Shown: piece by piece, positions 1 through 64,000 of the stretch
Layout: the number at the start of each line of letters is the position of its first letter
Numbering within the stretch: the stretch's first letter is position 1
NCBI RefSeq assembly: GCF_019599465.1
Contig: NZ_RKLR01000002.1
Span: 434,001-498,000 of the forward strand
DNA: 64,000 bases
From: Haloarcula rubra
GTDB lineage: Archaea; Halobacteriota; Halobacteria; Halobacteriales; Haloarculaceae
Direction: 5' to 3'
Program-made: the position numbers and the translations under genes
Notes under the pieces: model-generated
The model's input: the letters and a program-made list of their open reading frames with translations, nothing else
Database searches by the model: none
What the model was told of the DNA's origin: nothing

Positions 1-414
1 GTAGAGCGTCAACTCGAGTTCGTCCAGTGCCTCGTCGAACACCCGGATGGGGGCGAACCGGTCGTTGATACTGACGGCGTCGTAGGCCGGGTCGTCGGGC
101 GGAACCACTCGAATCGGCCCACGGGCGAGGACGCTCCAGCCGTGCTGTTCGGCGTCGTCGCCCGTGGCTTCGGCCTCGTAGACGACGTACGTCGCGGTGT
201 CCGTCGTCTCGACGTAGGCGGCCTTCCTGCTGTCGGGCGTCTCGCCCAGTCGGACGTACAGCGACCCGTCCTCGTAGTGGTGAAACACCGGAATCGCGTA
301 GGCGTCGCCGTCGTCGGCCAGCGCGAGGACGCCGCTCGTGGCGTCGCGCAGTCTGCTCTCGACTTCGGCCTCGGTCAGCCCCTCGGTGTAGGCGAACTCG
401 ACGTCGGGGTCCAT
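1..414 (-). CDS. Pyridoxamine 5'-phosphate oxidase-like flavin-binding protein (3' end outside window)
   Basis: The N-terminal 138 residues of a small split-barrel protein are present. The gene starts at the ATG whose complement lies at 412-414 and runs off the left edge. The visible segments, LADDGDAYAIPVFHHYEDG, YVRLGETPDSRKAAYVE and WSVLARGPIRVV, match the order in haloarchaeal pyridoxamine oxidase-like proteins, in which an F420 or flavin nucleotide sits in a split beta-barrel. Substrate is unknown; in this family the fold alone does not identify the reaction. It is 24 bp downstream of the phosphohexomutase gene on the same strand, so they may be co-transcribed. Confidence 0.75.
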   Translation of the reverse strand, partial: MDPDVEFAYTEGLTEAEVESRLRDATSGVLALADDGDAYAIPVFHHYEDGSLYVRLGETPDSRKAAYVETTDTATYVVYEAEATGDDAEQHGWSVLARGPIRVVPPDDPAYDAVSINDRFAPIRVFDEALDELELTLY

Positions 415-438
415 GCCGGACCAACGCGGCCCGGCGAG

Positions 439-1827
439 TTAAACCAGCGGGACGACCAGTTCGCGGCCGGCGCGCAGGAGTTCCGTCACGCGCTGGTCGC
501 TGCCGGCCTCTGCGTAGACCCGGAGTTTCGGTTCCGTCCCCGAGGGGCGGACCAGTACCCACGTGTCGTCGGCCAGCCGAATCTTGAACCCGTCGACGGT
601 GTTGACGCCGGCCACGTCGACGCCGGCCACCGAGTCGGGGAGTTCGTCCTCCAGCGCGTCCAGCACCGGGCCCTTGCGCTCGTCCGGGCAGTCGACGCTG
701 ACCCGGCCCTGATGAATCTCGCCGTGTTCGTCGAGCAAGCGGTCGACGCGGGCGTCCAGCGATTCCTCGGCCTCGGCGGCGGCGGCCACGAGCGCCAGCA
801 ACACGCCGTCCTTGTTGCGGAGGTGGTCGGTCAGACCGAACCCACCCGATTCCTCGCCACCCATCAGGGCGTCGTGGTCGGCCATCGCCTCGGCGACCCA
901 CTTGAACCCGACCGCCACCTCGTGGGCAGACTGGCCGTGGGCCTCGGCCACCCGGTCGACGATGCTGGAGGTGGAGACGGTCCGCACGACGTCGCCGGAC
1001 CGCGACTCCAGCAGGTAGTCGTACAGCGCCGCGAAGAAGAGGTTCGCGTCCAGATAGCCGCGCTCCGGCGTCACGATACCGATGCGGTCGGCGTCGCCGT
1101 CGTTGACGATGCCGAGGGCGGCGTCGCCCTCGCGCACGCGTGAAATCAGTTCCTTGACGTTCTCGGCCGCTGGCTCCGGCGACCCGCCGCCGAACTCGGG
1201 GTCCTGCTCGTCCCGCAGGGCGGTCACGTCGGCCCCGGCACGTTCGAGGAGCGCGTCGGTGACGCCCCGACCGCTCCCGTGCATCGCGTCGTAGGCCACC
1301 GAGAGGCCCGAGAGGTCGGTGTCGGCGTAGTCGATTGCGTGGTCGGCGTAGTCGGCGACGAGGTCGCCCTCGGTGACCGACCCCCACTCGTCCTCGGGGA
1401 GGGGGTCCGGGTCGCCGAGGTTCTTGACGATATCCTCGGTCGCATCCGGGAGCGCGGGCGCACCCGACCCGGGGACGAACTTCACGCCGTTGTACTCCGG
1501 CGGGTTGTGACTGGCCGTTATCTGGAGCGCCCCGACGAGGCCGCGCTCTCTGACCGTCCACGCGACGACGGGCGTGGGCGTGTCACGGTCCGGGACGAGC
1601 ACGTCGAACCCGTTGGCACACAGCACGCGGGCCAGTTCCTCGGCGAACCCGCGCGACGTCTCGCGGGCGTCGTAGCCGACGGCCACCGTCCCGCTCTCGC
1701 CTCGCTCCCGGAGCGCCGTCGCGACTGCCTGCCCGACCATCCGCACGCGCGGTGCGGTGAACTCGTCTAACGTCGCTCGCCACCCGTCGGTCCCGAACGC
1801 TATCGCCGCGGCGTCGTCCTCGTCCAT
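439..1827 (-). CDS. Phosphohexomutase (phosphoglucomutase/phosphomannomutase family)
   Basis: A 462-residue alpha-D-phosphohexomutase, which moves phosphate between C1 and C6 of a hexose. All four signature loops are visible: TASHNP with the phosphoserine near residue 106, the metal loop DGDADR near 243-248, the sugar-binding loop GEESGG near 324-329, and the phosphate loop RPSGTEPK near 430. Length is usual for the family. FGTDGWRA near residue 11 is the typical N-terminal motif, which supports the first ATG. Whether glucose, mannose or glucosamine phosphate is preferred cannot be read from the sequence. A second family member lies only 3 kb away on the other strand (4648-5970) and differs in its sugar loop, so the two probably have different substrates. 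Confidence 0.9.
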   Translation of the reverse strand: MDEDDAAAIAFGTDGWRATLDEFTAPRVRMVGQAVATALRERGESGTVAVGYDARETSRGFAEELARVLCANGFDVLVPDRDTPTPVVAWTVRERGLVGALQITASHNPPEYNGVKFVPGSGAPALPDATEDIVKNLGDPDPLPEDEWGSVTEGDLVADYADHAIDYADTDLSGLSVAYDAMHGSGRGVTDALLERAGADVTALRDEQDPEFGGGSPEPAAENVKELISRVREGDAALGIVNDGDADRIGIVTPERGYLDANLFFAALYDYLLESRSGDVVRTVSTSSIVDRVAEAHGQSAHEVAVGFKWVAEAMADHDALMGGEESGGFGLTDHLRNKDGVLLALVAAAAEAEESLDARVDRLLDEHGEIHQGRVSVDCPDERKGPVLDALEDELPDSVAGVDVAGVNTVDGFKIRLADDTWVLVRPSGTEPKLRVYAEAGSDQRVTELLRAGRELVVPLV

Positions 1828-1870
1828 GCTGGATACCTCTCGGCGAGATGTGAAAAATTCTCGCGTCGTC

Positions 1871-2158
1871 TCACGGGTCGAACGCCGCCTCGGCGTCCGA
1901 GGATTCCACGAGCCGTTCCTTCTCGGCCCGGGAGAGCTGTTTGATGTCGTACTCGCGGCTCATCGCCGCGGATCTGGACTCGAACTCCTCGACGTGGACG
2001 AGTTCGACTGGCGTCCGGCCACGGGTGTACTTCGCCCCGTCGCCGGCGTCGTGTTCACGCACCCGGCGCTCGACGTCCGTCGTGTAGCCGGTGTAAAAGC
2101 TTCCGTCACTACACCGCAGCACGTAGGCGTAGTGAACAGGGCTCCGCGTGGTGGTCAT
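1871..2158 (-). CDS. GIY-YIG nuclease-domain protein
   Basis: A 95-residue single-domain protein of the UPF0213/YhbQ type. YAYVLRC near residue 10 followed by YTGYT near 22 is the GIY-YIG pair, and the RRVREH segment supplies the conserved catalytic-helix arginine. RTPVELVHVEEF and SRAEKERLV follow in family order. The domain cleaves DNA in homing endonucleases and UvrC, but the function of these stand-alone short versions is not established. The gene sits between a mutase gene and a small zinc-finger gene on the same strand. Confidence 0.85.
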   Translation of the reverse strand: MTTTRSPVHYAYVLRCSDGSFYTGYTTDVERRVREHDAGDGAKYTRGRTPVELVHVEEFESRSAAMSREYDIKQLSRAEKERLVESSDAEAAFDP

Positions 2159-2185
2159 CGCACGATGCGGGCGGCCCAGTGGGCC

Positions 2186-2335
2186 TCACACTTCGTGGGC
2201 GCGCTCTCTCGATACCTCGGCGATGCCAGCGTTCGCCGAGCAGTTCGGGCAGGCCCTGATGTGTCCGCGCTCGTCAGCGAACACACGGGCGAACTGGTCT
2301 GAGACGTGCGCGCCGCAATGGTCACATTCAGGCAT
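2186..2335 (-). CDS. Small zinc-finger protein (DUF7563-like)
   Basis: A 49-residue protein starting MPECDHCGAHVS, with two CxxC knuckles (CDHC and CPNC) separated by about 20 residues, suggesting one bound zinc. I chose the internal ATG (complement at 2333-2335) because the paralogue at 6055-6213 starts with the same MPEC motif; the longer reading frame upstream has no such support. ARVFADERGHIRACPNC parallels ARVFTPNGVEKPRVCPQC in that paralogue. Function unknown; such mini-proteins are abundant in haloarchaea and several are linked to regulation. Confidence 0.75.
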   Translation of the reverse strand: MPECDHCGAHVSDQFARVFADERGHIRACPNCSANAGIAEVSRERAHEV

Positions 2336-2440
2336 CGTGTTCGTCGGCGACACCACCGCCGACGTATGTTCCGAGGGGTGCCTGAGGGATATTCGTTTAC
2401 CCAAATGTGTGGGTATTCTCGCCCAACTACACGTTCGGCC

Positions 2441-3214
2441 CTACGCATCCTCGGCCCGTGCGTCGTCGACCTGTCTGGCGACGAGGCCCGCCTGTGCGCC
2501 CGCCGTGAAGCCCGCGTCGATGTTCACGACCGAGAGGGTGGTACAGGACTGAATCATCCCCGAGAGGGCCGCCTCACCCTCGCCGTCGTGCCCGTAGCCA
2601 GTCGAGACGGGGAGGCCGATGACCGGGGTGTCGACGAGGCCGGCGACGACGGTGGGGAGCGCCCCCTCCCGGCCCGCGGCGACGACCAGTACGTCCTGGT
2701 CGCGCAGACGGTCGACGGCGTCGATGGTCCGGGCGATGCTGGCGACGCCCACGTCGGAGATGCGGGTCACCGTCGCTCCCATCTCCGTGGCAATCATCGC
2801 CGCCTCGCCGGCCGGGACGGCGTCGGAGGTGCCGGCGGTGACGACGCCCACACCGGCGTCCAACTCCGGGCGCTCGAAGCCCGGTGCCGTCGCCACCAGC
2901 CAGTTCGACCGCTCGGACCACCGGACCGTGGCCTCGGGTTCCTGTGCGGCCAGTTCCCGTCGGACGGCCGTCGCCGCCGGCGGGTCGATTCGGGTGACGA
3001 TACCCCTGCCCGTCGTCTCGACGGCCGTCGCCGTGAGGTCGGCTATCTCGGCGGGCGTCTTGCCGTCGCCGAGCACCGCCTCGGGGACGCCGGAGCGAGT
3101 CTCCCGGGCCGCGTCGAACCGTCCCGCGCCGCTGGTGGCGTAGCCGGCGAGTTCCGCCTCCGCTTCGGCGGGGGTGACCTCGCCCGCCGCGACTGCTTCG
3201 AGTAGGTCGCGCAT
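2441..3214 (-). CDS. larB: LarB-type carboxylase for nickel-pincer cofactor (PurE-like)
   Basis: A 257-residue protein of the LarB family. In studied members it carboxylates and hydrolyses nicotinic acid adenine dinucleotide, the first step of nickel-pincer nucleotide synthesis for lactate racemase. The C-terminal half carries the PurE-like fold: VVTAGTSDAVPAGEAA, the ISDVGVASIAR segment, VVAAGREGALPTVVAGL and GLPVSTGYG. The N-terminal part (VTPAEAEAELAGYA) is the usual LarB extension. No larC, larE or lactate racemase gene is visible nearby, so the pathway assignment rests on the family only. A TATA-like sequence 147 nt upstream of the ATG would imply an unusually long leader. Confidence 0.85.
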   Translation of the reverse strand: MRDLLEAVAAGEVTPAEAEAELAGYATSGAGRFDAARETRSGVPEAVLGDGKTPAEIADLTATAVETTGRGIVTRIDPPAATAVRRELAAQEPEATVRWSERSNWLVATAPGFERPELDAGVGVVTAGTSDAVPAGEAAMIATEMGATVTRISDVGVASIARTIDAVDRLRDQDVLVVAAGREGALPTVVAGLVDTPVIGLPVSTGYGHDGEGEAALSGMIQSCTTLSVVNIDAGFTAGAQAGLVARQVDDARAEDA

Positions 3215-3358
3215 GCCCGCCTCTCGGGGGGCCGGCTACTCCTATCCGTCGGTCCGCGGTGAGCGCGCGCGAGCGCCCCAGACGCCGACGCTCGGCGTAT
3301 CTCGGTCCGATTCCCGCCGGAGACGGGTCCGTCGACCCTGATATATCCGCTCGCGGGG

Positions 3359-3370
3359 CTATTTATATAG
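3359..3370 (-). promoter_or_regulatory. TATA-like element facing larB, far from its start
   Basis: On the minus strand this reads CTATATAAATAG, a good archaeal TATA box in otherwise GC-rich DNA. It is about 147 nt upstream of the larB ATG. If used, the transcript would carry a leader of roughly 120 nt, or make a separate short RNA. A second AT-rich patch (ATATAT) lies at 3341-3346. No open frame between the box and larB looks like a gene. Confidence 0.4.
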
Positions 3371-3436
3371 GGGCCAACGGCCAAAAACCTCTCAAACCCC
3401 CGTGAATACCGGCGAGAGCAATCGCATTGGGGAAAG

Positions 3437-3444
3437 TATATAAG
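3437..3444 (+). promoter_or_regulatory. TATA box of the histone-fold gene
   Basis: TATATAAG preceded by the purine-rich GGAAAG, a good BRE-TATA arrangement. It lies 33 nt before the ATG at 3470, which predicts a transcript with a very short or no leader, as is usual in haloarchaea. Confidence 0.7.
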
Positions 3445-3469
3445 CAACCCCTACGCTACAACGGCTTGT

Positions 3470-3637
3470 ATGGCAGACCTAATCGTCAAAGCCGCCGTCA
3501 AGGAAGAGCTCGATGACATGAACGTGGCCTCGGACTTCTACGATGCCCTCGACGCCGAGGTCGAGGAGCTGCTCGCCGACGCAGCTCGCCGAGCCGAGGA
3601 GAACGACCGCAAGACCGTTCAGCCGCGCGACCTGTAA
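3470..3637 (+). CDS. Short histone-fold protein (DUF1931-like)
   Basis: A 55-residue protein: MADLIVKAAVKEEL, then a helix SDFYDALDAEVEELLADAARRAEEN, then DRKTVQPRDL. The last segment is the classic end of the long alpha2 helix and loop of a histone fold, where archaeal histones have xxRKTVxxxD(I/V). The protein stops after alpha2, so it lacks most of alpha3 and is shorter than a standard archaeal histone of about 66 residues. It could pair with another histone-fold protein or be a small DNA-binding or chaperone subunit; the DNA contact residues of canonical histones are not obvious. A strong TATA box precedes it and a T-rich tract follows. Confidence 0.8.
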   Translation: MADLIVKAAVKEELDDMNVASDFYDALDAEVEELLADAARRAEENDRKTVQPRDL

Positions 3638-3653
3638 GGTCGTCTCCGAGCAG

Positions 3654-3662
3654 TCTTTCTTT
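3654..3662 (+). terminator. T-rich tract after the histone-fold gene
   Basis: TCTTTCTTT begins 16 nt after the TAA stop and lies between this gene and the convergent rpiA. Pyrimidine-rich tracts with runs of T terminate archaeal transcription without needing a hairpin. Confidence 0.45.
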
Positions 3663-3684
3663 CGACGCTCTCCGCCAGCGACAG

Positions 3685-4365
3685 CTACAGGTCTCTGACC
3701 GTGACGCCGTCCTCGCTCCCGACGTAGACGGCGTCGGCCACGCCGACGAACAGGCCGTGTTCGACGACGCCCGGGAGTGCCGACAGTGACGTCGCAAGCG
3801 CCTCCGGGTCGGCTATCTCGCCGAACGCACAGTCCAGCACGAGGTTGCCGTTGTCGGTGACGACCGGGCCGTCCTTCCGTTCGGCCCGCCGCAGGTCGGG
3901 GTCGCCGCCGAGCTCTCGGACCGAATCGGCGACGGTGGTCCGGGCCGCCGGGAGGACCTCGAGCGGCACCGGGTACGACAGCGTCTCGGCCTCCTTCGTG
4001 GGATCAGCGACGACGAGGAAGCGGTCGGCGCTCGCGTCGACTATCTTCTCGCGGGCGTGGGCTGCCCCGCCGCCTTTCACGAGGTCGCCGCCGGCCACCT
4101 CGTCGGCGCCGTCGATGGCGAGGTCGACGCGCACCGCGTCTAAGTCGGCGAGCGGAATCCCCGCCTCGCGGGCGAGTTCGCGGGACTGGAAGGAGGTCGG
4201 GACGCCGACCACGTCCAGTCCGGCGTCGACCTGCCGGCCGACGGCCCGGATGGCGTGGGCCGCGGTGCTGCCAGTCCCGAGGCCCACTACGTCGCCGTCC
4301 TCGACTGTCTCGGCCGCCGCCTCGCCGGCCGCGCGCTTCGCCGCGTCGGAGCCGCCCTGTTTCAT
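3685..4365 (-). CDS. rpiA: Ribose-5-phosphate isomerase A
   Basis: A 226-residue RpiA that interconverts ribose 5-phosphate and ribulose 5-phosphate, giving ribose for nucleotides. Visible motifs are GLGTGSTA (residues 28-35, phosphate loop), DGADEV (85-90, with the catalytic aspartates) and KGGGAAHAREK (97-107, with the catalytic lysine). The start is the ATG whose complement lies at 4363-4365, giving MKQGGSDAAKRAAGE; the longer upstream frame is arginine- and proline-rich shadow sequence. Length is normal for the family. It is divergent from the small zinc-finger gene 59 bp away. Confidence 0.95.
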   Translation of the reverse strand: MKQGGSDAAKRAAGEAAAETVEDGDVVGLGTGSTAAHAIRAVGRQVDAGLDVVGVPTSFQSRELAREAGIPLADLDAVRVDLAIDGADEVAGGDLVKGGGAAHAREKIVDASADRFLVVADPTKEAETLSYPVPLEVLPAARTTVADSVRELGGDPDLRRAERKDGPVVTDNGNLVLDCAFGEIADPEALATSLSALPGVVEHGLFVGVADAVYVGSEDGVTVRDL

Positions 4366-4424
4366 GTGCGGAGATGCCGCAGACGCGGACAAAACGTTTG
4401 TTGCTCCGAGCGCTCGGCTCGGAC

Positions 4425-4595
4425 ATGGAGTGTACGTACTGCGGCAGTCCGGTCGAAGACCACGACCCGGTGTACCTCTCGGACGAGCCGAGTGGCGCGC
4501 CGACGGCGCAGTTCTGCAACTACGGCTGTCTGTCGGCCCACGTCGACGAGGCGGGCCTGACGACGGGTGCGGCCTGCGAGTGGTCGCCGGAGTGA
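4425..4595 (+). CDS. Small zinc-binding protein
   Basis: A 56-residue protein starting MECTYCGSPVEDHDP, with CTYC near residue 3 and CNYGC near residue 31, a likely four-cysteine zinc site of treble-clef or MYM type. The ATG at 4425 is preferred because it places the first knuckle at the N-terminus, as in similar haloarchaeal mini-proteins; an in-frame ATG at 4374 would add 17 basic residues overlapping the divergent rpiA promoter. Function unknown. It is 52 bp before the phosphoglucosamine mutase gene, with a T-rich tract between. Confidence 0.7.
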   Translation: MECTYCGSPVEDHDPVYLSDEPSGAPTAQFCNYGCLSAHVDEAGLTTGAACEWSPE

Positions 4596-4616
4596 CCGTC
4601 GGTTCCCGTGCCGACA

Positions 4617-4624
4617 TTCTTTTT
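4617..4624 (+). terminator. T-rich tract after the small zinc-finger gene
   Basis: TTCTTTTT lies 21 nt after the stop at 4595 and before the next rightward gene at 4648. It fits an archaeal oligo-T terminator, but the same AT-rich patch could also be the TATA region of the following gene. Confidence 0.35.
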
Positions 4625-4647
4625 CCGTCTCCCCTCGCGCACCCGGT

Positions 4648-5970
4648 ATGACACTATTCGGGACGAGTGGCATTCGAGGACCGGTCGGCGACACCGTGAC
4701 CGCCGACCTCGCGCTCTCTGTCGGGCGAGCACTGGGCGTCGACAGCGACCGCGTGGTCGTCGGCCGGGACCCGCGTGAGAGCGGCGAGTTCCTCCGGTCG
4801 GCGCTCGTCGCGGGCCTGCGCGAGAGCGGGACGGACGTGGTCGACGTGGGACTGGCGTCGACGCCGACGGTCGGGCGGGCCGTCGGGTGGCGCGACGCCG
4901 ACGCCGGCGTCTCCATCACGGCGAGTCACAACCCGGCCGAGGACAACGGCATCAAACTCTGGCAACCGTCCGGGCAGGCGTTCGACACGGCGCGGCGCGA
5001 GACCATCGAGGAGCGCCTCGAAGACGGTGCGTTCGACCCGGCCGACTGGGACGAGGGCGGGACCATCGACTCGTGGGAGCGGGGTGCTCGCACCCGCCAC
5101 GCCGAGGCGATTCGCTCGGAACTCGACCGCGAGACCCTCGCCAGTCACGTCGTCGTCGACGTGGGCAACGGTGCCGGCGGCGTCACCGTCGACGTCTTGC
5201 AGGCGATGGGCTGTCACGTCGAGACGCTGAACGGCCAACCCGACGGCGCGTTCCCCGGTCGTCCGAGCGAACCGACCCCCGAGAACTGCCAGTCGCTAGC
5301 GACGCTGGTCGCCGAGTCCGACGCGGACGTGGGTATCGCCCACGACGGCGACGCCGACCGGATGCGCGCGGTGGCCGGCGACGGCACCTACCTCTCCGGG
5401 GACGTCCTGCTCGCACTGTTCGCGCGGGCGGCCGCCAGTCCCGGCGAACGGGTCGCCGTCCCGGTGGACACGAGTCTCGCCGTCGCCGACCACCTCGCCG
5501 AAATCGACGTCGACGTGGAGTACACGCCGGTCGGCGACGTCTACGTCGCGGAGGCCGCCAGCGAGGACGGCGTCGCCTTCGGCGGGGAACCCAGCGGTGC
5601 GTGGATATGGCCCGACCACACGCTCTGTCCCGACGGCCCGCTGGCGGCCTGTACCGCGGTGACGCTGGACGCCGACCGACCGCTGGCCGACCGGGCCGCC
5701 GAGGTGCCGGAGTACCCCATCCGGCGGGACAACGTCGAGGTCGACGACAAGGGCGCGGTGATGGACCGGGTCCGCGACCGCGTGCTCGACGAGTTCGACG
5801 ACGTGACCACGTTAGACGGCGTGCGCGTCGACCTCGGGGACGCGTGGTTCCTCCTCCGGGCCAGCGGGACCCAGCCCCTCGTCCGGGTCACCGCCGAGGC
5901 CCGCGACGCCGACCGGGCCGACGAAGTGCTGACGACGGCGCGGGACCTGTTGGCCGACGCGCGGGCCTGA
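4648..5970 (+). CDS. glmM: Phosphoglucosamine mutase-like phosphohexomutase
   Basis: A 440-residue phosphohexomutase starting MTLFGTSGIRGPVG, the typical archaeal GlmM N-terminus. The phosphoserine loop SITASHNPAEDNG is near residue 93, the metal loop DGDADRM near 232, the sugar loop GGEPSGA near 313 and the phosphate loop RASGTQPLVRV near 410. The sugar loop has EPSGA where the paralogue at 439-1827 has EESGG. This form is common in archaeal enzymes active on glucosamine phosphate, but the substrate is inferred. The likely role is supplying UDP-sugars for surface glycans. The ATG at 4648 is chosen because the motif begins right after it. Confidence 0.88.
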   Translation: MTLFGTSGIRGPVGDTVTADLALSVGRALGVDSDRVVVGRDPRESGEFLRSALVAGLRESGTDVVDVGLASTPTVGRAVGWRDADAGVSITASHNPAEDNGIKLWQPSGQAFDTARRETIEERLEDGAFDPADWDEGGTIDSWERGARTRHAEAIRSELDRETLASHVVVDVGNGAGGVTVDVLQAMGCHVETLNGQPDGAFPGRPSEPTPENCQSLATLVAESDADVGIAHDGDADRMRAVAGDGTYLSGDVLLALFARAAASPGERVAVPVDTSLAVADHLAEIDVDVEYTPVGDVYVAEAASEDGVAFGGEPSGAWIWPDHTLCPDGPLAACTAVTLDADRPLADRAAEVPEYPIRRDNVEVDDKGAVMDRVRDRVLDEFDDVTTLDGVRVDLGDAWFLLRASGTQPLVRVTAEARDADRADEVLTTARDLLADARA

Positions 5971-6054
5971 CGCTGTCGGGACTCGCGGCCGGCGGAGAAC
6001 GCCCGGAGAGAGACGGCCCGGGCGAACGAATCGAGCGCTCGACCCCCAGTTCGA

Positions 6055-6213
6055 TTACCCGCGTCGGGTCGACCGGGCCTCGCGGACGTCGGCCCCGTCG
6101 CGAATCTTGTCTTCACACTGCGGGCAGACCCGCGGTTTCTCGACCCCATTCGGCGTGAAGACACGCGCGTAGTCGGCCGTTACAAAATTGCCGCAGTTCT
6201 GGCATTCCGGCAT
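6055..6213 (-). CDS. Small zinc-finger protein (DUF7563-like)
   Basis: A 52-residue protein reading MPECQNCGNFVTADYARVF and ending ...EARSTRRG. CQNC at residue 4 and CPQC near 30 form a probable zinc site. It is a clear paralogue of the protein at 2186-2335, sharing the MPEC start, the ARVF segment and the spacing of the second knuckle. It is convergent with glmM (84 bp gap). Function unknown. Confidence 0.75.
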   Translation of the reverse strand: MPECQNCGNFVTADYARVFTPNGVEKPRVCPQCEDKIRDGADVREARSTRRG

Positions 6214-6301
6214 ACAGGTACGAACGACGGTCTATAGCGTCTTAATTGTTGGTGCCTTGGTAGTTCGTGGCACACCCGGCGATTGGGTGTCGACGACGCG
6301 C

Positions 6302-6880
6302 TCAGAACTCGCTCGTGACCGTGCCGTCCTCGCCGAGTTCGACGACGCCGTCGAACAGGGCGCGGAACTCGTCGACTGTCTCGTCGTCGTGGACCCCCTC
6401 CGCGAGGTGGAACATCCCGACGGCGTCGTACTCCGCCAGCAGTTCGAGGATGTCTTCGACGGCCTCCTTGGCCTGGTCCTCGTCGGCGTAGTAGATGAGT
6501 TCGGTCAGCGAGTCGAAACTCACGCGCAGTTTGCCGTCGTGGTCCTGCAGGAACGTCTCCGTCTCGGCGACGATGCCTTCTAGGTCGTCGGGTGCGGAGG
6601 CGTAGCGGACGTTCTCCGACTGTCGACGGGTGTAGCCGCGTTCGACGGACAGCGTGTCGAGGATGGTCGCGCTGTCCTCGTCGACCTCGTAGTACTCCAG
6701 TTTCTGCTTGACCTCGCGAGCGGTGGTCCGCGTCGAGATGACCAGCATCGCGTCGGTGTCCGTCGACAGAAAGTCCGTGTCGAGTCGGTCCGTCTCGCCG
6801 GTGCTGGGGTGCAGGAGAAGGATACCCGTCCCGCCCTCGACGGCGTCCGGCGTGTTGTCGATGGCCAGCGTATACTCCAT
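6302..6880 (-). CDS. Degenerate KaiC/RecA-like protein (DUF7090-like)
   Basis: A 192-residue protein with the layout of a single KaiC domain but no usable P-loop: after GGTGILLLHPSTGE, where Walker A would lie, there is no GxxxxGK[ST]. LRVSFDSLTELIYYAD near residue 118 resembles the Walker B strand and following helix of KaiC-like ATPases. It probably does not hydrolyse ATP and may be a regulatory or partner subunit. The family occurs widely in haloarchaea without known function. The start at MEYTLAIDN is supported by the AT-rich sequence just upstream. Confidence 0.7.
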   Translation of the reverse strand: MEYTLAIDNTPDAVEGGTGILLLHPSTGETDRLDTDFLSTDTDAMLVISTRTTAREVKQKLEYYEVDEDSATILDTLSVERGYTRRQSENVRYASAPDDLEGIVAETETFLQDHDGKLRVSFDSLTELIYYADEDQAKEAVEDILELLAEYDAVGMFHLAEGVHDDETVDEFRALFDGVVELGEDGTVTSEF

Positions 6881-6926
6881 GTAGCCGAGAAAGCGGGGCG
6901 ACAGTCATTAAGTCTGCGGGTCCCGC

Positions 6927-7370
6927 TCAGAACACGCTGTCGGCCGTCGCCGCGCCGACCACGCTGAAGATGGCGCCGACGGTGGTCGCCTTCAGCGTCG
7001 TCACGGCGACGGCCGCCGGCGTCGGGTCCGGGAGGATGCCGCCCTCGACGAGGAAGGTGTCGGGGGCGGTGAAGACGAGTGCGAGGACGGCGACGGACCC
7101 GAAGGCGACAACCATCAACGAGACGAACCGTATCGGGATACCGGCGACCTCGGCCTCCCGGTCGATGTCGCGGTCCGCGTCGGCCTTGTAGAGGGCGCCG
7201 TACCCGATGGCGAAGACGATGCCGGCCACCAGTGCGGCGTGGACCGTCGTCATGTTCGCGGCCAGCACCCACACCTCCTCGGTGACGACGAACGGGCCGG
7301 CCAGCAGGAACCCACCCACGACTTGCTGGGCGGTGTCCGCGACACGGTAACGGGGGCGACGCCGGCGCAT
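6927..7370 (-). CDS. DUF2391-family integral membrane protein
   Basis: A 147-residue protein with about four hydrophobic segments (near residues 15-33, 42-60, 82-101 and 121-145). The opening MRRRRPRYRVADTAQQVVGG, with a basic N-terminus before the first helix, indicates an in-facing start, and the cytoplasmic loop KADADRDIDREAEVAGIP is highly charged. The ATG (complement 7368-7370) is chosen because everything upstream in frame is arginine-rich shadow. Function unknown. Confidence 0.7.
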   Translation of the reverse strand: MRRRRPRYRVADTAQQVVGGFLLAGPFVVTEEVWVLAANMTTVHAALVAGIVFAIGYGALYKADADRDIDREAEVAGIPIRFVSLMVVAFGSVAVLALVFTAPDTFLVEGGILPDPTPAAVAVTTLKATTVGAIFSVVGAATADSVF

Positions 7371-7460
7371 ACCCGTCCGTGCACGGTCCTGTCGGATAAC
7401 TGTCTCGGAGTCGGCGGCCGAGTCGAAGGGTGTTTGGCCGGGCCACTCCCACACTGGGCC

Positions 7461-8141
7461 ATGAGCGTCAGCGACGAGTTCGACGACTGGGCGGCCCGCG
7501 GGAAGGACCGCGGGATGGAGGACCGCCACTGGCACACCGCCAAACACGTACTGGCCCGGATGCCCGTCGAAGCGGGCGACACCGTCCTCGATTTGGGGTG
7601 TGGGAGCGGCTACGCCGGCCGCGCTCTCAAGGAGACGAAGGACGCGGGCCGGACCTACGGCATCGACGCCTCGCCGGCGATGGCCGAGAACGCACGGTCG
7701 TACACCGACGACGCCGACGTCGGCTTCCTCGTCGGGGACTTCGAACACCTCCCGTTCGAGTCCGACAGCGTCGACCACTGCTTCTCGATGGAGGCGTTCT
7801 ACTACGCCGGCGACCCCCACGCCGTCCTCGACGAGGTGGCCCGCGTCCTCCGCCCCGGGGGCACGTTCCACTGCGCCGTGAACTACTACGAGGAGAACGT
7901 CCACTCCCACGCGTGGGACGAACTGGTCGAGGTGCCGATGACTCGCTGGAGCGCCGCCGAGTACCGCGAGGCGTTCCGCGAGGCCGACCTCTCGGTGGCG
8001 GTACAGGACAACGTCCCGGACCGCGACATCGAGATACCGCCCGCTAGCGAGTTCCCCACCGAGGACTGGGACACCCGCGAGGCGATGGTCGAGCGCTACC
8101 GCGAGTTCGGGACGCTGGTCACCGTCGGCGTCGCGCCCTGA
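7461..8141 (+). CDS. Class I SAM-dependent methyltransferase
   Basis: A 226-residue methyltransferase. Motif I is VLDLGCGSGYAGR near residues 39-51, motif II is YGIDASPAM near 64, the acidic FLVGDFEHLPFES near 88 is motif III, and VLRPGGTFHCAVNYY near 128 is motif IV and beyond. This is the UbiE/COQ5-like branch, which methylates small molecules, but nothing shows the substrate. The ATG at 7461 gives MSVSDEFDDWAARGKDRGME, a common haloarchaeal start; the upstream in-frame stretch is shadow sequence. It is divergent from the DUF2391 gene. Confidence 0.85.
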   Translation: MSVSDEFDDWAARGKDRGMEDRHWHTAKHVLARMPVEAGDTVLDLGCGSGYAGRALKETKDAGRTYGIDASPAMAENARSYTDDADVGFLVGDFEHLPFESDSVDHCFSMEAFYYAGDPHAVLDEVARVLRPGGTFHCAVNYYEENVHSHAWDELVEVPMTRWSAAEYREAFREADLSVAVQDNVPDRDIEIPPASEFPTEDWDTREAMVERYREFGTLVTVGVAP

Positions 8142-8206
8142 CCGAGTCGTTTCGGACAGTTGTCAGCTCCGGGAACGTTTTTGACGGGCGATACGAAAGG
8201 TAGTGC

Positions 8207-9211
8207 GTGGCTACTCGCCAGCGGACGTACGTACTCGCGGGCCTGCTCGCCGCACTGGCACTGCTGACGACGGCGTTGCTGTCCAGCGTGCTGGCGACCG
8301 TCTTCTTCGCGATAACCGTCGCTTACGTCCTCTTTCCGCTCTCCGAGTGGTTCGTCGGCCACGGCCTCTCGAAGCGACTCGCCGCGGCGGCGGCGACGGC
8401 CATCGCCTTCGTCGGCGGGTCGCTCGTCCTCGTCCCGCCAGTCGTCGTCCTGTACCGGCGCCGCCGGGACCTCTTCGCGTTCTTCCGACAACTCCCCGAG
8501 GACGTCACCGTCGTCCTCGGCGAGATGCGTTACACGCTCGACATCCAGTCGGCGCTGGTCGGCCTCCGGCGGTCGCTGACCGACCTCGCGGTGGGACTCG
8601 CCAGCGAGACGCCCATCATCGCGCTGAAGGTCGTGCTGTTCACGATTCTGGTGTACGCGATGCTCTGGCAGCCCAGCGCACCCGGGAAAGTGCTGTACCG
8701 GACGATTCCGCACCCCTACCACGACGTCGTCACCCGCTTCCACGAGCGCCTGCGCGGGACGCTGTACGCCATCTACGTCCTGCAGGCGGCGACGGCCTTC
8801 GGCACTTTCCTCGTGGCGTGGGCCGTGTTCGCGGCGCTGGGCTACGACAGTGCGTTCTCGCTGGCCGTCGTCGCCGGCGTCCTCCAGTTCGTCCCAGTCG
8901 TCGGGCCGAGCGTGGTCGTCCTCGCCATCGCCGCCGCCGAGGTGGTCGTCGGCGACGTCGTCGGCGCACTGCTCGTGACGGTGCTGGGACTCGTGTTGGT
9001 CGGGTTCCTGCCGGACGCGGTCATCCGCCCCCGCCTCGCCCGCTACACGACGGGGATGCCGGCCAGCCTCTACTTCGTCGGGTTCACCGGCGGAGTGCTG
9101 TCGCTGGGGCTGGTGGGGTTCATCGCCGGGCCCGTCATCGTCGCCCTGCTCGTCGAGGCGGCGAACCTGCTCGCGGAGGAACGCGGGCCGGGCCAGCAGG
9201 CGCTGGGGTGA
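8207..9211 (+). CDS. AI-2E family transporter-like membrane protein
   Basis: A 334-residue polytopic protein with the AI-2E/PerM architecture. Paired hydrophobic helices occupy residues about 10-65, a long amphipathic region (RRRRDLFAFFRQLPEDV to LVGLRRSLTDLA) follows, and another set of helices runs from about 125 to the end. FHERLRGTLYAIYVLQAATAFG and VLQFVPVVGPSVVVL are the family's conserved segments. The start is a GTG at 8207; no ATG is available near it. Bacterial members export signals or act in sodium/proton exchange; the substrate here is unknown. Confidence 0.8.
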   Translation: MATRQRTYVLAGLLAALALLTTALLSSVLATVFFAITVAYVLFPLSEWFVGHGLSKRLAAAAATAIAFVGGSLVLVPPVVVLYRRRRDLFAFFRQLPEDVTVVLGEMRYTLDIQSALVGLRRSLTDLAVGLASETPIIALKVVLFTILVYAMLWQPSAPGKVLYRTIPHPYHDVVTRFHERLRGTLYAIYVLQAATAFGTFLVAWAVFAALGYDSAFSLAVVAGVLQFVPVVGPSVVVLAIAAAEVVVGDVVGALLVTVLGLVLVGFLPDAVIRPRLARYTTGMPASLYFVGFTGGVLSLGLVGFIAGPVIVALLVEAANLLAEERGPGQQALG

Positions 9212-9232
9212 GACGACACCGACGCTCCGGTA

Positions 9233-10018
9233 TCAGTCGTCGAGTCCGGTCGCCAGCGGGCGGTCCTCGGCCTCCCACTCGGTCAGGCTCCCCTCGTAGA
9301 AGTCGACCGTCTCGAACCCGAGGTGTCGGAGGACGACGTACGTGTGGCTGATGCGCCGGGCGGTGTTGCAGTACAGCACCACGCGCTTCTCGGGGACGAT
9401 ACCGACCGATTCGAGGACGTCGAGTGCCTCCTCGCGGGGCAGGAGGCCCCGCGTCTCGTCGTCGACGAGGTCGCGCCAGTCCAGCAGGACGGCCCCGGGG
9501 ATGTGGCCCTCGGCGTACTCCTCGTCCTCGCGGGTGTCGACCAGCACGGCCTCGGGGTCGTCGGCCGCCGCGGCCACCTCGTCCGGGCCGACCAGCGGCG
9601 ACGAGTCGGGTGGCGAGACGGTGTACTCCGTGGACGCCACCTCGGGTGTCTCGCTCGTCGTCTCGCGTTCGAGTTGCCAACTGGAGAAGTCGCCGTCGAG
9701 CAGGTGGAGCCTCGCGGGGTCGTGGCCCAACAGTTCCGCCGTCACCAGAAACCGGGCGGCGAAGACGCCGTGGTGGTCGTCGTAGGCGACGACGTCGGTG
9801 TCGGCCGTGACGCCGGCCGCCGACAGGATGGCAGCCCAGTCGTCCTCGCTCGGGAGCATCCCCGCCTCGCCCTCGCCGGTACGGAAGGTGTCGAACGGGA
9901 CGTTCACCGCGCCCGGCAGGTGGCCGAGGCCGTCGTACTCCCACGCGTCGCGCACGTCGACGATGCGGACGTCCTCGCGGTGGTCGGCGACCCACGCCGC
10001 GGAGACGATGTCTGTCAT
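9233..10018 (-). CDS. Two-domain rhodanese-type sulfurtransferase
   Basis: A 261-residue thiosulfate or 3-mercaptopyruvate sulfurtransferase with tandem rhodanese domains. The N-terminal domain (VRIVDVRDAWEYDGLGHLPGAVNVP) is the inactive one, with DDHHGVF in place of a cysteine loop. The C-terminal domain carries the catalytic loop YCNTARR with Cys217, then HTYVVLRHLGFETVDFYEGSLTEW. The loop differs from the typical CGSGVTA (mercaptopyruvate) and CRxGxRS/T (thiosulfate) forms, so the donor is uncertain. It is divergent from a paralogue at 10286-11149, whose loop is CRIGERS. Confidence 0.9.
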   Translation of the reverse strand: MTDIVSAAWVADHREDVRIVDVRDAWEYDGLGHLPGAVNVPFDTFRTGEGEAGMLPSEDDWAAILSAAGVTADTDVVAYDDHHGVFAARFLVTAELLGHDPARLHLLDGDFSSWQLERETTSETPEVASTEYTVSPPDSSPLVGPDEVAAAADDPEAVLVDTREDEEYAEGHIPGAVLLDWRDLVDDETRGLLPREEALDVLESVGIVPEKRVVLYCNTARRISHTYVVLRHLGFETVDFYEGSLTEWEAEDRPLATGLDD

Positions 10019-10221
10019 TGGCTGTCCGTTCCGACTCGGGCCGCTTGAAGACTCTCATCGGGGCCGGTCGAAGGTGGTGGCAACTGTTGCCGGGTGTGTC
10101 GCGACGGGGTCCCGTGGCCCGGCCGGACCATCGCGCTGTCCGCCGTTCCGGTCGTCCGTCGTGTGTCTCGTTCACATTGGACGTTCGTGTGATAGAGGCA
10201 ACATATGCCGTCAGGGGGGAG

Positions 10222-10258
10222 GAGTGGCCGTACATGCCGCCACTCGTGGTAATATATG
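10222..10258 (+). promoter_or_regulatory. Inverted repeat and TATA element of the sulfurtransferase gene
   Basis: GAGTGGC at 10222-10228 and GCCACTC at 10239-10245 form a perfect 7-bp inverted repeat with a 10-nt centre, ending 5 bp before the TATA-like AATATATG at 10251-10258. The ATG follows at 10286, which fits a leaderless transcript. A dyad placed directly upstream of the TATA box is where an archaeal activator or repressor would bind. Confidence 0.5.
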
Positions 10259-10285
10259 TGTGGTAGCCGAATGGTTGGTCGCACA

Positions 10286-11149
10286 ATGACTGATTACGCC
10301 AACGACGTGCTCGTCTCGGCCGACTGGGTCAGCGAGCACCTGGACGAGTTCCAGAGCGACGACCCCGCCCACCGACTCGTAGAGGTGGACGTGGACACGG
10401 AACTGTACGACGAGAGCCACATCCCCGGCGCCATCGGGTTCAACTGGGAGACGGACCTCCAGGACCAGACAACGCGGGACATCCTCTCGAAGGACGACTT
10501 CGAGGACCTGCTGGGCTCGCACGGCATCAGCGAGGACTCCACCGTCGTCCTGTACGGCGACAACTCCAACTGGTTCGCCGCCTACACCTACTGGCAGTTC
10601 AAGTACTACGGCCACGACGACGTGAAACTGCTCGACGGCGGCCGCGAGTACTGGGTCGAGAACGACTACGAACTCACCGACGAGGTGCCCGAGTTCGACG
10701 CCGTCGACTACGACGCCTCCGGCCCGCGCGAGTCCATCCGCGCCTACCGCGAGGACGTCGAGAACGCCATCGAGCGCGAACTGCCGCTCGTGGACGTCCG
10801 CTCGCCAGAGGAGTTCTCCGGCGAGATTCTCGCACCGCCAGGACTGCAGGAGACGGCCCAGCGCGGTGGCCACGTCCCCGGCGCGAAGAACATCTCGTGG
10901 GCGGCCGTGACCAACGACGACGGCACGTTCAAGAGTCGCGAGGAACTCGAAGCGCTCTACGCCGACGAAGGCATCGACGGTGACTCCACCGTCGTCGCCT
11001 ACTGCCGCATCGGCGAGCGCTCCTCCGTGGCGTGGTTCGCGCTCCACGAACTGCTCGGCTACGACGACGCCATCAACTACGACGGCTCCTGGACCGAGTG
11101 GGGCAACCTCGTCGGCGCCCCCATCGAGAAGGGCGAGGCGGACGACTGA
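10286..11149 (+). CDS. Two-domain thiosulfate sulfurtransferase (rhodanese)
   Basis: A 287-residue tandem rhodanese. The N-terminal domain has the degenerate loop GDNSNWFA near residue 91; the C-terminal domain has the active loop YCRIGERSS with Cys240. CRxGxR[ST] loops are typical of thiosulfate-specific enzymes, so cyanide detoxification or sulfur-relay donation is likely. The start at 10286 (MTDYANDVLVSADWV) sits 28-35 nt after a TATA-like element. The last 19 bases of the gene, including the stop, are repeated 76 bp further on within a hairpin array. Confidence 0.92.
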   Translation: MTDYANDVLVSADWVSEHLDEFQSDDPAHRLVEVDVDTELYDESHIPGAIGFNWETDLQDQTTRDILSKDDFEDLLGSHGISEDSTVVLYGDNSNWFAAYTYWQFKYYGHDDVKLLDGGREYWVENDYELTDEVPEFDAVDYDASGPRESIRAYREDVENAIERELPLVDVRSPEEFSGEILAPPGLQETAQRGGHVPGAKNISWAAVTNDDGTFKSREELEALYADEGIDGDSTVVAYCRIGERSSVAWFALHELLGYDDAINYDGSWTEWGNLVGAPIEKGEADD

Positions 11150-11285
11150 ACGGAGTGAAGGCGTCCGCCTCGTGGCGGAACGGCGAGCGTAGCGAGCCGT
11201 GAAGCAGGGCGAGGCGGACGACTGACGCGAGAGCCGAGCGAAGCGAGGCTCTCGGAACGAACGAGCGGGGAACGAAGTGACCCGC
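11131..11285. repeat. Hairpin array with duplicated gene tail (element A)
   Basis: Four hairpins share an 11-nt centre of the form GA-N-C-GNA-G-N'-GA. They are GAACGGAGTGA at 11148-11158 (flanks GACGACT and AGGCGTC, one mismatch), GAGCGTAGCGA at 11185-11195 (flanks ACGGC and GCCGT), GAGCGAAGCGA at 11236-11246 (flanks CGAGAGCC and GGCTCTCG, perfect), and GAACGAAGTGA at 11270-11280 (flanks GCGGG and CCCGC). The first overlaps the stop codon of the sulfurtransferase gene. The 19-mer GGGCGAGGCGGACGACTGA that ends that gene (11131-11149) recurs at 11207-11225. TCCGCC and GGCGGA around TCGT at 11164-11179 form a further small hairpin. Confidence 0.85.
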
Positions 11286-11420
11286 GAGCAACGTAGCACG
11301 GGAGTCGGCCTCGACTCGAAGCCGACGACCGAGGCCAGTTTTCGACGTCGCCATTCTTTCGCGCGTCGCCCGGTGAGCCACGCCGCCGTTCGTACGGCGA
11401 GCACGCGTGGGCCAGAGCCA

Positions 11421-11762
11421 GTGGCGACGGCCCCCTCCGAGCCGTGGATTCAAGAGTACGGCCGCCAAGCACACCGTGTGGACCGACAGGAACTCGAAGC
11501 GGTGCTGCGCGAGACGTTCGACGCGGACGACGAGCCAGTCGCCGTCGTCGCGCGACAGGCCCGCGACTTGGCCGAGGCCGGGCAGTTCGACGCCGACTTC
11601 GACGGCGAACTGACCGTCGACACCGTCGTCCGGAACCTCCGGGACGCGCCCGACGACTATTCGCTCGTCGAGCGGTGGAACTGGTGGCTGGGGGCGCTGG
11701 ACCTCTCACACGGCGGCTACGCCCGGTTCAGCGTCCGGCCGGACGTCGACAGCCGGTCGTAG
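11421..11762 (+). CDS. Haloarchaeal hypothetical protein
   Basis: A 113-residue acidic protein starting at a GTG: (M)ATAPSEPWIQEYGRQAHRVDR, then EAVLRETFDADDEPVAVVARQARDLAEAG, then a tryptophan-rich end LVERWNWWLGALDLSHGGYARF. The GTG is chosen because the in-frame sequence before it is basic, low-information DNA adjoining the hairpin array. I do not recognise a named family. It is convergent with the small C2H2 gene 42 bp away. Confidence 0.6.
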   Translation: MATAPSEPWIQEYGRQAHRVDRQELEAVLRETFDADDEPVAVVARQARDLAEAGQFDADFDGELTVDTVVRNLRDAPDDYSLVERWNWWLGALDLSHGGYARFSVRPDVDSRS

Positions 11763-11804
11763 CGGCCGCTCGGCAGTCTGGGAAAACGGGACGCGATACG
11801 CCAG

Positions 11805-11924
11805 TCAGAATACGCTGAGTCCGTGTGCCTCTCGTGCGTGTTCGAGGAGGGCCTCCGTCGTCTCGAAGTCCTCGCCGCAGCTGCACGTGTGGTACGTCGT
11901 CGGTGTCTGCTGGCGTGTCGCCAT
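11805..11924 (-). CDS. Tiny C2H2-type zinc-finger protein
   Basis: A 39-residue protein reading MATRQQTPTTYHTCSCGEDF and ending TTEALLEHAREAHGLSVF. CSC, then a 15-residue helix-forming gap, then HAREAH matches a single C2H2 zinc finger. An AT-rich TATA-like stretch lies about 25-34 nt upstream of the ATG (near 11948-11958). Single-finger proteins of this size are frequent in haloarchaea and may bind DNA or protein; the target is unknown. Confidence 0.7.
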   Translation of the reverse strand: MATRQQTPTTYHTCSCGEDFETTEALLEHAREAHGLSVF

Positions 11925-11992
11925 GACAGGTTCACCTTATCGCCCAATCATAATAATTGTTTATGTGCTACTGGTACCGAGGCACAAATTAC

Positions 11993-12009
11993 GTGTTACC
12001 AAGTAACAC
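11993..12009. promoter_or_regulatory. Perfect dyad GTGTTAC-CAA-GTAACAC
   Basis: A 7-bp perfect inverted repeat with a 3-bp centre, about 70 bp upstream of the small C2H2 gene (minus strand). The surrounding DNA is AT-rich. It looks like a dimeric repressor site, but no regulator gene adjoins it, so its owner is unknown. Confidence 0.4.
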
Positions 12010-12282
12010 ATATCGCCAGACTGCGGCGGTTTCTCGTCTAACTATAGCTTGGGAAACACGACTGTCCTCGCCGCTGTCACACGCCGTCCGGTCGGACAGG
12101 CCGAACGTCGCCGCTCCAGCCACCCCCCTGTCGGGTGTCACCACGGCATAGTATCAGGAAGACTACCTTTCCTGCGCCGGAGGAACCACCGGCGACCACA
12201 CACCCGTCCGTGTCGGTCACAGACTCATGCCCGTCGAACCCCAACAGCCGCTCGTCATCGCCCCAGTTGCGAGCCACCGACC

Positions 12283-12399
12283 GTGACAGACATCGACGCC
12301 GGCTCTGGCGAGTGCCGCGAACGGGTGTACGACGCCTTCGCCGACCGTCGGACGTCCGTCGAAGACGCCGCTCGCCGACCGACCGTCCTCTTCCGGTGA
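12283..12399 (+). pseudogene. Possible N-terminal remnant of a GAF/bacterio-opsin-activator-like regulator
   Basis: A 38-codon frame from GTG contains GECRERVYDAFADRRTSVEDAARR, resembling the opening helix of haloarchaeal GAF-domain regulators, where an REAFADR...SFEEKARRAL pattern precedes the GAF domain. After ARR the frame loses the pattern and stops. It may be the stump of a deleted gene or chance similarity. Confidence 0.25.
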
Positions 12400-12442
12400 C
12401 GAACCGACGGAGGGAAACCGTCACGACGACTACTGCGGGGCG

Positions 12443-13720
12443 ATGGAGGTCCAGTTCCTCGGCGGCGCCGACGAGATAGGTCGGAGCGCCGTCCTCGTGG
12501 ACGACTCGCTGTTGCTCGACTACGGGATGGCCAGCGAGTCGCCACCGCAGTACCCCGTCGGCGACGTCGACCCCGACGCCGTCGTGGTCAGCCACGGCCA
12601 CTTAGACCACGCCGGAGCGGTGCCGGCGCTGATGTCCAGCGGGGACCTGCCGCCGGTCCACTGGACGCCGCCGACCCGCGACCTCGCGACGACGCTGGCC
12701 GAGGACACGCTGAAACTCCACGGCTCGACCCCGCGCTGTCCGTTCACCGACACGGACGTGCGCCGTCTCACGCAGGCGTCGGTGACCCACGGCTACGGTG
12801 AGTCCTTCGAGGCGGCCGGCTACGATGTGACGCTGTACAACGCCGGCCACATCCCCGGGAGCGCGCACGTCCTCGTGGACGACAGCGAGGTACGACGTAC
12901 CTCGGGCAATCGGACGCAGTCCGATGACGGCGAGACGCAGTTGCTCTACACGGGCGACTTCCACACCGGGACCCAGCGACTCGTCGCTCCCTCCACCGCA
13001 CGTCCCGAGGTCGACGCCGTAATCTGCGAGTCAACGTACTCCGACGTGACCCACGAGGCCCGCGAGACGGTCGAGAAGCGGTTCGTCGAGAGCGTCCGCC
13101 AGACCGTCTGGGAGGGCGGGACCGTCGTCGTCCCCGCGTTCGCCATCGGCCGTACGCAGGAGGTGATGCTCGTCTGTGCGGCCCACGACGTCGACTGCTA
13201 CGTCGACGGGATGGGTCAGCGAGTCACCGAGCAACTGAAACGCCACCCGGAGTTCCTGCGGGACGCCGACGCGCTCTCGGGCGCGACCTCGGCGGCGCGG
13301 TTCGTCGACGGGCGCGACGGCCAACGGAAGCGTATCGCGAAGCAGAACACCGTCATCGTCACCACGAGCGGGATGCTCTCGGGCGGGCCGGCGATGACCT
13401 ACGTCCCCGCCATCCGCCAGCACCCGACGAACAAGGTGGCGTTGACCGGGTATCAGGTCGAGGGGACGCCCGGCCGCGAACTCCTGGAGACGGGCAGTGC
13501 CGAACTCGACGGGCGGGTGCTGCCGGTGAGCGCACAGGTGGAACTCCACCAGTTCTCGGCCCACGCCGACCGCGAGGGGCTACTCGACTTCCTCGATAGC
13601 TACCGGGACACGGCGGTTCTGGTCAACCACGGCGACCGGACGGCGGCCTTCGCCGAGGCGTTGCGTGCCGACGGCTTCACTGCGAGCGCGCCCGAACTCG
13701 GCGAGACGGTCGAACTCTGA
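12443..13720 (+). CDS. Metallo-beta-lactamase/beta-CASP RNA-processing nuclease-like protein
   Basis: A 425-residue beta-CASP protein related to archaeal CPSF73-like nucleases. The zinc motif HGHLDH is at residues 51-56, HIPGSAHVL near 136, the aspartate motif LLYTGDFH near 167, then the beta-CASP cap (VVVPAFAIGRTQEVM, TTSGMLSGGP), and the C-terminal QFSAHADREGL and NHGDR motifs. It lacks the N-terminal KH domains of aCPSF1, so it is a short aCPSF2-type enzyme. Residues about 148-162 are an insertion encoded by two perfect DNA hairpins (12887-12925), just before the GDFH motif. All active-site motifs remain, so the gene is probably functional. Confidence 0.88.
   Translation: MEVQFLGGADEIGRSAVLVDDSLLLDYGMASESPPQYPVGDVDPDAVVVSHGHLDHAGAVPALMSSGDLPPVHWTPPTRDLATTLAEDTLKLHGSTPRCPFTDTDVRRLTQASVTHGYGESFEAAGYDVTLYNAGHIPGSAHVLVDDSEVRRTSGNRTQSDDGETQLLYTGDFHTGTQRLVAPSTARPEVDAVICESTYSDVTHEARETVEKRFVESVRQTVWEGGTVVVPAFAIGRTQEVMLVCAAHDVDCYVDGMGQRVTEQLKRHPEFLRDADALSGATSAARFVDGRDGQRKRIAKQNTVIVTTSGMLSGGPAMTYVPAIRQHPTNKVALTGYQVEGTPGRELLETGSAELDGRVLPVSAQVELHQFSAHADREGLLDFLDSYRDTAVLVNHGDRTAAFAEALRADGFTASAPELGETVEL
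12887..12925. repeat. Two perfect hairpins inserted in frame in the beta-CASP gene
   Basis: GAGGTAC-GAC-GTACCTC at 12887-12903 and ATCGGAC-GCA-GTCCGAT at 12909-12925 each have 7-bp perfect arms around a 3-base loop closed by C-G, separated by 5 bases. They encode residues EVRRTS and NRTQSD between HVLVDD and the conserved GETQLLYTGDF segment, so reading continues in frame. Confidence 0.85.
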
Positions 13721-13741
13721 CCCGGGCGGACGGCGCCGCGC

Positions 13742-13903
13742 TCACTCCTCGTCGTGGGTCTTCAGCCACTCGTCCAGCAGGTCACGGATAGCGGCGTCGC
13801 GGTTGTCGCGGTGGTCGGCGAAGGCCTTCTCGTCGATAGCCTCGAGCAACTCCTCGTCCAGTTCGAGTTCGACCTCTTCGAGGTCGAGGAACGTCTCGTT
13901 CAT
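13742..13903 (-). CDS. Small ribbon-helix-helix-like protein
   Basis: A 53-residue acidic protein: MNETFLDLEEVELELDEELL, then AIDEKAFADHRDNRDAAIRDLLDEWL. A beta strand (VELELDEEL), a helix, a turn containing DNRDAAIRD and a second helix follow the RHH/CopG layout, so a DNA-binding antitoxin-like regulator is plausible. No toxin gene adjoins it. The ATG at 13903 is preferred over the upstream start at 13981, which adds a non-acidic extension. It is 6 bp from the next gene on the same strand. Confidence 0.6.
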   Translation of the reverse strand: MNETFLDLEEVELELDEELLEAIDEKAFADHRDNRDAAIRDLLDEWLKTHDEE

Positions 13904-13987
13904 CGGGTTCGAAACAGGATGCGGGTGGGTAAATACTCTCGTCAGACGACTGTCCTGCGTTCGTGTGACACGGGCCGGCACACCCGT

Positions 13988-14518
13988 TCAGTGCAACGTC
14001 CCCTCGCGTTCAGCCACGTCGTAGGCGAACAGGGCGTACCCGACCTCGTCGACGGCGTACCCGGTCTCGCTGGCGACGTCCCGAATCGGGCCGAGCATCG
14101 TCACGTAGTCCGCCGCGTCGAACGACTCTTTGCGTCCCTCGAGATACCCCAGTCGCTCCAGCGAGGCCCAGACGCGCGTGTCGACGACGGCGTGGCGCTC
14201 GGGGTCCAGCGCAGTCAGCACCGCCGACGCCGTCGGCGCTTTGAACCCCGAGAGCCCGGAGAGGAGCTGAATCTTCGAGAAGTCGCCGTCGACGTGCCGG
14301 ACGTTCCGCGTGACCTCCCGACACCGCTCCGTGGGGTTCGACTCGACGTGGTAGGCGCTCCGCGTGGAACTGGCGTACGCGACGTCGTACAACTGCTCGC
14401 GCGTGAGGTACCCCTGCTCGCGGTAGGTCGCGCCTATCCCGTCCAACCAGTCGGGGTCCAGCCCCTGCGTCTGTTCGTACTCGGCCAGCGACTGCTCGAC
14501 GAGCGACCGTAACTCCAT
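13988..14518 (-). CDS. Hypothetical protein with a helix-hairpin-helix-like region
   Basis: A 176-residue protein starting MELRSLVEQSLAEYEQTQG. LSGLSGFKAPTASAVLTALDPERHAVVDTRVWASLERLG near residues 87-124 resembles the helix-hairpin-helix plus following aspartate found in HhH-GPD DNA glycosylases (xxGxGxxxAxxxLxx...PxxxVVDxRVxRxL), though the glycine hairpin is only partly kept and the protein is shorter than a full glycosylase. A DNA repair or structure-specific binding role is an inference only. The start is the last in-frame ATG (complement 14516-14518); upstream codons are shadow. Confidence 0.6.
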   Translation of the reverse strand: MELRSLVEQSLAEYEQTQGLDPDWLDGIGATYREQGYLTREQLYDVAYASSTRSAYHVESNPTERCREVTRNVRHVDGDFSKIQLLSGLSGFKAPTASAVLTALDPERHAVVDTRVWASLERLGYLEGRKESFDAADYVTMLGPIRDVASETGYAVDEVGYALFAYDVAEREGTLH

Positions 14519-14594
14519 GTCCCCCGTTCGGCCGACCGTCTGTTGAGCGTTCGGACTCGGTTCGTTTTTCACTCGCGGACCGGTGGGTCCGACG

Positions 14595-15830
14595 ATGGCA
14601 TCCCTCCGGTCGCTCCTCCGGTCCCACCGGTCCGACGCGCTCGTCGCGTGGCTCTCGGCGGCGGTGTTGGCTGGTTCCGCCGGGCGGTTCCTCCTGCTCG
14701 GCGAACCGGACTGGGCGGTGCTGGCCCTCTGTATCGTCGCCGTCGTCCTCGTCGTCCCGGTCCACGAACGCGACCCGGCGACCACCTTCCCGGGCGAACT
14801 GGTGGCGACCGTCTCGCTCCCCGTCGTGGTCCGGGCGGTCGGTCTCGCGCCCACCGTGACCCCGTTCCTCGCCGTCGCGGGGCTGGCCGTACTGGTCGCC
14901 GTCGCCCTCGACGCGTTCACGTCGCTGTCGATGACGCCGCGGTTCGCCGTCGTCTTCGTCGTCGTGACGACGATGGCGTTCGCGGGCGCGTGGGCGGTGG
15001 CCGCCTTCGCCGCCGACCGGCTCTTGGGGACGGCGTTCCTGACGGACAAGACCGAACTGATGTGGGACCTCGTGGGCGCGACCGGCGTCGGCGTCGTCGC
15101 CGGCGTCGTCTTCGACCAGTACTTCGAGTACTCGGCCCGCGTCGACCACCTCCGGGAAGACGCCGACCGCGAGTCGACGGCACCCGAGGGGCCGACGACG
15201 TCGTCCGACGGCGACCGGCGTGCCCGCCTCGCCACCCGGGCGCTCCAGTTCGGGCTGGTCGGTATCAGCGGGGTCGCACTCCTCCGGCGGGACCCGACGT
15301 TGCTCGTCAACAGCGGCGGGCCGCTGGCGGTCACGCTCCTGCCCGCTCTGTTCCGGCGGGAGTACGGCTATCGGATGCACGGGGGGCTGGTGCTGTGGCT
15401 CGCGCTCGCGTCGACGCTCCACGCCGTCGGCGCCGTCGGTCTCTACCAGTCGCTGGGCTGGTACGACAGCCTGACCCACACGCTGTCGGCGACGCTCGTG
15501 GCCGGCGTCGGCTACGCCGTCGCCCGCGCCGTCGAAGACCACACCGGCGCCGTGTCGTTCGACCGGGAGTTCCGGGCGACGTTCGTCGTCCTGTTCGTCC
15601 TCGCCGTCGGCGTCGGCTGGGAGATACTGGAGTTCGCCAGCGGCGGCCTCGCGACGCTGGTCGGCGGCGAGGCCGTCCTCGCCCAGTACGGCACGACGGA
15701 CATCGTCAACGACCTCGTGTTCAACACCGTCGGGGCCGTCGTCGTGGCGCTCTGGTCAAGTTCTCACTTCGAGGGGGTCGCTACGCTGCTCACCGACCGC
15801 GTCGGGGCCCTCGCCCGGCGCGAGGAGTGA
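14595..15830 (+). CDS. Polytopic membrane protein with DUF2238-like C-terminal half
   Basis: A 411-residue membrane protein. The N-terminal half has about five hydrophobic helices; a charged loop (DHLREDADRESTAPEGPTTSSDGDRRAR, near residues 183-210) follows; the C-terminal half contains LGWYDSLTHTLSATLVAGVGYA, VGVGWEILEF and TTDIVNDLVFNTVGAVV, the DUF2238/YjdF pattern in which conserved D, H and E residues lie within helices. Function of the family is unknown. ATG 14595 is chosen over an in-frame start 12 bases earlier because of its position after the AT-richer patch TCGTTTTTCACTC. Confidence 0.75.
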   Translation: MASLRSLLRSHRSDALVAWLSAAVLAGSAGRFLLLGEPDWAVLALCIVAVVLVVPVHERDPATTFPGELVATVSLPVVVRAVGLAPTVTPFLAVAGLAVLVAVALDAFTSLSMTPRFAVVFVVVTTMAFAGAWAVAAFAADRLLGTAFLTDKTELMWDLVGATGVGVVAGVVFDQYFEYSARVDHLREDADRESTAPEGPTTSSDGDRRARLATRALQFGLVGISGVALLRRDPTLLVNSGGPLAVTLLPALFRREYGYRMHGGLVLWLALASTLHAVGAVGLYQSLGWYDSLTHTLSATLVAGVGYAVARAVEDHTGAVSFDREFRATFVVLFVLAVGVGWEILEFASGGLATLVGGEAVLAQYGTTDIVNDLVFNTVGAVVVALWSSSHFEGVATLLTDRVGALARREE

Positions 15831-15872
15831 CGGCCCGCAACCGACACCACGGCGGCGACCGAACGCACGGGC

Positions 15873-16175
15873 ATGGAACGCACGCGTCTCGACTTCGACC
15901 GCTACTTCGAGGTCGTCATGGAGACAGAGGAGGCACAGGCCGCCGAGATGACCGTCGACCCCGGCCGGCGCGTCGGCGGCCCGGAGAACTACCACGCCGA
16001 CAGCGACCAGTGGCTGTTCGTCGCCTCTGGCACCGGCCTCGTAACCGTCGACGGGGCGACCGAACGCGTCGACGCGGGCGACCTGGTCCGCATCGAGGCC
16101 GGCGAACGCCACGGCATCGAGAACGACGGCGAGGCCCCGCTGGAGACGGTCAACTTCTACACGCCGCCGCGTTAG
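15873..16175 (+). CDS. Small single-domain cupin
   Basis: A 100-residue cupin barrel. GGPENYHADSDQWLFVASGTGLVTVDG is a cupin motif 1 with a reduced metal set (a histidine near residue 50 and an acidic residue shortly after), and DAGDLVRIEAGERHGIENDGEAPL is motif 2 with its histidine. A metal site is therefore likely. The ligand is unknown. The stop codon interlocks with that of the convergent gene (TTAG, 4-bp overlap). Confidence 0.8.
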   Translation: MERTRLDFDRYFEVVMETEEAQAAEMTVDPGRRVGGPENYHADSDQWLFVASGTGLVTVDGATERVDAGDLVRIEAGERHGIENDGEAPLETVNFYTPPR

Positions 16176-17257
16176 GCCACGCCGGCCTGTTCGTCCATCG
16201 GGTCGCGGATGTCGCCGACGACGGCCTCCAGCGCGTCGGTGACGGTCAGCATCCCGAGCACCTCGCCGTCTTCGATGACCAGCGCGAGTTCCTGACTCTC
16301 GGCCTGAAACCGGTCGATGGCGTCGCTGACGCTGGTGTTCGCCGTCATCGTCATCGGCGGGGCCGCGACGGCCTCGAGGTCGATGCCGTCGAGTAGGGTG
16401 CCGTCCAGCGGTTCCTCGCCCTGTTCGCGGACGAGTTCGGGGACGTAGACGATGCCGAGGAACTCGTCGAGGCTCTCGCCGACCAGCGGGTACCGGGTGT
16501 GTGGCGTCTCGGCGACCCGGCGGGCGTTCTCGGTCTCGCCGAGCGTCGTTGACAGGACGACCATCTCATCGCGGGGGACCATCACGTCCCGGACCTGCTG
16601 GTCGCCGGCGTGGAGCGCTGCCAGCACCTCCTCACGGCGCTCCTCGGAGAGGTCGCCCTCGCTCAGCACCGACCCGAGTTTGTTCCGGAGGTCCGCGCGG
16701 GACTCGATGACGTCCTCCTCGGTTTCGAGCCACGCACCCGTCATCTCGATGCCGAACAGTCCCAGCGTCCACTTCGCGACGGCGTCGCCCAGCGTGATGA
16801 GCGGCGAGATGAGCCAGTTGAACCAGTACAGCGGCGTCGCCCCGTAGCGACAGACGAACTGCGCTCGTTCGACCCCCAGATACGTCGGCGTCTGCTCACC
16901 GTGGGTCAGGTGGACGAGGTTGATGATGAGGAAGGCGATGAGCGCACCGAGACCGATACCGGCCAGTCGCGACCCGGCGAACACCGGTTCGAAGATGGCC
17001 GCGAGCGCTGGTTCGGCGACGATACCCACCGCGATAGAGGAGGCGGTGATACCGACCTGACAGGTGGTGAGATATATCTCGAGGTCGTTGGTCATCTCCC
17101 ACGCTCGCTCCAGGGCGGCGTTACCGTCGTTCACGAACTCGCCTTCGGTGAACTGCCGGGCGCGAGTCAGTGCGAACTCGATGGCCACGAAGAAGCCGTT
17201 GGCGAGGATGAGGCCGAGGCCAGCGAGCAGTCTGACCGCTATCTCGACGGGTTGCAT
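16172..17257 (-). CDS. CNNM/CorC-like hemolysin-family membrane protein
   Basis: A 361-residue protein with an N-terminal DUF21 membrane domain, including NGFFVAIEFALTRARQF near residue 20, which is the conserved family segment, then two CBS domains (RDVMVPRDEMVVLSTT near 235 and AAPPMTMTANTSVSDAI near 300). It lacks the full C-terminal CorC domain. Relatives are magnesium or other divalent-cation transporters, so ion export controlled by nucleotide binding to CBS is plausible. The start MQPVEIAVRLLAGL (complement 17255-17257) puts the first helix at the N-terminus; an ATG 42 bases upstream is an alternative. Confidence 0.82.
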   Translation of the reverse strand: MQPVEIAVRLLAGLGLILANGFFVAIEFALTRARQFTEGEFVNDGNAALERAWEMTNDLEIYLTTCQVGITASSIAVGIVAEPALAAIFEPVFAGSRLAGIGLGALIAFLIINLVHLTHGEQTPTYLGVERAQFVCRYGATPLYWFNWLISPLITLGDAVAKWTLGLFGIEMTGAWLETEEDVIESRADLRNKLGSVLSEGDLSEERREEVLAALHAGDQQVRDVMVPRDEMVVLSTTLGETENARRVAETPHTRYPLVGESLDEFLGIVYVPELVREQGEEPLDGTLLDGIDLEAVAAPPMTMTANTSVSDAIDRFQAESQELALVIEDGEVLGMLTVTDALEAVVGDIRDPMDEQAGVA

Positions 17258-17341
17258 TGGCCGTGGGTTCTCGTTCGACCCGGGAAAAAGTACTGTCATC
17301 GAGCGGGCACGGAACCGCGCCGATGCCCCCGGCTCGCCCGG

Positions 17342-18130
17342 TCAGAACGGGAACAGCGAGTCGGCCTCGGAGTCCCGCTCCAGCAGTTCTATCTCGTGGC
17401 CGTCGGGGTCCTTCGTGAACGCGTACATGTCGTCACAGCTCTCGGGGTCGCGGTAGTCCGCGGCCTCGCGGGTCATTAGCTGGTCCCAGTCGTCCTGTAG
17501 GTCGTCGAGTCGGACACAGAGGTGGCCCCAGCCGTCGCCCATCTCGTAGCTCCGGCCGTCGTAGTTGTAGGTGAGTTCGACGGACATCTCCTCGGGGGCG
17601 GCGTCGGTCGGTTCGACGAAGTAGTTCGCGAAGGTGTCGGACTCCCAGCGCCCCACCTCGTCGTAGCCGAACTTGCGGGTCCAGAAGCCCAGCGCCGCGT
17701 CGGCGTCCTCGACGCGAATCATCGTGTGGTCGAGGCTCCACTTCGCGCCGTGGTCGCGCTGGACGATTTCGACCTCGTGGCCGTCCGGGTCCTTGACGAA
17801 CGCGTAGCGCCCGCCGCAGGACTCGGGGTCGCGGTAGTCCTCGACGCCCTCCTCCATCAGCTGTTCGTACGCCGCTTCGAGTTCGCCCTCGGGGACCCGC
17901 ACCGCGATGTGGCCCCACGCGTCCCCGATGTCGGGCGTCTCGCCCTCGTTGTGGGTAATCTCCAGCATCGCGCCGTCCTCGTGCATCTCCTCGGGCCCGA
18001 GGTAGACGATGGTGAACCCGTCGCCCTCGTGGCGGTCCTTCTCCTCGTAGTCCAGATGTGTCTGGTACCAGTCCAGCGACTCCTCGAGGTCGGCGACGCG
18101 AATCATCGTGTGGTCGAGTGTACCGTCCAT
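17342..18130 (-). CDS. Two-domain VOC (glyoxalase/dioxygenase fold) protein
   Basis: A 262-residue protein made of two similar VOC modules. Each begins LDHTMIRV (near residues 5 and 133) and ends YRDPESC...YAF[VT]KDPDGHE[VI]E, which includes the metal ligands H and E. GLO1-like enzymes detoxify methylglyoxal; two modules in one chain resemble the monomeric type. The haloarchaeal substrate is unproven. Start MDGTLDHT (complement 18128-18130) is preferred over an in-frame ATG nine codons upstream because LDHTMIRV is near-terminal in the family. Confidence 0.85.
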   Translation of the reverse strand: MDGTLDHTMIRVADLEESLDWYQTHLDYEEKDRHEGDGFTIVYLGPEEMHEDGAMLEITHNEGETPDIGDAWGHIAVRVPEGELEAAYEQLMEEGVEDYRDPESCGGRYAFVKDPDGHEVEIVQRDHGAKWSLDHTMIRVEDADAALGFWTRKFGYDEVGRWESDTFANYFVEPTDAAPEEMSVELTYNYDGRSYEMGDGWGHLCVRLDDLQDDWDQLMTREAADYRDPESCDDMYAFTKDPDGHEIELLERDSEADSLFPF

Positions 18131-18205
18131 ACCTCCCCCCAGTAGCCGGGCGAACAAAAGCGGTCGGCCCGAGCGCCAAGTCGGCGGCCGGTCCGCCCGT
18201 CCCGC

Positions 18206-19141
18206 TCACCCGCCGAAGTCGTAGGTGACGCCGGTCAACTCCTCGGAGACGTCCCAGAGTCGCTCGGCGTCGGCCTCGTCCCGCGAGGCCGCGTTCGACT
18301 GCTGGAACTCGGGGTGGCCGCGCATGTCCAGCAAGCCGTCGGGCCCGACGTACTCGCCGCCGATGACCGCCTCGGCGGTGGCGGCGTACAGCATCGGCAG
18401 CGCCCCCTGTGCGGCCGACTGACCGAACAGCGCGTTTGCGACCTTCATCCCGGCCATCCGGAGCGACGACCCCATCTCGCGAGGGCCGCGGAACTGCAGG
18501 TCCGTGTCGGCGTACCCCGGGTGACAGGCGACGCTGCGGACGTCGGCGCCGCTCTCGTCCAGCCGCCGTTCGAGTTCGTAGGCGAAGAGGAGGTTCGCCA
18601 GCTTGCTCTGCCCGTAGGCCGACCACTTCCCGTAGTCCCGCTCGGACTGGAGGTCCGCGAAGTCCAGCTCGCCCATCTCGTGGGCGCCGGAGGACTGCGT
18701 GACGACGCGGGCCTCGCCGTCGCTCGCTCGGAGCGCGGGGAGCAGGTGGCCCGTCAGCGCGAAGTGGCCGAAGTGGTTCACGCCCAGTTGCATCTCGAAG
18801 CCGTCGGCCGTCTCCTGTCGCGGGATGGCCATCACGCCGGCGTTGTTACAGAGGACGTCGACGGCGTCGTACTCCTCGCGGACGACCTCGGCGAACGCCG
18901 CGACGCTGTCGAGGTCGGCGAGGTCACACTCCCGGACGTCGAGTTCGCCCCTGCCGTCGGCGCGGCGAATCTCCGAGGCGGCCCGCTCACCCCGGTCGAG
19001 ACTCCGACACGCCATCACGACGGTCGCGCCCTTCCGGGCGAACGCCTTCGTCCCCTCGTAGCCGAGGCCGCTGTTGGCCCCGGTCACGACTACTGTCTGG
19101 TCCTCCATCGCCGGCATGTCGTCGGCGGTCCAGCCTGCCAT
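18206..19141 (-). CDS. Short-chain dehydrogenase (retinol dehydrogenase/WWOX-like branch)
   Basis: A 311-residue SDR. The NAD(P)-binding loop is VVVTGANSGLGYEGTK near residues 17-30, NNAGVM near 92, the catalytic serine in VTQSSGAHEMG near 142, and the YGQSK catalytic pair near 167. The arginine in the strand after the loop (ACRSLDRGE) suggests NADPH. The substrate cannot be deduced. Two in-frame ATGs (MAGWTADDMPAMEDQ) are possible; I used the first after an AT-rich upstream patch. Confidence 0.88.
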   Translation of the reverse strand: MAGWTADDMPAMEDQTVVVTGANSGLGYEGTKAFARKGATVVMACRSLDRGERAASEIRRADGRGELDVRECDLADLDSVAAFAEVVREEYDAVDVLCNNAGVMAIPRQETADGFEMQLGVNHFGHFALTGHLLPALRASDGEARVVTQSSGAHEMGELDFADLQSERDYGKWSAYGQSKLANLLFAYELERRLDESGADVRSVACHPGYADTDLQFRGPREMGSSLRMAGMKVANALFGQSAAQGALPMLYAATAEAVIGGEYVGPDGLLDMRGHPEFQQSNAASRDEADAERLWDVSEELTGVTYDFGG

Positions 19142-19223
19142 GGACCCTCGTTGGGACCGGACACACAGAAACCTCTCGGCGAAACAGATGGGCATTTGCC
19201 CGTCGAGCGGGTACGGCCGGGTG

Positions 19224-19472
19224 ATGAGCGACGTGTCCGTCACGGTGTACACGCGCGAGGACTGTCACCTCTGTGCGGAGGCCGTCGACACCATCGAACG
19301 GGTCGCCGCCGACGAGGGCGTCGAACTGGACCTCTCGCTGGTCGACGTCGACACCGACGAGGAACTGCGCGAACGGTACGGCGAACGCGTCCCCTACGTC
19401 CTGCTCGACGGGTCGCCGGCGTTCAAGTACCGCGTCGACGAGCGTCGACTGCGTCGGAAGTTGACCGCGTAG
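19224..19472 (+). CDS. Glutaredoxin-like protein
   Basis: An 82-residue thioredoxin-fold protein: VTVYTREDCHLCAEAV has the CHLC redox pair near residues 14-17, and GERVPYVLLDG carries the cis-proline. The CxxC type with leucine before the second cysteine is common in DUF836/YruB-like glutaredoxins. It likely reduces disulfides using thioredoxin or gamma-glutamylcysteine systems of haloarchaea. ATG 19224 and GTG 19221 are adjacent possible starts. Its stop directly abuts the stop of convergent thiE. Confidence 0.85.
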   Translation: MSDVSVTVYTREDCHLCAEAVDTIERVAADEGVELDLSLVDVDTDEELRERYGERVPYVLLDGSPAFKYRVDERRLRRKLTA

Positions 19473-20117
19473 TCACCGCTCGGCCCGGCCGCGTTCGACC
19501 GCCTCGCGGAGCGCCGCCGTCGCCGCCTCGGGGTCGTCGGCCCCGGTGATGGCGGTGATGACCGCGACGCCGTCGGCCCCTGCGCGGGCCACCTCGGCGG
19601 CGTTCTCGGCCGTGATGCCGCCGATGGCGACGGTGGGGAGGTCGACGGCGGCGGCGACGTCGGCGACGCGCTCCGGCCCGATGCCGTGTTCCTCGTCGGG
19701 GATGTCGTCTTTCGACCCCGTGGCGTACACCGCGCCGACGCCCAGATAGTCCGCGCCGGCGGCCTCGGCGGCCTCGGCGTCCGCGACGGTCGATACCGAG
19801 CGCCCGACGATGGCGTCCTCGCCGAGTATCTCGCGGGCCGCGGCCACCGGCAGGTCGTCGTCGCCCAGGTGGACGCCGTCGGCGTCGAGCGACTGTGCGA
19901 GGTCCACGCGGTCGTTGACGACGAAGGGCACGCCGGCCTCGCGGGTCAGGTCGCGAATCTCGCGGCCCATCTCGTAGCGCTCGCGGACGGTGCGGTCCTT
20001 CTCGCGCAACTGGACGACGCCGACGCCGCCCGAGACGGCCGCCTCGACTATCTCCCGGGTGGTCCGCCCCGCCGACAGCGACTCGCCGGTCACCAGATAC
20101 ACGTCCCAGTCGACCAT
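19473..20117 (-). CDS. thiE: Thiamine-phosphate synthase
   Basis: A 214-residue ThiE, which joins HMP pyrophosphate and thiazole phosphate into thiamine phosphate. Motifs: VGVVQLREKD (near 34), VPFVVNDRVDLA (near 65), ADGVHLGDDDLP (near 77), VGRSVST (near 100), ADYLGVGAVYATGSKDD (near 118), and VAIGGITAENA (near 167). Length and order fit the family fully. The ATG with complement at 20115-20117 gives MVDWDVYLVTGE, directly at the first strand. The thiamine genes at 42.6-46.5 kb are on the same chromosome stretch but far away. Confidence 0.95.
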   Translation of the reverse strand: MVDWDVYLVTGESLSAGRTTREIVEAAVSGGVGVVQLREKDRTVRERYEMGREIRDLTREAGVPFVVNDRVDLAQSLDADGVHLGDDDLPVAAAREILGEDAIVGRSVSTVADAEAAEAAGADYLGVGAVYATGSKDDIPDEEHGIGPERVADVAAAVDLPTVAIGGITAENAAEVARAGADGVAVITAITGADDPEAATAALREAVERGRAER

Positions 20118-20209
20118 GGTCGCCGGTCGGTCGGCGCTACGCCTGTCTCTTGCGGTCTGTGACGGTCCTGTGCCAAAGGTATTATTCGCAAGCACGCCTT
20201 CGTTCGGTC

Positions 20210-21346
20210 GTGCGAAACTTCCACGTCACGACGGTGTGGGGCATTCCCATCCGCGTCAACATCTCACTGCTCGTCTTCTTGCCGGTGCTCGCGTGGCTCA
20301 TCGGGAGCGGGTCACAGATAGAACTGTACGCCGGCCTCGTCGGCGGCCTCGCCGGGACGACGCTCGACCTCGCTCGCTTACAGGCCGGGTCGACGCCGTG
20401 GCTCGTCGGGACGCTGGCGGCAGTCGGACTGTTCGTCAGCGTCACGCTCCACGAACTCGGCCACGCGTGGGCGGCGATGCGCTACGACCTCGAAGTCGAG
20501 TCCATCACGCTGTGGATTCTCGGCGGGCTGGCGAGCTTCAAGCAGATGCCCAGAGAGTGGAACCGCGAGTTCTGGATAGCGGTCGCCGGCCCGATAACCA
20601 GCATCCTCGTCGGCGTCGTCTGTTACGCCGGCCTGCTGGCGCTGCCGGCCAGTGCGACCGTCACGCTGTTCGTCGTCGGCTGGCTGGCGGTGACGAACGT
20701 CTTCCTCGCGGTGTTCAACATGCTCCCGGCGTTCCCGATGGACGGTGGCCGCGTCCTGCGGGCGTTGCTCGCGCGCTCCCGCCCGTACGCCTCCGCGACG
20801 CGCATCGCCGCCCGCATCGGGACGGCCTTCGCCGTCCTCTTCGCCGTCGTCGGTGCGCTCTCTTTCAGTCCCTTGCTCCTCTTGCTCGCGCTGTTCATCT
20901 ACGCCGCCGCGACGGGCGAGTCCCGGACCGTCGCGCTGTCGGACCTGCTCGACGGCCTGACCGTCGGCGACGTGGCCCGACCGGCGGCGCTGACCATCGA
21001 GGCCGAGGCCAGCGTCGAGGACCTGGTCGACCGGATGTTCGCCGACCGCTCGACGGAGTTCACCGTCACGCAGGGTGGTGAGGTGGTCGGCGTCGTCACC
21101 GTCGCGGACTTCCACGCCCTCTCGCAGGCAGAACGCTCCTCGGACACCGTCGCCGACCTGATGGAGACGGACCTGCCACGGCTGGCCGCCGACCTCTCGG
21201 CGTTCGACGCGCTGGTCGAACTCGACACGTCCCGGGCGAGCGCCGCTCTCGTCGAGGGGCCGGACGGCGTCCACGTCGTCTCCCGCGAGGACTTCTCTTC
21301 GGCGATGGAGATGCGTCGTCTGGTCGGGACCGGCGACCCGTTCTAG
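20210..21346 (+). CDS. Site-2 protease-like zinc metalloprotease with CBS domains
   Basis: A 378-residue M50-family membrane protease. HELGH lies at residues 81-85 inside a hydrophobic helix, and the second-half motif NMLPAFPMDGGRVLRALL (near 175) supplies the aspartate ligand. Two CBS motifs follow (near 250-300 and 310-365), as in archaeal and cyanobacterial S2P homologues. It probably cleaves membrane-embedded regulators, gated by nucleotide binding. The start is a GTG at 20210 (MRNFHVTTVWGIPIRV), 20-30 nt after the TATA-like GGTATTATTC; upstream codons are not family-like. Its stop interlocks with the next gene (CTAG). Confidence 0.88.
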   Translation: MRNFHVTTVWGIPIRVNISLLVFLPVLAWLIGSGSQIELYAGLVGGLAGTTLDLARLQAGSTPWLVGTLAAVGLFVSVTLHELGHAWAAMRYDLEVESITLWILGGLASFKQMPREWNREFWIAVAGPITSILVGVVCYAGLLALPASATVTLFVVGWLAVTNVFLAVFNMLPAFPMDGGRVLRALLARSRPYASATRIAARIGTAFAVLFAVVGALSFSPLLLLLALFIYAAATGESRTVALSDLLDGLTVGDVARPAALTIEAEASVEDLVDRMFADRSTEFTVTQGGEVVGVVTVADFHALSQAERSSDTVADLMETDLPRLAADLSAFDALVELDTSRASAALVEGPDGVHVVSREDFSSAMEMRRLVGTGDPF

Positions 21347-22698
21347 TCGCGCTGGCGGTACCAGTCGACGCTCCCGGCGGCCACCCCGAGTAGCGCGACG
21401 ACCGAGAGCGCGAGGTGGGCCTCGCCGAACCAGAAGGGGACCCACGGCGCGACGGCCCGGACGCCGACTAACGCCAGCGAGAGCCCCGGAATCCGGCCGC
21501 CGTCGGTGGCCGTCCCGGTCCCGGTCGCCGCCTCCGTGGCGGTTCCGGTCCCGGCCGCCCCGTCGGCCGTCCCGTACAGTTGCGCGCCGACCCGTTCGCC
21601 CTCGGGGAGTCGCTCGGCCTCGTAGGGGATGGGTGAGTCGCTGGGCGTCCCCGTGCTCCAGACGACGGTGCCGTTCGGCGTCACCTCGAACACGCGCTTG
21701 TTCAGCGTGTCGGTGACCAGCGTGTTGCCGTTGTCCAACCGGTCGGCGTCACGGGGCCAGTGGACGTCGATGCCGCCCGCCCGTTCGAGCGTCCAGACCG
21801 GCTCCCAGCGGCCGTCCTCGCGGTGGAGTTCGACCACGCGGTCGTTGTCCGAGTCCGCGACGAGGACTGCCCCCTCGCCGAGCCACTGGGGGTTGTGCTG
21901 GTGGTTCAGAACCTCGGGGTTGCCACAGCGCATGTCGCCGTCACCGTCGAAGTCCGACAGTTGGCCGCCGACGCGGCAGGTGCTGTCGTCGCTCCCGCGG
22001 TCCTCGTTTATGACTTCGACGACGCCCTCGCCGCGCTCTATCAGCAGAATCTGGTTGGCGTTACGCACCGAGACGAGGTAGTGCGTCTCGTTGACGGCGT
22101 CCACGTCGTTGATGTGCAACCAGTCGCGCTTGGTCACGTCCGGCGGCGCGTCGTAGAACGAGGACGCGTTCCACTGCCACGTCACCGTCCCGTCCTCGAC
22201 GGTGAAGACGCGCTCGTGTTCCATGTCCGAGAGCAGGTACTCGCCGGAGTCTAGCCGTTCGACGTCGTGGGTCTCGCTGTTCTTCGCGGTGCGGACGGGG
22301 AAGGCGTACTCGGAGACGACGCTCGGCCCGCCGTCGGCGTCGGGGTCGATGATGCGGAACCCGGTCTTCGTACACGGGGCCTCGTAGGGGCCACACCCGG
22401 AGTCGTACCCCGAGTGCATGAACCCGGCCATCACGGTGCCGTTCGGCAGCATCGTCACGTCGAAGTAGCTGTCGGCGCTGTCCTCGCGCCACGCGATAGA
22501 GCCGTTCTCGACGAGGTAGACGCTCCCTTTCTCGTGCCACCCGGGGCCACCGCCCTGTGACCCGACGAGCGTCGCCCCCTCGCTCCCGTCGCCGGCGACG
22601 CCGCGGTCCGGCGCCGTCGCCGCACCGACCGCGAGCGTTCCGACGAGGAGGAGGCAACTCAGAGCGACGAGCGCGGCACCGCGCGTGGCACGTTCCAT
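21343..22698 (-). CDS. Arylsulfotransferase-like secreted/membrane-anchored beta-propeller protein
   Basis: A 451-residue protein with a signal-type N-terminus (RATRGAALVALSCLLLVGTLA) and a single C-terminal helix (LALSVVALLGVAAGSVDWYRQRD) likely to anchor it in the membrane with the propeller outside. Repeated blades such as THDVERLDSGEYLLSDMEHERVF, HINDVDAVNETHYLVSVR and NHQHNPQWLGEGAVLVADSDNDRVVEL place it with arylsulfotransferase (ASST)-type proteins. A threonine/alanine/glycine-rich stalk (TGTATEAATGTGTAT) precedes the anchor. Enzymatic activity is unproven; many archaeal members may be sugar or sulfate binders. ATG 22698 is chosen; a GTG directly before it is possible. Confidence 0.8.
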   Translation of the reverse strand: MERATRGAALVALSCLLLVGTLAVGAATAPDRGVAGDGSEGATLVGSQGGGPGWHEKGSVYLVENGSIAWREDSADSYFDVTMLPNGTVMAGFMHSGYDSGCGPYEAPCTKTGFRIIDPDADGGPSVVSEYAFPVRTAKNSETHDVERLDSGEYLLSDMEHERVFTVEDGTVTWQWNASSFYDAPPDVTKRDWLHINDVDAVNETHYLVSVRNANQILLIERGEGVVEVINEDRGSDDSTCRVGGQLSDFDGDGDMRCGNPEVLNHQHNPQWLGEGAVLVADSDNDRVVELHREDGRWEPVWTLERAGGIDVHWPRDADRLDNGNTLVTDTLNKRVFEVTPNGTVVWSTGTPSDSPIPYEAERLPEGERVGAQLYGTADGAAGTGTATEAATGTGTATDGGRIPGLSLALVGVRAVAPWVPFWFGEAHLALSVVALLGVAAGSVDWYRQRD

Positions 22699-22785
22699 CA
22701 CCCCCGTCTCCGCCGACGGCGGAAAAAAGCCTTCCGGGGTCGGCGGGCGGTAGCTACAAAGGCCACGCCGACGCAGGCCACGACG

Positions 22786-23640
22786 ATGCAGTCAGGACTC
22801 GCCGAGGCGTTCTCGTCGCTCGTCGGCACCGACCCACTCGTCACGGGACTGGTCGGCGGCCTCGTCATCGCCGGGATGAACCTCTTCGGGGCCTCGCTCG
22901 TGTTGGTGTGGCGAGACCCCTCCCAGGAGGCGCTGGACACCGCACTCGGGTTCGCCGCCGGCGTCATGCTGGCGGCGGCGTTCACGAGCCTCATCATCCC
23001 CGGCATTGAGGAGTACTCCGGCGGCAACCCGATTCCGACGCTCGTCGGCGTCGGACTGGGGGCGCTCTTTCTGGACCAGGCCGACCGGTTCATCCCCCAC
23101 GCCCACTACCTCCTGACCGGGAGCAAGCGAGAGGACGCCGCCCACCCGAGCGAGTCGCTGCCGGTCGACGACCAGCGACTGGCCGGCGTCGTCCTGTTCA
23201 TCCTCGCGATTACGCTCCACAACATGCCCGAGGGGCTGGCCGTCGGCGTCGGGTTCGGCGCGGCCGCCACCGACCCCTCACAACTGGGTGGTGCGCTGGC
23301 GCTGATGCTCGCCATCGGCATCCAGAACGTCCCGGAGGGCCTCGCGGTGTCGGTGGCGGCCGTCAACGCGGGCCTTGACCGCCGCCTCTACGCCGTCGTC
23401 GCGGGCGTCCGGGCCGGCGTCGTCGAGATTCCGCTGGCGATTCTGGGGGCCGTCGCCGTCACGCTGGTCGAACCCTTACTCCCCTACGCGATGGGCTTTG
23501 CGGCGGGGGCGATGCTGTTCGTCATATCCGACGAGATTATCCCGGAGACCCACCGGAGCGGCCACGAACGGGTGGCGACGCTGGGGCTGATGGCCGGCGC
23601 TATCGTCATGCTGTATCTGGACATCTCGCTCGCGGCCTAG
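22786..23640 (+). CDS. ZIP-family metal transporter
   Basis: A 284-residue ZIP protein with about eight helices. The signature pair LHNMPEGLAVGVGFG (near residue 145) and NVPEGLAVSVA (near 185) supplies the H, N, E and P metal-path residues, and VISDEIIPETHR is the conserved end of helix 7/8. It imports or exports zinc or related divalent ions; the haloarchaeal direction is unknown. The gene is divergent from the surface protein, and its stop interlocks with the convergent CPCC protein (CTAG). Confidence 0.9.
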   Translation: MQSGLAEAFSSLVGTDPLVTGLVGGLVIAGMNLFGASLVLVWRDPSQEALDTALGFAAGVMLAAAFTSLIIPGIEEYSGGNPIPTLVGVGLGALFLDQADRFIPHAHYLLTGSKREDAAHPSESLPVDDQRLAGVVLFILAITLHNMPEGLAVGVGFGAAATDPSQLGGALALMLAIGIQNVPEGLAVSVAAVNAGLDRRLYAVVAGVRAGVVEIPLAILGAVAVTLVEPLLPYAMGFAAGAMLFVISDEIIPETHRSGHERVATLGLMAGAIVMLYLDISLAA

Positions 23641-23936
23641 CGGTCGTAGGGCCAGTTCGGGTCCCGGTCGAACCCGTCGGCGGAGACGCAGGCCTCGACC
23701 TCGTCCGGGTCACAGGCCCCGTGCTTCCGGAAGTTCTCCCGTGCCGTCGCCAGCGAGACGTGGTTGGTGTCGCTGACGTAGTCGACGTCGCCGAACTGGG
23801 TCGGGTCGTCGAGCCAGTGACACACTGGGCACACCTCGTAGGACCCCGGCCGCCCCTTCGGGAGTGTCCGGTAGCCACAGCACGGGCAGTACCCCAGTTC
23901 CCGTGCGGCGGGGTTGCCGGGCGTGTCGGTCGACAT
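23637..23936 (-). CDS. CPCC-type cysteine-rich protein
   Basis: A 99-residue protein with YCPCCGYRTLP near residue 16 and YEVCPVCHWLDDPTQ near 33, the pattern of the CPCC family, followed by NHVSLATARENFRKHGACD. Four or five cysteines suggest a zinc ribbon. Such proteins are common in bacteria and haloarchaea and have no known function. Start MSTDTPGNPAA (complement 23934-23936) is chosen over an in-frame ATG nine codons upstream, which lies in an AT-rich promoter-like patch. Confidence 0.75.
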   Translation of the reverse strand: MSTDTPGNPAARELGYCPCCGYRTLPKGRPGSYEVCPVCHWLDDPTQFGDVDYVSDTNHVSLATARENFRKHGACDPDEVEACVSADGFDRDPNWPYDR

Positions 23937-24010
23937 GGCCCGTGGTAAGTGACGACACATCAAAGAACTACCGGGTCGTTCACGGTGGGTGACGACCGCC
24001 CGACAGCGGT

Positions 24011-24295
24011 CTACTCGGACTGTGCGGCCTCGACTTTGCTGGCGTACTCTTCGAGTTCGGCCGCGAGTTCGCGGGCCTGTGCCGCCGACAGGGTGACCGT
24101 GTCGGCGTGGGGCTTCACCGCGTCCAGTTGCGTGTTGTCCATCTCCAACTGGAGTTCGACGTGGTCGGGGTTCTTCCGCGGGGCGGTGACGTTCAGCACC
24201 GCCAGCGCCTCCTCGTCGAAGCCGTGGCCCTCTACCTCGCCGTCGAGCAGGTCGAACGTCGTGTACGCGTTGACCTTCATGATGCGGTCTGCCAT
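24011..24295 (-). CDS. Haloarchaeal conserved protein (DUF6360-like)
   Basis: A 94-residue acidic protein starting MADRIMKVNAYTTFDLLDGEVEG, with a central beta-rich part (VLNVTAPRKNPDHVELQLEMDN) and a C-terminal helix (SAAQARELAAELEEYASKVEAAQ). The pattern is that of a widely conserved haloarchaeal family without known function. No motif for catalysis is visible. Confidence 0.65.
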   Translation of the reverse strand: MADRIMKVNAYTTFDLLDGEVEGHGFDEEALAVLNVTAPRKNPDHVELQLEMDNTQLDAVKPHADTVTLSAAQARELAAELEEYASKVEAAQSE

Positions 24296-24391
24296 GCGAT
24301 AGCGTTGGCGCGTCGTGGTCTAAACGCCTGCGCTCTCGGTCCTCGCTGGCAGCGACCGTCGGTCGCGTACCCGGCAGAGACGGTCGGTCGG

Positions 24392-25543
24392 TCAGTCGTC
24401 GGTGAAGCCGACCGTCTCCGCGTCGGCGGCGGCGCGCTCGATGGCCGAATCGAGGTCGAACTCGCGGACTATCTCGCCGCCCCGGAGCAGCGGTTCCATC
24501 AGCGAGACGGCGTCGTCGGGGCCCTCGTGGCTGGCGAGGCCGACGTGGTGGCCGCCGTCGGCGGTCCGGTACACCGACTTCTTGCCCGTCAACTTCCCGC
24601 GTTTGGCCGCGGGTTCGCCGTCGACTTCCACGATGTCGAGCGAGAAGTCCAGCGGGTCGGCGTTCGAGACGTAACTTCCGACGCCGAAGCCGTCGGCCAC
24701 GTCCCGGAGACTCCGGAGTTGGTCGGGGCCGAGGCCGCCCGACAGGAAGATGTCCACGTCCTCGTGGCCGTGCGCGTCCAGCGTCCAGCGCACTTCGCGG
24801 ACGATGTGGCGGAAGTCACCGCGCCGAGAGCCGGTCGTGTCGAGTCGGACGCCGTCTAAGTCGTCGACGGCGGCGGCCGCCCGCAGTGCCTCGTCCACCT
24901 CGTCGGTGTAGGTGTCGGTCAGCGCGATGCGCGGCGTCGACTCGGGGACGGCCGCGTCGAAGGCCCGCCACGCCGCCTCCTGTTGCCCGCGGCCGAAGCA
25001 GATGACCAGCGCGTGGGGCATGGTCCCGCCGGCCTCCCGACCGAGGACGTCGCCGGCGGCGACGTTCGAGAAGCCGTCCAGGCCGCCCAGCAGGGCCGAC
25101 CGCTCTATCATCGCGCCCAGCGACGGGTGGACGTGCCGGGACCCGAAGGAGAGGAGCGACGTCTCGGGGGCCGCCCGGCGCGCTTCGAGCGCGCGGGTCG
25201 CGACGCCGGTCGGGTGGGAGAGAAAGCCCAGCAGCGCCGTCTCTAACCGACAGAACTCCCGGTACGGGCCTTCGATGCGCATCACCGGGCCGCCGTCGAA
25301 CAGTTGGCCCTCCGGGAGGGCGTCGACGTCTATCGCCCGCCCCTCCAGCAGGTGCGCGGCGTCTTTCAGGCCGGCCAGTAACTTCCACGCCCCCGTGGCG
25401 AACTGGTTGGCCGTCACCTCGGCGACCACGTCGGGGTTCTTCCCCGCGTGCTCCAGTGCCTCCATCGTCCGGTCGAAGTAGGCGTCGGTCGCCCGACCCT
25501 CGCGGATGGTCTCGGGCGGGACGACGTCGAACTCCTCGCTCAT
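24392..25543 (-). CDS. Nicotinate phosphoribosyltransferase
   Basis: A 383-residue archaeal-type enzyme that makes nicotinate mononucleotide from nicotinate and PRPP, the entry point of NAD salvage. The N-terminal TDAYFDRTMEAL (near residue 19), LSFGSRHVHPS (near 132, with the histidine region), DTYTDEVDEA (near 209), VRLDTTGSRRGDF (near 230), IFLSGGLGPDQL (near 265) and AKRGKLTGKKSVYR (near 312) are in the proper order. It fits with the nicotinamidase-like hydrolase at 30427-30999, which would supply nicotinate. Confidence 0.92.
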   Translation of the reverse strand: MSEEFDVVPPETIREGRATDAYFDRTMEALEHAGKNPDVVAEVTANQFATGAWKLLAGLKDAAHLLEGRAIDVDALPEGQLFDGGPVMRIEGPYREFCRLETALLGFLSHPTGVATRALEARRAAPETSLLSFGSRHVHPSLGAMIERSALLGGLDGFSNVAAGDVLGREAGGTMPHALVICFGRGQQEAAWRAFDAAVPESTPRIALTDTYTDEVDEALRAAAAVDDLDGVRLDTTGSRRGDFRHIVREVRWTLDAHGHEDVDIFLSGGLGPDQLRSLRDVADGFGVGSYVSNADPLDFSLDIVEVDGEPAAKRGKLTGKKSVYRTADGGHHVGLASHEGPDDAVSLMEPLLRGGEIVREFDLDSAIERAAADAETVGFTDD

Positions 25544-25638
25544 ACCCGGCTTTCGGAAGGTAGTTCAAAAAGGACCCCGGTCCACCGGTCGTCACGGCGT
25601 GCTCGCTGGGTCGCAGGAGGTGCTCGCGGTGCCGACGG

Positions 25639-25830
25639 TCACCGGTCGGCGAGTTCGGACCGCGTGCCCGCGTCGGTCGTCGCCTCGATGAGCGCCTCGC
25701 TTATCTCGCTCTTGCGGTGTGATACCTGCAGGTGGACGTAGACGTCGGTCGCCGTCTCACTGCGATGCTCACACAGTGGGCAGGCGTACGTCGTCTCGGG
25801 GTGCTCCATCGTCTGTGGCGATGTGTGCAT
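25639..25830 (-). CDS. Small C2H2 zinc-finger protein
   Basis: A 63-residue protein with YACPLCEHRSETATDVYVHLQVSH, a single C2H2 finger (C-x2-C ... H-x4-H), followed by a helical tail KSEISEALIEATTDAGTR. The ATG at 25830 lies about 27 nt after an AT-rich TATA-like patch (complement of 25849-25862), fitting a leaderless transcript; a second ATG at 25809 is possible. Target unknown. Confidence 0.7.
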   Translation of the reverse strand: MHTSPQTMEHPETTYACPLCEHRSETATDVYVHLQVSHRKSEISEALIEATTDAGTRSELADR

Positions 25831-25938
25831 CAGTCTGGATGATGTTGCCCAAGCTACAATAATCTGTCTATCAAACTGACCTTCCGCGTCGCGTTCCTCC
25901 CCGACGCGCTCGACGACGCATTCGCCGGCCGCCGGTCC

Positions 25939-27435
25939 TCACTCGTGTGCGTCGGCGACCGGCAGCGTCAGAGTCACCACCGTCCCGCGCGGCGCTCTGT
26001 CGGCGAAGTCGAGCGACCCGCCGAGGTCACGGAGAATCCAACTGACCTCCCAGAGGCCGAGGCCGCTCGTGTGCTCGAGTTGTGACCGGTCCCGTTCGTC
26101 TTTGAGGAGTTCGACCTCACGGTCGGGCATACCGGGTCCGTCGTCGGCGATTCGCAGGTCGACGTACCCACTCTCTGCGGCGACCTCGGCGCTAATCTCG
26201 ACCGACGAGCCGTCGGTGTCGTTGTGGACGACGGCGTTCTCGACGACGTTGCCGACGGCGACCGGCAACGCGTCGTTCCCCCTGACTGCGGGCGTGTCCG
26301 CGAGCGAGACGGTGACGTCGAGGTTCGGGTGGTCGGCTCGGACCAGCTCGACTCCGTCGGTGACGACGTCGGCCAGTTCCGCCGCGTACGGTTCGTACTC
26401 CCCGGAGACGACTTTCTCGACCTCTCTGGTCTGTTCGCTAATCTGTCGGAGGTCGTCGATAGCGCCCTGGATGTTCCCGGCCAGGGACTCGGACTCGCCG
26501 TCGAGCGTGTCCTCCAGCACCTCCGCCGTCCCGTACGCCACGTCCATTCGATTACGGATGTCGTGGCGCAACGTCCGTGAGAGGACTTGGAGGCGCTCTC
26601 GACGTTGCTTCCGGTCGGTGACGTCGACGTAGTAGGCGTACTCCTCCTCCTCGGTCTCGTCGTCGATGGGTGCCGTCACGCGGACGAACTCCCGCTGTCC
26701 GTAGTCCGTCTCTAGGGTCACTTCGACCTCGGTCCAGTCGCTCTCGTCGGCCCCGGCGGCGGACTGTGGGGCCACCGACCGTTCTTCGCCGTCGATACGC
26801 TCCGGTTCCTCGTCCGGTGGCCGCAGGACGTCGCGCAGGTCCCGTCCGGCGAGGTCGGACTCGGTGTAGCCGAACACGTCCTCGAACGCGGGGTTGACCA
26901 TCTCGACTCGGACCTCCTCGTCTTCGAACCGGACGGCGATGACCGGGTTCGGGACGTTCTCGAACAGGGCAACGAACTTGTCTCGCTCACGCGCCAGCGC
27001 TCGCTCCGTCGCCAGTCTGCCCGCGTCGTACAGTCCGAGGCCGAGGCCCGAGAGCACGGTCAGGCCAGTGATGGCGACGACGACGATGAGTGGTTTGAAC
27101 CGGGACTGTAACGCCTGCGCGCCGAGGACGAGGGCCGCCGTGACACCGACTGCACCGACGGCCACCCCGACCCAGCGGCTCATCCGCTCGACCTGCAGGC
27201 GGTCGGCCTCGGTCGCGAACCAGTACCCCCCGACGACCAGCGAGAGGCCGATGCTCAGCGAGACGGTGTTCTCGAGCAGGGTCGTCCACAGCGGGTCGTC
27301 CTGTGTAATGGCGTCGGCGTAGACGTCCCCGGCGCCGGTCGCGAGGATTCCGGCCCCGGTGAGAACGACGACTGCCCCGACCACGACGCGTCGTGCCGTC
27401 AGCGTCGGCATTAGCGACCAGCCTCTGTGCGCCAT
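25939..27435 (-). CDS. Membrane sensor histidine kinase with PAS domain
   Basis: A 498-residue kinase. Four membrane helices lie near residues 15-38, 52-75, 88-108 and 115-136. A PAS domain follows (FVALFENVPNPVIAV to VDVTDRKQRRERL, about 152-282), then the phospho-acceptor region LSRTLRHDIRNRMDVA with His291, and an ATPase domain with NVVENAVVHND (N box), DDGPGMPD (G1) and TSGLGLW (G2). No response-regulator gene adjoins, which is usual for haloarchaeal kinases. The input signal is unknown. A second in-frame ATG eight codons in (MPTLTARRVVV) is an equally good start. Confidence 0.85.
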   Translation of the reverse strand: MAHRGWSLMPTLTARRVVVGAVVVLTGAGILATGAGDVYADAITQDDPLWTTLLENTVSLSIGLSLVVGGYWFATEADRLQVERMSRWVGVAVGAVGVTAALVLGAQALQSRFKPLIVVVAITGLTVLSGLGLGLYDAGRLATERALARERDKFVALFENVPNPVIAVRFEDEEVRVEMVNPAFEDVFGYTESDLAGRDLRDVLRPPDEEPERIDGEERSVAPQSAAGADESDWTEVEVTLETDYGQREFVRVTAPIDDETEEEEYAYYVDVTDRKQRRERLQVLSRTLRHDIRNRMDVAYGTAEVLEDTLDGESESLAGNIQGAIDDLRQISEQTREVEKVVSGEYEPYAAELADVVTDGVELVRADHPNLDVTVSLADTPAVRGNDALPVAVGNVVENAVVHNDTDGSSVEISAEVAAESGYVDLRIADDGPGMPDREVELLKDERDRSQLEHTSGLGLWEVSWILRDLGGSLDFADRAPRGTVVTLTLPVADAHE

Positions 27436-27534
27436 CCGTAACTACTGCCCCCTCGGTCACCCGTCACTGAGACACGGTACGACCGACCGACGTATAAAAG
27501 ACCCCCCGAAACGGATAGGACTACCCGACCGCGC

Positions 27535-28866
27535 TCAGGACCCGCGCGGCCGGTGAATCCCGTCCAAGTCCTCGACCGTCGGGCCGTTGACGATGCGGAC
27601 GGTGTCGCCCGACCGCGTGACCCGGAAGGCGTCCGCGAAGGAACTGCTGTCGGGGACGACGTAGACGTTCGTCCGGGGCTGGGTCGCCCCGTGTTCCTCG
27701 ACCAGCGCCGCCCGGTAGGCCCGTGCGAACTGGCGAGCGTCTTCCTCGGAGTCCCACGTGCTCACCCAGACGTAGCCGCCGGCACCCGACGCGTTGCGGT
27801 AGGGGACGACGCTGTCACCGCCCCACCCGGCCGATGGCTCGCTCTCGTAGCGGTAGCGACTGGCGTCGGTCTGGTTGTTGTGGTACATCGTGGCGAAGAT
27901 GGAGGCCTCACCGACGGTGTCGGCCACCGGGTCGTGGTCGAAGCGGTTCCACTCGTCGTTCGAGCGGTCCGGGACGGTGACGTTCTCGGGCTCCTCGTCG
28001 GGGTACTTCTCCGGGTGGATGACCTGTTCGGTGCTCTCGGGGTACTGCTCGTAGACGGCGTCGACGGCGTCCCACCCGCCGTCGCCGTAGACGCTGTCGA
28101 TGAACGCCGGCCCCGTCGCGTAGGGCTGGTAGATGACGGTGAACAGGCCGGGGTACCGCGGGCCGCTACCGCCGCCGCCACCGCTCCGCTCGGGGCGGGC
28201 GACGCAGCTCCAGTCGTCCTCACAGCGGCGCTGGTAGAGGTACTGGACGTAGTTCGCCTCGCCCTCCACGAGGCCGTCGCGGGCCAGTTGCTGATCCTGG
28301 GTCTCGGCGGAGCCGTTCAGTCCGAACTGCTGGTCCTGCAGCGCGTGGACGAGTTCGTGTGCCAGCGTCCGCCGGTCGATGTGTGGCGTCTCGGTGGGAC
28401 TGACGATGACGATCTCGTCCCGACTCGGCGAGTAGAAGCCCTGCACTGACGTCGAGAGCGTGTCGTCGATGGCCTCGCTGCTCCCCGACTCCTCGCCGAT
28501 GAGCAGCAGCGACTCCCACACCTGGTCGTTCCACGGGTCCTCGGGCGGGCCGCCCGAACTCCCGTTGCCCCGCGAGCGGTTGCGGTACTCCGCTCGCGAG
28601 ATGACGTCGACGGGCACCGACTCGATGAACTCGCGGTTCCGAATCTGCTCGATGCGGGCCATCGTCCGGGCGGTGACGGCCTCGCGCTCGCTCTCGTTGA
28701 GGCCGTCCTCGGTGGTCACGTCGACGGGGTCGTCGTACCAGTAGCCGTTCTCCCAGCCGATACTGTCCTCGCCGTTCGGGGCGTCGGGGTGGTCGTTGCC
28801 GCCGAAGGCGGGGACGGTACAGCCAGCGAGGACGACAGTCAGTACGAGTAGTAGTTCCTTACGCAT
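27535..28866 (-). CDS. Hvo_1808-family surface lipoprotein, metallopeptidase-like
   Basis: A 443-residue protein with a lipoprotein signal (LLVLTVVLAGC, lipobox LAGC at residues 13-16), so it is probably lipid-anchored outside the cell. The segment RRTLAHELVHALQDQQFGL (near 165) contains HELVH-type zinc-protease chemistry, and VEGEANYVQYLY about 30 residues on could supply the third ligand. A glycine stretch (SGGGGGSGPR) lies mid-protein. The family is named from a Haloferax protein; activity is unproven. It follows its paralogue with an 8-bp overlap. Confidence 0.8.
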   Translation of the reverse strand: MRKELLLVLTVVLAGCTVPAFGGNDHPDAPNGEDSIGWENGYWYDDPVDVTTEDGLNESEREAVTARTMARIEQIRNREFIESVPVDVISRAEYRNRSRGNGSSGGPPEDPWNDQVWESLLLIGEESGSSEAIDDTLSTSVQGFYSPSRDEIVIVSPTETPHIDRRTLAHELVHALQDQQFGLNGSAETQDQQLARDGLVEGEANYVQYLYQRRCEDDWSCVARPERSGGGGGSGPRYPGLFTVIYQPYATGPAFIDSVYGDGGWDAVDAVYEQYPESTEQVIHPEKYPDEEPENVTVPDRSNDEWNRFDHDPVADTVGEASIFATMYHNNQTDASRYRYESEPSAGWGGDSVVPYRNASGAGGYVWVSTWDSEEDARQFARAYRAALVEEHGATQPRTNVYVVPDSSSFADAFRVTRSGDTVRIVNGPTVEDLDGIHRPRGS

Positions 28867-30346
28867 CGTAGACCTCGTTCAGTTCCGATTCCGTCGGGGC
28901 GTTGACGACGGTGACGGTGTCGCCGGAGACGTGGACGGCGACGGCGTCGGTGAACGGACTCGACTCGGCTAGCACCCACGTCTCGTCTGCGGTCTGGGTC
29001 CCGCCCCAGTGTGCGAGGACGGCCGTCCACGTCCGAGCGAACGCCGCGGCGTCTGCCTCTGTCTCCCAGGCCGTACGCCAGACGTAGGCCGTCTCCGACC
29101 CGTTCGTGTAGACGTGCATCCGGCCGCCGTCCCACCCGGTCGTCGCGGGGAGCGCGTAGTTGTACGGGTCGGTGTCGTCGAGTCCGTTCCCGTCGTAGTT
29201 GAACACGTCGCGCTGGGTGACGACGGCCGACTCGTTGTAGTCGTCGGCGAGCGTGTACGCCGCCGTCGCGGCGATGGCCGACGGGCCGACGACGGCGTAG
29301 TCGGGCCGGGCCCGGTCGGTCGACGGTCTGACGCGCTCCCACTCGTCGGTCGAGCGGTCGGCCAGTGTCACGTCTCGTGGCTCCCAGTCGGGGTACTCGG
29401 CCGGCGTGACGACCTCGCGAGCGCCGTCGGGGGTCTCGTCGTAGGCGTCGTTCACGGCGGCCCACCCACCGCGGTCGCGGAGGTCCTCGACCAGCCCCGC
29501 CCCGTCGCTGTACGGGAAGTACAGCAGGAAACCGATACCGAAGTGTCGGTCACCGCCACCGCCGCCACCGGCCGCACTCGGCAGGCACTCCCACTGGACG
29601 CCACAGCGGGCGGTGTAGTCGTCGGTCGTCGCCACGGCGTCGCCCTCCACGAGGCCGTTGCGCCCCTGTATCGCGTCTCGCGTCCGGGCGTCACTGTCGA
29701 GGCCGAACCGCTGGTCCTGTAGCGCGTGGACGAGTTCGTGTGCCAGCGTCGACTCCGCTATCGTGGGCGTCTCCGCGTCGGAGACGACGACGATGGCCTC
29801 TCGGCTGGAACTGTAGTATCCCAGCACGCTCGACCCGAGTTGGCTCCGCTGGACCGCGATGGAGTCCCGGTCTTCCCCGACGAGGAACAGCGCCTCGAAC
29901 TTCGCGTTGTCGAACCGGCGGAGCGACTCGCCGGGGTCGCCGCCGCGACTCTGGTTACGGTACTCCTCGCGAGAGACGACGGTGACGGGCACCGTCCGTT
30001 CGAACTCCAGTTCCCGGACGAACTCGACGCGAGCCATCGACCGGGCGACGACGGCCTCGCGCTCGCTCTCGTTGAGGCCGTCCTCGGTGGTCACCGCCAG
30101 CGTCTCGTTGTGCCAGACCCCGTTCTCCCAGCCGCGGACGTCCGTCTCTGGGTCCGGTGGCGCCGTCTCGCTCGCACGGTCGTCGCCGTCGCTCTCGTTG
30201 GTGTCCAGTTCCAGCGTGAACACCTCGTCCGCCGTCGGCGACGGCGTCGCCGTCTGGTCGGGCGAACCGAGGCTACTCCCGAACCCCTGACACCCGGTGA
30301 GCAGGAGGGCGACGGCACACAGGAGGACGGCGGACTGGCGGCGCAT
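28859..30346 (-). CDS. Hvo_1808-family surface lipoprotein, paralogue
   Basis: A 495-residue lipoprotein with signal LLCAVALLLTGC (lipobox LTGC) and a serine/threonine/acidic stalk (TATPSPTADEVFTLELD, EAETAPPDPETD-like region) before a domain matching the downstream gene: VTTEDGLNESEREAV, STLAHELVHALQDQRFGLD and VEGDAVATT. In this copy the helix downstream of HELVH has VEGDA where the neighbour has VEGEA, so the candidate zinc glutamate is replaced by aspartate. It is the first gene of a two-gene operon, divergent from the hydrolase at 30427. Confidence 0.8.
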   Translation of the reverse strand: MRRQSAVLLCAVALLLTGCQGFGSSLGSPDQTATPSPTADEVFTLELDTNESDGDDRASETAPPDPETDVRGWENGVWHNETLAVTTEDGLNESEREAVVARSMARVEFVRELEFERTVPVTVVSREEYRNQSRGGDPGESLRRFDNAKFEALFLVGEDRDSIAVQRSQLGSSVLGYYSSSREAIVVVSDAETPTIAESTLAHELVHALQDQRFGLDSDARTRDAIQGRNGLVEGDAVATTDDYTARCGVQWECLPSAAGGGGGGDRHFGIGFLLYFPYSDGAGLVEDLRDRGGWAAVNDAYDETPDGAREVVTPAEYPDWEPRDVTLADRSTDEWERVRPSTDRARPDYAVVGPSAIAATAAYTLADDYNESAVVTQRDVFNYDGNGLDDTDPYNYALPATTGWDGGRMHVYTNGSETAYVWRTAWETEADAAAFARTWTAVLAHWGGTQTADETWVLAESSPFTDAVAVHVSGDTVTVVNAPTESELNEVYDA

Positions 30347-30426
30347 CTACCCTACTGAAGGGGAGCGCGGTGAAAAGTCACACGCCCGGAGTAAGGTTGG
30401 TAGGCCTCGCGGCCGAACTATCGGGT

Positions 30427-30999
30427 ATGCAACTGGACCCGACTAAGACGGCCGTCGTCGTGGTGGACATGCAGAACGGGTTCTGTCACCCCGACGGCAG
30501 CCTCTACGCACCGGACAGCGAGGCGGCCATCGACCCGGTCGGCGAACTGGTCGCCCGGGCCCGCGAGGCCGACGCGAGCGTCGTCTTCACCCGCGACGTC
30601 CACCCGGCCGAACAGTTCGAGGACAACCACTACTACGACGAGTTCGAGCGGTGGGGCGAACACGTCGTCGAGGGGTCGTGGGAGGCCGAACTCGTCGACG
30701 AACTGGACGCCGACGCGGCCGACCTCGTCGTGGAGAAACACACCTACGACGCCTTCTACGAGACGCAACTGGGCGGGTGGCTCGACGCCCACGGCGTCCG
30801 CGACCTCGTCGTCTGCGGGACGCTGGCGAACGTCTGCGTCCTGCACACCGCGTCGAGTGCGGGCCTGCGGGACTATCGCCCCATCCTCGCCGAGGACGCC
30901 GTCGGCTTCATCGAGGCCGAACATCGGGACTACGCCCTCGAACACGCCGAGTGGCTGTTCGGGGAACTCGCCGAACGGGACGACATCTCGTTCGCCTAA
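30427..30999 (+). CDS. Isochorismatase-family cysteine hydrolase, probable nicotinamidase
   Basis: A 190-residue hydrolase with the D-K-C triad: Asp14 in VVVDMQNGF, Lys104 in VVEKHTYDAF, and Cys137 in GTLANVCVLHTA preceded by the usual cis-peptide. DVHP near residue 57 and the following histidine-containing loop fit the metal site of nicotinamidases. It would convert nicotinamide to nicotinate for the phosphoribosyltransferase at 24392-25543. The metal ligands are not fully clear, so another amide substrate is possible. ATG 30427 gives MQLDPTKTAVVVVD. The stop interlocks with the next gene (CTAA). Confidence 0.85.
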   Translation: MQLDPTKTAVVVVDMQNGFCHPDGSLYAPDSEAAIDPVGELVARAREADASVVFTRDVHPAEQFEDNHYYDEFERWGEHVVEGSWEAELVDELDADAADLVVEKHTYDAFYETQLGGWLDAHGVRDLVVCGTLANVCVLHTASSAGLRDYRPILAEDAVGFIEAEHRDYALEHAEWLFGELAERDDISFA

Positions 31000-31826
31000 G
31001 CGGGGTCGACGGTCACCTCGACGGCGTCGCCCATCGCCAAATCGACGCCCTCGCCGACGAGTTTCACGCCGGCGTCGTCCCGCGAACAGAACAGCGCCAG
31101 CCCCGTCACCGGGTCGCCGTTCGCGCGGACGGTCACGTCGTCCCACGCGACCGTTCGCCCCTCGGCAGTGCCGACCTGCTGGCCGGCGACGCTCGCTCGC
31201 CTCGGCCCGTCGCCCACACCGGCGCCCAGTAGCCCGCCCCACTCGTAGTGCGGGAGGCCGCCGTCGAGGACGCCATCCGCGTCGTTCGCCACCCCCGCGA
31301 ATCGCTCGCCCGGAGCGGGATGGGCGGGACTGTCGAGTCGCGCCCACGTCTCGCCCGTCTCGACGACGGTGCCGGTGCCGTCCCACGCCAGCGGTTCGAC
31401 GTCGACAGCCACGTCGACGGGCAGCGACCCTGACGCCCGGTAGGGGTCGGCGTCGTGATCCCGAAACCCGAGGTGGACGTGGTTCGGGACCCACGGCGCG
31501 AAGAAGCCCGCTCTGACGTGTTCCCCGACGTCGTCGCCGACGGCGACGCTGTCACCGGCTTCGACGCTCGGGTCGACGTGCAGGAGGCGGGCGACGTAGT
31601 CGCCGGTGTCGACCAGAATCAGGTGGTCGTGTTCGGCGGCGTAGGGTTTCGGCGGCGCACGCACTGCCTTCGTGTCCAGCACCTCGCCGGCGACGGGCGA
31701 GGGCGCTCGCGCTCCCTCGGGGTAGAGGTCTATCGCACAGCCCTCGTCGTGGGCGTCGAACGGCGAGTTGTACAGCGAGAAGCGGTAGTACCGGTGGAGT
31801 ACGTCCGCGGCGACGGTGACGGCCAT
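30996..31826 (-). CDS. M23-like (lysostaphin-fold) protein without a signal peptide
   Basis: A 276-residue protein. DAHDEGCAIDLYPEG (near residues 24-38), then PSPVAGEVLDTKAV, LILVDTGDYVARLLHVDPSVEAGDSVAVGDDVGE and NHVHLGFRDHDADPYRASG (near 120) follow the order of M23 peptidase barrels: HxxxxxxD, the GxxV turn, the H/D loop and HxH. Archaea lack murein, so if active it acts on something else. A C-terminal beta-rich domain of about 130 residues follows. No secretion signal is visible. Start MAVTVAADVLHRYYRF is the last ATG upstream of the domain. Confidence 0.55.
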   Translation of the reverse strand: MAVTVAADVLHRYYRFSLYNSPFDAHDEGCAIDLYPEGARAPSPVAGEVLDTKAVRAPPKPYAAEHDHLILVDTGDYVARLLHVDPSVEAGDSVAVGDDVGEHVRAGFFAPWVPNHVHLGFRDHDADPYRASGSLPVDVAVDVEPLAWDGTGTVVETGETWARLDSPAHPAPGERFAGVANDADGVLDGGLPHYEWGGLLGAGVGDGPRRASVAGQQVGTAEGRTVAWDDVTVRANGDPVTGLALFCSRDDAGVKLVGEGVDLAMGDAVEVTVDPA

Positions 31827-32030
31827 CGGCCACAGTTTGGGTGTCGCGGGGCATGTGCCTGTCGTCCGAGAGTTTATGCCCGAAGACGGGACCACGGCCG
31901 GCAGTGCGCTGAGTCCCGCCGCGACGGGGGCCGCGGGTGTGCGACACGTCCCGTCGTGACCGCCGTGTGTCGCCTGTCCGCAACCACGTACCGGCGGGAG
32001 CGTTTAGTTCACGTCGGCCTTACGACCGCT

Positions 32031-32711
32031 ATGCGACTCCTCCGGGGCCGGACGAGCGACTACGAACGCGACTACGAGCGCACCCGCGAGATGGTCGCCG
32101 GTGTCGCCGACGACGCGACGCCCGCACTCCGCGTCTGGACGCCGCACCGACAGGTGGCGTTCGGTCGGCGTGACCGCCGTGCCGGGGGGTACGACCGCGC
32201 CCGCGAGGCCGCCGAGTCCCGGGGCTACCCGGTCCTCGAACGGGCCGTCGGCGGGCGCGCCGTCGCCTACACCGGCACCACCGTCGCGTTCGCCCTCGCG
32301 GAACCGGTCGACGGCGGACGCGGTGACATCGGGGGCCGCTACGACCGCGTCTCGGCGGCGGTCCAGCGCGCTCTCGGCGACGTGGGCGTCGACGCCGTCG
32401 AGGGTGAACCCCCCGACTCCTTCTGTCCGGGCACCCACTCCTTGCAGGCCGACGGCAAAATCGCCGGCCTCGCCCAGCGCGTTCGCCAGAACGTCGCGCT
32501 CACCGCCGGTATCGTCGTCGTCTGCGACCACGACGCCGTCGCGGCGGTGCTCGACCCGGTGTACGAGGCGCTCGCCGTCCCGTTCGACCCCGACGCCGTC
32601 GGGAGCGTGTCGCGTGCAGGCGGCCGCGGCGACCCGGACACGGTCGTCGAGGCGCTCGAACGGGCACTCGTCGGCGACCGGTCCGTGACCGCCCGCGAGA
32701 CTATCGGCTGA
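32031..32711 (+). CDS. Lipoate-protein ligase-like (BPL/LplA family)
   Basis: A 226-residue protein of the biotin/lipoate ligase fold. VLERAVGGRAVAYTGTTVAFAL (near residue 65) matches the RR..GGRAVxHxxxxxxSF lipoate-binding loop with tyrosine in place of histidine. CPGTHSLQADGKIAGLAQRVRQN (near 125) carries the catalytic lysine region (DGKIAGxAQR). It likely attaches lipoate or octanoate to 2-oxoacid dehydrogenase or glycine-cleavage proteins, although the C-terminal lid domain of E. coli LplA is absent. ATG 32031 begins MRLLRGRTSDYERDYE. Confidence 0.75.
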   Translation: MRLLRGRTSDYERDYERTREMVAGVADDATPALRVWTPHRQVAFGRRDRRAGGYDRAREAAESRGYPVLERAVGGRAVAYTGTTVAFALAEPVDGGRGDIGGRYDRVSAAVQRALGDVGVDAVEGEPPDSFCPGTHSLQADGKIAGLAQRVRQNVALTAGIVVVCDHDAVAAVLDPVYEALAVPFDPDAVGSVSRAGGRGDPDTVVEALERALVGDRSVTARETIG

Positions 32712-32765
32712 CTCGGGCGGGGCGTCTTCCGAGACACTTAGGGGTGCGCCCGGACGAGGGACGGT

Positions 32766-34070
32766 ATGCTCATCCGCAACGCGACGCTCGCGGACGGCCG
32801 GCAACGGGACGTCCGGGTGCGTGGTGAGACCGTCGCCGAGGTCGGCCGCGACCTCGAACCCGACGACGAGGACACCATCGAGGCGACCGGCAAGCGACTC
32901 TTCCCCGGAATGGTGGACGCACACGTCCACTTCCGACAGCCCGGCTACCCACACAAAGAGACGTGGGAGAGCGGCTCTCGGGCCGCCGCCGCGGGCGGCG
33001 TCACCACCGTCGTCGACCAACCCAACACCGACCCGCCGACCGTCGACGGCGAGGCCTTCGACCGGAAGACCGAGTTCGCGGCCGACTCGATAGTCGACTG
33101 GGGCATCAACGGCGGCGTCACGGCCGACTGGATACCGAACGTCCTCCTGCGCCGACGCCTGTTCGCGCTGGGCGAGGTGTTCCTCGCGGACTCGACCGGC
33201 GACATGGGTATCGAGACCGACCTCTTCGAGGAGGCGCTGGAACTGGCGACCGACGAGGGCGTCACCGTCACCGTCCACGCCGAGGACGCCGACTACTTCA
33301 ACGACGACGCCCGCGCTCGCACGGACGCCGACGCGTGGAGCGCCTACCGGACCGCTGAGGCGGAGGCGAAGGCCGTAGAGCGGGCCTGCGAGGCCGCCCA
33401 GCGGATGGACGCCCGCATCCACGTCGCCCACACGTCGACCCCGGAGGGTATCGACGTCGCCGCCGACGCCGGTATGACGACGGAGGTGACGCCCCACCAC
33501 CTCCTGCTCTCGCGGAAGGACCTCGGCGAACTGGGCACGTTCGGGCGGATGAACCCGCCGCTCCGCCGCGAGAAGCGCCGTCGCGAGGTGTACGACCGCG
33601 TGGCCGACGGCACCGTCGACATGATCGCGACGGACCACGCGCCCCACACCCGCGAGGAGAAGGACGCGAGCATCTGGGACGCCCCCTCCGGCGTGCCGGG
33701 CGTCGAGACGGTCCTCCCACTCTTGCTGGCCGAAGCACGGGACCCCGACACGGAACTGACCTACGAGCGCGTCCGGGACCTCACCGCCGCGAACCCCGCC
33801 GACGTCTTCGACGTGCCACAGAAGGGCGCCATCGAACCCGGCAAGGACGCCGACCTCGTACTGGTCGACACCACCGAGACGACGGAGATTCGCGGCGACG
33901 ACCTCCACACCGACTGTGGCTGGACCCCCTTCGAGGGCTTCGAGGCCGTCTTCCCCGAGTGGACGATGGTCCGCGGGACGATGGTGTACGAACGAGACAT
34001 CGACGAGGACGTCTTCTACGACCAGCAGGGCGAGAACGTCCGGGACGCCGACGGCGAAGTGTTGGAGTGA
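32766..34070 (+). CDS. pyrC: Dihydroorotase
   Basis: A 434-residue type I dihydroorotase of pyrimidine synthesis. MVDAHVHFRQPGYPHKE (near residues 49-65) gives HxH plus the R/Q substrate segment; DQPNTDPPT, TVHAED (near 160), IHVAHTSTPEG (near 220), VTPHH (near 241) and ATDHAPHTREEK (near 290, catalytic aspartate) follow. The segment FGRMNPPLR matches the substrate loop. Full length and complete. It is 54 bp after the ligase gene with an intervening promoter-like patch. Confidence 0.93.
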   Translation: MLIRNATLADGRQRDVRVRGETVAEVGRDLEPDDEDTIEATGKRLFPGMVDAHVHFRQPGYPHKETWESGSRAAAAGGVTTVVDQPNTDPPTVDGEAFDRKTEFAADSIVDWGINGGVTADWIPNVLLRRRLFALGEVFLADSTGDMGIETDLFEEALELATDEGVTVTVHAEDADYFNDDARARTDADAWSAYRTAEAEAKAVERACEAAQRMDARIHVAHTSTPEGIDVAADAGMTTEVTPHHLLLSRKDLGELGTFGRMNPPLRREKRRREVYDRVADGTVDMIATDHAPHTREEKDASIWDAPSGVPGVETVLPLLLAEARDPDTELTYERVRDLTAANPADVFDVPQKGAIEPGKDADLVLVDTTETTEIRGDDLHTDCGWTPFEGFEAVFPEWTMVRGTMVYERDIDEDVFYDQQGENVRDADGEVLE

Positions 34071-34151
34071 GGCACCGTGCCCGGTCTCGGGGTGTGTGTA
34101 CACAACGCATACCCGCGCTGTGGTCTTACCTCGACACGGTGAGAGGAACGT

Positions 34152-34331
34152 ATGCCACGCTGTGAGAACTGCGGCGCCGAACTCGAGACCGCCGACGACC
34201 TCGAACACGACGAGGTCGACGAACTGACACTCGTCGAGGAGGGAGAGGGGCCGCCACGCATCCAGATCGGCGTCGACATCCGTGACGTCTACCGGTGCAA
34301 GAAGTGCGGGAAGGTCCTCGGCGTGAGTTGA
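34152..34331 (+). CDS. Small zinc-ribbon protein
   Basis: A 59-residue protein: MPRCENCGAELETADDLEHD, an acidic middle (DEVDELTLVEEGEGPP), then VYRCKKCGKVLGVS. CxxC at residues 4-7 and 49-52 make a two-knuckle zinc ribbon. The gene is too short for most callers but has a clear ATG and stop. Function unknown. It ends 2 bp before the convergent membrane-protein gene. Confidence 0.72.
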   Translation: MPRCENCGAELETADDLEHDEVDELTLVEEGEGPPRIQIGVDIRDVYRCKKCGKVLGVS

Positions 34332-34333
34332 GG

Positions 34334-34714
34334 CTACCGCTGTCGGTCGAGACGGTACTGGGGGACCGGCCGGAGCAGTCCGTAGACTGTTCTGTACCCG
34401 ACGAGGCCGACGCCGAAGCCGACCAGCGCCGCCGTCGCGACGACGGCGACCGGGTGCGGGAGCAGGACCGCCATCCCGGCCGCGACGCTGACGAGCAGGA
34501 CGAGCGACGCGAGTGCGACGACCTCCGGGAACAGGCCGGGTACGGCGTCGTGTTCGACGACGTAGAGTGCCACGGCGAGCAGGCCGGCCATCGCCACCGT
34601 GACGGCGGGGACCGCCGTGACCGCCGCGACCCCGTCGCTGAAGAACGCCACGGCGAGGACCGCGAGACCGACGAGCAGGTCGTTCTTCAGGACCGCTCGC
34701 GACTCATCGGTCAT
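34334..34714 (-). CDS. Small integral membrane protein
   Basis: A 126-residue protein with four predicted helices (near residues 10-28, 30-52, 60-82 and 84-106), a charged N-terminus (MTDESRAVLKNDLL) and a basic C-terminus (YGLLRPVPQYRLDRQR). No recognised family motif. The start chosen overlaps the upstream gene by 11 bp; a start 21 bases further upstream would overlap more. Probably translated with the DUF5806 gene. Confidence 0.65.
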   Translation of the reverse strand: MTDESRAVLKNDLLVGLAVLAVAFFSDGVAAVTAVPAVTVAMAGLLAVALYVVEHDAVPGLFPEVVALASLVLLVSVAAGMAVLLPHPVAVVATAALVGFGVGLVGYRTVYGLLRPVPQYRLDRQR

Positions 34715-35369
34715 CGACGTCGAACTCGTGGCCACACTCCGGACAGCAGACCTCGTCGTGCCGGAGCGCCGCCGAGTGTTCGCGGACCTCGCGCATGACC
34801 GTCGAGATGCGGTCCTCGGCCTCCATCTCCTCCTCGACGGCGAGGTCGACGCCCTCGACCTCCAGCAGGAACTTCGCCACCTCGGTGGCCTCGTACATCA
34901 CGTCGTCCAGTTCCTCGGCGGTGAAGAAGTCCGACATCGCGCCGTAGAGGAACGTCGCGCCGGCCTTACGGACCTTCTCCTCGAAGGACGCCCGTGCTTG
35001 GTTGACCGCCTGTGGCGTGTACGTGTCGGTCATGAACGGGACGAGTTCGGGGAGGTTCTCGCCGATTTTGGTCATCTCGACGCCCGTCTCGGTGCGGAAG
35101 TCCGCACACAGGCGAGCGATGGCCCACTCGCGGGCGGTGACGTACGTCCGCTCGCGCAGGAACTCGTTGGCGCGGTCGTAGGTGCCCCCCTCTATCTTCG
35201 TGAACCGCTCGTACTTCCGGACGTCCTCGGGCACGTCGCTGGCCGGCGTGACGCCGCCGTCGACGGCGTCCTCGGCGCCCGACCCCTCTGCCCCGTCGTC
35301 GGGCGCGTCGTCTGGTTCGTGTGGCCTGACTACCCGTGTCGGCTCCTCGTCGCTGTCCGGCGGTGTCAT
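34704..35369 (-). CDS. DUF5806-family protein
   Basis: A 221-residue protein. An acidic, disordered N-terminus (residues 1-45) leads to a helical core: EDVRKYERFTKIEGGTYDRANEFLRERTYVTAREWAIARLC, DTYTPQAVNQARASFEEKVRKAGATFLYG and DDVMYEATEVAKFLLEVEGVDLAVEEEM. The C-terminus EVCCPECGHEFDVDD is a small zinc knuckle (CCxxC), probably needing a partner. The family is haloarchaeal and of unknown function. Confidence 0.75.
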   Translation of the reverse strand: MTPPDSDEEPTRVVRPHEPDDAPDDGAEGSGAEDAVDGGVTPASDVPEDVRKYERFTKIEGGTYDRANEFLRERTYVTAREWAIARLCADFRTETGVEMTKIGENLPELVPFMTDTYTPQAVNQARASFEEKVRKAGATFLYGAMSDFFTAEELDDVMYEATEVAKFLLEVEGVDLAVEEEMEAEDRISTVMREVREHSAALRHDEVCCPECGHEFDVDDR

Positions 35370-35469
35370 GGCCGTCAGTGTGTGCCCGCGCCGAAAAAGC
35401 GTATCGCCCCGACCGCTCGCGCTCGCTCGTCAGGTGGCTTTTTCAGCGATGCCGACCGAACCCACTCGT

Positions 35470-35841
35470 ATGCACATCCTGCTCGGCGTCGGGGGCAGCC
35501 AGTTGTCCTACCACGCACTCGAGGAGACCATCGACCGCGCACAGGAGACGGACGACGACCTCACTATCGCCATCTTCGACAACGAGGAGGCGGACACGGA
35601 CGCGGAGGAGGTCAGAGAACGCGTCGAGTCGACGCTCTCCGAGGCCGGCTTCGAGGCGTCGATACGGTACATCGGCGGGGAGTCGCCCGGCAGCGAACTG
35701 GTCGACATCGCCGAGAGCGAAGGGTTCGACCGCATCGTGCTGGGCGGCGGCGAGCGCTCCACGCTGGGGAAGATTCAACTCGGCTCCGTCGTCGAGTTCG
35801 TCCTGTTGAACGCCCAGACGCCGGTCACGCTCGTCAGATGA
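35470..35841 (+). CDS. Universal stress protein-like protein
   Basis: A 123-residue USP fold: MHILLGVGGSQLSYHALEETI, YIGGESPGSELVDIAESEGFDRIVLGGGERSTLGKIQLGSVVEFVLLNAQTPVTLVR. The ATP motif GG-x2-[RT]-x(9)-G-[ST] is partly present as GGGERSTLGKIQLGSV. N-terminal DGS is replaced by GGS. The start is ATG 35470; an ATG seven codons earlier is possible. The stop overlaps the ATG of the following gene (ATGA), so the pair is translationally coupled. Confidence 0.8.
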   Translation: MHILLGVGGSQLSYHALEETIDRAQETDDDLTIAIFDNEEADTDAEEVRERVESTLSEAGFEASIRYIGGESPGSELVDIAESEGFDRIVLGGGERSTLGKIQLGSVVEFVLLNAQTPVTLVR

Positions 35842-36359
35842 GCCGGACCTACCCCGACGAACCGGCCGGTGAGTTCCCAACGCCGCCCCGGACGGTCACC
35901 GACAAGGAGGGCCGCGACGTCGAGTTGGTCCCTGCCGACGAGGCCGACCGCGAGGCCGTCGTCGCGATGTACGTCGACTTCGACCCGGCCGACCGAGCAC
36001 AGGGCATCCCGCCGGCCAAGGAGGCGGGCATCCGCGACTGGTTGGACACGATTCTGGACGGCGACTGTGTCAACGTCGTCGCCCGGTACGACGGCGACGT
36101 CGTCGGTCACGCGACGCTCGTGCCGGACCGACACGGCGAACACGAACTCGCCATCTTCGTCCTCCAGTCGTTTCAGGGGGCCGGCATCGGCACCGCCCTC
36201 GTCGAGACGCTGCTGGGACAGGGCCAACACGCCGGCATCGAGAAGGTGTGGCTCACGGTCGAGCGGTGGAACGACGCCGCCGCCAACCTCTACCGGAAGG
36301 TCGGGTTCGAGACGAGCAACGCGGAGAGCTTCGAGATAGAGATGGCGATACGGCTCTAG
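35838..36359 (+). CDS. GNAT-family N-acetyltransferase
   Basis: A 173-residue GNAT. An N-terminal strand (VELVPADEADREAVVAMYVDF) and HELAIFVLQSFQGAGIGTALVETLLGQGQ (near residues 100-128) with the acetyl-CoA loop Q-x-x-G-x-G/A are clear, and ERWNDAAANLYRKVGFE is motif B. The acceptor may be a small molecule or protein. It is coupled to the preceding USP (ATGA) and convergent with the next gene through a CTAG overlap. Confidence 0.85.
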   Translation: MSRTYPDEPAGEFPTPPRTVTDKEGRDVELVPADEADREAVVAMYVDFDPADRAQGIPPAKEAGIRDWLDTILDGDCVNVVARYDGDVVGHATLVPDRHGEHELAIFVLQSFQGAGIGTALVETLLGQGQHAGIEKVWLTVERWNDAAANLYRKVGFETSNAESFEIEMAIRL

Positions 36360-36793
36360 ACCGAGAGGACTGGCTGGCTCGCGTACTCTAAGACGTACAG
36401 CGCCGCGCGGCCCACCGCCTCCCCGCCGTCGCCCTCTCGCGGGACGACGATGAAGTCGGCCTCGACGTCCTCGGCCACGTCCAGCACGACGCTCCCCGGC
36501 GTCTGCATCAGGCGGTGTTCCGAGAACGCCGTCGCGGTCGAGGTGTCGAGAGCGCCGTCGTGGCCGGAGTCCCGGAACGCCTCACGGACCCGTCCAGTGA
36601 ACGCCCGGTGTTCCTCCGCGACGGCCTCGGCGTCGACGTGCCCGTCGTCGATGTCCCGACGGAGGCGTTCGTCGAGCACGAACAGCAGGTGGAGGTCGGC
36701 GTCGTATCGCTCGGCGATGGCGATAGCGTACTCGGCCGCCCGCTCGGACCGGTCGCTGCCGTCGACCGGCACGAGTACGAGGTCGATGTCCAT
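36356..36793 (-). CDS. Universal stress protein
   Basis: A 145-residue UspA-like protein: VLVPVDGSDRSERAAEYAIAIAERYDADLHLLFVLDE in strand 1-helix 1, and ADFIVVPREGDGGEAVGRAALYVLEYASQPVLSV at the end. The usual TxGRxG..xxxxGS nucleotide loop is altered (PREGDGGEAVGRA), so ATP binding is doubtful. It is divergent from a third USP gene at 36893, with a shared 99-bp promoter region. Confidence 0.85.
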   Translation of the reverse strand: MDIDLVLVPVDGSDRSERAAEYAIAIAERYDADLHLLFVLDERLRRDIDDGHVDAEAVAEEHRAFTGRVREAFRDSGHDGALDTSTATAFSEHRLMQTPGSVVLDVAEDVEADFIVVPREGDGGEAVGRAALYVLEYASQPVLSV

Positions 36794-36892
36794 CACCTGT
36801 CTCTGTGACCGGCCCGGACAAAAAGCCACCCCCTCGCGGGCGCTGTGGGCCGATGGGGCGGCTTTTTGGTCGTCCCCCCGGTAGGCCGAGAC

Positions 36893-37357
36893 ATGTTCGA
36901 CACGGTGGTCATCGCGACAGACGGGTCCGGCAGCGCGGAACGGGCCGTCGAAGCCGCCCTCGACCTCGCCGCGCACTTCGACGCGACCGTCCACGCGCTG
37001 TACGTCGTCGACTCCGGCGAAGTCGATGCGACGCCCGAGGAGGTGCGGGAGGAACTGGAACGCGCGCTGGCGACGACCGGCGGGCGCGCCCTCTCGTTCG
37101 TCCGGGAGACCGCCGCCGCCGAGGCCGACGACGACGTCGTCACCGCGGTCCGGCAGGGCGACCCCGCCGACGAGATATGCCAGTACGCCGTCGACCACGG
37201 CGCCGACGTCGTCGCCACCGGGACCCGGGGGCGACACGGTGAACACGGCTTCCTGCTCGGCAGCGTCGCCGAGGAAATCGTCCGACAGGCGCCGATGCCG
37301 GTGCTCTCGGTGCGCCAGCTAGAGGGCGAGGCCAACCCCGAGCGCGAAGCGGTCTGA
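36893..37357 (+). CDS. Universal stress protein
   Basis: A 154-residue USP with the complete nucleotide-binding signature: VVIATDGSGSAERAVEAAL at the N-terminus and TGTRGRHGEHGFLLGSVAEEIVRQAPMPVLSVR at the C-terminus (GxRG..G..GS). It is the most canonical of the three USPs between 35.4 and 37.4 kb. USPs respond to stress or energy state. ATG 36893 places MFDTVVIATDGS at the start. Confidence 0.9.
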   Translation: MFDTVVIATDGSGSAERAVEAALDLAAHFDATVHALYVVDSGEVDATPEEVREELERALATTGGRALSFVRETAAAEADDDVVTAVRQGDPADEICQYAVDHGADVVATGTRGRHGEHGFLLGSVAEEIVRQAPMPVLSVRQLEGEANPEREAV

Positions 37358-37400
37358 GACGGACCGCCGGGTTCATTGCCGCCGGCCGGCACGTACGGGC

Positions 37401-38492
37401 ATGGACGATTGGCTCATCGACGACGACCGTCTCTCTATCGAGCGTAAGTCTGTCCTCCCCGGCGAGGGCTTCTTCATCCCCGACTCCTACGAGGAAGAAC
37501 AGGCCGAGGCCGAGGCCGCCGAGACGCTCTCCGACGCCGGCGTGGTGGTCGTCGCCGACCCCGACGCCGACGGACTGGCCTGCACGGCCCTGATTCGCGA
37601 AGCCCACGGCGAGGGCGCCCTGCTCCCGGCCGGCCCGCACGAACTGCAGGAGGCGCTCGCGTGGACCGCCGAGTACGCCGAACCCGAGGCGACCGTCTTC
37701 GTCTGTGACCTCTGTCCCGACAGCGAGTCGGACCTCGGCGCACTCTCGGACCTCGTCGCCCGCGTCGAACGCGTCGCGTGGTTCGACCACCACCAGTGGG
37801 ACGAGGCCCTCGGCGAACTGGTCGACGAGGCCGGCGTCGAGCGGACCGTCGGGGAGAGCGACGAGGTGTGTACCGCCGACGTCGCCCTCGAACAGTTGGA
37901 CCACGAGTTCGAGGAGCGATGGGCCGACCTCGCGGCGGTCACGCGGGACCACGACCTCTGGATTCGGGACGACGAGCGCAGCGACGACCTCGCCGATTTC
38001 TCGTACTGGTCGGACCCCGAGGAGTACATCGAGGCCGTCGCCGAACACGGCCCGGACCTCTCGCCCGAGGTCCACGAGTTCCTGGCGGAGAAGCGCGTCG
38101 AGAAGGAGGCCCTCATCGAGAAGGCCGTCGACCGCGCGGAACTGCGCGAGGTCGGCGGGTGGACCGTCGGCGTCACCTACGGCCGCTGTTCGCAGAACGA
38201 GGTCGCCGAGGCCCTGCGCGAACAGGGTGCCGACGCCGCCGTCGTCGTCAAACCCGCCGGCTCGGCCTCCATCCGGGGCACCGAGAACTTCGAACGCGCT
38301 CACGAAGTCGCCCGGCAGGTCAACGGCGGCGGCCACCCGAAAGCCGCCGGCTGTAAACCCGACATCTACGACGACATGATGGACTACGCCCACCACTGGA
38401 CGACTCACGGTGCGGTGGCGAAACAGGCCATCGTGGACGCGTTCAAGCGGTTGCCGGAAGAGGCGGAGGAAGGCGTCGACACGGAGCGGTAG
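37401..38492 (+). CDS. DHH-family phosphoesterase (RecJ/NrnA-like)
   Basis: A 363-residue phosphoesterase. VVVADPDADGLAC (near residues 50-61) is the D-x-D-x-D metal motif, VFVCDLCPDS (near 98) follows, FDHHQWD (near 130) is DHH, and the C-terminal DHHA1 region has GGGHPKAAGC (near 313). Such enzymes cleave small nucleotides or single strands. The final 30 codons (WTTHGAVAKQAIVDAFKRLPEE, then AEEGVDTER) are repeated in pieces downstream among hairpins, suggesting the tail has been remodelled. Confidence 0.88.
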   Translation: MDDWLIDDDRLSIERKSVLPGEGFFIPDSYEEEQAEAEAAETLSDAGVVVVADPDADGLACTALIREAHGEGALLPAGPHELQEALAWTAEYAEPEATVFVCDLCPDSESDLGALSDLVARVERVAWFDHHQWDEALGELVDEAGVERTVGESDEVCTADVALEQLDHEFEERWADLAAVTRDHDLWIRDDERSDDLADFSYWSDPEEYIEAVAEHGPDLSPEVHEFLAEKRVEKEALIEKAVDRAELREVGGWTVGVTYGRCSQNEVAEALREQGADAAVVVKPAGSASIRGTENFERAHEVARQVNGGGHPKAAGCKPDIYDDMMDYAHHWTTHGAVAKQAIVDAFKRLPEEAEEGVDTER

Positions 38493-38747
38493 GTCCGCGA
38501 GCGGAGCGAGCGCCTTTTTCGCCCACGTTTTTCGAGGAGTGGTGGTCGAGCGGAGCGAGACCACCCGACGAAGAAAAAGGTGGACTCGGACGACTCACGG
38601 TGCGGTGGCGAAACAGGCCATCGTGGACGCGTTCAAGCGACTGCCGGAAGAGGAGTAGCGAGGCGCGAGCGAAGCGAGGGCCTCGAACCGAAACGGCGAC
38701 CGAAGGGAGCCGTGAAGGACGAAGAAGGCGTCGACACCGAGCGGTAG
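38398..38747. repeat. Hairpin array with nested duplications of the DHH gene tail (element B)
   Basis: Bases 38398-38463 of the gene recur at 38588-38653 with two mismatches, and the last 24 bases with the stop (38469-38492) recur at 38724-38747 with one mismatch. Between and around the copies are hairpins with 11-nt centres: GAGCGGAGCGA at 38499-38509, GAGCGGAGCGA at 38548-38558 (perfect arms GGTGGTC and GACCACC), GAGCGAAGCGA at 38667-38677 (8-bp arms, one mismatch) and GACCGAAGGGA at 38698-38708 (arms ACGGC and GCCGT). The third base of the centre always pairs with the ninth. T-rich tracts at 38514-38518 and 38528-38532 could end transcription of the gene. Confidence 0.85.
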
Positions 38748-38762
38748 CGGGTCGAGGCGCGA

Positions 38763-39194
38763 TTACTCGTCGACGACCCACTTGTCGCTGTACCGCTCGC
38801 CGCAGGCACAGACGGCGTAGGCGTGAATCACGTCACCCTCGGCGTAGAGGCCGCCCACCTCCTCGTTCTGTGCCTCGGCGAAGGCGAAGACGAACCGCGT
38901 CGTGTGGTTCTCCTCCGGTTCTTCCTCTTCGACGGGACAGACTGCGCCGGTCAGGTCGTCGCTGACGTGGCCTTCGGTCCCCATCGCCTCCTGTGCGAGT
39001 CCCATCGGGTCGATGCCGGTGGCCGACTGGAAGGCGTTGCGCCCGTCGTCGCCGGGGAGGACGAGGACGTGGCCGTCCTCGACGCTCTCGGCGTACTCCG
39101 CCAGCGCGCCGGGGTTCGAGACGGCGTCCTCGTGGAGGAAGAAGAGGACGTCGTCGGGCCGCTCGCCCGCCAGAAACTCCGTGTGCTTGCTCAT
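38763..39194 (-). CDS. DUF5807-family protein
   Basis: A 143-residue acidic protein: MSKHTEFLAGERPDDVLFFLHE, GHVLVLPGDDGRNAFQSATGIDPMGLAQ, and a cysteine-bearing end CPVEEEEPEENHTTRFVFAFAEAQNEEVGGLYAEG...YAVCACGERYSDKWVVDE. The four cysteines could bind a metal. It belongs to a haloarchaeal family of unknown function. Start ATG (complement 39192-39194) is chosen because the in-frame upstream sequence is arginine-rich shadow. Confidence 0.7.
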   Translation of the reverse strand: MSKHTEFLAGERPDDVLFFLHEDAVSNPGALAEYAESVEDGHVLVLPGDDGRNAFQSATGIDPMGLAQEAMGTEGHVSDDLTGAVCPVEEEEPEENHTTRFVFAFAEAQNEEVGGLYAEGDVIHAYAVCACGERYSDKWVVDE

Positions 39195-39318
39195 ACTGGC
39201 TCCGAGTCGTTCGGAACGCAAAAGCACGGCGTTCTCCGGTTCAGTCCGCTCCGGACGCCGTCTCCGTCGCCGAGAATCGCCTATCGCCTTTTTCACTCTT
39301 GTTGCCGAAGTAACACGT

Positions 39319-39624
39319 ATGGTGACGCACCATCCCGCCAAAGGTGTCGAACTGTACCGCGAGGACGGCGCGTTCGTCGTCCTCGTCGAACTGTCGGAGT
39401 TCGACCGCGAGGACGTCGACCTGCGGTGGCACGACCGGCGGCTCCACGTCGAGGCCGAACGTCACGAACCGGGCGAGCGCTCGCGAGTCTTCCACCGCTC
39501 GGTGGGACTCCCGCGCCCGATTCGCGAGGCCGACATCACGGCGACCATCGAGGACGGCGTGCTGGAAGTGACGCTCCCCATCGACGACCGGGCGCGCGAG
39601 GGGCGACGCATCGACATCACGTGA
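39319..39624 (+). CDS. Hsp20/alpha-crystallin family small heat-shock protein
   Basis: A 101-residue alpha-crystallin domain: VVLVELSEFDREDVDLRWHDRRLHVEAERHE, RVFHRSVGLPRPIREADITATIEDGVLEVTLPI. The signature G/D-V-L-[ET]-[VI]-x-[LV]-P near the end (GVLEVTLPI) is present. It lacks an N-terminal arm and a C-terminal IxI motif, so oligomerisation is probably limited. It holds unfolding proteins in a refoldable state. ATG at 39319. Confidence 0.85.
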   Translation: MVTHHPAKGVELYREDGAFVVLVELSEFDREDVDLRWHDRRLHVEAERHEPGERSRVFHRSVGLPRPIREADITATIEDGVLEVTLPIDDRAREGRRIDIT

Positions 39625-39696
39625 GCGGTCGGCGTCGACGCATCGACTGTCCGACCGCCCCCACAGTTTTGCGCCGCCGGGCCGACACGGCCACGT

Positions 39697-40119
39697 ATGG
39701 TCGACCTCAGCGAGTACGTCACGGACGTCGTCCACGAACCGACTCAGACGGACAGTCCCGGCTTCGACCTGACCGTCGCCGCGGTGTCCGAGGTGGTCGA
39801 ACCGGGCCGCGTCGACTTCGGCGGCGGCGAACTCGAACCGGCGACGACGACGCCCCACGCCAGCGCGAAACGCGACCCCGACGACGATTACGAGTGGTGG
39901 ACGCTCCGCGAGGGCCAGTACCTCGTCGCGTTCAACGAGTCGCTGACCGGAGAGGCGACGGTGACCGTCCAGCCACGGACCGAACTCCTCGAACGCGGCG
40001 CGACGCACCCGACGCTCCACGTCGACGAACTGCCCAGCGTCCCGCTCTCGGTCGGTGGCGCCGGACTCGAACTCAAGGAGAACGCCCGCATCAGCACTAT
40101 CGTCGCCGCCGACGAGTGA
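39697..40119 (+). CDS. dUTPase/dCTP deaminase-fold protein
   Basis: A 140-residue protein with the trimeric dUTPase fold: SPGFDLTVAAV, WWTLREGQYLVAFNESL, TVTVQPRTELLERGATHPTLHVDE and LPSVPLSVGGAGLELKENARISTIV. The PRTELLERG strand recalls motif 2 (RSSL/RTGL) and GLELKENARISTIV recalls the QL motif region. The catalytic aspartate/tyrosine motif 3 is not obvious, so activity is uncertain. Possibly removes dUTP to avoid uracil incorporation. Confidence 0.7.
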   Translation: MVDLSEYVTDVVHEPTQTDSPGFDLTVAAVSEVVEPGRVDFGGGELEPATTTPHASAKRDPDDDYEWWTLREGQYLVAFNESLTGEATVTVQPRTELLERGATHPTLHVDELPSVPLSVGGAGLELKENARISTIVAADE

Positions 40120-40120
40120 G

Positions 40121-40423
40121 TCAGTCGTCGGCGACGGCCGAGGACGCGGCGGTCGCCGACCCGTCGCGGCCGGCCCGTGGCGTCGGCGTCGGGGCGTCGC
40201 CCGACAGCGTCTCGGCCGCCCGGGACAGCGACGTCGAGACCGCTCGCTGGTGGTCGCTCGCCCGGCAGGTGGTCGCCTGCAGAGCCACCACTGCCTCGTT
40301 CAGCGCGGTCAGTTCGTCGCTCAAGCCGTCCATCGACTCGCTCAGCGTCCCCATCGCGTCGCCGAGGTCCCGTGCCGATTCGTCGCTGCCGATTCGCTCG
40401 TCCGTCGCCGCCGTCTCGTCCAT
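40121..40423 (-). CDS. Small predicted coiled-coil protein
   Basis: A 100-residue protein: MDETAATDERIGSDESARDLGDAMGTLSESMDGLSDELTALNEAVVALQATTCRASDHQR, then an alanine/threonine/proline tail. Regular heptad spacing of L, M, A and V from residue 20 to 50 suggests a coiled coil. No recognised family. The first ATG upstream of the acidic part (complement 40421-40423) is used. Confidence 0.55.
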   Translation of the reverse strand: MDETAATDERIGSDESARDLGDAMGTLSESMDGLSDELTALNEAVVALQATTCRASDHQRAVSTSLSRAAETLSGDAPTPTPRAGRDGSATAASSAVADD

Positions 40424-40535
40424 ACACCCACCGACGCACCACCCGCTGGTGCCGGCAGTACCTAACCAGTTAGCGTTTCGACCTCGCAGACTGCCCTCGA
40501 CAGACCGTGGGGGACGGTCACGAGGGATGGCACCG

Positions 40536-40560
40536 ACGCTTCGATGCGCTTTTGAAGCGT
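40536..40560. promoter_or_regulatory. Inverted repeat upstream of the S6e gene
   Basis: ACGCTTC at 40536-40542 and GAAGCGT at 40554-40560 are perfect 7-bp arms around 11 bases; a nested dyad CGCTT-TTG-AAGCG occupies 40547-40559. The ATG follows 18 bp later, so the site overlaps the expected promoter or the leader. Ribosomal autoregulation through such a fold is possible but unproven. Confidence 0.35.
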
Positions 40561-40578
40561 CATAGATACACAACAGGT

Positions 40579-40968
40579 ATGGCTGAATTCACTGTCGCTG
40601 TCTCCGACCCGGAGAGCGGCCACACGTACCAGATCGACGTCGACGGACAGGACGCGAACCGCTTCATCGGCCGCGAACTCGGCGACGAGGTAGATGCCGG
40701 TGCCGTCGGCCTCGACGGCTACACGCTCGAACTCACCGGTGGCTCCGACACCGCCGGCCGACCGATGCGACCGGACGTTCGCGGGTCCCAGACGAAGTCC
40801 ATCATGTCCGACGGCGGCGTCGGCTTCGAACCGACCACCGACGGCGAGCGAAAGCGCATCACCATCCGCGGCCGCGAGGTCAGCGACGACACCCGCCAGA
40901 TCAACGCCAAAATCGTCGGCCGCGGCAGCGAGTCGGTCGACGACCTCCTCGGCGCCGACGACGAGTGA
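40579..40968 (+). CDS. rps6e: 30S ribosomal protein S6e
   Basis: A 129-residue archaeal S6e: [62 protein letters not shown] and [38 protein letters not shown]. The block GRPMRPDV..[ST].[11 protein letters not shown] is diagnostic. It is a component of the small ribosomal subunit. The stop codon overlaps the GTG of the next gene, indicating coupled translation. Confidence 0.97.
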
Positions 40969-41393
40969 GCGAGCGCGTTCCGAGCGACCACGACGCCGTC
41001 GAGACACACCGCGTCCCCGTCGAGGCCATCGGCCGCACCAACCGCCCTCGAGTCGTCCTCCCCGACACCGTCGACCTGCAGGACGGCGACGTGGTCGAGA
41101 TGGCGCTGGACGGCGACGACTACTACGCGGCCGTCGAGACCAGCATCGAGGGCGACGTCGTCGTGACCCACGTCGCCGACAACCGACGCGTCGCACGCGA
41201 CCACGAGGGCGAGAACCGTCTCGCCGAGTGGGTCCGCGACGGCACCGTCTCGCTGGGCGGGTCGGCGCACCTCGACGTCGTCACTGCCGGCCACCAGTAC
41301 GGCCTCCGAACACCGGGCACTCGCGTCGTCTACACCGCGACGGACGCCCCCGACTCGTCGTTGTCCGACATCGCACAAGATTTGGACGGATGA
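40965..41393 (+). CDS. Haloarchaeal conserved protein (DUF7112-like)
   Basis: A 142-residue protein starting at a GTG that overlaps the S6e stop (GTGA): [23 protein letters not shown] beta-rich, SpoVT/AbrB-like pattern, [34 protein letters not shown], suggests a small barrel, but no DNA-binding motif is definite. Coupling to S6e hints at a translation-linked job only by position. Confidence 0.65.
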
Positions 41394-41475
41394 CGCCGTC
41401 GACTTCGGTTTTCCCGACTGATACTGGCGCGAAACGCTCAATAGACCGGCGGCTGTAACCGGTACCACGAGCGAC

Positions 41476-42354
41476 ATGTCGGAATCAGTCATCGCGGACT
41501 TCGTCGGCCAGTTCAACTCGGAGGTGGCCAGCCGCGGTGACCCCATCAAGGGGCGCGTCGTCCTCTCGCAGAAACGCCTCGTCCTCGCCGCCAGCGAGGA
41601 CGACAAACTGACGATTCCGCTGGACTCCATCTTCGACATCGCCATCGGCCAGGTCCCGCCGGACCTCGGGGACTTCTTCAAGTCGACGGTGACAATCGCC
41701 TTCGAGAAGAACGGCCGTCGACTCGTCGCCGCCGTCGAGGCCGACGACGAGAAGATAGAGAAGTTCGGGACGCTTCTGTTCAAGGCTATCGTCAACGGCA
41801 CCGAGACGACGGTCAAAGAGCGCGCCCGGGTCGGCGGCCGGGTCACCGACGACGAGTTCCAGTCGGCCCGCCTCTACCTGACGCCGGGCACCGTCGAGTT
41901 CCGCCGCGGCGACGACACCTTCGCTATCGCCCTTGAGACGGTCTCCGACTTCGAGCGGACGACCAGAGAGATTGCCGGCGCGTCTCGGCCGGTGCTCGTC
42001 GTCCGGCACATGCAGGACGGCACCGCGGTGACGACGCTCGCGGCACTGGCCTCCAGCCGGAAGATGGCCATCCTCGGGCGGTACCTCCGCCGGGAGTACT
42101 CCGGCCTCATGGAGGAACTCCAGAACGTCGACCTCACGAAGGACAAGAAGGAGGTGCTGGTCGCCATGTACTCGACTGGCGACATGGAGGGGATGCCGCT
42201 GGCGAGCATCCTCGGGAAGGACTCGGCCGCGGTGTCGATGCTCCTGCAGGACCTCGAAGCCGACGGCCTGATTCAGGACGGGTCGGACGGCCCGACGCTC
42301 ACGCCGAAGGGACAGGTCGTGGCGAGTCGGTTCCTAGAGGACGTCAACGCCTAG
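41476..42354 (+). CDS. cheF: CheF-family archaeal chemotaxis protein
   Basis: A 292-residue CheF. In Halobacterium, CheF proteins (formerly DUF439) bind CheY, CheC and the archaellum motor and are needed for switching. The N-terminal GQFNSEVASRGDPIKGRVVLSQKRLVLAA, the central VKERARVGGRVTDDEFQSARLYLTPGTVEFRR, and the C-terminal winged-helix-like part (EVLVAMYSTGDMEGMPLASILGKDSAAVSMLLQDLEADGL) follow the family. A second CheF lies at 46796-47668 beside the main chemotaxis operon; this copy is outside, separated by the thiamine genes. Confidence 0.88.
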   Translation: MSESVIADFVGQFNSEVASRGDPIKGRVVLSQKRLVLAASEDDKLTIPLDSIFDIAIGQVPPDLGDFFKSTVTIAFEKNGRRLVAAVEADDEKIEKFGTLLFKAIVNGTETTVKERARVGGRVTDDEFQSARLYLTPGTVEFRRGDDTFAIALETVSDFERTTREIAGASRPVLVVRHMQDGTAVTTLAALASSRKMAILGRYLRREYSGLMEELQNVDLTKDKKEVLVAMYSTGDMEGMPLASILGKDSAAVSMLLQDLEADGLIQDGSDGPTLTPKGQVVASRFLEDVNA

Positions 42355-42360
42355 GCTCCC

Positions 42361-42520
42361 ACTTTTTACTGCGGGGGTGTCCTCGCGCCGTCGGCGCTGC
42401 GGGCACCCCCGCTTGCAAAAACTTGGGGAAAAACGGCCGAAGTCGCGGCGACGCCGCGAGTTCGGTGTCCTGCGTGAGCCCTGCCTGCCCCCGGGTCGCT
42501 CGGGCGCGATGCGTCGCGCC
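42361..42520. repeat. Hairpin-rich intergenic element between cheF and the thiamine regulator
   Basis: Three strong hairpins sit in a 160-bp block. Arms GCGGGGGTG (42371-42379) and CACCCCCGC (42404-42412) enclose an inner hairpin with GCGCC-GTC-GGCGC. Arms at 42437-42449 and 42453-42465 pair at 12 of 13 positions around the loop GAC. Arms GGCGCGA (42503-42509) and TCGCGCC (42514-42520) enclose TGCG. The AT-richer core TGCAAAAACTTGGGG lies at 42414-42428. T5 at 42363-42367 could be the cheF terminator. No protein is encoded. Confidence 0.65.
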
Positions 42521-42568
42521 ACTCGCTCCCGGCCACCGCACCGCCAGACCGTCTCTGCACGCGAATCG

Positions 42569-43495
42569 CTACCCCTCGGTCGCTGCCTCGACCAACTCGG
42601 CGGCCAGTCGCGCCGTGTCCGCGCCGGTTTCGGACAGAATGTACGTGATGGGTTCGATGCCGAACGCGCCGCGGTGGAAGACGACGTCCGGGACCGCGCC
42701 GCGCGTTTCGAACTGCTCTCGCAGACGGTCCCCGCGGTCCTCGTAGCCCGCGTCGAACTCCATCGTGTCGAGGCCGCGGGACTCGGCGGCCGCGAGGAGG
42801 GCGTCGTCGGTCGCGAGGTTCAGCGCCCCCCGGCGCTCGGGGTCGACGGCCATCGCGGCCAGAATCGTCGTCGCGACGTGTTTCGAGGCCCCGAACTCGG
42901 GGTTCGCGGGCACTTCGACGCCGTTGTCCATCACGTAGATGCGGCCCGGCACGGCGGCCACGTCCGAGCGACGCTCGGCGTCCGGGAGCGCCGTCCCGAC
43001 GTTCGTGCCGACGTTCGGGACGAACGCGGCGAGGCCGGGCGTGGTCGCGAGGACGCGACTGGCCTCGCGGACGCTGTCCAGCACCGCGCGCTCGGTTCGG
43101 AGTTCGGGGTTCGCGCCCCGGACACAGAGGTCACAGCCCAGTCCTTCGAGGCCCGGCATCGCCTCCTCGTGGAGTTCGCAGATGGGGCCCCGGTCCTCGA
43201 ACGCGCGGACGAGTTCTAAGACGGCCGCGAGCGCGTCGTAGGGGTCCATCTCGTCGGTCGCCAGTCCGTCGGCGACTCGCTCGACGGTCGCCGCGGTCCG
43301 CGGGTGGTCGACGATACGTGGCTCCAGCGCCGGGTCGCCGCTGACGTACGTCGAGACGGCCGCCTGCGTCACGCCGAGGTGCGCCGCTATCTCCTGCTGG
43401 GTGAGCCCGTGGTCCGCGAGTTCGCGGGCCAGCAACACCCGGAGCGTCGGCAACACGTCCTCGACGACGATCTCGCTCGGCAACCGGAGCGACAT
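42569..43495 (-). CDS. thiR: HTH-ThiN thiamine regulator (ThiR-like)
   Basis: A 308-residue two-domain regulator. An N-terminal helix-turn-helix (HGLTQQEIAAHLGVTQAAVSTYVSGD, residues about 28-53) is followed by a CDLCVRG-containing linker and a ThiN domain (LATTPGLAAFVPNVGTNVGTALPDA to HRGAFGIEPITYI). In archaea such fusions sense thiamine phosphate and repress thiamine genes. ThiN retains NVGTN and FGASKHVATTIL segments. It is divergent from tenA, with a dyad at 43551-43578 in between. Thiamine biosynthesis control is the most likely role. Confidence 0.85.
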   Translation of the reverse strand: MSLRLPSEIVVEDVLPTLRVLLARELADHGLTQQEIAAHLGVTQAAVSTYVSGDPALEPRIVDHPRTAATVERVADGLATDEMDPYDALAAVLELVRAFEDRGPICELHEEAMPGLEGLGCDLCVRGANPELRTERAVLDSVREASRVLATTPGLAAFVPNVGTNVGTALPDAERRSDVAAVPGRIYVMDNGVEVPANPEFGASKHVATTILAAMAVDPERRGALNLATDDALLAAAESRGLDTMEFDAGYEDRGDRLREQFETRGAVPDVVFHRGAFGIEPITYILSETGADTARLAAELVEAATEG

Positions 43496-43550
43496 ACCAC
43501 GGGATTGGACGACCCGCGGCTTAACAGTTCGACATCGGCGGCCCGTCGTT

Positions 43551-43578
43551 TATAATCGGGTTGTATCAACAAGTTATA
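43551..43578. promoter_or_regulatory. Candidate thiamine-regulator operator and tenA promoter
   Basis: An outer dyad, TATAA (43551-43555) and TTATA (43574-43578), encloses an inner dyad GTTG-TAT-CAAC (43560-43570). The right TTATATT doubles as a TATA box about 30 nt before the tenA ATG at 43605, so a bound dimer would block it. It lies between the divergent regulator and tenA genes. Confidence 0.5.
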
Positions 43579-43604
43579 TTGCCGTGGGCCGACGACGCAC
43601 ATCC

Positions 43605-44270
43605 ATGAGTTTCACCGACGAACTGGCCGACGTGGGCGACCCGATATGGGACGCCGTCGTCGACCACCCGATGGTCGAACGGCTCGGGGAGGGGACCCTG
43701 GACGAGGCCCCCTTCCGCTACTGGGTCCGACAGGACTACGTCTACCTCGTGGAGTACGCACGGGTGTTCGCGCTGGGGGCCGCCAACGCCCCGGACCTCG
43801 AACGGATGGGCACCTTCGCGGAACTGCTGGACGCGACCATCAACACCGAGATGGACCTCCACCGGGAGTACGCCGCCGAGTTCGGTATCTCGGAGGCCGA
43901 ACTGGAGGCGACCGACCCGTCGCCGACGACGCGGGCGTACACGGACTTCCTCGTGCGCGTCGCCGCCACCGGGACGTTCGGTGACCTCGTGGCCGCACTC
44001 CTGCCGTGTATGTGGGGGTTCCACGAGACGGCCGTGCGACTCGACGAACGGGGCCGCCCCGACCACGAGCAGTACGCGGCGTGGATAGAGATGTACGTGG
44101 GCGAGGAGTTCGCCGACCTCGCCGAGTGGTGCAAGGACCTGATGGACGACGTGGCCGCCGACGCCACCGCGGCCGAACGCGAGCGCTATCGCGACATCTT
44201 CGAGACGTCGGCCCGCTACGAGTACCGCTTCTGGGACGCCGCGTGGCGCGAGGAGGAGTGGTCGGTGTGA
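43605..44270 (+). CDS. tenA: TenA-family thiaminase/aminopyrimidine aminohydrolase, cysteine type
   Basis: A 221-residue TenA. FRYWVRQDYVYLVEYARVFALG (near residue 37), EMDLHREYAAEFG (near 82), ALLPCMWGFHE with the nucleophilic Cys135, and the C-terminal SARYEYRFWDAAWREEEW with the glutamate. TenA with cysteine hydrolyses 4-amino-5-aminomethyl-2-methylpyrimidine, salvaging HMP from degraded thiamine. It precedes a second TenA with a 4-bp overlap and a symporter, and is divergent from the thiamine regulator. Confidence 0.93.
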   Translation: MSFTDELADVGDPIWDAVVDHPMVERLGEGTLDEAPFRYWVRQDYVYLVEYARVFALGAANAPDLERMGTFAELLDATINTEMDLHREYAAEFGISEAELEATDPSPTTRAYTDFLVRVAATGTFGDLVAALLPCMWGFHETAVRLDERGRPDHEQYAAWIEMYVGEEFADLAEWCKDLMDDVAADATAAERERYRDIFETSARYEYRFWDAAWREEEWSV

Positions 44271-45016
44271 CCGGGGACCCGTCGGCGGTGCCGGACACCT
44301 ACGCCGCCTACGCCGAGAACCGCCCGGACCCCAGATTCACCGACTGGCTTCGCGCACAGTCGGGGTCGTCGTGGGACGCCGCCACCGACCATCGGTTCAC
44401 CCGCGAACTCCACGCCGACGCGCTCGACGACGCCGTCTTCCGGCGGTACCTCGTGCAGGACTACGCCTTTCTGGAGACGCTCGTCGGCGCGTTCGGTCAC
44501 GCAGTCGGCGACGCGCCGTCGATGGCCGCCAAGTCCCGACTGGTCGACTTTCTCGGGACGCTCACCGACGACGAGAACGACTACTTCGAGCGTTCGTTCG
44601 ACGCTCTCGACGTGCCCGAGTCGACCTACGAGGACCCGGTGCTGACCGAGACGACGGCGGCGTTCCGGGACCTCCTCCTGCGAGCCTCGCGTGAGGGCGG
44701 GTACGCCGAGACGCTGGCCGTCCTCGTCCCCGCGGAGTGGGTGTACCTCGCGTGGGCGACCGCGGCGGGCGACGCCGACCGGCCGGAGCGGTTCTACCTC
44801 GCCGAGTGGGTCGACCTCCACGCCGTCCCGGCCTTCGAGTCGTTCGTCGCGTGGCTTCGGACGGAACTGGACCGCGCCGGCGCGGCCGCCAGCGAGCGCC
44901 GACAGGCCCGCCTCGCCGACCTGTTCTGCCGGACCGTCGACCTCGAAGTCGCGTTCTTCGACGCCGCCTACGGGGCCGACACGGCGGCGACCGACGGGGG
45001 TGACCGCTCGTGGTGA
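44267..45016 (+). CDS. TenA-family protein, glutamate type
   Basis: A 249-residue TenA starting at a GTG that overlaps the upstream stop (GTGA). FRRYLVQDYAFLETLVGAFGH (near residue 55), DDENDYFERSFDAL, LVPAEWVYLAWATAAG (near 150) and LEVAFFDAAYG. The active-site cysteine of the neighbour is replaced by alanine-glutamate (PAEW), which defines the TenA_E group, thought to act on formylaminopyrimidine-type salvage intermediates. An interaction or sequential step with the upstream enzyme is plausible. No ATG is available in frame near the start. Confidence 0.85.
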   Translation: MTGDPSAVPDTYAAYAENRPDPRFTDWLRAQSGSSWDAATDHRFTRELHADALDDAVFRRYLVQDYAFLETLVGAFGHAVGDAPSMAAKSRLVDFLGTLTDDENDYFERSFDALDVPESTYEDPVLTETTAAFRDLLLRASREGGYAETLAVLVPAEWVYLAWATAAGDADRPERFYLAEWVDLHAVPAFESFVAWLRTELDRAGAAASERRQARLADLFCRTVDLEVAFFDAAYGADTAATDGGDRSW

Positions 45017-46536
45017 CCACCGCCGTCGCGCTGGGACTGACCGTCGTCACTCTCGTCGCCTTCGCCGCGCTGGGCGTCTGGTACACCCGTGGACAGGACC
45101 GCTCGGCCGACGACTTCCTCACCGCCCGCAACTCCGTCGGCGAGGGGCGGACGACGGCGACGCTCGTCGCCTCGGTGATGGGCGTCTGGATACTCCTCTC
45201 GGCGCCCGAGGCCGGCGCCGGGTTCGGTATCGCCGCGGTCGTCGGCTACGCCGTCGGCGAGGCCGTGCCGATGCTGGCCTACTCGAAACTCGGCCCGCGC
45301 GTCCGCGAACTCCTCCCGGAGGGCCACTCGCTCACCGAGTACGCCCACGCTCGCTACGGATCGGCGATGTACGGCTTCGTCGTCCTCGTCAGCGCGCTGT
45401 ACATGTTCGTCTTCGTCGCCGCGGAACTCACCGGCATCGCGGGAGCGCTCTCGCTCGTGGCGGGCGTCCCGCAGTGGCAGACCGCGATTCTCGTCGGCGG
45501 GTTCGTCCTCCTGTACACGGGGTACGGCGGCCTCCGGGCGACTATCGTCACCGACACAGTGCAGGCCGTCCTCGTGCTCCCCCTCCTCGCACTCGTCGCC
45601 GCCGGCGTCCTCCTCTCGCTGGGCGGCCCCGCCGCCGTCTACGACGGCGTCGTCGCGACGAACCCAACGCTCGTCGACCCGGGCTTCCTCCCGGGCCTCC
45701 AGTTCGGCCTCGGTCTGGCCTTCGCCATCCTCGGCGCGGAACTCGTCAACCAGACGTGGTGGCAGCGCATCTACGCCGCCCGCGACAGCGAGACGGTCGC
45801 CGGCGGCTTCCGCAACGCCACCCTCCTCAACGGGGTTATCGTCTTCGTCGCGGCACTGCTGGGCGTCGTCGCCGCCGGCCACGCCGACGTGGTCACCGAC
45901 ATCTCCAGTTCGGCGTACAACGCCGACGTGGCCTTCTTCGTCCTCGTCGAGAGCGCGTTCGGCGAGTGGCTCCTCCTCGGCGTCGTCCTCCTCGCACTCT
46001 TGCTCGTGGTCAGTTCCGTCGATTCGCTGTTCTCGGCGCTGGCGAGTCTCGTCACGGCCGACCTCCCGCGACTGCTCGCGGACCCGGACGACCGCACCCT
46101 CCGACTCGGCGCACGGGCGCTCACCGTCGTCGTCGCCGTCGCTGCCGTCTACGTCAGCCTGCGCGCTCGGAGTGTCTTGCGCCTGTTCTTCTTCGCCGAC
46201 CTGCTGGGCGCCGCCGTCGCCTTCCCGCTGGTCTACGGGCTCTACTCCCGCGGCCTCACCGGGCCCGGCGCCCTCCTCAGCAGTCTCGCCGGCCTCGCGG
46301 TCGGGCTGGCGTACTTCCCGGACCTGCGCGGCGTGACGACGGCGGTTCCCGTCGTCGGGGACCTCCTCCCGGCGGCCGACCCGCTGTATCTCACCTCCTT
46401 CGCCGGCGCCTTCCTCGTCTCGACGGCCGTCGCCGTCGTCGCCGCCCGCGTCTCCGACGCGTCGTTCGACTTCGACCGTCTCGCGGACGCCGGCCGGGCG
46501 ACGGTGACCGACGGCGGCACCGACGCCACCGACTGA
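45010..46536 (+). CDS. Sodium/solute symporter, probably for a thiamine precursor
   Basis: A 508-residue SSS-family transporter with 12-13 helices. RSADDFLTARNSVGEGRTTATLVASVMGVWIL (near residue 32), LGPRVRELLPEGHSLTEYAHARYGSAMY (near 98), GGLRATIVTDTVQAVL (near 176) and QTWWQRIYAARDSETVAGGF (near 246) are standard SSS segments. The start is a GTG inside the upstream gene (7-bp overlap). Position after two TenA genes and a divergent thiamine regulator suggests import of HMP, thiamine or degradation products; the substrate is inferred from context only. Confidence 0.85.
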   Translation: MVTTAVALGLTVVTLVAFAALGVWYTRGQDRSADDFLTARNSVGEGRTTATLVASVMGVWILLSAPEAGAGFGIAAVVGYAVGEAVPMLAYSKLGPRVRELLPEGHSLTEYAHARYGSAMYGFVVLVSALYMFVFVAAELTGIAGALSLVAGVPQWQTAILVGGFVLLYTGYGGLRATIVTDTVQAVLVLPLLALVAAGVLLSLGGPAAVYDGVVATNPTLVDPGFLPGLQFGLGLAFAILGAELVNQTWWQRIYAARDSETVAGGFRNATLLNGVIVFVAALLGVVAAGHADVVTDISSSAYNADVAFFVLVESAFGEWLLLGVVLLALLLVVSSVDSLFSALASLVTADLPRLLADPDDRTLRLGARALTVVVAVAAVYVSLRARSVLRLFFFADLLGAAVAFPLVYGLYSRGLTGPGALLSSLAGLAVGLAYFPDLRGVTTAVPVVGDLLPAADPLYLTSFAGAFLVSTAVAVVAARVSDASFDFDRLADAGRATVTDGGTDATD

Positions 46537-46609
46537 CCCGGCGCCGGTTCTCCGACCTGATAACCGCCCCACCACAGTCATATACCGCCGTTGCCAACCG
46601 CCGGTATCT

Positions 46610-46795
46610 ATGGAGCGGCGCTTGCTCGCCGGGTTCTCGCTGGTCGTCGTGGTCGCCGCCGTCGCCGCCGGACCGCTCGGTATCGCGGGTCTGTCGCTGT
46701 TCCCCAGCAGTGGGGAGTTCCTCCTGCCAGTCTCGCGTGCGCTCAGCGAGCAGATACACTACGCGCGGTTGTTGGGCAGTTCGCCGCCGGTCTGA
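46610..46795 (+). CDS. Small membrane protein
   Basis: A 61-residue protein with one long hydrophobic segment (LLAGFSLVVVVAAVAAGPLGIAGLSLF, residues 5-31) after a basic MERRL start, then a short polar tail. Its ATG at 46610 follows the AT-containing stretch CATATACC. The stop abuts the stop of the convergent CheF. Function unknown. Confidence 0.5.
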   Translation: MERRLLAGFSLVVVVAAVAAGPLGIAGLSLFPSSGEFLLPVSRALSEQIHYARLLGSSPPV

Positions 46796-47668
46796 CTACT
46801 GGTCGGCGATGGCGTCGCCGGCGATAGAGCGCCCGCGGGCCTCCAACTGGACCTCGCGGCGGGTTCGGACGGGTTCGAGAATGTCGGCCTCGACGAGTCG
46901 GTCGTAGACCGCCTCGACGTCGTCGACGTCCATGTCGACGAAGTCGGGAATCTTGAACGGGGAGATGCCGGAGTACAGCGCCATCAGCACCTGCGTCTCC
47001 TCGGGCGCGAGGTCGACGTCGTCGGCGGCGTTGCGCTGTTCGCCCTGCCGGACCAGTCCCTCGACGAGCGAGACGTGGCGCCGCCCGCCGGAGATGTGCG
47101 TCTCGACGCTGGTACCGTCGATGGTGTGTTCGACCTCCAGCAGGGGGCGCTCGGTCCCGCGAATCGCCTTCGTCTTGGCCTCGACGGTGCCGACGTCGTC
47201 GATGTCGAGTTCGACGAACGTGCCGCTGGCGATGGCGAGGTTGAGCGTGTCCTCGTGTTCGTCGTCGAGTTTCAGGCGCGCCTTCTCCCACCCGGTGTCC
47301 CGTACGACGCCGCCCTCGACGGCGGGGTGTTTCACGAGGACGACTATCTGGTCCAGCAGCGCCCGGTACAGTTCCTCCTGAAACTCGTCGTCGGCCTGTG
47401 CCGCGACGAGCGTCACGTCGCGGCCGGCCCGTAGCTTGACGTAGCCGTCGACCTGTGCCAGCGACTGGTTCATCTGGCTGGCGGAGACGCTGGTGAGTTT
47501 CGACAGGGGGATGGTCCGCTTGCCGTCGTTGGTCGCCAGCACCAGCCGCTTGTTCGACAGGAGGATACGGCCGGGGAGCCACTCGATGTCGTTGCGCTTG
47601 CGCCCGTCTTTGACGACCTGGACGAACTTCCCCTTCGTGTCGACCAGTGGGTGTTCTCCGTCGGCCAT
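46796..47668 (-). CDS. cheF: CheF-family archaeal chemotaxis protein
   Basis: A 290-residue CheF next to the chemotaxis operon: GKFVQVVKDGRKRNDIEWLPGRILLSNKRLVLATNDGKRTIPLSKLTSV, LVKHPAVEGGVVRDTGWEKARLKLD, and a C-terminal winged-helix-like end. It pairs with the copy at 41476-42354. In Halobacterium two CheF proteins and a HEAT protein are encoded together and link CheY to the motor; here the HEAT gene is directly upstream (73-bp gap). It is probably the last gene of the leftward che transcript. Confidence 0.9.
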   Translation of the reverse strand: MADGEHPLVDTKGKFVQVVKDGRKRNDIEWLPGRILLSNKRLVLATNDGKRTIPLSKLTSVSASQMNQSLAQVDGYVKLRAGRDVTLVAAQADDEFQEELYRALLDQIVVLVKHPAVEGGVVRDTGWEKARLKLDDEHEDTLNLAIASGTFVELDIDDVGTVEAKTKAIRGTERPLLEVEHTIDGTSVETHISGGRRHVSLVEGLVRQGEQRNAADDVDLAPEETQVLMALYSGISPFKIPDFVDMDVDDVEAVYDRLVEADILEPVRTRREVQLEARGRSIAGDAIADQ

Positions 47669-47741
47669 CGCTACTCAGCTATCGCCCGGTGGTTCGGTCC
47701 GGTCGGCCTTAGTCTGCCCGGCTGTGCCGGCCGGCCGTCGG

Positions 47742-48974
47742 TCATCGCCGCCCACCCAGTTTCGAGATGGCCGAGAAGGCCTTCTTCCGGACGACGTCGT
47801 GGTCCGTCTCGTCGATGAGTTTGTCCAGCACCTTCCGGGAGCGCTCGCCCCCGACCTTCCCCAGCGTGAAGATGGCCTGTCCGCGGACCTGCGGGTCGAC
47901 GCTGTCGTCCTGGACGACCCGCAGCAGGCGGCGCTCGACCATGTTGTCCTCGCCGCCGAGTTCCGCCAGACTCGTCGCGGCGAACTGCCGGAGCATCTGG
48001 CCGTCGTCGCGCAAGGCGTTCACGAGGGCGTCGATGACGCGTCCCCGTTCCTCCTCGCTGGTCGCTCGGCCCAGTAGCCACGCGGTGTTGCGCCGCTGGG
48101 CGGCCTGCGTACTCTCTTCGAGAATCTCGACCAGCGGCACGACCACGCTCCGGTCGTCGGTGTTCGAGAGCTTCTCGACCACCGTCTCACGGATGGCGTG
48201 GCTCTGCTCGGTCGGGACGTTCGAGAGCAGTTCGACGAGCGAGTAGACGGCGGTCCGGCGGACGCCCGGCGACTCGTCGGAGAGCGCTTCCACGAGGTAG
48301 TCGACCGGGCGGTCGTTCTCGAAGTTGCCGAACGCGCCGACGGCGATGCGCCGGACCTGTTCGTTGTCGTCCTCGTACATCGGAAGCAGGGCCTGCAGGG
48401 CCTGCCGGTTCCCGACGTTGCCCAGCGCCTCGGCGGCCTCCCGGCGTACCGCCGCTTTCGGGTCGGTCAACAGGGATTCGAGCGGTCCGGTCGCCCGCGA
48501 GTCGCCTATCTTCCCGGCCGACCGGGCGGCCCGTGCCCGCACGCGCGGGTCGGGGTCCTCGAAGCGTGCCGCGAGTTTCGGGACGGCGTCGGTCTGGTCC
48601 AGTCGGCCGAGGCCGTTGGCGGCGGCCATCCGCAACTCCGGCACGTCGGCGTCGAGCGCCTGCACGAACGCCTTCGCACGCACCCAGTCGGCCGCGTCGT
48701 CGTCGAGGTCGATGCCGGCAATCCCGCCGATGAGTTGCTCGATGGCGTCCCCGCCGAGTTCGTCCAGCGAGTCGATGGCCGCCGCCGTGATGGCGTCGCT
48801 GTCGGCCTGTGCGGCCTGTACGAGCGCGTTGACCACGTCTCTGCGGTCGTCGTGCTCCGGGAAGTTCCCCAGTAACTCGGCCGCCCGGACCTGCACTCGC
48901 TCGTTGTCGCTCTCCCGGAGCAGACGGATGAGTTCCTGGACCTCGCCGTCGCGTTCGAGTTCGTAGAGGCTCAT
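47742..48974 (-). CDS. HEAT-repeat chemotaxis-associated protein
   Basis: A 410-residue protein of about a dozen HEAT/PBS-lyase repeats, such as NERVQVRAAELLGNFPE, DPRVRARAARSAGKIGDSRATGPL, DPKAAVRREAAEALGNVGNRQAL and DPQVRGQAIFTLGKVGGERS. It matches the position of the HEAT protein found beside CheF in Halobacterium, where it binds chemotaxis and archaellum proteins. The ATG (complement 48972-48974) overlaps the cheR stop by 4 bp, so it is translationally coupled. Confidence 0.88.
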   Translation of the reverse strand: MSLYELERDGEVQELIRLLRESDNERVQVRAAELLGNFPEHDDRRDVVNALVQAAQADSDAITAAAIDSLDELGGDAIEQLIGGIAGIDLDDDAADWVRAKAFVQALDADVPELRMAAANGLGRLDQTDAVPKLAARFEDPDPRVRARAARSAGKIGDSRATGPLESLLTDPKAAVRREAAEALGNVGNRQALQALLPMYEDDNEQVRRIAVGAFGNFENDRPVDYLVEALSDESPGVRRTAVYSLVELLSNVPTEQSHAIRETVVEKLSNTDDRSVVVPLVEILEESTQAAQRRNTAWLLGRATSEEERGRVIDALVNALRDDGQMLRQFAATSLAELGGEDNMVERRLLRVVQDDSVDPQVRGQAIFTLGKVGGERSRKVLDKLIDETDHDVVRKKAFSAISKLGGRR

Positions 48975-49780
48975 ACCCGTCGGTAGATGCGGTGTTGCTT
49001 GTCGACCGGGTCGAACGAGTCCCGACACTCCGTCGGCAACGTCTCGGTCATCCCTATCATGAGGTAGCCGCCCTCGTGGAGCGACCCCCGGATGGTCTCG
49101 AAGATGGGGACCTTGTACTCGGTGTCGATGTAGATGAGCAGGTTCCGGCAGAAGACGAGGTCGAAGTCCCGCTTCGGGTTCCCGCGGATGAGGTCGTGTT
49201 GCTGGAACGTGACCATGTCCGTCACGACGTCCCGAACCCGGAACGTGTTCCCGTCCTCCTCGACGTACTCGCTGTAGTCGTCCAGCGGTGCCAGTTCCTC
49301 GGCGATGTCCGTCGTCTGTGACGTCTCGTAGGTGGCCCGTCGCGCCTCCCGGAGGATGTCGGCGTTGATGTCCGTCCCCGTAATCTCGACGCGACTGGCG
49401 TCGATTTCGGGGTCGTCGAGCGCCAGCATCGCCGCCGAGTACGGCTCACGCCCGTCGGCGCTCGGCGCCGACCAGAGTCGCACCCGGCGGTTCTCGGCGG
49501 TCAGGTCGCGCAGGACCGGGCGCAACCGCTCCCACGCCTCCGGGTTCCGGAAGAAGCCGGTGACGTTGATAGACAGGGAGTCGAGCAACTGTTCGCGCTC
49601 CCCGTCGTCGCGTTCGAGGAGGCGTTCGTACTCGCGGTAGGTGTCCGAGTCGGTCCGGCGCATCCGCGCCGTGATGCGCCGGTCGAGGTAGGCGTCGTTG
49701 TAGAACCCCGACTCGAAGTCCATCTCCGCCCCGATGAACTCCAGCAGACGGTCGAACTGACGGTCGGTACCTTTGCTCAT
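48971..49780 (-). CDS. cheR: Chemotaxis protein methyltransferase CheR
   Basis: A 269-residue CheR, which methylates glutamates of transducers. An N-terminal helical domain (LDRRITARMRRTDSDTYREYERLLE, near 32-56), NVTGFFRNPEAWERL (near 73), ITGTDINADILREAR (near 132) and DLVFCRNLLIYID (near 205, catalytic region). The usual WSAGCSTGEEPYS motif is here WSAPSADGREPYSAAM: the first glycine and cysteine are changed but G, E, P and Y are kept. Overlaps CheA by 4 bp at its start. Confidence 0.93.
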   Translation of the reverse strand: MSKGTDRQFDRLLEFIGAEMDFESGFYNDAYLDRRITARMRRTDSDTYREYERLLERDDGEREQLLDSLSINVTGFFRNPEAWERLRPVLRDLTAENRRVRLWSAPSADGREPYSAAMLALDDPEIDASRVEITGTDINADILREARRATYETSQTTDIAEELAPLDDYSEYVEEDGNTFRVRDVVTDMVTFQQHDLIRGNPKRDFDLVFCRNLLIYIDTEYKVPIFETIRGSLHEGGYLMIGMTETLPTECRDSFDPVDKQHRIYRRV

Positions 49781-51729
49781 AGGGTCACCACGTCGAGGAT
49801 GTGGACGATGTTGCCGTCGCCCAGCACGGCCGTCCCGGAGAGGCCGGGGGTCCCCGAGAGGATGCCCTCCAGCGGTTTGACGACGACTTCCTCCTGACTG
49901 TTGACCGAGTCACAGTGGAGCGCCACCTGTCGCTCGGACTCGCGGATGCGAATCAGCATGCCGTCGCCGTTGGCCGTCTCGCCGGGCACGTCGAACGTGT
50001 CGTCGAGGTGGATGACGGGGTAGATGTCGTCGTTGTGCTTGATGACCTCTTTGCCGTTGACCTGTTTGACGGCCTCCGTCGACGTAATCTCGTCCACGTT
50101 CTTGATGGGGACGCCGTACTCCTCGTCGCCCACCTCGACGAACAGCACCTTCACGATGGCCATCGTCACGGGGAGACGCAGGGCGACGGTGGTCCCCTCG
50201 CCCTCGGTGGACTCGACGTTGACCGACCCGTCGAGTTGCGTGACGGTGTCGTGGACGACGTCCATCCCGACCCCGCGACCGCTGGTGTCGGTCACCTCGT
50301 CGGCCGTCGAGAACCCGGGGTGGAAGACGAGGTCGTATATCGAGGAGTCGTCCATCGCCTCTATCTCCTCGGCCGAGCGGACCCCCTTCTCGATGGCCTT
50401 CTCCTTGATACCGGTCACGTCCAGCCCCGCGCCGTCGTCCACCACTTCGATGATGACGTGGTCGCGTTCCCGGGAGGCCCGCAGGGTGATGTGGCCGGTC
50501 TCGGGTTTCCCGGCGGCCGCACGCTCTGCGGGCGGTTCGATGCCGTGGTCGACGGCGTTGCGGAGGATGTGCATCAGCGGGTCCGAGATCTCGGTGAGGA
50601 TGGTCCGGTCGAGTTCGATGTCCTCGCCCTCTATCTCGAACTCGATGTCCTTGTCGAGTTCGCGGGCGAGGTCACGGACCAGCCGCGGGAACTTCCCGAC
50701 CACCTTCTTCAGTGGGATGAGCCGCATGTCCATCACCGTGTTCTGGAGGTTCGCCGTAATCTTGTCCAGTTCGTTCAGCGTCTCGCCGGCCGAGTCGAGG
50801 TCCTCCTGTTCGACCGACCGCCGGAGTTTGATACGGCTGGTCACCAGCTGTTCGACGAGGCCGTGCAGGTCGTCCAACTGGTCGACGTCCACTCGCACCG
50901 ACTTTATCTCGTCGACGCTGTGTTCCTCGCCCTCGCCCTCGGTGGCGGCGGGTGCCGGGTCCGACTCGGCGCTCGGAGCGGCGCGCCCGCCCGCGAGGTC
51001 GTCGGTCACGTCCGTCGCGGTGAAAGTGGCCACCTTGCCCACGGTGCCTAGTTCCGCGTCCACGGTCGCGGCGTCGGACGCGTCGAGATAGAGGTCGAAC
51101 GTCGCCTCGAACTCGCCGTCCTCGATGGCCGCCCGGTCCGGGTCCGACGCGAGGATGTCGAAGACGTCTTCGATGGCCTCCAGCGCCAGCATCGCGTCGA
51201 CGCCCACCATGTCGGAGTTGCCGACCCCGACCACGGCGTGGACGACCCGACCGTCGGCCTCGCTCGGGTCGAGGTCGACGTCGGTCGCTATCTCGGCGTC
51301 GGCACCGTTGTCGCCGGTCCCGTCGGCCGCCGCGTCGCCCGCGGCCTCGGCACCCTCGTCGAGGACGGCCCGGAGTTCGGCTACCGTCTCGTCGGTCCGG
51401 GTCTGTGACTCGCCGTCGGCCTCTATCTCCCTGACGATGACCTCTATCTGGTCGACGCCGGCGAAGACGAGGTCCATCACGTCCGACGTGACCGCCATCT
51501 CGCCCTGCCGCATCGCGTCGAGCAGGTCCTCCATCGCGTGCGCGAGGTCGGCCGCGTCGTCGAACCCCATCGCACCGAAGTTCCCCTTCAGCGTGTGTGC
51601 GGTACGGAAGATAGAGTCCATCGCCTCCTCGTCGGAGGGGTCCGATTCCAACTCGAGCAGTGAGTTGTTGAGCTCCGTTATCGCCTCCTCGCTCTCGCGG
51701 ATGAATGCGTCGAGATACTGGTCGTCCAT
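49777..51729 (-). CDS. cheA: Chemotaxis sensor kinase CheA
   Basis: A 650-residue CheA. P1 (HPt) has FRTAHTLKGNFGAMGF with His45; P2 region and an acidic linker (residues about 120-275) follow; P3 dimerisation (VDQLDDLHGLVEQLVTSRIKL), P4 kinase with HILRNAVDHGIEP (N box), DDGAGLD (G1), DTSGRGVGMDVV (G2) and the CheW-like P5 (EVGDEEYGVPIKNVDEI to end). It phosphorylates CheY and CheB according to transducer state. It starts one base into the cheB stop (TAATG). Confidence 0.97.
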   Translation of the reverse strand: MDDQYLDAFIRESEEAITELNNSLLELESDPSDEEAMDSIFRTAHTLKGNFGAMGFDDAADLAHAMEDLLDAMRQGEMAVTSDVMDLVFAGVDQIEVIVREIEADGESQTRTDETVAELRAVLDEGAEAAGDAAADGTGDNGADAEIATDVDLDPSEADGRVVHAVVGVGNSDMVGVDAMLALEAIEDVFDILASDPDRAAIEDGEFEATFDLYLDASDAATVDAELGTVGKVATFTATDVTDDLAGGRAAPSAESDPAPAATEGEGEEHSVDEIKSVRVDVDQLDDLHGLVEQLVTSRIKLRRSVEQEDLDSAGETLNELDKITANLQNTVMDMRLIPLKKVVGKFPRLVRDLARELDKDIEFEIEGEDIELDRTILTEISDPLMHILRNAVDHGIEPPAERAAAGKPETGHITLRASRERDHVIIEVVDDGAGLDVTGIKEKAIEKGVRSAEEIEAMDDSSIYDLVFHPGFSTADEVTDTSGRGVGMDVVHDTVTQLDGSVNVESTEGEGTTVALRLPVTMAIVKVLFVEVGDEEYGVPIKNVDEITSTEAVKQVNGKEVIKHNDDIYPVIHLDDTFDVPGETANGDGMLIRIRESERQVALHCDSVNSQEEVVVKPLEGILSGTPGLSGTAVLGDGNIVHILDVVTL

Positions 51730-52799
51730 TATTGAGTCACCTCTGTCGTAATCGTGTCCAAGATTCCGGTCGCGACGTCGTCTATCGGGAGTACGTCGTC
51801 GACACAGCCGGTCTCGACTGCGCGCTTCGGCATCCCGTAGACGGCCGACGTGGCCTCGTCCTGCGCGATAGTTCGGCCACCGGCGGCTTTGATGCGCCGG
51901 ATGCCGTCCGCACCGTCCTCGCCCATCCCCGTGAGGATGACGCCGACGAGGGGGTCCTCGATGGTGTCGGCGGCCGTCGCCATCGTCACGTCGACGGCCG
52001 GCCGGACGCTGTTGACCGGCTCGCCCTGCGTCAGTTTCACGCGGAGGCGTCCGTTCCGGTAGTTCTTGACCGCCATGTGACGGTCGCCGGCGGCGACGAG
52101 TGCCTCGCCCCCGCCGATCCGTGCGCCGTCCGTCGCCTCTCTCACGTCGTAGTCGCTCCGTGCGTCGATGCGCTCAGCGAACCGGCCCGTGAACCCCTCG
52201 GGCATGTGCTGGACGACGAGGATTCGGAGGTCCGCCGACAGCGGCAGTGACGACAACACCTGTTCGACCATCTTCGGCCCACCGGTCGACGACCCGACGA
52301 CGAGCGTCGGGTTCGCCGCGTACGCCGCCGTCTCGGTCCCGGACCGGCCACTCGCTTGGTCCGTCGCCCGCGGTGTCGACCGACCGCCCCCGCCGACGTC
52401 CACCTCGGCGACGGAGGCGACGATGTCGACGAGTTGGTCTTTCAGCCGCGACATCTCCATCGACACCTCGCCGCCCGGTTTGGTGAAGCAGTCGACTGCC
52501 CCCTTGTCGAGGGCCTCGAAGGTAACGTCGGCGTTCTCGTCGGTGTGGGCCGACAGCATCAGGACCGGCGTCGGTCGCTCGGCCATGATTCGCTCGGTGG
52601 CCTCGATGCCGTTCATCTCGGGCATCTCGACGTCCATGGTCACCACGTCGGGGTCGTGTTCGACGACCGCCCCGACGGCTTCCCGTCCGTTCCGGGCCTG
52701 TGCGACGACGTCGATTTCCCCCTCCGACAAGATGTCGGAGATGACACTTCGCATGAAGTGGGAGTCGTCGGCGACGACTGCACGCACACCACCGGCCAT
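51729..52799 (-). CDS. cheB: Chemotaxis response regulator methylesterase CheB
   Basis: A 356-residue CheB. The receiver domain has DDSHFMR near 11, phospho-acceptor Asp56 in VVTMDVEMP and the K-P pair (CFTKPGG); the esterase domain has GSSTGGP (serine), VVQHMPEGFTGRFAERID (histidine) and LTGMGEDGADG (aspartate). It demethylates transducers and, in archaea, may deamidate them. ATG at 52797-52799 (complement); the promoter in the divergent region to cheW implies a leader of about 55-60 nt. First gene of a leftward cheB-cheA-cheR-HEAT-cheF unit. Confidence 0.95.
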   Translation of the reverse strand: MAGGVRAVVADDSHFMRSVISDILSEGEIDVVAQARNGREAVGAVVEHDPDVVTMDVEMPEMNGIEATERIMAERPTPVLMLSAHTDENADVTFEALDKGAVDCFTKPGGEVSMEMSRLKDQLVDIVASVAEVDVGGGGRSTPRATDQASGRSGTETAAYAANPTLVVGSSTGGPKMVEQVLSSLPLSADLRILVVQHMPEGFTGRFAERIDARSDYDVREATDGARIGGGEALVAAGDRHMAVKNYRNGRLRVKLTQGEPVNSVRPAVDVTMATAADTIEDPLVGVILTGMGEDGADGIRRIKAAGGRTIAQDEATSAVYGMPKRAVETGCVDDVLPIDDVATGILDTITTEVTQ

Positions 52800-52879
52800 C
52801 GTCACGCGTGCTCCTGTGACGTGGTCGTCGTTCGCGGGCGGAGCATCTGCATTCCTGTCCCGTACTCCCGTTCGCCCCG

Positions 52880-52934
52880 AAATAAAGACTCCGCCCACGT
52901 AATCAAAGTTGATAGCCCAGCAGACATCTTTATA
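52880..52934. promoter_or_regulatory. Bidirectional cheB/cheW promoter with a shared dyad
   Basis: The site AATCA-AAGTT-GATA occupies 52901-52914. Rightward, 14 bases separate it from TTTATA at 52929-52934, ahead of cheW (ATG 52971). Leftward the site reads TATCA-ACTTT-GATT, and 14 bases separate it from TTTATTT (complement of 52880-52886) ahead of cheB. One dyad therefore stands at the same distance from both TATA elements. Confidence 0.65.
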
Positions 52935-52970
52935 CACACCTACGGACCACGTTCTGGTACTCCGGGACCT

Positions 52971-53405
52971 ATGTCAGCCCAGTCAGCCACAACCGGCCAG
53001 GTACTCGAATTCGAACTCGGCGAGGAGACCTACTGCGTCAGTATCGACTACGTGACCGAAATCGTCGACGTCGGTGACCTCACACAGGTCCCCAACGCGC
53101 CGGCACACGTAGAGGGCGTCATGGACCTCCGCGGTCGCACCACCTCCATCGTCGACCCGAAGGTCGTCTTCGGTATCGACGACGACGCCGACGGCAAACG
53201 CATCATCGTCTTCGACCCTGCCATCGTCCAGAGTCAGGGGGCGGCGGGATGGCTCGTCGACGAGGTGTTCCAGGTGGTCCAGATATCGCCCGAGCAGGTC
53301 GACCAGTCGCCCGCCAACGACACGGGGTCCATCCGCGGCGTCGTCAAGCGAGACGACGACTTCGTCATCTGGGTCGACCCCGCTATCGTCCATAGCGAGG
53401 GCTGA
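52971..53405 (+). CDS. cheW: Chemotaxis coupling protein CheW
   Basis: A 144-residue CheW: VLEFELGEETYCVSIDYVTEIVDVGDLTQVPNAPAHVEGVMDLRG, TTSIVDPKVVFGIDDDADGKRIIVF, and AAGWLVDEVFQVVQI. It bridges transducers and CheA. ATG 52971 fits a TATA at 52929-52934 with a leader of about 15-17 nt. It is the first rightward gene of the motility cluster. Confidence 0.95.
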   Translation: MSAQSATTGQVLEFELGEETYCVSIDYVTEIVDVGDLTQVPNAPAHVEGVMDLRGRTTSIVDPKVVFGIDDDADGKRIIVFDPAIVQSQGAAGWLVDEVFQVVQISPEQVDQSPANDTGSIRGVVKRDDDFVIWVDPAIVHSEG

Positions 53406-53489
53406 AACCGCTATTCCCGGGCGTTCGTGAACAAGGCTTTTCACAACCTACGACACAGGCTTACACAACCTCCTTCCGACTCATACAAC

Positions 53490-54215
53490 ATGATAGAGCA
53501 AACTAAGACAGGCATCGACGGCCTCGACGACATCCTCAACGGCGGTATCGTGACGAACTCGACGACCCTCATCAGCGGCAACCCCGGTGCCGGGAAGTCG
53601 ATTCTCTGTCTCCAGTACCTCTACAACGGCGTCGAACAGTTCGGCGAGAAGGGAATCTACCTCTCGTTCGAGGAGAACGAGTCCGACCTCCGACAGGCCG
53701 CGGAGTCGCTGGGCTTCGACAAGTGGCCCGAGTTCGTCGAGAACGGCGACATCAAGGTGTACGACAAGCAGGTCCTCCTCCGCGAGAACGACTTCTCCTC
53801 GTCGATGGACCTCCTCCTCGACGACCTCGAAGACGAGGAGTACGACCGACTCGTCCTGGACTCGCTGGCGATGTTCGAACTGTTCTTCGAGAACGAGAAG
53901 GAGAAACGGACCTACCTCCTGAAGTTCACCGATATCCTCCGGGAGAACGGGCTGACGACGCTCCTGACCAACGAACAGGGAGCGGTGTTCCCCGACACGG
54001 AGATCGGACTCGAGAACTTCCTCACCGACGGGAACATCTACCTGATACAGACGCCGACGGACACCGGCGTCAACCGCTACGTCTGGGTCGCGAAGATGCG
54101 GAAACAGAACATCGAGACCGACATCTACCCGATGGAGATAGACTGGGGTGGCATCAAGGTCCACCAGAACGCCAGCGCGTTCTCGATGATGAGCGAAGAA
54201 GAGTCCCCGATATAG
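53490..54215 (+). CDS. KaiC/RAD55-like ATPase
   Basis: A 241-residue single KaiC-type RecA domain: TGIDGLDDILNGGI, Walker A GNPGAGKS at residues 30-37, EENESDLRQAAESLGFD, and Walker B DRLVLDSLAMFELFF near 128. It differs from ArlH (which lies elsewhere in arl operons) but belongs to the same superfamily, so a signalling or archaellum-related ATPase role is plausible by position. Start ATG 53490 puts MIEQTKTGIDGLDD at the front. The 84-bp upstream gap holds short ACAACCT repeats but no copy of the dyad seen in neighbouring promoters. Confidence 0.85.
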   Translation: MIEQTKTGIDGLDDILNGGIVTNSTTLISGNPGAGKSILCLQYLYNGVEQFGEKGIYLSFEENESDLRQAAESLGFDKWPEFVENGDIKVYDKQVLLRENDFSSSMDLLLDDLEDEEYDRLVLDSLAMFELFFENEKEKRTYLLKFTDILRENGLTTLLTNEQGAVFPDTEIGLENFLTDGNIYLIQTPTDTGVNRYVWVAKMRKQNIETDIYPMEIDWGGIKVHQNASAFSMMSEEESPI

Positions 54216-54321
54216 GGCGAGCTTAAGCCGTTATTAATCGATGAAACGCACGCTTCAGGGTCTGAAAAGGGGTTTTAGCCGATCCCTCGGTTAACCGACT
54301 GTTTCGGCCGAACTCACGTAG

Positions 54322-54346
54322 TATCATCGGCGATAGCTTTATTAAA
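54322..54346 (+). promoter_or_regulatory. Promoter of the winged-helix gene with dyad against the TATA box
   Basis: TATCA-TCGGC-GATA at 54322-54335 and TTTATTAAA at 54338-54346 are only 2 bases apart, unlike the 13-14 bases seen in other copies. The ATG at 54371 is about 33 nt after the TATA element. A protein on this dyad would cover the TATA box. Confidence 0.55.
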
Positions 54347-54370
54347 TGCCAAATTCATGTTTTGATAACG

Positions 54371-54706
54371 ATGGCTTCAGCGGATCTTCTCCAGACGCTG
54401 GGGAACAAATACAGCGCCGAGATTCTCGACGCTACCGACGAACCGGTCTCAGCGCAGGAGTTGAGCGACGAACTCGGTATCCCCATCGCTACCTGTTACC
54501 GCCGCATCGACGAACTCACCAAACACGACCTGCTGGAACTCCACGACAACATTCTCTCCGACGACCGACGTCGAATCAAGGTGTACCGGCGGAACGTGGA
54601 CGAGGTCAGCGTCGACTTCGAGGACGACCTGAGCGTCCACGTCGAGGAGCGCTCGGAAGTGACCAACAAACTCGACGAGGCGTGGCGGACGCTCTCGGAC
54701 GGATAG
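54371..54706 (+). CDS. Winged-helix transcription regulator
   Basis: A 111-residue wHTH: ADLLQTLGNKYSAEILDATDEPVSAQELSDELGIPIATCYRRIDELTKHDLLELHDNIL. The recognition helix IPIATCYRRIDEL and the wing LHDNILSDDRRRIKVYRRN are clear; it belongs to the ArsR/TrmB-like winged-helix class common in haloarchaea. The C-terminus (EVTNKLDEAWRTL) may dimerise. It sits between a KaiC-like ATPase and a small membrane protein in the arl/che cluster, with a dyad at its own TATA box, so autorepression is likely. Confidence 0.8.
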   Translation: MASADLLQTLGNKYSAEILDATDEPVSAQELSDELGIPIATCYRRIDELTKHDLLELHDNILSDDRRRIKVYRRNVDEVSVDFEDDLSVHVEERSEVTNKLDEAWRTLSDG

Positions 54707-54732
54707 GGTCAGCACCGGCGTTATCTTCTGAT

Positions 54733-54768
54733 TATCAGGACAGATATTTTAGAGGGTGGATTTAATAA
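54733..54768 (+). promoter_or_regulatory. Promoter of the small membrane-protein gene
   Basis: TATCA-GGACA-GATA at 54733-54746 and TTTAATAA at 54761-54768, 14 bases between. The 18-mer TATCAGGACAGATATTTT is nearly identical to the archaellin promoter copy at 55341 (one mismatch). The ATG at 54798 is 37 nt after the TATA start. Confidence 0.65.
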
Positions 54769-54797
54769 CGGGTTTCGCATAGCCGTTGGTAGTGCCG

Positions 54798-55073
54798 ATG
54801 ATAGAACTCCTCTACGCCATCTCGACGCTCGTGTTCGTGGTTGCCGGCCTCACTATGGTCGGGATGGCGATGCGGGCGTACGTCCAGACGTCCCGGCAAG
54901 CGATGCTCCACCTCTCGCTGGGGTTCTCGCTGGCCGTCGCGGGTGCGGCTGCGACGATGATTAGCGCGTTCGTCAACGACTTCGAAGGGGTGCGCTCACT
55001 GCTCCTGGTCAACAGCGGACTGACGACGTTCGGGTACCTGTTCGTGATGTACAGTCTGGTCACCTACGAGTAA
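54798..55073 (+). CDS. Small membrane protein (DUF7521-like)
   Basis: A 91-residue protein with three hydrophobic helices (near residues 1-25, 39-59 and 66-85), for example LLYAISTLVFVVAGLTMVGMAMRAY and LLLVNSGLTTFGYLFVMYSLV. Haloarchaeal genomes often pair such proteins with a wHTH gene, suggesting a membrane sensor for the regulator. ATG 54798 is used; GTG 54792 and TTG 54786 are in frame upstream. Function unproven. Confidence 0.65.
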   Translation: MIELLYAISTLVFVVAGLTMVGMAMRAYVQTSRQAMLHLSLGFSLAVAGAAATMISAFVNDFEGVRSLLLVNSGLTTFGYLFVMYSLVTYE

Positions 55074-55424
55074 CCACCAGTCGACACGTGCCCGTCTGTC
55101 GTGTCGCAGGCCCTTCTCCGCTATTCATCTAGTCTCTCTGACACTCGTAACCAATTAACTACGTATTTACCACTACTCGGCGACGGCGACAGTGGCTACG
55201 GAAGCGGGTGTTCACTGTGGACCGGACAGTTCGGAACCGCCTACCCGCCGTTTTCACACGATGTGGTTCACCGTCTGTAACGGGCCGATTCCGACGGCCG
55301 AATTCACGTGAAATGCTGTGTTAGGGTCTGAGGACTGCGTTATCAGGATAGATATTTTGGGGGGAGGTATTATTACTGGCGAAAGTTTGGGTGATAGTAG
55401 GGTCAGACAGGCCCGGAATATTCA
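55074..55424. other. 351-bp intergenic region before the archaellin gene
   Basis: No gene is supported. The left half is AT-richer than the genome (TAACCAATTAACTACGTATT near 55149-55168). The right end carries the archaellin promoter. I saw no strong hairpin apart from short dyads, no T-run terminator and no RNA gene. Confidence 0.6.
55341..55375 (+). promoter_or_regulatory. Archaellin promoter with dyad
   Basis: TATCA-GGATA-GATA at 55341-55354 followed after 13 bases by TATTATTA at 55368-55375. The archaellin ATG is at 55425, about 57 nt after the TATA start, so a leader of about 30 nt is likely, longer than usual for a haloarchaeal gene. Confidence 0.65.
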
Positions 55425-56054
55425 ATGTTCACGGAACTACGAAACGACGACGACCGCGGGCAGGTCGGTATCGGTACCCTCATCGTGTTCATCGCGATGG
55501 TGCTGGTCGCCGCAATCGCCGCGGGCGTCCTGATCAACACGGCTGGTTTCCTCCAGAGCAGTGCGGAGGAGACTGGTCAGCAGAGCAGCGAACAAGTTAC
55601 GAATCGTCTGCAGGTTGTCAGTGCAGTCGGTGTCGGCATTTCTGGCAACACCGTTGATGAGGTGGAAGTCACGGTGAAGAAGGCACCCGGTGCTGACAAC
55701 ATTGACTTAGGAAGTACTATCGCACAGTGGGTTGATTCATCTGGATCAGAAGACTTGACCTACGACAATACTGGGCCTGGGCAGGCTACTTATTCCGTGA
55801 CTAGCGTTCAAGACGATGATGGTTCTATTGTCACTGATGGCAGCTCTAGCCCAGTTCTTAACGATCCGTCGGATCGTGCTACCCTAGAATTCAACGCACA
55901 CTACATTCAGGAGAACACTGATTCCGGTAGCGGGTCCGGCCTTTCCGAAGGTGAAACTGCAACCATCCGACTTAACACGCAATCGGGTGGTACCACTACG
56001 GTTAGATTGGTGGTTCCAGAAACCTTGTCTGGTAGTTCCGCCGTCACGCTGTAA
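55425..56054 (+). CDS. arlB: Archaellin (archaellum filament protein)
   Basis: A 209-residue archaellin: a type III signal peptide [34 protein letters not shown] with probable cleavage after Gly12, then the hydrophobic N-terminal helix, then a beta-rich outer domain. N-terminus matches haloarchaeal archaellins closely. The outer domain (from about residue 62) is coded by DNA visibly richer in A and T than all neighbours and uses AT-ending codons, suggesting replacement or transfer. I find no N-x-S/T sequon, so N-glycosylation of the usual type seems absent. It is a single archaellin gene in the window. Confidence 0.93.
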
Positions 56055-56063
56055 GCCGGCGCA

Positions 56064-56076
56064 CTTTCTCTTTTCT
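56064..56076 (+). terminator. Pyrimidine-rich tract after the archaellin gene
   Basis: CTTTCTCTTTTCT starts 10 nt after the stop codon at 56054. It is a plausible archaeal terminator and would separate the highly expressed archaellin transcript from the downstream genes. Confidence 0.45.
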
Positions 56077-56165
56077 CGCTAGCGAACTCCCACCAGCGAC
56101 GCGTCTCTCGGAAGTGACCCCCCACCAGCGACGGAATTATACCATTCCCTTACGCACTAGTGGCT

Positions 56166-56735
56166 ATGGCCCCGGGGTCAGACGAACCGAATCCGGAGGA
56201 CGGCAAGATACTCTCCCCGGAGGAGTTGGACATCGCGGACGACGACCACGTCACGGAGATAGACGAGGGTCGGTACGTCGTCTCGCCGGACGTGCGGACC
56301 GACGACTCGTACGGCAATCAGGTCTCTGCAGAGTCAGAATCGGCCCCACAACCGGCGCCGAATCCGGAACCGGACACACCGGAGTTCACCGATGCGAACG
56401 TCCACGAGTGGCTCGCCGAGCAGATGGCCGACTCGAACAGTCGCTACGGCTTCGACGTGACCGCGAAGTTCGACGGCGACGTCGACCAGCAACGTCTCGT
56501 CTCCAACGACATCGTCACCGCCTTCGAGAGCTTCATGCTCTGGTACGGCCGGCAGATGGACGGGTCGACGCCGGTCAAGGACGTGCTCGGCATCCTCCTG
56601 TCGGAGTCGAACGTCCCGGTGAAGTATCCGCCGGGGAGCTTCAAACAGATGGTGCAGTCGACGGGGCTCTCGCCCGACGATAGCATCGCCGACCTCGTCG
56701 AAGCCGTCGAAGCACAGAACGGCGTGCAGTTCTGA
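56166..56735 (+). CDS. Haloarchaeal protein near archaellin genes (DUF7500-like)
   Basis: A 189-residue protein: an acidic N-terminus EDGKILSPEELDIADDDHVTEIDEGRYVVSPD, a proline/glutamate-rich linker (AESESAPQPAPNPEPDTPEF), and a C-terminal helical part VHEWLAEQMADSNSRYGFDVTAKFDGD, DVLGILLSESNVPVKYPPGSFKQMV. Function unknown. The ATG at 56166 is used; a GTG at 56160 is possible. A TATA-like GAATTATACC lies about 30 nt upstream. The 12-mer CCCACCAGCGAC occurs twice upstream (56089 and 56121). Confidence 0.65.
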   Translation: MAPGSDEPNPEDGKILSPEELDIADDDHVTEIDEGRYVVSPDVRTDDSYGNQVSAESESAPQPAPNPEPDTPEFTDANVHEWLAEQMADSNSRYGFDVTAKFDGDVDQQRLVSNDIVTAFESFMLWYGRQMDGSTPVKDVLGILLSESNVPVKYPPGSFKQMVQSTGLSPDDSIADLVEAVEAQNGVQF

Positions 56736-56780
56736 ACGCCGAGAACTTTAACTCCGGCCGGGGTCGTTCTCCGTCAGGTG

Positions 56781-57257
56781 ATGGTCCGACGGTATCTGAC
56801 GACCGGTGTCGCACTCTTCGTGGTAGTCGTCTCGCTCTCGACGGGTCCGCTCGCTGGCGCCGACGTGACGAACGAGCGAGCCACTGACTTCGGTGAGGGG
56901 ACGGCGACCGTCTCGTCGGTGGACGTCGAGGCGGCGTCGATTCGTGTGACGGACGGTCGGTTCGGAACCGGCGTGGAGTACGTTCGACCGCCGACGGCGA
57001 CGGTCAGTGTCGAGTCGGTCACCGGGCGACCGCGACTCGTCTATCTCGTCTCGATTCCGAACGTAGACGTCGAACTCGTCGAGACGACAGTCGTAACCGG
57101 ACCGGGAACGTATCGACTCGAACCCGAAGACCACGGGATGGCAACCGGGACTGCGGACGCGGGGACCTACGACGGCACCCTGACGGTCCGCGTCCAGAGT
57201 TTCACCGCCGACCGCACGGTCTACCGAGAGAACGTGACCGTGGAGGTGGCGACGTGA
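56781..57257 (+). CDS. Secreted protein of unknown function
   Basis: A 158-residue protein with a signal peptide (RRYLTTGVALFVVVVSLSTGPLAGA, residues 3-27) and a mature beta-rich domain (ATVSVESVTGRPRLVYLVSIPNVDVELVETTV and YDGTLTVRVQSFTADRTVYRENVTVEV). NVTVE near the end is an N-glycosylation sequon. A GTG directly before the ATG is possible. Its end overlaps the next gene by 4 bp (GTGA), so the pair is coupled. Confidence 0.7.
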   Translation: MVRRYLTTGVALFVVVVSLSTGPLAGADVTNERATDFGEGTATVSSVDVEAASIRVTDGRFGTGVEYVRPPTATVSVESVTGRPRLVYLVSIPNVDVELVETTVVTGPGTYRLEPEDHGMATGTADAGTYDGTLTVRVQSFTADRTVYRENVTVEVAT

Positions 57258-59260
57258 GCGGCCCCGAGCGCGTACGGCGGCGTCTCCGAACGGCCGCACG
57301 CTGGGCATTCGCCGACCGGTACGGACTGGTCCTGTGGCTGGGTCTGCTCTGCTGGTTCGGGCTGACGTGGCGCGTCGGCGTCTTCATCCAGGACACGTAC
57401 GCGACGGCGAACACGCTGGTCGCACTCGCCGACGGGCAGTTACACGTCACGGAGATTCGCTACTCGCTCACGCTGGGATCACAGCCCGGACTCCACCGGT
57501 ACGACGGCCTGCTGTACGGGCGCAACTACGGGCAACTCGCGCTGGCGGTGCCACTGGTCTGGGCACTGGAGGGGGTCGCCACGGTGGTCGACCCGCGACT
57601 CCTCCTCGCCGGCCTGTGGGCCGGCCTCGGATTGGCGTTCGTCACACAGGTCGGCCGACTCGACGGCGTCGACAGGGAGCGGACGGTCACCGCCGGCTCG
57701 GTGGTCGTCGCACTCCTCTTCGCCGGGAGCGTCCTGACGGCGACGAATCTGGACCCCGACCGACTCGCGCTGGCGGCCTACCAGCTCTCGACGATGGCCG
57801 CGGCGGCGACGGCCGGACTCCTGCTGTACCGGCTGGTCGCCGACTGGCACGGGCGAAGGATCGGGCTGGCCGCCGGCGCTGCACTCGGCCTCGCGACGCC
57901 CGTCGGCTTCTGGGCCACGATTCCGAAACGGCACACGCTGGTCGCGGCGCTGGTGCTCGCGACGGTGTACGCCTTCGCCGTGAGCAGACGGACCGACGGC
58001 CGGACCGCACTCCGGGCCAGAGCGGCGGCGTACGCCTTCGCCGGCGCGATAACGTGGGTCCACGCGTTCGAGGCGTTCTTCGTCGTCGGCGTTCTGGGAA
58101 TCGTCGACCTCCTGACCGCGCGGTCGAACCGGCCTCGTGACCTGCTGGTCGTCGGCCTCGTCCTCCTGCTCGCGGCGACGCCGATGCTGGCGACGAACTA
58201 CGCCATCTCCGGCAACCCCGCGGAACCGCCGCGCCTGTTGCCGAACGTCGACGGTGGGGACGTCGAGTTCTCGCCAGACACGGACGGCGGGGCTGACGGG
58301 AGTGGGGGAACTGACGGTGCGAACTCCGGTACGGACGGAGGGAGTGGTAGTACTGGAAGCGGTGGGGACGGTACGAGCGGCACACAGGACGGCGAGTCGG
58401 CACGTACACCACCTGATACCGACCCCGTCGGTTCGTTCGTCGAGTCGACAGTGGACACTGCGTCGTCGACGGCCGGCGCGGTCGAGCCCATCTGGACGTT
58501 CGCCGGCGGGGCAGTCGCCGACGGCGTCGACACGCTCGACGAACCGGCCCGCCTCTCGCACGTCTTCGTCCGCAGCGGGCACGTACCGGGCGTCAGCTAT
58601 CGACTCAACGACTACGAGGTGATAGAACTCACCTTGCTGGAGGCGACGCCGATACTCGGAGCGTTGCTGGCGGTACCGGTGCTCGCGGGGCGACGACTGA
58701 CCGGAGTCACGTTCGACTCGCTCCGCCCGCCCGACCCCCGAACGCTCTCGCCACGCCGGCAGACGGACTCGCTGGTCGTGGCGCTCGCCGTCGTCCTGAC
58801 CGTCGTCTACCTCCCCCGGTTACCGCTGTTCAGCCAGCTGACGGTGCGATACCTCCACCCGGTCGTACCGCTCGCGGTGTACGGCGTCTGCCGGGTGCCC
58901 GCCGTCCGGACGGCCGTCGTCGACGAGACTGCGTGGTTGTGGCGGGCCTACGTCGGGAGTCTCCTGCTGGCAGTCACCGTCGTCCTCGGCGGCATCGTGG
59001 GCCTCGGGTTGGCGCTGGGGGAAGCCGTGCAGTACCACGCGCTGTGGAACCTCGCGGCGGCCACCGTCTGCGCACTCGCCGTCGTCGGGCGGACGCTCGC
59101 GCCAGAGCGCGTCACGACCCGCACCGTCGCCGCCGGACTCGCACTCCCGGCCGGGTTCACGACGGCGTTTCTGGCGCTGTCGGGACTCGTGTACTTCGAG
59201 TACGGGACCTACGCCTTCGACCTCGTCCGGGTCGTCGCCGACCTGTTGCCGACGCTGTGA
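57254..59260 (+). CDS. Large polytopic membrane protein with a disordered insert
   Basis: A 668-residue membrane protein with about 12-14 helices and a GTG start. The N-terminal GLVLWLGLLCWFGLTWRVGVFIQDTYATANTLVALADGQ recalls GT-C-fold glycosyltransferases, which have an acidic motif in the first extracellular loop (here QDTYATA), but no DxD is definite. Residues about 335-385 form a glycine/serine/aspartate insert (DGGADGSGG ... GTSGTQDGE), which would be extracellular. Translationally coupled to the preceding secreted protein. Position between archaellin and cheY suggests cell-surface or archaellum glycan work; this is inference. Confidence 0.65.
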   Translation: MSGPERVRRRLRTAARWAFADRYGLVLWLGLLCWFGLTWRVGVFIQDTYATANTLVALADGQLHVTEIRYSLTLGSQPGLHRYDGLLYGRNYGQLALAVPLVWALEGVATVVDPRLLLAGLWAGLGLAFVTQVGRLDGVDRERTVTAGSVVVALLFAGSVLTATNLDPDRLALAAYQLSTMAAAATAGLLLYRLVADWHGRRIGLAAGAALGLATPVGFWATIPKRHTLVAALVLATVYAFAVSRRTDGRTALRARAAAYAFAGAITWVHAFEAFFVVGVLGIVDLLTARSNRPRDLLVVGLVLLLAATPMLATNYAISGNPAEPPRLLPNVDGGDVEFSPDTDGGADGSGGTDGANSGTDGGSGSTGSGGDGTSGTQDGESARTPPDTDPVGSFVESTVDTASSTAGAVEPIWTFAGGAVADGVDTLDEPARLSHVFVRSGHVPGVSYRLNDYEVIELTLLEATPILGALLAVPVLAGRRLTGVTFDSLRPPDPRTLSPRRQTDSLVVALAVVLTVVYLPRLPLFSQLTVRYLHPVVPLAVYGVCRVPAVRTAVVDETAWLWRAYVGSLLLAVTVVLGGIVGLGLALGEAVQYHALWNLAAATVCALAVVGRTLAPERVTTRTVAAGLALPAGFTTAFLALSGLVYFEYGTYAFDLVRVVADLLPTL

Positions 59261-59302
59261 GCGGGGCGACGACGAGCGTCCCGTCCGACCGCAGTACACC
59301 GG

Positions 59303-59338
59303 TATCAGAGGCGATAATTTACGGGACACCTTTATTTA
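59303..59338 (+). promoter_or_regulatory. cheY promoter with dyad
   Basis: TATCA-GAGGC-GATA at 59303-59316, 14 bases, then TTTATTTA at 59331-59338. The cheY ATG is at 59369, 38 nt after the TATA start. It is expected to drive cheY-cheC-cheD. Confidence 0.65.
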
Positions 59339-59368
59339 GCTCATCACGGTACTTCGTCTCGATAGGTC

Positions 59369-59728
59369 ATGCCAGACGTACTGATTGCCGACGATTCGGA
59401 GTTTATGCGCAACCTCCTCCGGGAGATTCTCGAGGAGGACCACACTATCGTCGGGGAAGTCGAGAACGGCGTGGAGGCCGTCGAAGTGTACAAAGAAGAG
59501 ACGCCGGACCTCGTGATGATGGACATCGTGATGCCCATCCGGGACGGTATCGAGGCGACCGACGAGATAAAGTCCAGTAACCCTGACGCGAACGTCATCA
59601 TGTGTACGAGCGTCGGTCAGGAGGAGAAGATGAAAGAGGCGGTCAAGGCGGGTGCGGACGGGTACATCACGAAACCGTTCCAGAAGCCGAGCGTCATCGA
59701 GGCCATCGAGGACGTCGTCCCGTCATAG
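59369..59728 (+). CDS. cheY: Chemotaxis response regulator CheY
   Basis: A 119-residue receiver domain: LIADDSEFMRNLLREIL (acidic pair at 8-9), phospho-acceptor Asp52 in LVMMDIVMP, Thr80 in VIMCTSVG, and Lys102 in YITKPF. Single-domain CheY binds the archaellum motor through CheF. It starts a rightward cheY-cheC-cheD block; the next gene begins directly after its stop. Confidence 0.96.
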   Translation: MPDVLIADDSEFMRNLLREILEEDHTIVGEVENGVEAVEVYKEETPDLVMMDIVMPIRDGIEATDEIKSSNPDANVIMCTSVGQEEKMKEAVKAGADGYITKPFQKPSVIEAIEDVVPS

Positions 59729-60946
59729 ATGAACGTCGACATCCAGTCGCTCGGCACGTTCAACCAACTCGCACACGAGGGGGCCCAGCAGGCCACACAG
59801 TCGCTGGCACAGATGACGGGCATCGACGCCGTCGTCGACGTGACCAAAATTACGCTGCTGGACCGGGCCGACGTCGGCGACGACCTCACCGGGGCGGAGT
59901 TCGTCGGTGTCCAGTTCGGGTTCGAGGGGGCACTCGAGGGGGAGACGGTCCTCGTCTTCGACCGGGACTCGGCCGACACTATCGCCGACTCACTGATGCC
60001 GGGGGCGAGCGACGACCCCGCGATGGCCCAGAGCAGCGTCGAGGAGATAGGCAACATCATGATGAGCGGGTTCATCGACGGGTGGGCCGACTACCTCGAC
60101 TCCACCATCGACCACTCGCCGCCCGAGTACATCGAGCGGTCGGGTGCCGACGTGTTGCCCGACGCCCCAGAACCCGACGAGCACCAGCAGGTGTTCGTCT
60201 TCAAGTCGGAGATAGAGTGGGTCGGCGAGTCGGTCAACTTCTACATCTACATGCTCCCCGAGTACGACCCGCTCGCGGAGATGATGATGGAACACGGCGA
60301 CACCGACGGCGACGCCATCCCCATCGACAAACTCCAGACGTTCAACGAGATGACGACGAGCGGCACCCAACAGGCCGCCGGCAACGTCGAGATGATGACG
60401 GGCATCCCGACGACGGCGGAGGTGACCGAGATCAGCTTCGCGCCCATCGAGGACGTCCCGAAGCAGATCGGGACCGACACCTACGTCGGGACGGTGGTCG
60501 AGTTCACCGGCACCCCCAGCGGCTACCTGATGGTGCTGTTCGACGAAGTCTCGGCGGTCAACGTCGCCGAGGCGATGATGCCCGTCGAAGTCGAGGGCGA
60601 CGGCGTGACCGACCAGCACAAGGCTGCCATCGAGGAACTCGGCAACATCATGACCAGCGGGTTCGTCGACGGGTGGGCGAACGTCCTCCAGACGTCGGTC
60701 GACCACACGCCGCCGCGACTGGTCCACGACATGGGGCGGTCCATCGTCGACCCCCTCGCGGCACAGGTCGGCCAGCATCAGGAACACGCGTTCATCATCA
60801 ACTCGACGATGCGGACCGACGACATCGAGTTCAACGCCGAGATACACGCGCTGCCGAACGAGAAGGAACTGCGAGAAGCGCTCGAAGACCTAGACGTAGA
60901 GCGCGCCGACGAGACCGACGCGGACGTCGAACAGATATTCGAATAA
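59729..60946 (+). CDS. cheC: Double-domain CheC phosphatase-like protein
   Basis: A 405-residue protein made of two CheC domains. The repeats begin GTFNQLAHEGAQQATQSLAQMTG and QTFNEMTTSGTQQAAGNVEMMTG, and each contains the E-x3-N helix: SSVEEIGNIMMSGFIDGWADYL (near 106) and AAIEELGNIMTSGFVDGWANVL (near 300). Both E-x3-N pairs look intact, so two active centres are possible, dephosphorylating CheY. Twice the usual length; other haloarchaea also have both single and double CheC. Overlaps cheD by 1 bp (TAATG). Confidence 0.92.
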   Translation: MNVDIQSLGTFNQLAHEGAQQATQSLAQMTGIDAVVDVTKITLLDRADVGDDLTGAEFVGVQFGFEGALEGETVLVFDRDSADTIADSLMPGASDDPAMAQSSVEEIGNIMMSGFIDGWADYLDSTIDHSPPEYIERSGADVLPDAPEPDEHQQVFVFKSEIEWVGESVNFYIYMLPEYDPLAEMMMEHGDTDGDAIPIDKLQTFNEMTTSGTQQAAGNVEMMTGIPTTAEVTEISFAPIEDVPKQIGTDTYVGTVVEFTGTPSGYLMVLFDEVSAVNVAEAMMPVEVEGDGVTDQHKAAIEELGNIMTSGFVDGWANVLQTSVDHTPPRLVHDMGRSIVDPLAAQVGQHQEHAFIINSTMRTDDIEFNAEIHALPNEKELREALEDLDVERADETDADVEQIFE

Positions 60947-61467
60947 TGAAAGTGTACGACGGCAGCCAGACGGAGCGTGCCCAACAGAGCGAACCAGAGC
61001 GTATCAAAGTCGGTATCGCCGAGTATCGGGTGACCACCGACGAGGCCGTCCTGACGACCAGTGGACTGGGCTCCTGTATCGGCGTCGGCATCTACGACGA
61101 GGTGTCGGGTGCCGCCGGACTCGTCCACGTCATGCTGCCGACGGCGGAGGACGTCGAAGGCGGGAACCGGGCGAAGTTCGCCGACACGGGGGTCGCGGCC
61201 CTCGTCGAGGCGCTAGAAGCCGAGGGTGCCTCGCGTGACGGCATGCGCGCGAAGATAGCCGGTGGGAGCGACATGCTCGACTTCTCCGAGAACGGCCCCT
61301 CTATCGGCTCTCGGAACGCCGACCAGGTCAAGGAGACGCTAGCGGCGTTCGACATCCCGGTGCTCGGCGAAGACGTCGGCGGGGACCACGGTCGCTCGCT
61401 CAGACTGGAGTCCGACACCGGCGACTTCGTGGTCAAGAGCGCGAACACCGAGTCGACGACGCTTTGA
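60946..61467 (+). CDS. cheD: Chemoreceptor glutamine deamidase CheD
   Basis: A 173-residue CheD: LTTSGLGSCIGVGIYDE (Cys nucleophile near residue 44), AAGLVHVMLPTAED (histidine near 60), and KIAGGSDMLDF (near 104). CheD deamidates transducers and binds CheC. The ATG overlaps the cheC stop (TAATG), so they are coupled, in line with their known complex. Confidence 0.95.
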   Translation: MKVYDGSQTERAQQSEPERIKVGIAEYRVTTDEAVLTTSGLGSCIGVGIYDEVSGAAGLVHVMLPTAEDVEGGNRAKFADTGVAALVEALEAEGASRDGMRAKIAGGSDMLDFSENGPSIGSRNADQVKETLAAFDIPVLGEDVGGDHGRSLRLESDTGDFVVKSANTESTTL

Positions 61468-61707
61468 TTTCGCCGTCCGATAACTGGGGTCGCCCCAGTA
61501 TCGGTGACGATGTCTGACGCCCGTCTGCCGGAAACGCGCCCGTCAGCCGCTTTCGCGGCCAATCTCCACTCGAAGCGTTCCTCCCGATAAAAATGCACTA
61601 ATCTGAACAAGGAATTTAAACCATAAAAGTCGGAAATAGTGTTTTTATTATCAACGATGATAGGCTAGACGGAATATTCAAGGGCGTTTGCGGCAATTAA
61701 CTGGCTA
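61468..61707. other. 240-bp gap before the archaellum accessory operon
   Basis: No gene supported. The right half is AT-rich (ATTTAAACCATAAAAG near 61615-61630; GTTTTTATTATC near 61641-61652) and holds the arlCE promoter. The T-run at 61642-61646 could end the cheD transcript. Confidence 0.6.
61649..61680 (+). promoter_or_regulatory. arlCE promoter with dyad
   Basis: TATCA-ACGAT-GATA at 61649-61662 followed by the AT-rich GGAATATTCA (61671-61680), whose centre is about 4 bases closer than in the cheW, archaellin and cheY copies. ATG of arlCE is at 61708. Confidence 0.55.
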
Positions 61708-63318
61708 ATGAGTAGTCTCGCTCTCCTGCCGACGCTGCAGGCACTGGCCCCGGACGTGGTCGCACTCGTGCCCGCGTTGCTGGTGCTCCTCTCCGGGGGC
61801 CTCGTCGGTATGAGCATCAAGAACATGTTCGACTCCATCATGTCGGACGACGAGAGCGACGACGACGGCGACGACGAGATGGCCGACGGCGGTGGACTGA
61901 TGGCCGAGGAGGGCGGCGGGGGCGACGACCTCGGCGGCCTCGGCGGTCTCGACGACGGCGGCGACGACATGGGCGGGTTCGGTGACGACGAGTTCGGGGA
62001 CATGGAGGACGCGACTGGCCCCGACACCGACGAACTGGAACACCGCATCGACGAACTGGAGAACGAGGTCGGCAGTCTCTCCTCGACGGTCAACACTGTC
62101 CGCACGGAGAACGAGTCCATCTCCGAGTCGGTCGACGAGGTCCAGGAGAACGTCCGCAAACTGCTGGACATCTACGAGATGGTCACGCGCGGGGTCAACC
62201 CCTTCGCGGACGACGTCGACGCCGGGATGGGCGGCGGCATGGGCGGTGGTGGCTCCTTCGGTCTGTTCGACGACGACGGTGGTGGCGACGAGGAGGAGGA
62301 CATCGACGACGACGTCGCCACCGCGGACGCGGAGGGCTTCTTCGACGAGGACCTCGTCGAGGACGACGGCGGCAGTATGTCGATGGACGACGGCGACGAC
62401 ATGTTCGCCGACGACGACTTCGGCGGCGGCGACTTCGAGGACGACGGCGGGTCGTTCGACGAGGGGTTCGACGACTTCGAGGAGGACGACGACATGAGCA
62501 TGGACGACGGACTCGACGTGGACGAGGGGGGTACCGACGACGGTGACGACGGTGAGGGTGGCAAGTCCTTCGCCGAACTGAAAGACGAGTACGAGTCCGG
62601 CGACGCCGACTGGGCCGAGGGCGAGGAGTCTGCCGACGAGGCGGCGATGGAGGCGGGCGACGAGATGCTGGACGACGACGAGGACCTCTCTGCGGACGAC
62701 GACCTGTTGGAGGACGACGACGGTGGCCTCGAGAACGACGACCTGTTCGACGAGGTCATCGAGGACGACGCGATGGACGACGCCCCGGAGGCAGTCGAAC
62801 CGGACCCGGAACCCGAAGTCACGTCCGACCCGGACCCTGAGCTGGAGCCCGAACCCGGCGCCACGCCGGACCCAGACCCGGAGCAGGCGCCGGACCCGGA
62901 ACCCGAAGTCACGCCCGACTCGGAGCCAGAACCGGACCCCGAACCGACGACCGAGGCGGACCCCGACGCCGACAGCGACGGCGGCAAACCGTACCTCCAG
63001 ACGATGCCAGAGGGGTTCGCGGCGGACCTCATCGTCGTCGAGTGGCTGGAGTTCCTCGTCAGTCGGGCCGGTTACCGCGAGGCGTCCCGTGCGATAGACT
63101 ACTACGAGACCATCGGCTGGATAGACGCGTCCGTCGCCGACAGCCTCACGGAGTACCTCCGCGGGTTCGACGACGTGGACGACACCGGCAGTGGTCTCAC
63201 CATCGACCACCACACCGAGAGCCTCCGCTACATCTCGCAACTGGACGACGACAGCGGGGCCGACGCCGTCGCGCTCTCGAAACTCGTCGGGGGTGGTGCC
63301 GATGGGCTTCAGCGTTAG
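61708..63318 (+). CDS. arlCE: Archaellum motor/switch protein ArlC-ArlE fusion
   Basis: A 536-residue fusion. An N-terminal hydrophobic segment (LVPALLVLLSGGLVGMSI) is followed by a D/G-rich stretch, a coiled coil (ELEHRIDELENEVGSLSSTVNTVRTENESISESVDEVQENVRKLL, near 110-150), a very acidic low-complexity linker of about 230 residues (many D, E and G; DPDPEPE-type repeats near 370-420), and the C-terminal ArlD/E domain (LQTMPEGFAADLIVVEWLEFLV to the end). In haloarchaea this forms part of the cytosolic motor complex and connects to CheF. The linker is longer than the folded parts. Confidence 0.92.
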   Translation: MSSLALLPTLQALAPDVVALVPALLVLLSGGLVGMSIKNMFDSIMSDDESDDDGDDEMADGGGLMAEEGGGGDDLGGLGGLDDGGDDMGGFGDDEFGDMEDATGPDTDELEHRIDELENEVGSLSSTVNTVRTENESISESVDEVQENVRKLLDIYEMVTRGVNPFADDVDAGMGGGMGGGGSFGLFDDDGGGDEEEDIDDDVATADAEGFFDEDLVEDDGGSMSMDDGDDMFADDDFGGGDFEDDGGSFDEGFDDFEEDDDMSMDDGLDVDEGGTDDGDDGEGGKSFAELKDEYESGDADWAEGEESADEAAMEAGDEMLDDDEDLSADDDLLEDDDGGLENDDLFDEVIEDDAMDDAPEAVEPDPEPEVTSDPDPELEPEPGATPDPDPEQAPDPEPEVTPDSEPEPDPEPTTEADPDADSDGGKPYLQTMPEGFAADLIVVEWLEFLVSRAGYREASRAIDYYETIGWIDASVADSLTEYLRGFDDVDDTGSGLTIDHHTESLRYISQLDDDSGADAVALSKLVGGGADGLQR

Positions 63319-63745
63319 TGGCTCGGCGGCCCTCGTCTTCGTCGCCATGTTCATCGGCTTCGGGATGTTCTACTCGGCGACCGCCAACGGCTTCGAGAAC
63401 GTCAACGACGCCCGCGACGCACAGGCCGACCGGACGCTCGAACAGCAGAACACCGCCATCGACGTGACCGACGTGACCTACAACACGACGGCCGACTCGC
63501 TGAACGTCACCGTCGTCAACACGGGGTCGACCGACCTGACCGTCGCCGACGTGGACTTGCTGGCGGACAACGTGTACCTCACCGGCTACCGGACCGCCGT
63601 CGACGGCGACGAGACGACGGACATCTGGCTCCCCGAGGAACGACTCGTCGTCAACGCCACGGGGCTGACGACGGACCCCGGCCGGGTGAAGGTGGTCACC
63701 GGCCCCGGCGTCTCGGCCGTCGAGACGACGCAGGTGGTGAGCTAG
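63302..63745 (+). CDS. arlF: Archaellum stator protein ArlF
   Basis: A 147-residue protein: MGFSVSGSAALVFVAMFIGFGMFYSATANGFENVNDARDAQADRTLEQQN, one membrane helix followed by a beta-sandwich (VTYNTTADSLNVTVVNTGSTDLTVADVDLLADN). ArlF and ArlG bind the S-layer and anchor the motor outside the membrane. The ATG at 63302 lies inside arlCE (17-bp overlap); a GTG at 63296 is possible. Three sequons (NTT, NVT and NAT) could be glycosylated. Confidence 0.9.
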   Translation: MGFSVSGSAALVFVAMFIGFGMFYSATANGFENVNDARDAQADRTLEQQNTAIDVTDVTYNTTADSLNVTVVNTGSTDLTVADVDLLADNVYLTGYRTAVDGDETTDIWLPEERLVVNATGLTTDPGRVKVVTGPGVSAVETTQVVS

Positions 63746-64000
63746 ATGGCGAGCGTCTCCGTCTCTCACCTCATCATCTTCATCGCGTCGATGATGATAG
63801 CGGCGAGCGTCGCCGGCGTGTTCACCGACAGCATCGGCCAGTTGAGCAACGCCGTCTCCGAACAGGGACTGGACGTCAGTAGCGACGTCCGGACCGACGT
63901 CGAGATCATCTCCGACAGCGGGAGCGACGCCGTCTACGACAGTAACGGCGACGAGAACGTCACGCTCCACGTCAAGAACACCGGGTCCGAACCACTCGGG
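63746..64000 (+). CDS. arlG: Archaellum stator protein ArlG (3' end outside window)
   Basis: The first 85 residues: MASVSVSHLIIFIASMMIAASVAGVFTDSIGQL, a membrane helix similar to ArlF, then the start of a beta-sandwich (VRTDVEIISDSGSDAVYDSNGDENVTLHVKNTG). It begins directly after the arlF stop and runs off the right edge. ArlG works with ArlF as stator. The rest of the operon (arlH, arlI, arlJ) is expected beyond 64 kb. Confidence 0.88.
   Translation, partial: MASVSVSHLIIFIASMMIAASVAGVFTDSIGQLSNAVSEQGLDVSSDVRTDVEIISDSGSDAVYDSNGDENVTLHVKNTGSEPLG

Follow-up and report, generated by a model that had tools for sequence, protein, structure and literature searches.

A 45-bp double-hairpin unit inserted in a beta-CASP nuclease gene of Haloarcula rubra is a copy of a large haloarchaeal family

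The window, a stretch of 64,000 nucleotides of the Haloarcula rubra genome, contained on its forward strand an ORF of 425 amino acids (12443..13720) coding for a beta-CASP/RMMBL metallo-beta-lactamase nuclease, with the Pfam domains Lactamase_B, Beta-Casp, and RMMBL. The protein is aCPSF2-like; it is shorter than aCPSF1 (arCOG00543), scored 247.5 bits with the NCBIfam model of the latter, which is below the curated 580, and no KH region was found in it, placing it outside aCPSF1. Its nearest solved chains were 2xr1, 3af5, and 2ycb. Codons 148-162 of this gene are formed by an inserted element of 45 bp (SEVRRTSGNRTQSDD; 12884..12928, +), as delimited by empty and filled orthologues. A GAC triplet directly 5' of the element (12881..12883, +) belongs to the target side, as judged from the flank contexts and from exact filled and empty pairs in DUF302 genes and IS605 right ends, and a second GAC (12926..12928, +), part of the 45-bp insert, forms the element's own 3' end. 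In between are found hairpin 1 (12886..12904, +; 8-bp stem, loop GAC), supported by pairing and the alignment of copies, a spacer GGCA (12905..12908, +), and hairpin 2 (12909..12925, +; 7-bp stem, loop GCA), supported by pairing and by pattern and model searches. The sequence-only reading had reported two perfect hairpins with 7-bp arms and 3-base loops, and both were indeed retrieved: GAGGTAC-GAC-GTACCTC at 12887-12903, where an extra C-G pair (12886/12904) makes an 8-bp stem, and ATCGGAC-GCA-GTCCGAT at 12909-12925. Both being present, they are near-adjacent rather than touching, and not strictly side by side as described, since GGCA intervenes (4-5 bases apart). The addition of about 15 residues without frameshift was borne out too: the insertion comprises exactly 15 codons, through which the 425-aa ORF reads.

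Perfect hairpins with a 7-bp stem and a 3-base loop numbered 27 in the GC-rich window versus a mean of 11.9 in dinucleotide shuffles. The only tandem pair within 8 bases was that at 12887-12925, with an expectation of 0.05 (shuffled mean) or 0.10 (observed hairpin density). The decisive support for accepting this pair as real was comparative: a covariance model, R1, built from 69 copies, scored 72.1 bits at 12881-12928, compared with 18.1 bits at the next best site of the window. The two hairpins at 12887-12925 are thus one copy of a large family. An intergenic family with a similar loop had been invoked for hairpin 2 by the sequence-only reading; the other 7/3 hairpins of the window, however, belong outside the element family.

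Orthologues of the nuclease were present in the family genomes searched (146). Full reading of 70 of them, a sample biased to long genes, revealed nine with the insert at the main site, the remainder having DDGE/DTRLLY. The expected absence of the insert from close relatives was thereby confirmed, as most orthologues, including the sister gene (L005; DDGDTRLLY), were without any loop instead of having one of equal length with unrelated codons, which would have pointed to an ancestral loop. The empty form GACGAC/GGCGAG (the slash marks the insertion point) and the filled form GACGAC/AGCGAGGTACGACGTACCTCGGGCAATCGGACGCAGTCCGATGAC/GGCGAG differ by exactly 45 bp. Carriers occurred in several genera, and more of them came to light in other families (Halorussus, Halovivax, and Natrinema); in a tree of 74 orthologues from which the insert columns were removed, the 16 carriers required at least 11 gains or losses, with L005 as the empty sister. 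In addition, the nuclease gene of a congener (L016) contained the double-hairpin unit at a second site, after residue 19. Main-site carriers have sub-sequences in common (GAGGTnCGA), also across genera, so that much of the scatter may be due to inheritance or gene transfer at this site instead of repeated landing; part of it is probably explained by descent or gene transfer followed by loss rather than by fresh insertion. The closest same-site carriers, L001 and L004, differ by a compensatory synonymous pair in stem 1 (GTA/CGT to GTG/CGC), and in stem 2 of L004 one pair is broken. An alignment with solved homologues places the insert in a short linker with gaps that joins the GHIxGSA motif to the LLYTGDF strand. 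This position would fit a tolerated turn, and the 15 added residues probably make up an exposed loop that is close to neutral. A structure prediction of the nuclease from seven sequences (mean pLDDT 52.8) was too poor for assessing exposure or metal distance.

Other nuclease orthologues contained further insertions. A degenerate insert (SGGDRASDSGAGSDDA) occurred after residue 19, the second insertion place, in L011 (genome G012) and is perhaps a decayed copy of the unit. Outside the element family are the in-frame inserts HRGSDAPASRTDRHGEPIRG before QRLV (L034, L038, L040, L048, L055-L057, and L059), GVSSSGARRGSRDYRSR after LKLH (L046-L049 and L067), and one of 18 residues after GQRK in a Halovivax gene (L115).

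The search for the same hairpins in other genes, suggested by the sequence-only reading, retrieved about 40 other, unrelated gene families with the unit in frame. The host peptides formed 52 clusters, corresponding to approximately 40-43 true coding families. Pfam-verified hosts were DNA polymerase X, a class I tRNA synthetase (Val/Ile/Leu type), PEP synthase, EPSP synthase, adenylosuccinate synthetase, carboxypeptidase Taq, CofD, DUF302, histidine kinase, ribosomal protein L2 (uL2), V-type ATP synthase subunit E, the aconitase family, a HerA-type ATPase, CobN, and a CBS/MaoC protein. In the case of DUF302, five filled genes were found versus 28 empty ones, with exact ends (GTCGAC/GCC versus GTCGAC/45 bp/GCC). 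Codon usage allowed a clear assignment of the frame for 75 copies, of which 74 share one frame, the exception being the unit read on the opposite strand. The consensus is open in all six frames, yet hydrophobic residues are absent only from the peptide of the observed frame. Histidine kinases L303, L311, L312, L314, L315, and L316 carried one to four tandem 45-bp units at the N-box (NSVEHGST..RTESDDSVEHG), where hairpin 1 encodes VEHG and thereby repeats the N-box motif.

The hairpin 2 core (RTCGGACGCAGTCCGAYGA, at most one mismatch) was retrieved in 90 of the 293 genomes of the order, with about 155 matches, versus none in any of these 293 genomes for the reversed-pattern control; in two genomes, copies were exactly 45 bp apart. 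A 21-base pattern matched 77 stretches in a genome collection of 257 Gb, 76 of them haloarchaeal. The R1 model found the family in 182 of 243 Halobacteriales genomes and in 63 of 77 genera, with at most some 25 candidates counted per genome; in a phylum-wide sample, 13 of 19 genomes within the order gave matches versus none of 101 elsewhere in the phylum. The window copy was the only intact one in its own genome, where weak candidates of 20-28 bits occurred in histidine-kinase genes (L198, L199, L200, L202, and L204); the conserved N-box NAVEHG may itself raise the scores of these candidates. The same genome (G000) had 21 TnpB zinc-ribbon and two Y1 transposase matches, yet one intact element copy. 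Plasmids gave no match in a tblastn search with the local peptide, and matches were obtained with the DNA consensus. On viral contigs, the 14 core-pattern matches came nearly all from one phage gene family without hairpin 1 and were taken as chance. No account of the present family turned up in the open-access literature searched, and it is apparently undescribed so far.

The layout of the unit is RAC on the target side, then AG, hairpin 1 (about 8-3-8), (G/A)GCA, hairpin 2 (7-3-7), and GAC, followed by a G of the target, normally amounting to 45 bp. The spacer was AGCA in 32, GGCA in 17, and GACA in nine of 69 copies, and hairpin 2, with its GNA loop, is the conserved core of the family. Of 112 distinct contexts, 63 had GAC and 17 had AAC as the codon on the left flank, and the filled and empty sites point to a preference of the element for RAC/G targets; a left flank AAC combined with a right end GAC means that there is no clean 3-bp target duplication. 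Stem 1, which was left out of the search pattern, varies greatly in sequence and keeps its pairing. Indeed, in 69 distinct copies at fixed register, 82% of its pairs were Watson-Crick, compared with 54% (maximum 58.5%) when the 3' letters were shuffled among copies and 22-32% when the arms were slid. Both-sided changes occurred in 13 of 15 pairs of the R1 alignment, which was pre-filtered for pairing and thus leans to structure. The pattern of stem 1 would be expected from structural selection and equally from replication correcting imperfect palindromes. As a rival explanation, the hairpins could be kept for a role in the mRNA, such as processing or pausing, or at the DNA level, for instance self-control of an RNase gene. 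Such a function would agree with the maintained pairing, including the synonymous compensatory pair between L001 and L004, and with an RNA fold z of -2.44; however, the unit resides in some 40 unrelated host genes, most orthologues lack it, stem 2 is broken in L004, and Rfam contains no family corresponding to the double-hairpin unit, making a functional role very unlikely. Alternatively, the hairpins could be products of template switching at quasi-palindromes, created and kept perfect during replication and spread by gene conversion and gene transfer, with no transposition enzyme. Perfect stems of freely varying sequence, the tandem 45-bp steps, and the same-site sub-sequences common to different genera are in line with this. 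Stem 2, the spacer, and the ends are, however, conserved across unrelated genes and non-coding sites, so that copying of a defined unit is needed and not de novo formation, and template switching is a rather improbable origin.

The non-coding copies have exact ends as well. Plasmid copies flagged as intergenic adjoin genes annotated as tnpB/tnpA (TnpB/IS200-IS605) or transposase, on the opposite strand. The conserved right end of such TnpB elements is a small hairpin, for example TGACATCCTCCGCGCCGTGAACGGCGCGGCTTCC, and in filled right ends its loop is opened after GTGAAC by 45-47 bp bearing both family hairpins and the terminal GAC (GTGAAC/GGCGCGG versus GTGAAC/45-47 bp/GGCGCGG). Among 293 genomes, junction patterns retrieved filled right ends in 28 and empty ones in 111. 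Eight of ten filled-junction loci fetched from the genomes contained the 47-bp insert in full or in a closely similar form; L355, which is among these eight, is the same place as L075. Examples of empty right ends are L273, L269, and L276, and of filled ones L075, L318, L319, L322-L324, L358, and L359. Presence and absence of the unit with exact ends at orthologous sites thus occur not only in genes but also in IS200/IS605-type right ends, where, these being non-coding, no reading frame can impose the ends. Together with the empty orthologues, the second site in L016, and the other host genes, these right ends uphold the earlier view of a hairpin element that landed in a coding region. Under another explanation, the insert would be an inherited surface loop, acidic and rich in turns, whose GC-rich codons give rise to the hairpins incidentally. 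This would agree with the peptide, which is fully hydrophilic and suits haloarchaeal surfaces; nevertheless, the same DNA unit occurs in non-coding right ends and intergenic arrays, and the stem pairing exceeds the column-shuffle controls, leaving this explanation a negligible chance. A wholly ancestral loop was rejected, because most orthologues of the nuclease and of DUF302 are empty. In the Halorubrum-like genomes G148 and G186, intergenic chains of several 7-3-7 hairpins occurred at many loci (L299-L302 and L306-L310); they share about 200 bp of common sequence, ending in CTCGCGCGTGC...GCACGCGCCACCGC, and correspond to no Rfam family.

The right ends also bear on whether the unit is a fragment or a terminal-only derivative (PATE) of IS200/IS605-type TnpB elements, that is, a piece of the right end and omega-RNA scaffold moved in trans by TnpA. 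Some TnpB right ends do contain the unit, with R1 scores up to 63.9 bits and next to tnpB and tnpA, and a 52-bp terminal-only PATE, possibly mobile, has been described in Haloquadratum (PMC3119063). However, in these right ends the unit itself interrupts the loop of a hairpin that is shorter and commoner, and it is hence a guest and not the end proper; only one of 30 sampled TnpB loci clearly carried it, the right-end tip TGACATCCTCC is missing from the coding copies, and genome G074 contained copies with neither TnpB nor Y1_Tnp matched. An IS605 remnant is therefore an unlikely origin, although one to be kept in mind. As a guest in the right-end loop, the unit should alter the predicted omega-RNA scaffold of these TnpB elements.

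In view of these data, the nuclease insert very probably belongs to a family of tiny, non-autonomous insertion units that is spread over the haloarchaea; the units occur singly or in tandem 45-bp steps and would move as DNA. Such a unit would be copied or moved most likely as a folded single strand, which may be cut at its RAC/GAC feet by a trans-acting enzyme of the HUH/Y1 or another type. Since the length of 45 bp is divisible by three and a soluble, turn-like peptide (D-SEGRSPSGSRTQS-DD) is encoded in one frame, copies landing in that frame behind a turn codon (GAC or AAC) would survive, and the frame bias would reflect a survival filter by selection. Copies may be lost cleanly via slippage or recombination between the flanking GAC repeats, resulting in a patchy distribution. 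Repeat-mediated deletions have been described in haloarchaea (PMC3119063), and an exact 45-bp loss between GAC repeats would fit these by analogy. Y1 transposase matches were found in 152 of 243 genomes of the order and in neither of the high-copy genomes G148 and G186. Co-occurrence across genomes hence does not support a Y1 transposase as a requirement, although Y1 enzymes may have mobilised the units in the past. A wider proposal, the chances of which we regard as evenly balanced, is that of a pan-order class of self-inserting double-hairpin elements in Halobacteria that would be spread by unrecognised machinery on folded single strands, adding 15-residue turn peptides to core enzymes and uL2, and also lodging in TnpB RNA-guide scaffolds.

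To our knowledge, in-frame selfish palindromes have so far been treated as a peculiarity of Rickettsia. The same phenomenon, in a smaller form, is encountered here in core genes of a free-living archaeal order, with filled and empty alleles in tractable hosts. How conserved proteins acquire new peptide segments, whether selection acts on DNA hairpins themselves as units, and by what means the 'enigmatic' haloarchaeal SMR elements move thereby become testable questions. The family is also a warning that indels in haloarchaeal alignments, including those of histidine kinases near the N-box, are often mobile DNA rather than adaptation.

Among known systems, the bacterial REP/REPIN elements (RAYT transposase) are short, dispersed, extragenic palindromes with a conserved foot, possibly mobilised by Y1 enzymes. 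The haloarchaeal unit shares the short dispersed palindromes, the conserved foot, and a possible Y1 mobilisation with them, but it is mostly intragenic and its distribution requires no Y1 gene. Similarly, PATE and IS200/IS605 ends with their omega-RNA have subterminal hairpins and no target duplication, and some right ends contain the unit (PMC3119063, PMC12558985); the coding copies, starting with AG and ending with GAC, nevertheless lack the tip, which lies outside the unit, as well as a left end and genes. The nearest described kinds are SMR-A, double-hairpin elements (DHE), and Rickettsia palindromic elements (RPE), none of which is a demonstrated match. DHE are known from the mitochondria of Allomyces and Schizosaccharomyces octosporus (cited in PMC10085805), and RHE from sponges (PMC2800124). 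As far as these accounts describe them, DHE likewise consist of two tandem small hairpins, dispersed, with a mobility deduced from their presence and absence, and forming multi-hairpin chains, but they are organellar, mostly intergenic or in rRNA, and apparently of other sequence, the comparison being one by description. SMR-A of Haloquadratum walsbyi is approximately 110 bp long with prominent terminal inverted repeats, and its mobilisation has been called enigmatic (PMC3119063). Like the unit, it is haloarchaeal, too short for a transposase, and without clear target duplication (PMC3119063), and it inserts within near-terminal palindromes of IS605-type elements, as do the copies in filled right-end hairpins. 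In contrast, the unit measures 45-47 bp, has two internal hairpins, and its ends (AG...GAC) are not inverted repeats; in-frame gene insertions are not described for SMR-A in PMC3119063, the comparison again being one by description. RPE, about 150 bp long and restricted to Rickettsia (summarised in PMC10969869), are palindromic units lying in frame in many unrelated genes and adding a conserved peptide, as the unit does (74 of 75 copies; about 40 families). Unlike RPE, it is 45 bp long, has two separate hairpins and another sequence, and belongs to an archaeal order, with 76 of 77 pattern matches in Halobacteria.

Follow-up and report, generated by a model that had tools for sequence, protein, structure and literature searches.

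CsmR (HVO_1209) of Haloferax volcanii is a 13-kDa winged helix-turn-helix (wHTH) regulator encoded upstream of arlA1 and arlA2 (Nussbaum et al., PLoS Genet, June 2026, PMC13286277). According to the text of that paper, ChIP-seq of CsmR gives the motif TATCA(N4)TGATA in 50 of 65 peaks, beside the TATA box. Deletion of csmR abolishes motility, yet archaellum and chemotaxis transcripts go up, and overexpression leads to hypermotility. The strongest upregulation in the deletion is seen for genes whose peaks bear the motif and match in strand, which one passage words as direct derepression. Changes in rdfA and pilin genes are also reported, and CirA, a KaiC-like protein, is described as a genetic partner of CsmR. 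That a wHTH protein binds this dyad at motility genes is, therefore, already in print for Haloferax. The co-loss of regulator and sites among genomes, described below, is new to the text of the paper.

The same paper compares CsmR with EarA of Methanococcus and Pyrococcus. Both are wHTH regulators that act at archaellum promoters from a position upstream of the BRE. The authors see no sequence or structural similarity between the two, however, and state that EarA is absent from haloarchaea. The class proposed by the authors for CsmR is Lrp/AsnC. CsmR is similar to these proteins in being a small archaeal wHTH that is thought to be dimeric. It differs from them in its domains: the Pfam family HTH_20 is found in all 37 aligned CsmR relatives, and the AsnC-type effector domain gives a Pfam match in none of the 37.

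The window analyzed here is a 64-kb stretch of the Haloarcula rubra genome and holds a haloarchaeal chemotaxis/archaellum cluster (identified with Pfam; some che and arl names are from translation and gene order). On the minus strand are cheF, a HEAT-repeat gene, cheR, cheA, and cheB. On the plus strand are cheW1, a KaiC-like gene, the wHTH gene, a DUF7521 gene, an archaellin gene, a DUF7500 gene, two genes without a Pfam match, cheY, cheC, cheD, and arlC/E. The two genes without a Pfam match (56778-59260, between DUF7500 and cheY) encode 159 and 668 amino acids, the longer product being rich in membrane segments, and relatives of them are matched in just 22 and 18, respectively, of the 80 named loci.

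The wHTH gene runs on the plus strand from an ATG at 54371 (a TTG at 54362 is a possible upstream start) to 54706 and encodes a winged-helix regulator of 111 amino acids (12.7 kDa) with HTH_20 (1.8e-12). Because its position and dyad are as published, it has HTH_20, and its recognition-helix region (IPIATCYRRI) is almost unchanging among CsmR relatives, we identify this gene as csmR in its Haloarcula form. Among named relatives, the protein from Haloarcula pellucida is nearest (96% identity), and the proteins of three genomes with the published H. volcanii gene order (G115, G126, and G138) are 59-61% identical to it. AlphaFold2 run on the 37-sequence alignment gave a model too poor for use (mean pLDDT 48), and a PDB sequence search with the CsmR profile gave weak matches at most (best E 0.017).

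As in H. volcanii, the small wHTH gene lies by an archaellin gene (arlA, 55425-56054, plus strand, PF01917, 3.6e-37; 0.7 kb 3' of csmR), a dyad stands upstream of the BRE and TATA box at arl and che promoters, and a KaiC-like gene is a neighbor (53490-54215, plus strand, PF06745). The published order hvo_1209-1210-1211-1212 recurs as csmR-arlA-arlA-kaiC in G115, G126, and G138, which makes the KaiC-like gene of the window the cirA counterpart. Unlike in H. volcanii, cirA is located directly upstream of csmR in the window rather than beyond the archaellin genes, the DUF7521 gene has a dyad promoter of its own, and the operator of csmR itself abuts the TATA box.

The dyad TATC-N6-GATA (14 bp) is found five times in the 64 kb, where 0.08 copies are expected, and none of 100 shuffled sequences had five copies. 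The copies start at 54322, 54733, 55341, 59303, and 61649. All five begin with TATCA; the right half is GATA, and TGATA is found in one of the five only. An earlier note on this DNA had placed the dyad of the wHTH promoter 2 bases from its TATA box and had given the other promoters a different position. Both statements are borne out. The predicted self-operator of csmR (TATCATCGGCGATA, 54322-54335, plus strand) ends 2 bp (GC) before the TATA box TTTATTAA (54338-54345, plus strand), which lies about 26-33 bp before the ATG, a distance that would fit a leaderless start. The membrane protein gene that follows carries the same dyad, as the note had said: the predicted DUF7521 operator (54733-54746) ends 14 bp before its TATA box (TTTAATAA at 54761). 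The gap is 13 bp for the predicted archaellin operator (55341-55354; TATTATTA at 55368) and 14 bp for that of cheY (59303-59316; TTTATTTA at 59331). The predicted arlC/E operator (61649-61662) is followed after about 11 bp by a weak TATA-like ATATTCAA. A degenerate operator with one mismatch (AATCAAAGTTGATA, 52901-52914) is predicted 14 bp before the TATA box of cheW1 (TTTATACA at 52929). All of these are on the plus strand.

To see how far this arrangement is conserved, 160 bp upstream of each gene were scanned in the 80 named loci with the reversed dyad as a control; hits were not used if they started after query residue 15 or had less than 150 bp of upstream sequence, which removed 26 of 46 hits for arlC/E. 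The exact dyad is found before arlC/E in 19 of 20 usable loci, before DUF7521 in 42 of 52, before cheY in 34 of 57, before csmR in 23 of 80, and before archaellin (arlA) in 14 of 56. It is found before cheW and cheB in one locus each (of 45 and 58), and in none of the named-loci upstreams of cheF (33), the HEAT-repeat gene (25), cheR (45), cheA (44), kaiC (77), DUF7500 (39), cheC (48), cheD (44), and arlF (41). The reversed control gave no hit for any gene. When dyads with at most one mismatch were included and the start of TATA relative to the dyad end was counted in distinct upstream segments, the offset was 14 in 36 of 45 segments for DUF7521, 35 of 47 for archaellin, 37 of 48 for cheY, and 10 of 39 for cheW. 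For csmR, offset 2 was the most frequent (10 of 50). A fixed 14-bp spacing between dyad and TATA at the targets is an addition to what the text of the CsmR paper holds. Note that the arlC/E promoters (61649-61681 in the window) keep a weak TATA-like box of the ATATTCAA type together with the dyad, as would be expected for an activator-dependent promoter.

An explanation that we consider fairly probable as a whole is that CsmR acts on these dyads, from a distal position at its targets and by blocking at its own promoter, with inputs from CirA and DUF7521. Most likely a dimer of Haloarcula CsmR would bind the 14-bp dyad TATC-N6-GATA. At the targets (DUF7521, archaellin, arlC, cheY, and cheW1), where the dyad ends 13-14 bp before TATA (about 11 at arlC), it would stand beside TFB on the BRE, so that bound CsmR could touch the initiation complex or help to bring it in. 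In the csmR promoter, the dyad is right beside the TATA box, 2 bp away, and CsmR bound there should exclude TBP/TFB and so keep its own amount steady. The KaiC-like cirA product and DUF7521 would be the likely signal inputs. We infer that spacing sets the sign of regulation, a gap of 14 bp working with TFB and one of 0-2 bp blocking TBP/TFB.

For the promoters other than that of csmR, the earlier note had spoken of an activating distance. The distal position fits this, and the CsmR authors, too, infer activation from it; however, motif-bearing targets go up in the csmR deletion although motility is lost (PMC13286277), contrary to what simple activation would give. We put the chances of net activation at the distal sites at about even. 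Since target transcripts rise in the deletion, a serious alternative is that CsmR is a repressor at every dyad and that motility is lost because unbalanced or mistimed expression spoils archaellum assembly. It is just this group, the genes with strand-matched peaks bearing the motif, that is most upregulated, as the alternative predicts. It accounts less well for the rise in motility upon overexpression; moreover, the strictly kept 13-14 bp upstream of the BRE is an odd spot for a plain blocker, and the weak TATA-like box kept in arlC promoters is expected where help is needed. We regard general repression as possible, though somewhat improbable. The comparative data make the questions raised in the text of the CsmR paper (activator or repressor, the tie to CirA, and generality) directly testable, and the two operator geometries can be swapped in a reporter.

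Returning to the reading in which CsmR works with TFB at its targets and blocks its own promoter, the second half of it concerns the self-operator. An exact dyad that abuts TATA, 35-36 bp before the csmR start, is found in the Haloarcula/Halomicrobium group, and the same layout is found at csmR of Halegenticoccus soli (L119), which belongs to another family. The exact self-dyad is mostly limited to close kin of the window, most other csmR promoters having half-sites or degenerate forms, and at most other Haloarculaceae-like csmR loci GATAG-TTTTAT alone remains. Of the Haloarculaceae-like loci, 52 of 56 have TGATAA within the 25 bp ahead of the csmR start, compared with 2 of 24 among the Haloferacaceae-like ones. 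A distant paralogue branch has ATTCA-N4-TGATA in its csmR promoter, the left half serving as a TATA-like box as well. All 12 copies of TTCA-N4-TGATA in 291 kb from 18 loci of this branch fall within the 110 bp upstream of the csmR match; its reversed control occurs once in the 291 kb and never before csmR.

These data bear on the claim that the dyad of the wHTH gene sits in a repressing position. As geometry the claim stands, the dyad abutting or overlapping TATA; repression itself is read from geometry only. CsmR bound at the self-operator would compete with TBP/TFB, so autorepression is the simplest reading, and CsmR probably does repress its own gene. It is unlikely, in our judgment, that the self-dyad beside TATA is a chance occurrence or relic, with csmR not autoregulated and the conserved GATA being BRE-like or start-site context only. 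The frequent loss of the left half outside the kin of the window would suit such a relic, but the 12 of 12 placements in the distant branch and the TGATAA near the start in most Haloarculaceae-like loci (though in few Haloferacaceae-like ones) do not. Self-operators on or against TATA are absent from the text of the CsmR paper: its main text contains neither 'autoreg' nor 'own promoter', and a csmR self-site is undiscussed there. The paper does report that the CsmR transcript level is stable across growth in H. volcanii, which fits homeostasis of CsmR, though it is no test of it.

The distribution of regulator and sites bears on the binding factor. For 146 genomes of the order, we tabulated csmR orthologues (E up to about 1e-20), ArlH matches above cut-off, and composite sites, defined as TATC-N6-GATA-N13/14-TTWA. 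The TATA element was added to the pattern because the bare dyad is too common genome-wide (39 sites vs. 19 for the reversed control in the H. rubra genome). The composite pattern misses the archaellin promoter of the window because the box there is TATTATTA. Presence and absence classes were entered by hand, and G014, with a frameshifted csmR, was left out. Among near-complete genomes, composite sites are found in 83 of 96 with csmR (mean 2.56; reversed control 0.33) vs. 3 of 25 without it (mean 0.12; control 0.32), a difference with a Fisher p of 3e-12 that takes no account of kinship. Among all genomes, the numbers are 88 of 105 vs. 9 of 40. None of the eight near-complete genomes that have ArlH but lack csmR has a composite site; these belong to four families, three of them to that of the window.

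The earlier note had named the wHTH gene as the best candidate for the binding factor and genomes keeping the dyad without the gene as grounds for refutation. Such genomes are the exception in the above counts, and the candidate is supported by the published H. volcanii ChIP-seq dyad and by the co-loss of sites with csmR; for these two reasons, the binding factor and its operators can be taken as good as settled, and it is nearly certain that CsmR binds the dyad. That another factor binds it with CsmR as a mere neighbor, or that several wHTH paralogues do, would accord with the 11 matches of a CsmR query in the H. rubra genome and with the CsmR-like paralogues paired with most other DUF7521 genes, but it is very improbable given that ChIP-seq of CsmR itself yields the dyad (PMC13286277), that sites disappear with csmR while paralogues stay, and that, of the DUF7521 loci in the H. 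rubra genome, the 11 apart from that of csmR all lack the exact dyad.

Some genomes have csmR without an exact composite site; they make up the greater part of family f12 and some of f14. Those of f12 are G012, G027, G039, G056, G064, G072, G107, and G113, all of which have a csmR orthologue; f12 csmR orthologues adjoin DUF7521 and cheW where read. By eye, f12 and f10 loci have near-dyads with one half changed 14 bp before TATA, and the altered halves in f12 suggest a drifted operator. In G014, csmR (C1:1514402-1514732) and cirA (C1:1507220-1507934) are each in two adjacent pieces, with no ArlH match over cut-off and no composite site, implying either a decaying motility system or sequencing errors.

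In 33 genomes with csmR, 117 composite sites are found (26, 43, and 48 in the three groups below), a few places being counted twice, once per spacer length. Moving the TATA element 4 bp farther gave 21 sites in the same genomes, some of them at the same promoters, and an inner dyad spacer of 7 bp (one base more) gave 6. The possibility that the dyad is mere BRE/TATA context was rejected since this one-base change cuts 117 sites to 6. Downstream genes were read at 86 of the 117 sites, partly from Pfam and partly by eye from translations (CheY, archaellin, arlC, DUF7521, and most f7 transducers). In family f7 (14 genomes, 26 sites), cheY is found in all 14 genomes, with transducer genes at 9 sites and other genes at 3. 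In the family of the window (10 genomes, 30 of 43 sites), there are 10 cheY, 8 transducer, 6 DUF7521, and 6 other genes. In nine further genomes (30 of 48 sites), there are 5 archaellin, 5 arlC, 4 transducer, 3 DUF7858, 2 pilin, 1 RdfA, and 1 DUF7521 genes and 9 others or unreadable. Altogether, 65 of the 86 sites precede taxis, archaellum, pilin, shape (RdfA), or DUF7521 genes, DUF7858 being excluded from the count. The RdfA and pilin sites agree with the rdfA and pilin changes in the CsmR paper. Where csmR is kept, the dyad appears to be kept before swimming and chemotaxis genes, and before csmR too. In each of the three genomes read from genus g23 of f17, a DUF7858 gene has a dyad-TATA site (L256, L257, and L276 in G097, G142, and G066); it is a candidate new member of the regulon. 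Another composite site (L278, G115) precedes a gene whose start resembles a ParA/MinD-type ATPase by eye, with no Pfam match at 1e-6.

DUF7521, a small membrane protein (54798-55073, plus strand, 91 amino acids, PF24365, 6.3e-8), is proposed as a partner or sensor of CsmR. The three helices attributed to it earlier are a reasonable description: two clear hydrophobic segments are found with a 19-residue hydropathy window, and the third is seen by eye. In the H. rubra genome, 11 of 12 DUF7521 genes are directly 3' of a CsmR-like wHTH gene (some pairs have one wHTH in common), and DUF7521 is within 700 bp of csmR in 53 of the 80 named loci. The gene pairing behind the suggested sensor-regulator pair is thus strongly conserved. 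csmR and its DUF7521 are one of several such haloarchaeal pairs in this genome; unlike the others, they have the exact dyad. In L154, L155, and L162, csmR and DUF7521 abut, leaving no room for a separate promoter. On gene neighborhood, it is likely that DUF7521 acts with CsmR. No paper in the literature searched mentions DUF7521.

A KaiC-like gene with at least 55% identity is found within 3 kb of csmR in all 80 named loci and within 500 bp in 79. Full-length cirA orthologues (E up to 1e-60) are found in 39 of the 146 genomes, all of them with csmR (presence was matched by eye and hand), and in 0 of the 40 genomes without csmR, where there are only fragments in the incomplete genomes G081 and G015. 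The exclusive cirA-csmR pairing and the DUF7521 module are additions to the text of the CsmR paper. Like the two operator geometries, a cirA present only with csmR and a family of likely membrane-protein partners make the questions of the CsmR paper testable.

A csmR-like branch is also present in genomes that lack an archaellum. In a CsmR tree (73 rows, 112 columns, few forks resolved), the csmR-like genes of f3, f6, and f7 and two second copies of f10 are set apart from the arl-linked genes. The f6 and f10 genes of this branch adjoin a che cluster; those of f7 are solitary, with sites at a remote cheY and at a transducer. Among 16 near-complete genomes with csmR and without ArlH, archaellin is over the Pfam cut-off only in G065 and G108, and G094 has one archaellin match under it. 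According to the text of the CsmR paper, csmR in Halobacteria is invariably accompanied by archaellin genes; if this branch is counted as csmR, it goes against that statement. The branch and its sites before cheY and transducers are absent from that text. They hint that taxis signaling may be regulated without archaella. More tentatively, CsmR might belong to a family of haloarchaeal taxis regulators whose effect, positive or negative, depends on how far the operator lies from TATA (14 bp for targets, 0-2 bp for the gene of the regulator itself). A separate branch of this family, in archaellum-less genomes, would act through the same dyad on a stand-alone chemotaxis cluster and on methyl-accepting transducers, and would turn off its own promoter through an operator over TATA. 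If so, there would be regulated chemotaxis signaling without swimming. In archaellum-less genomes, a lack of motility cannot confound an expression readout. The che-linked csmR-like loci are L126, L128, L129, L138, and L141-L144, and the sites are L186-L211; both cheY and a methyl-accepting transducer gene have dyad-14-TATA sites in this branch, which extends to genomes lacking ArlH or archaellin.
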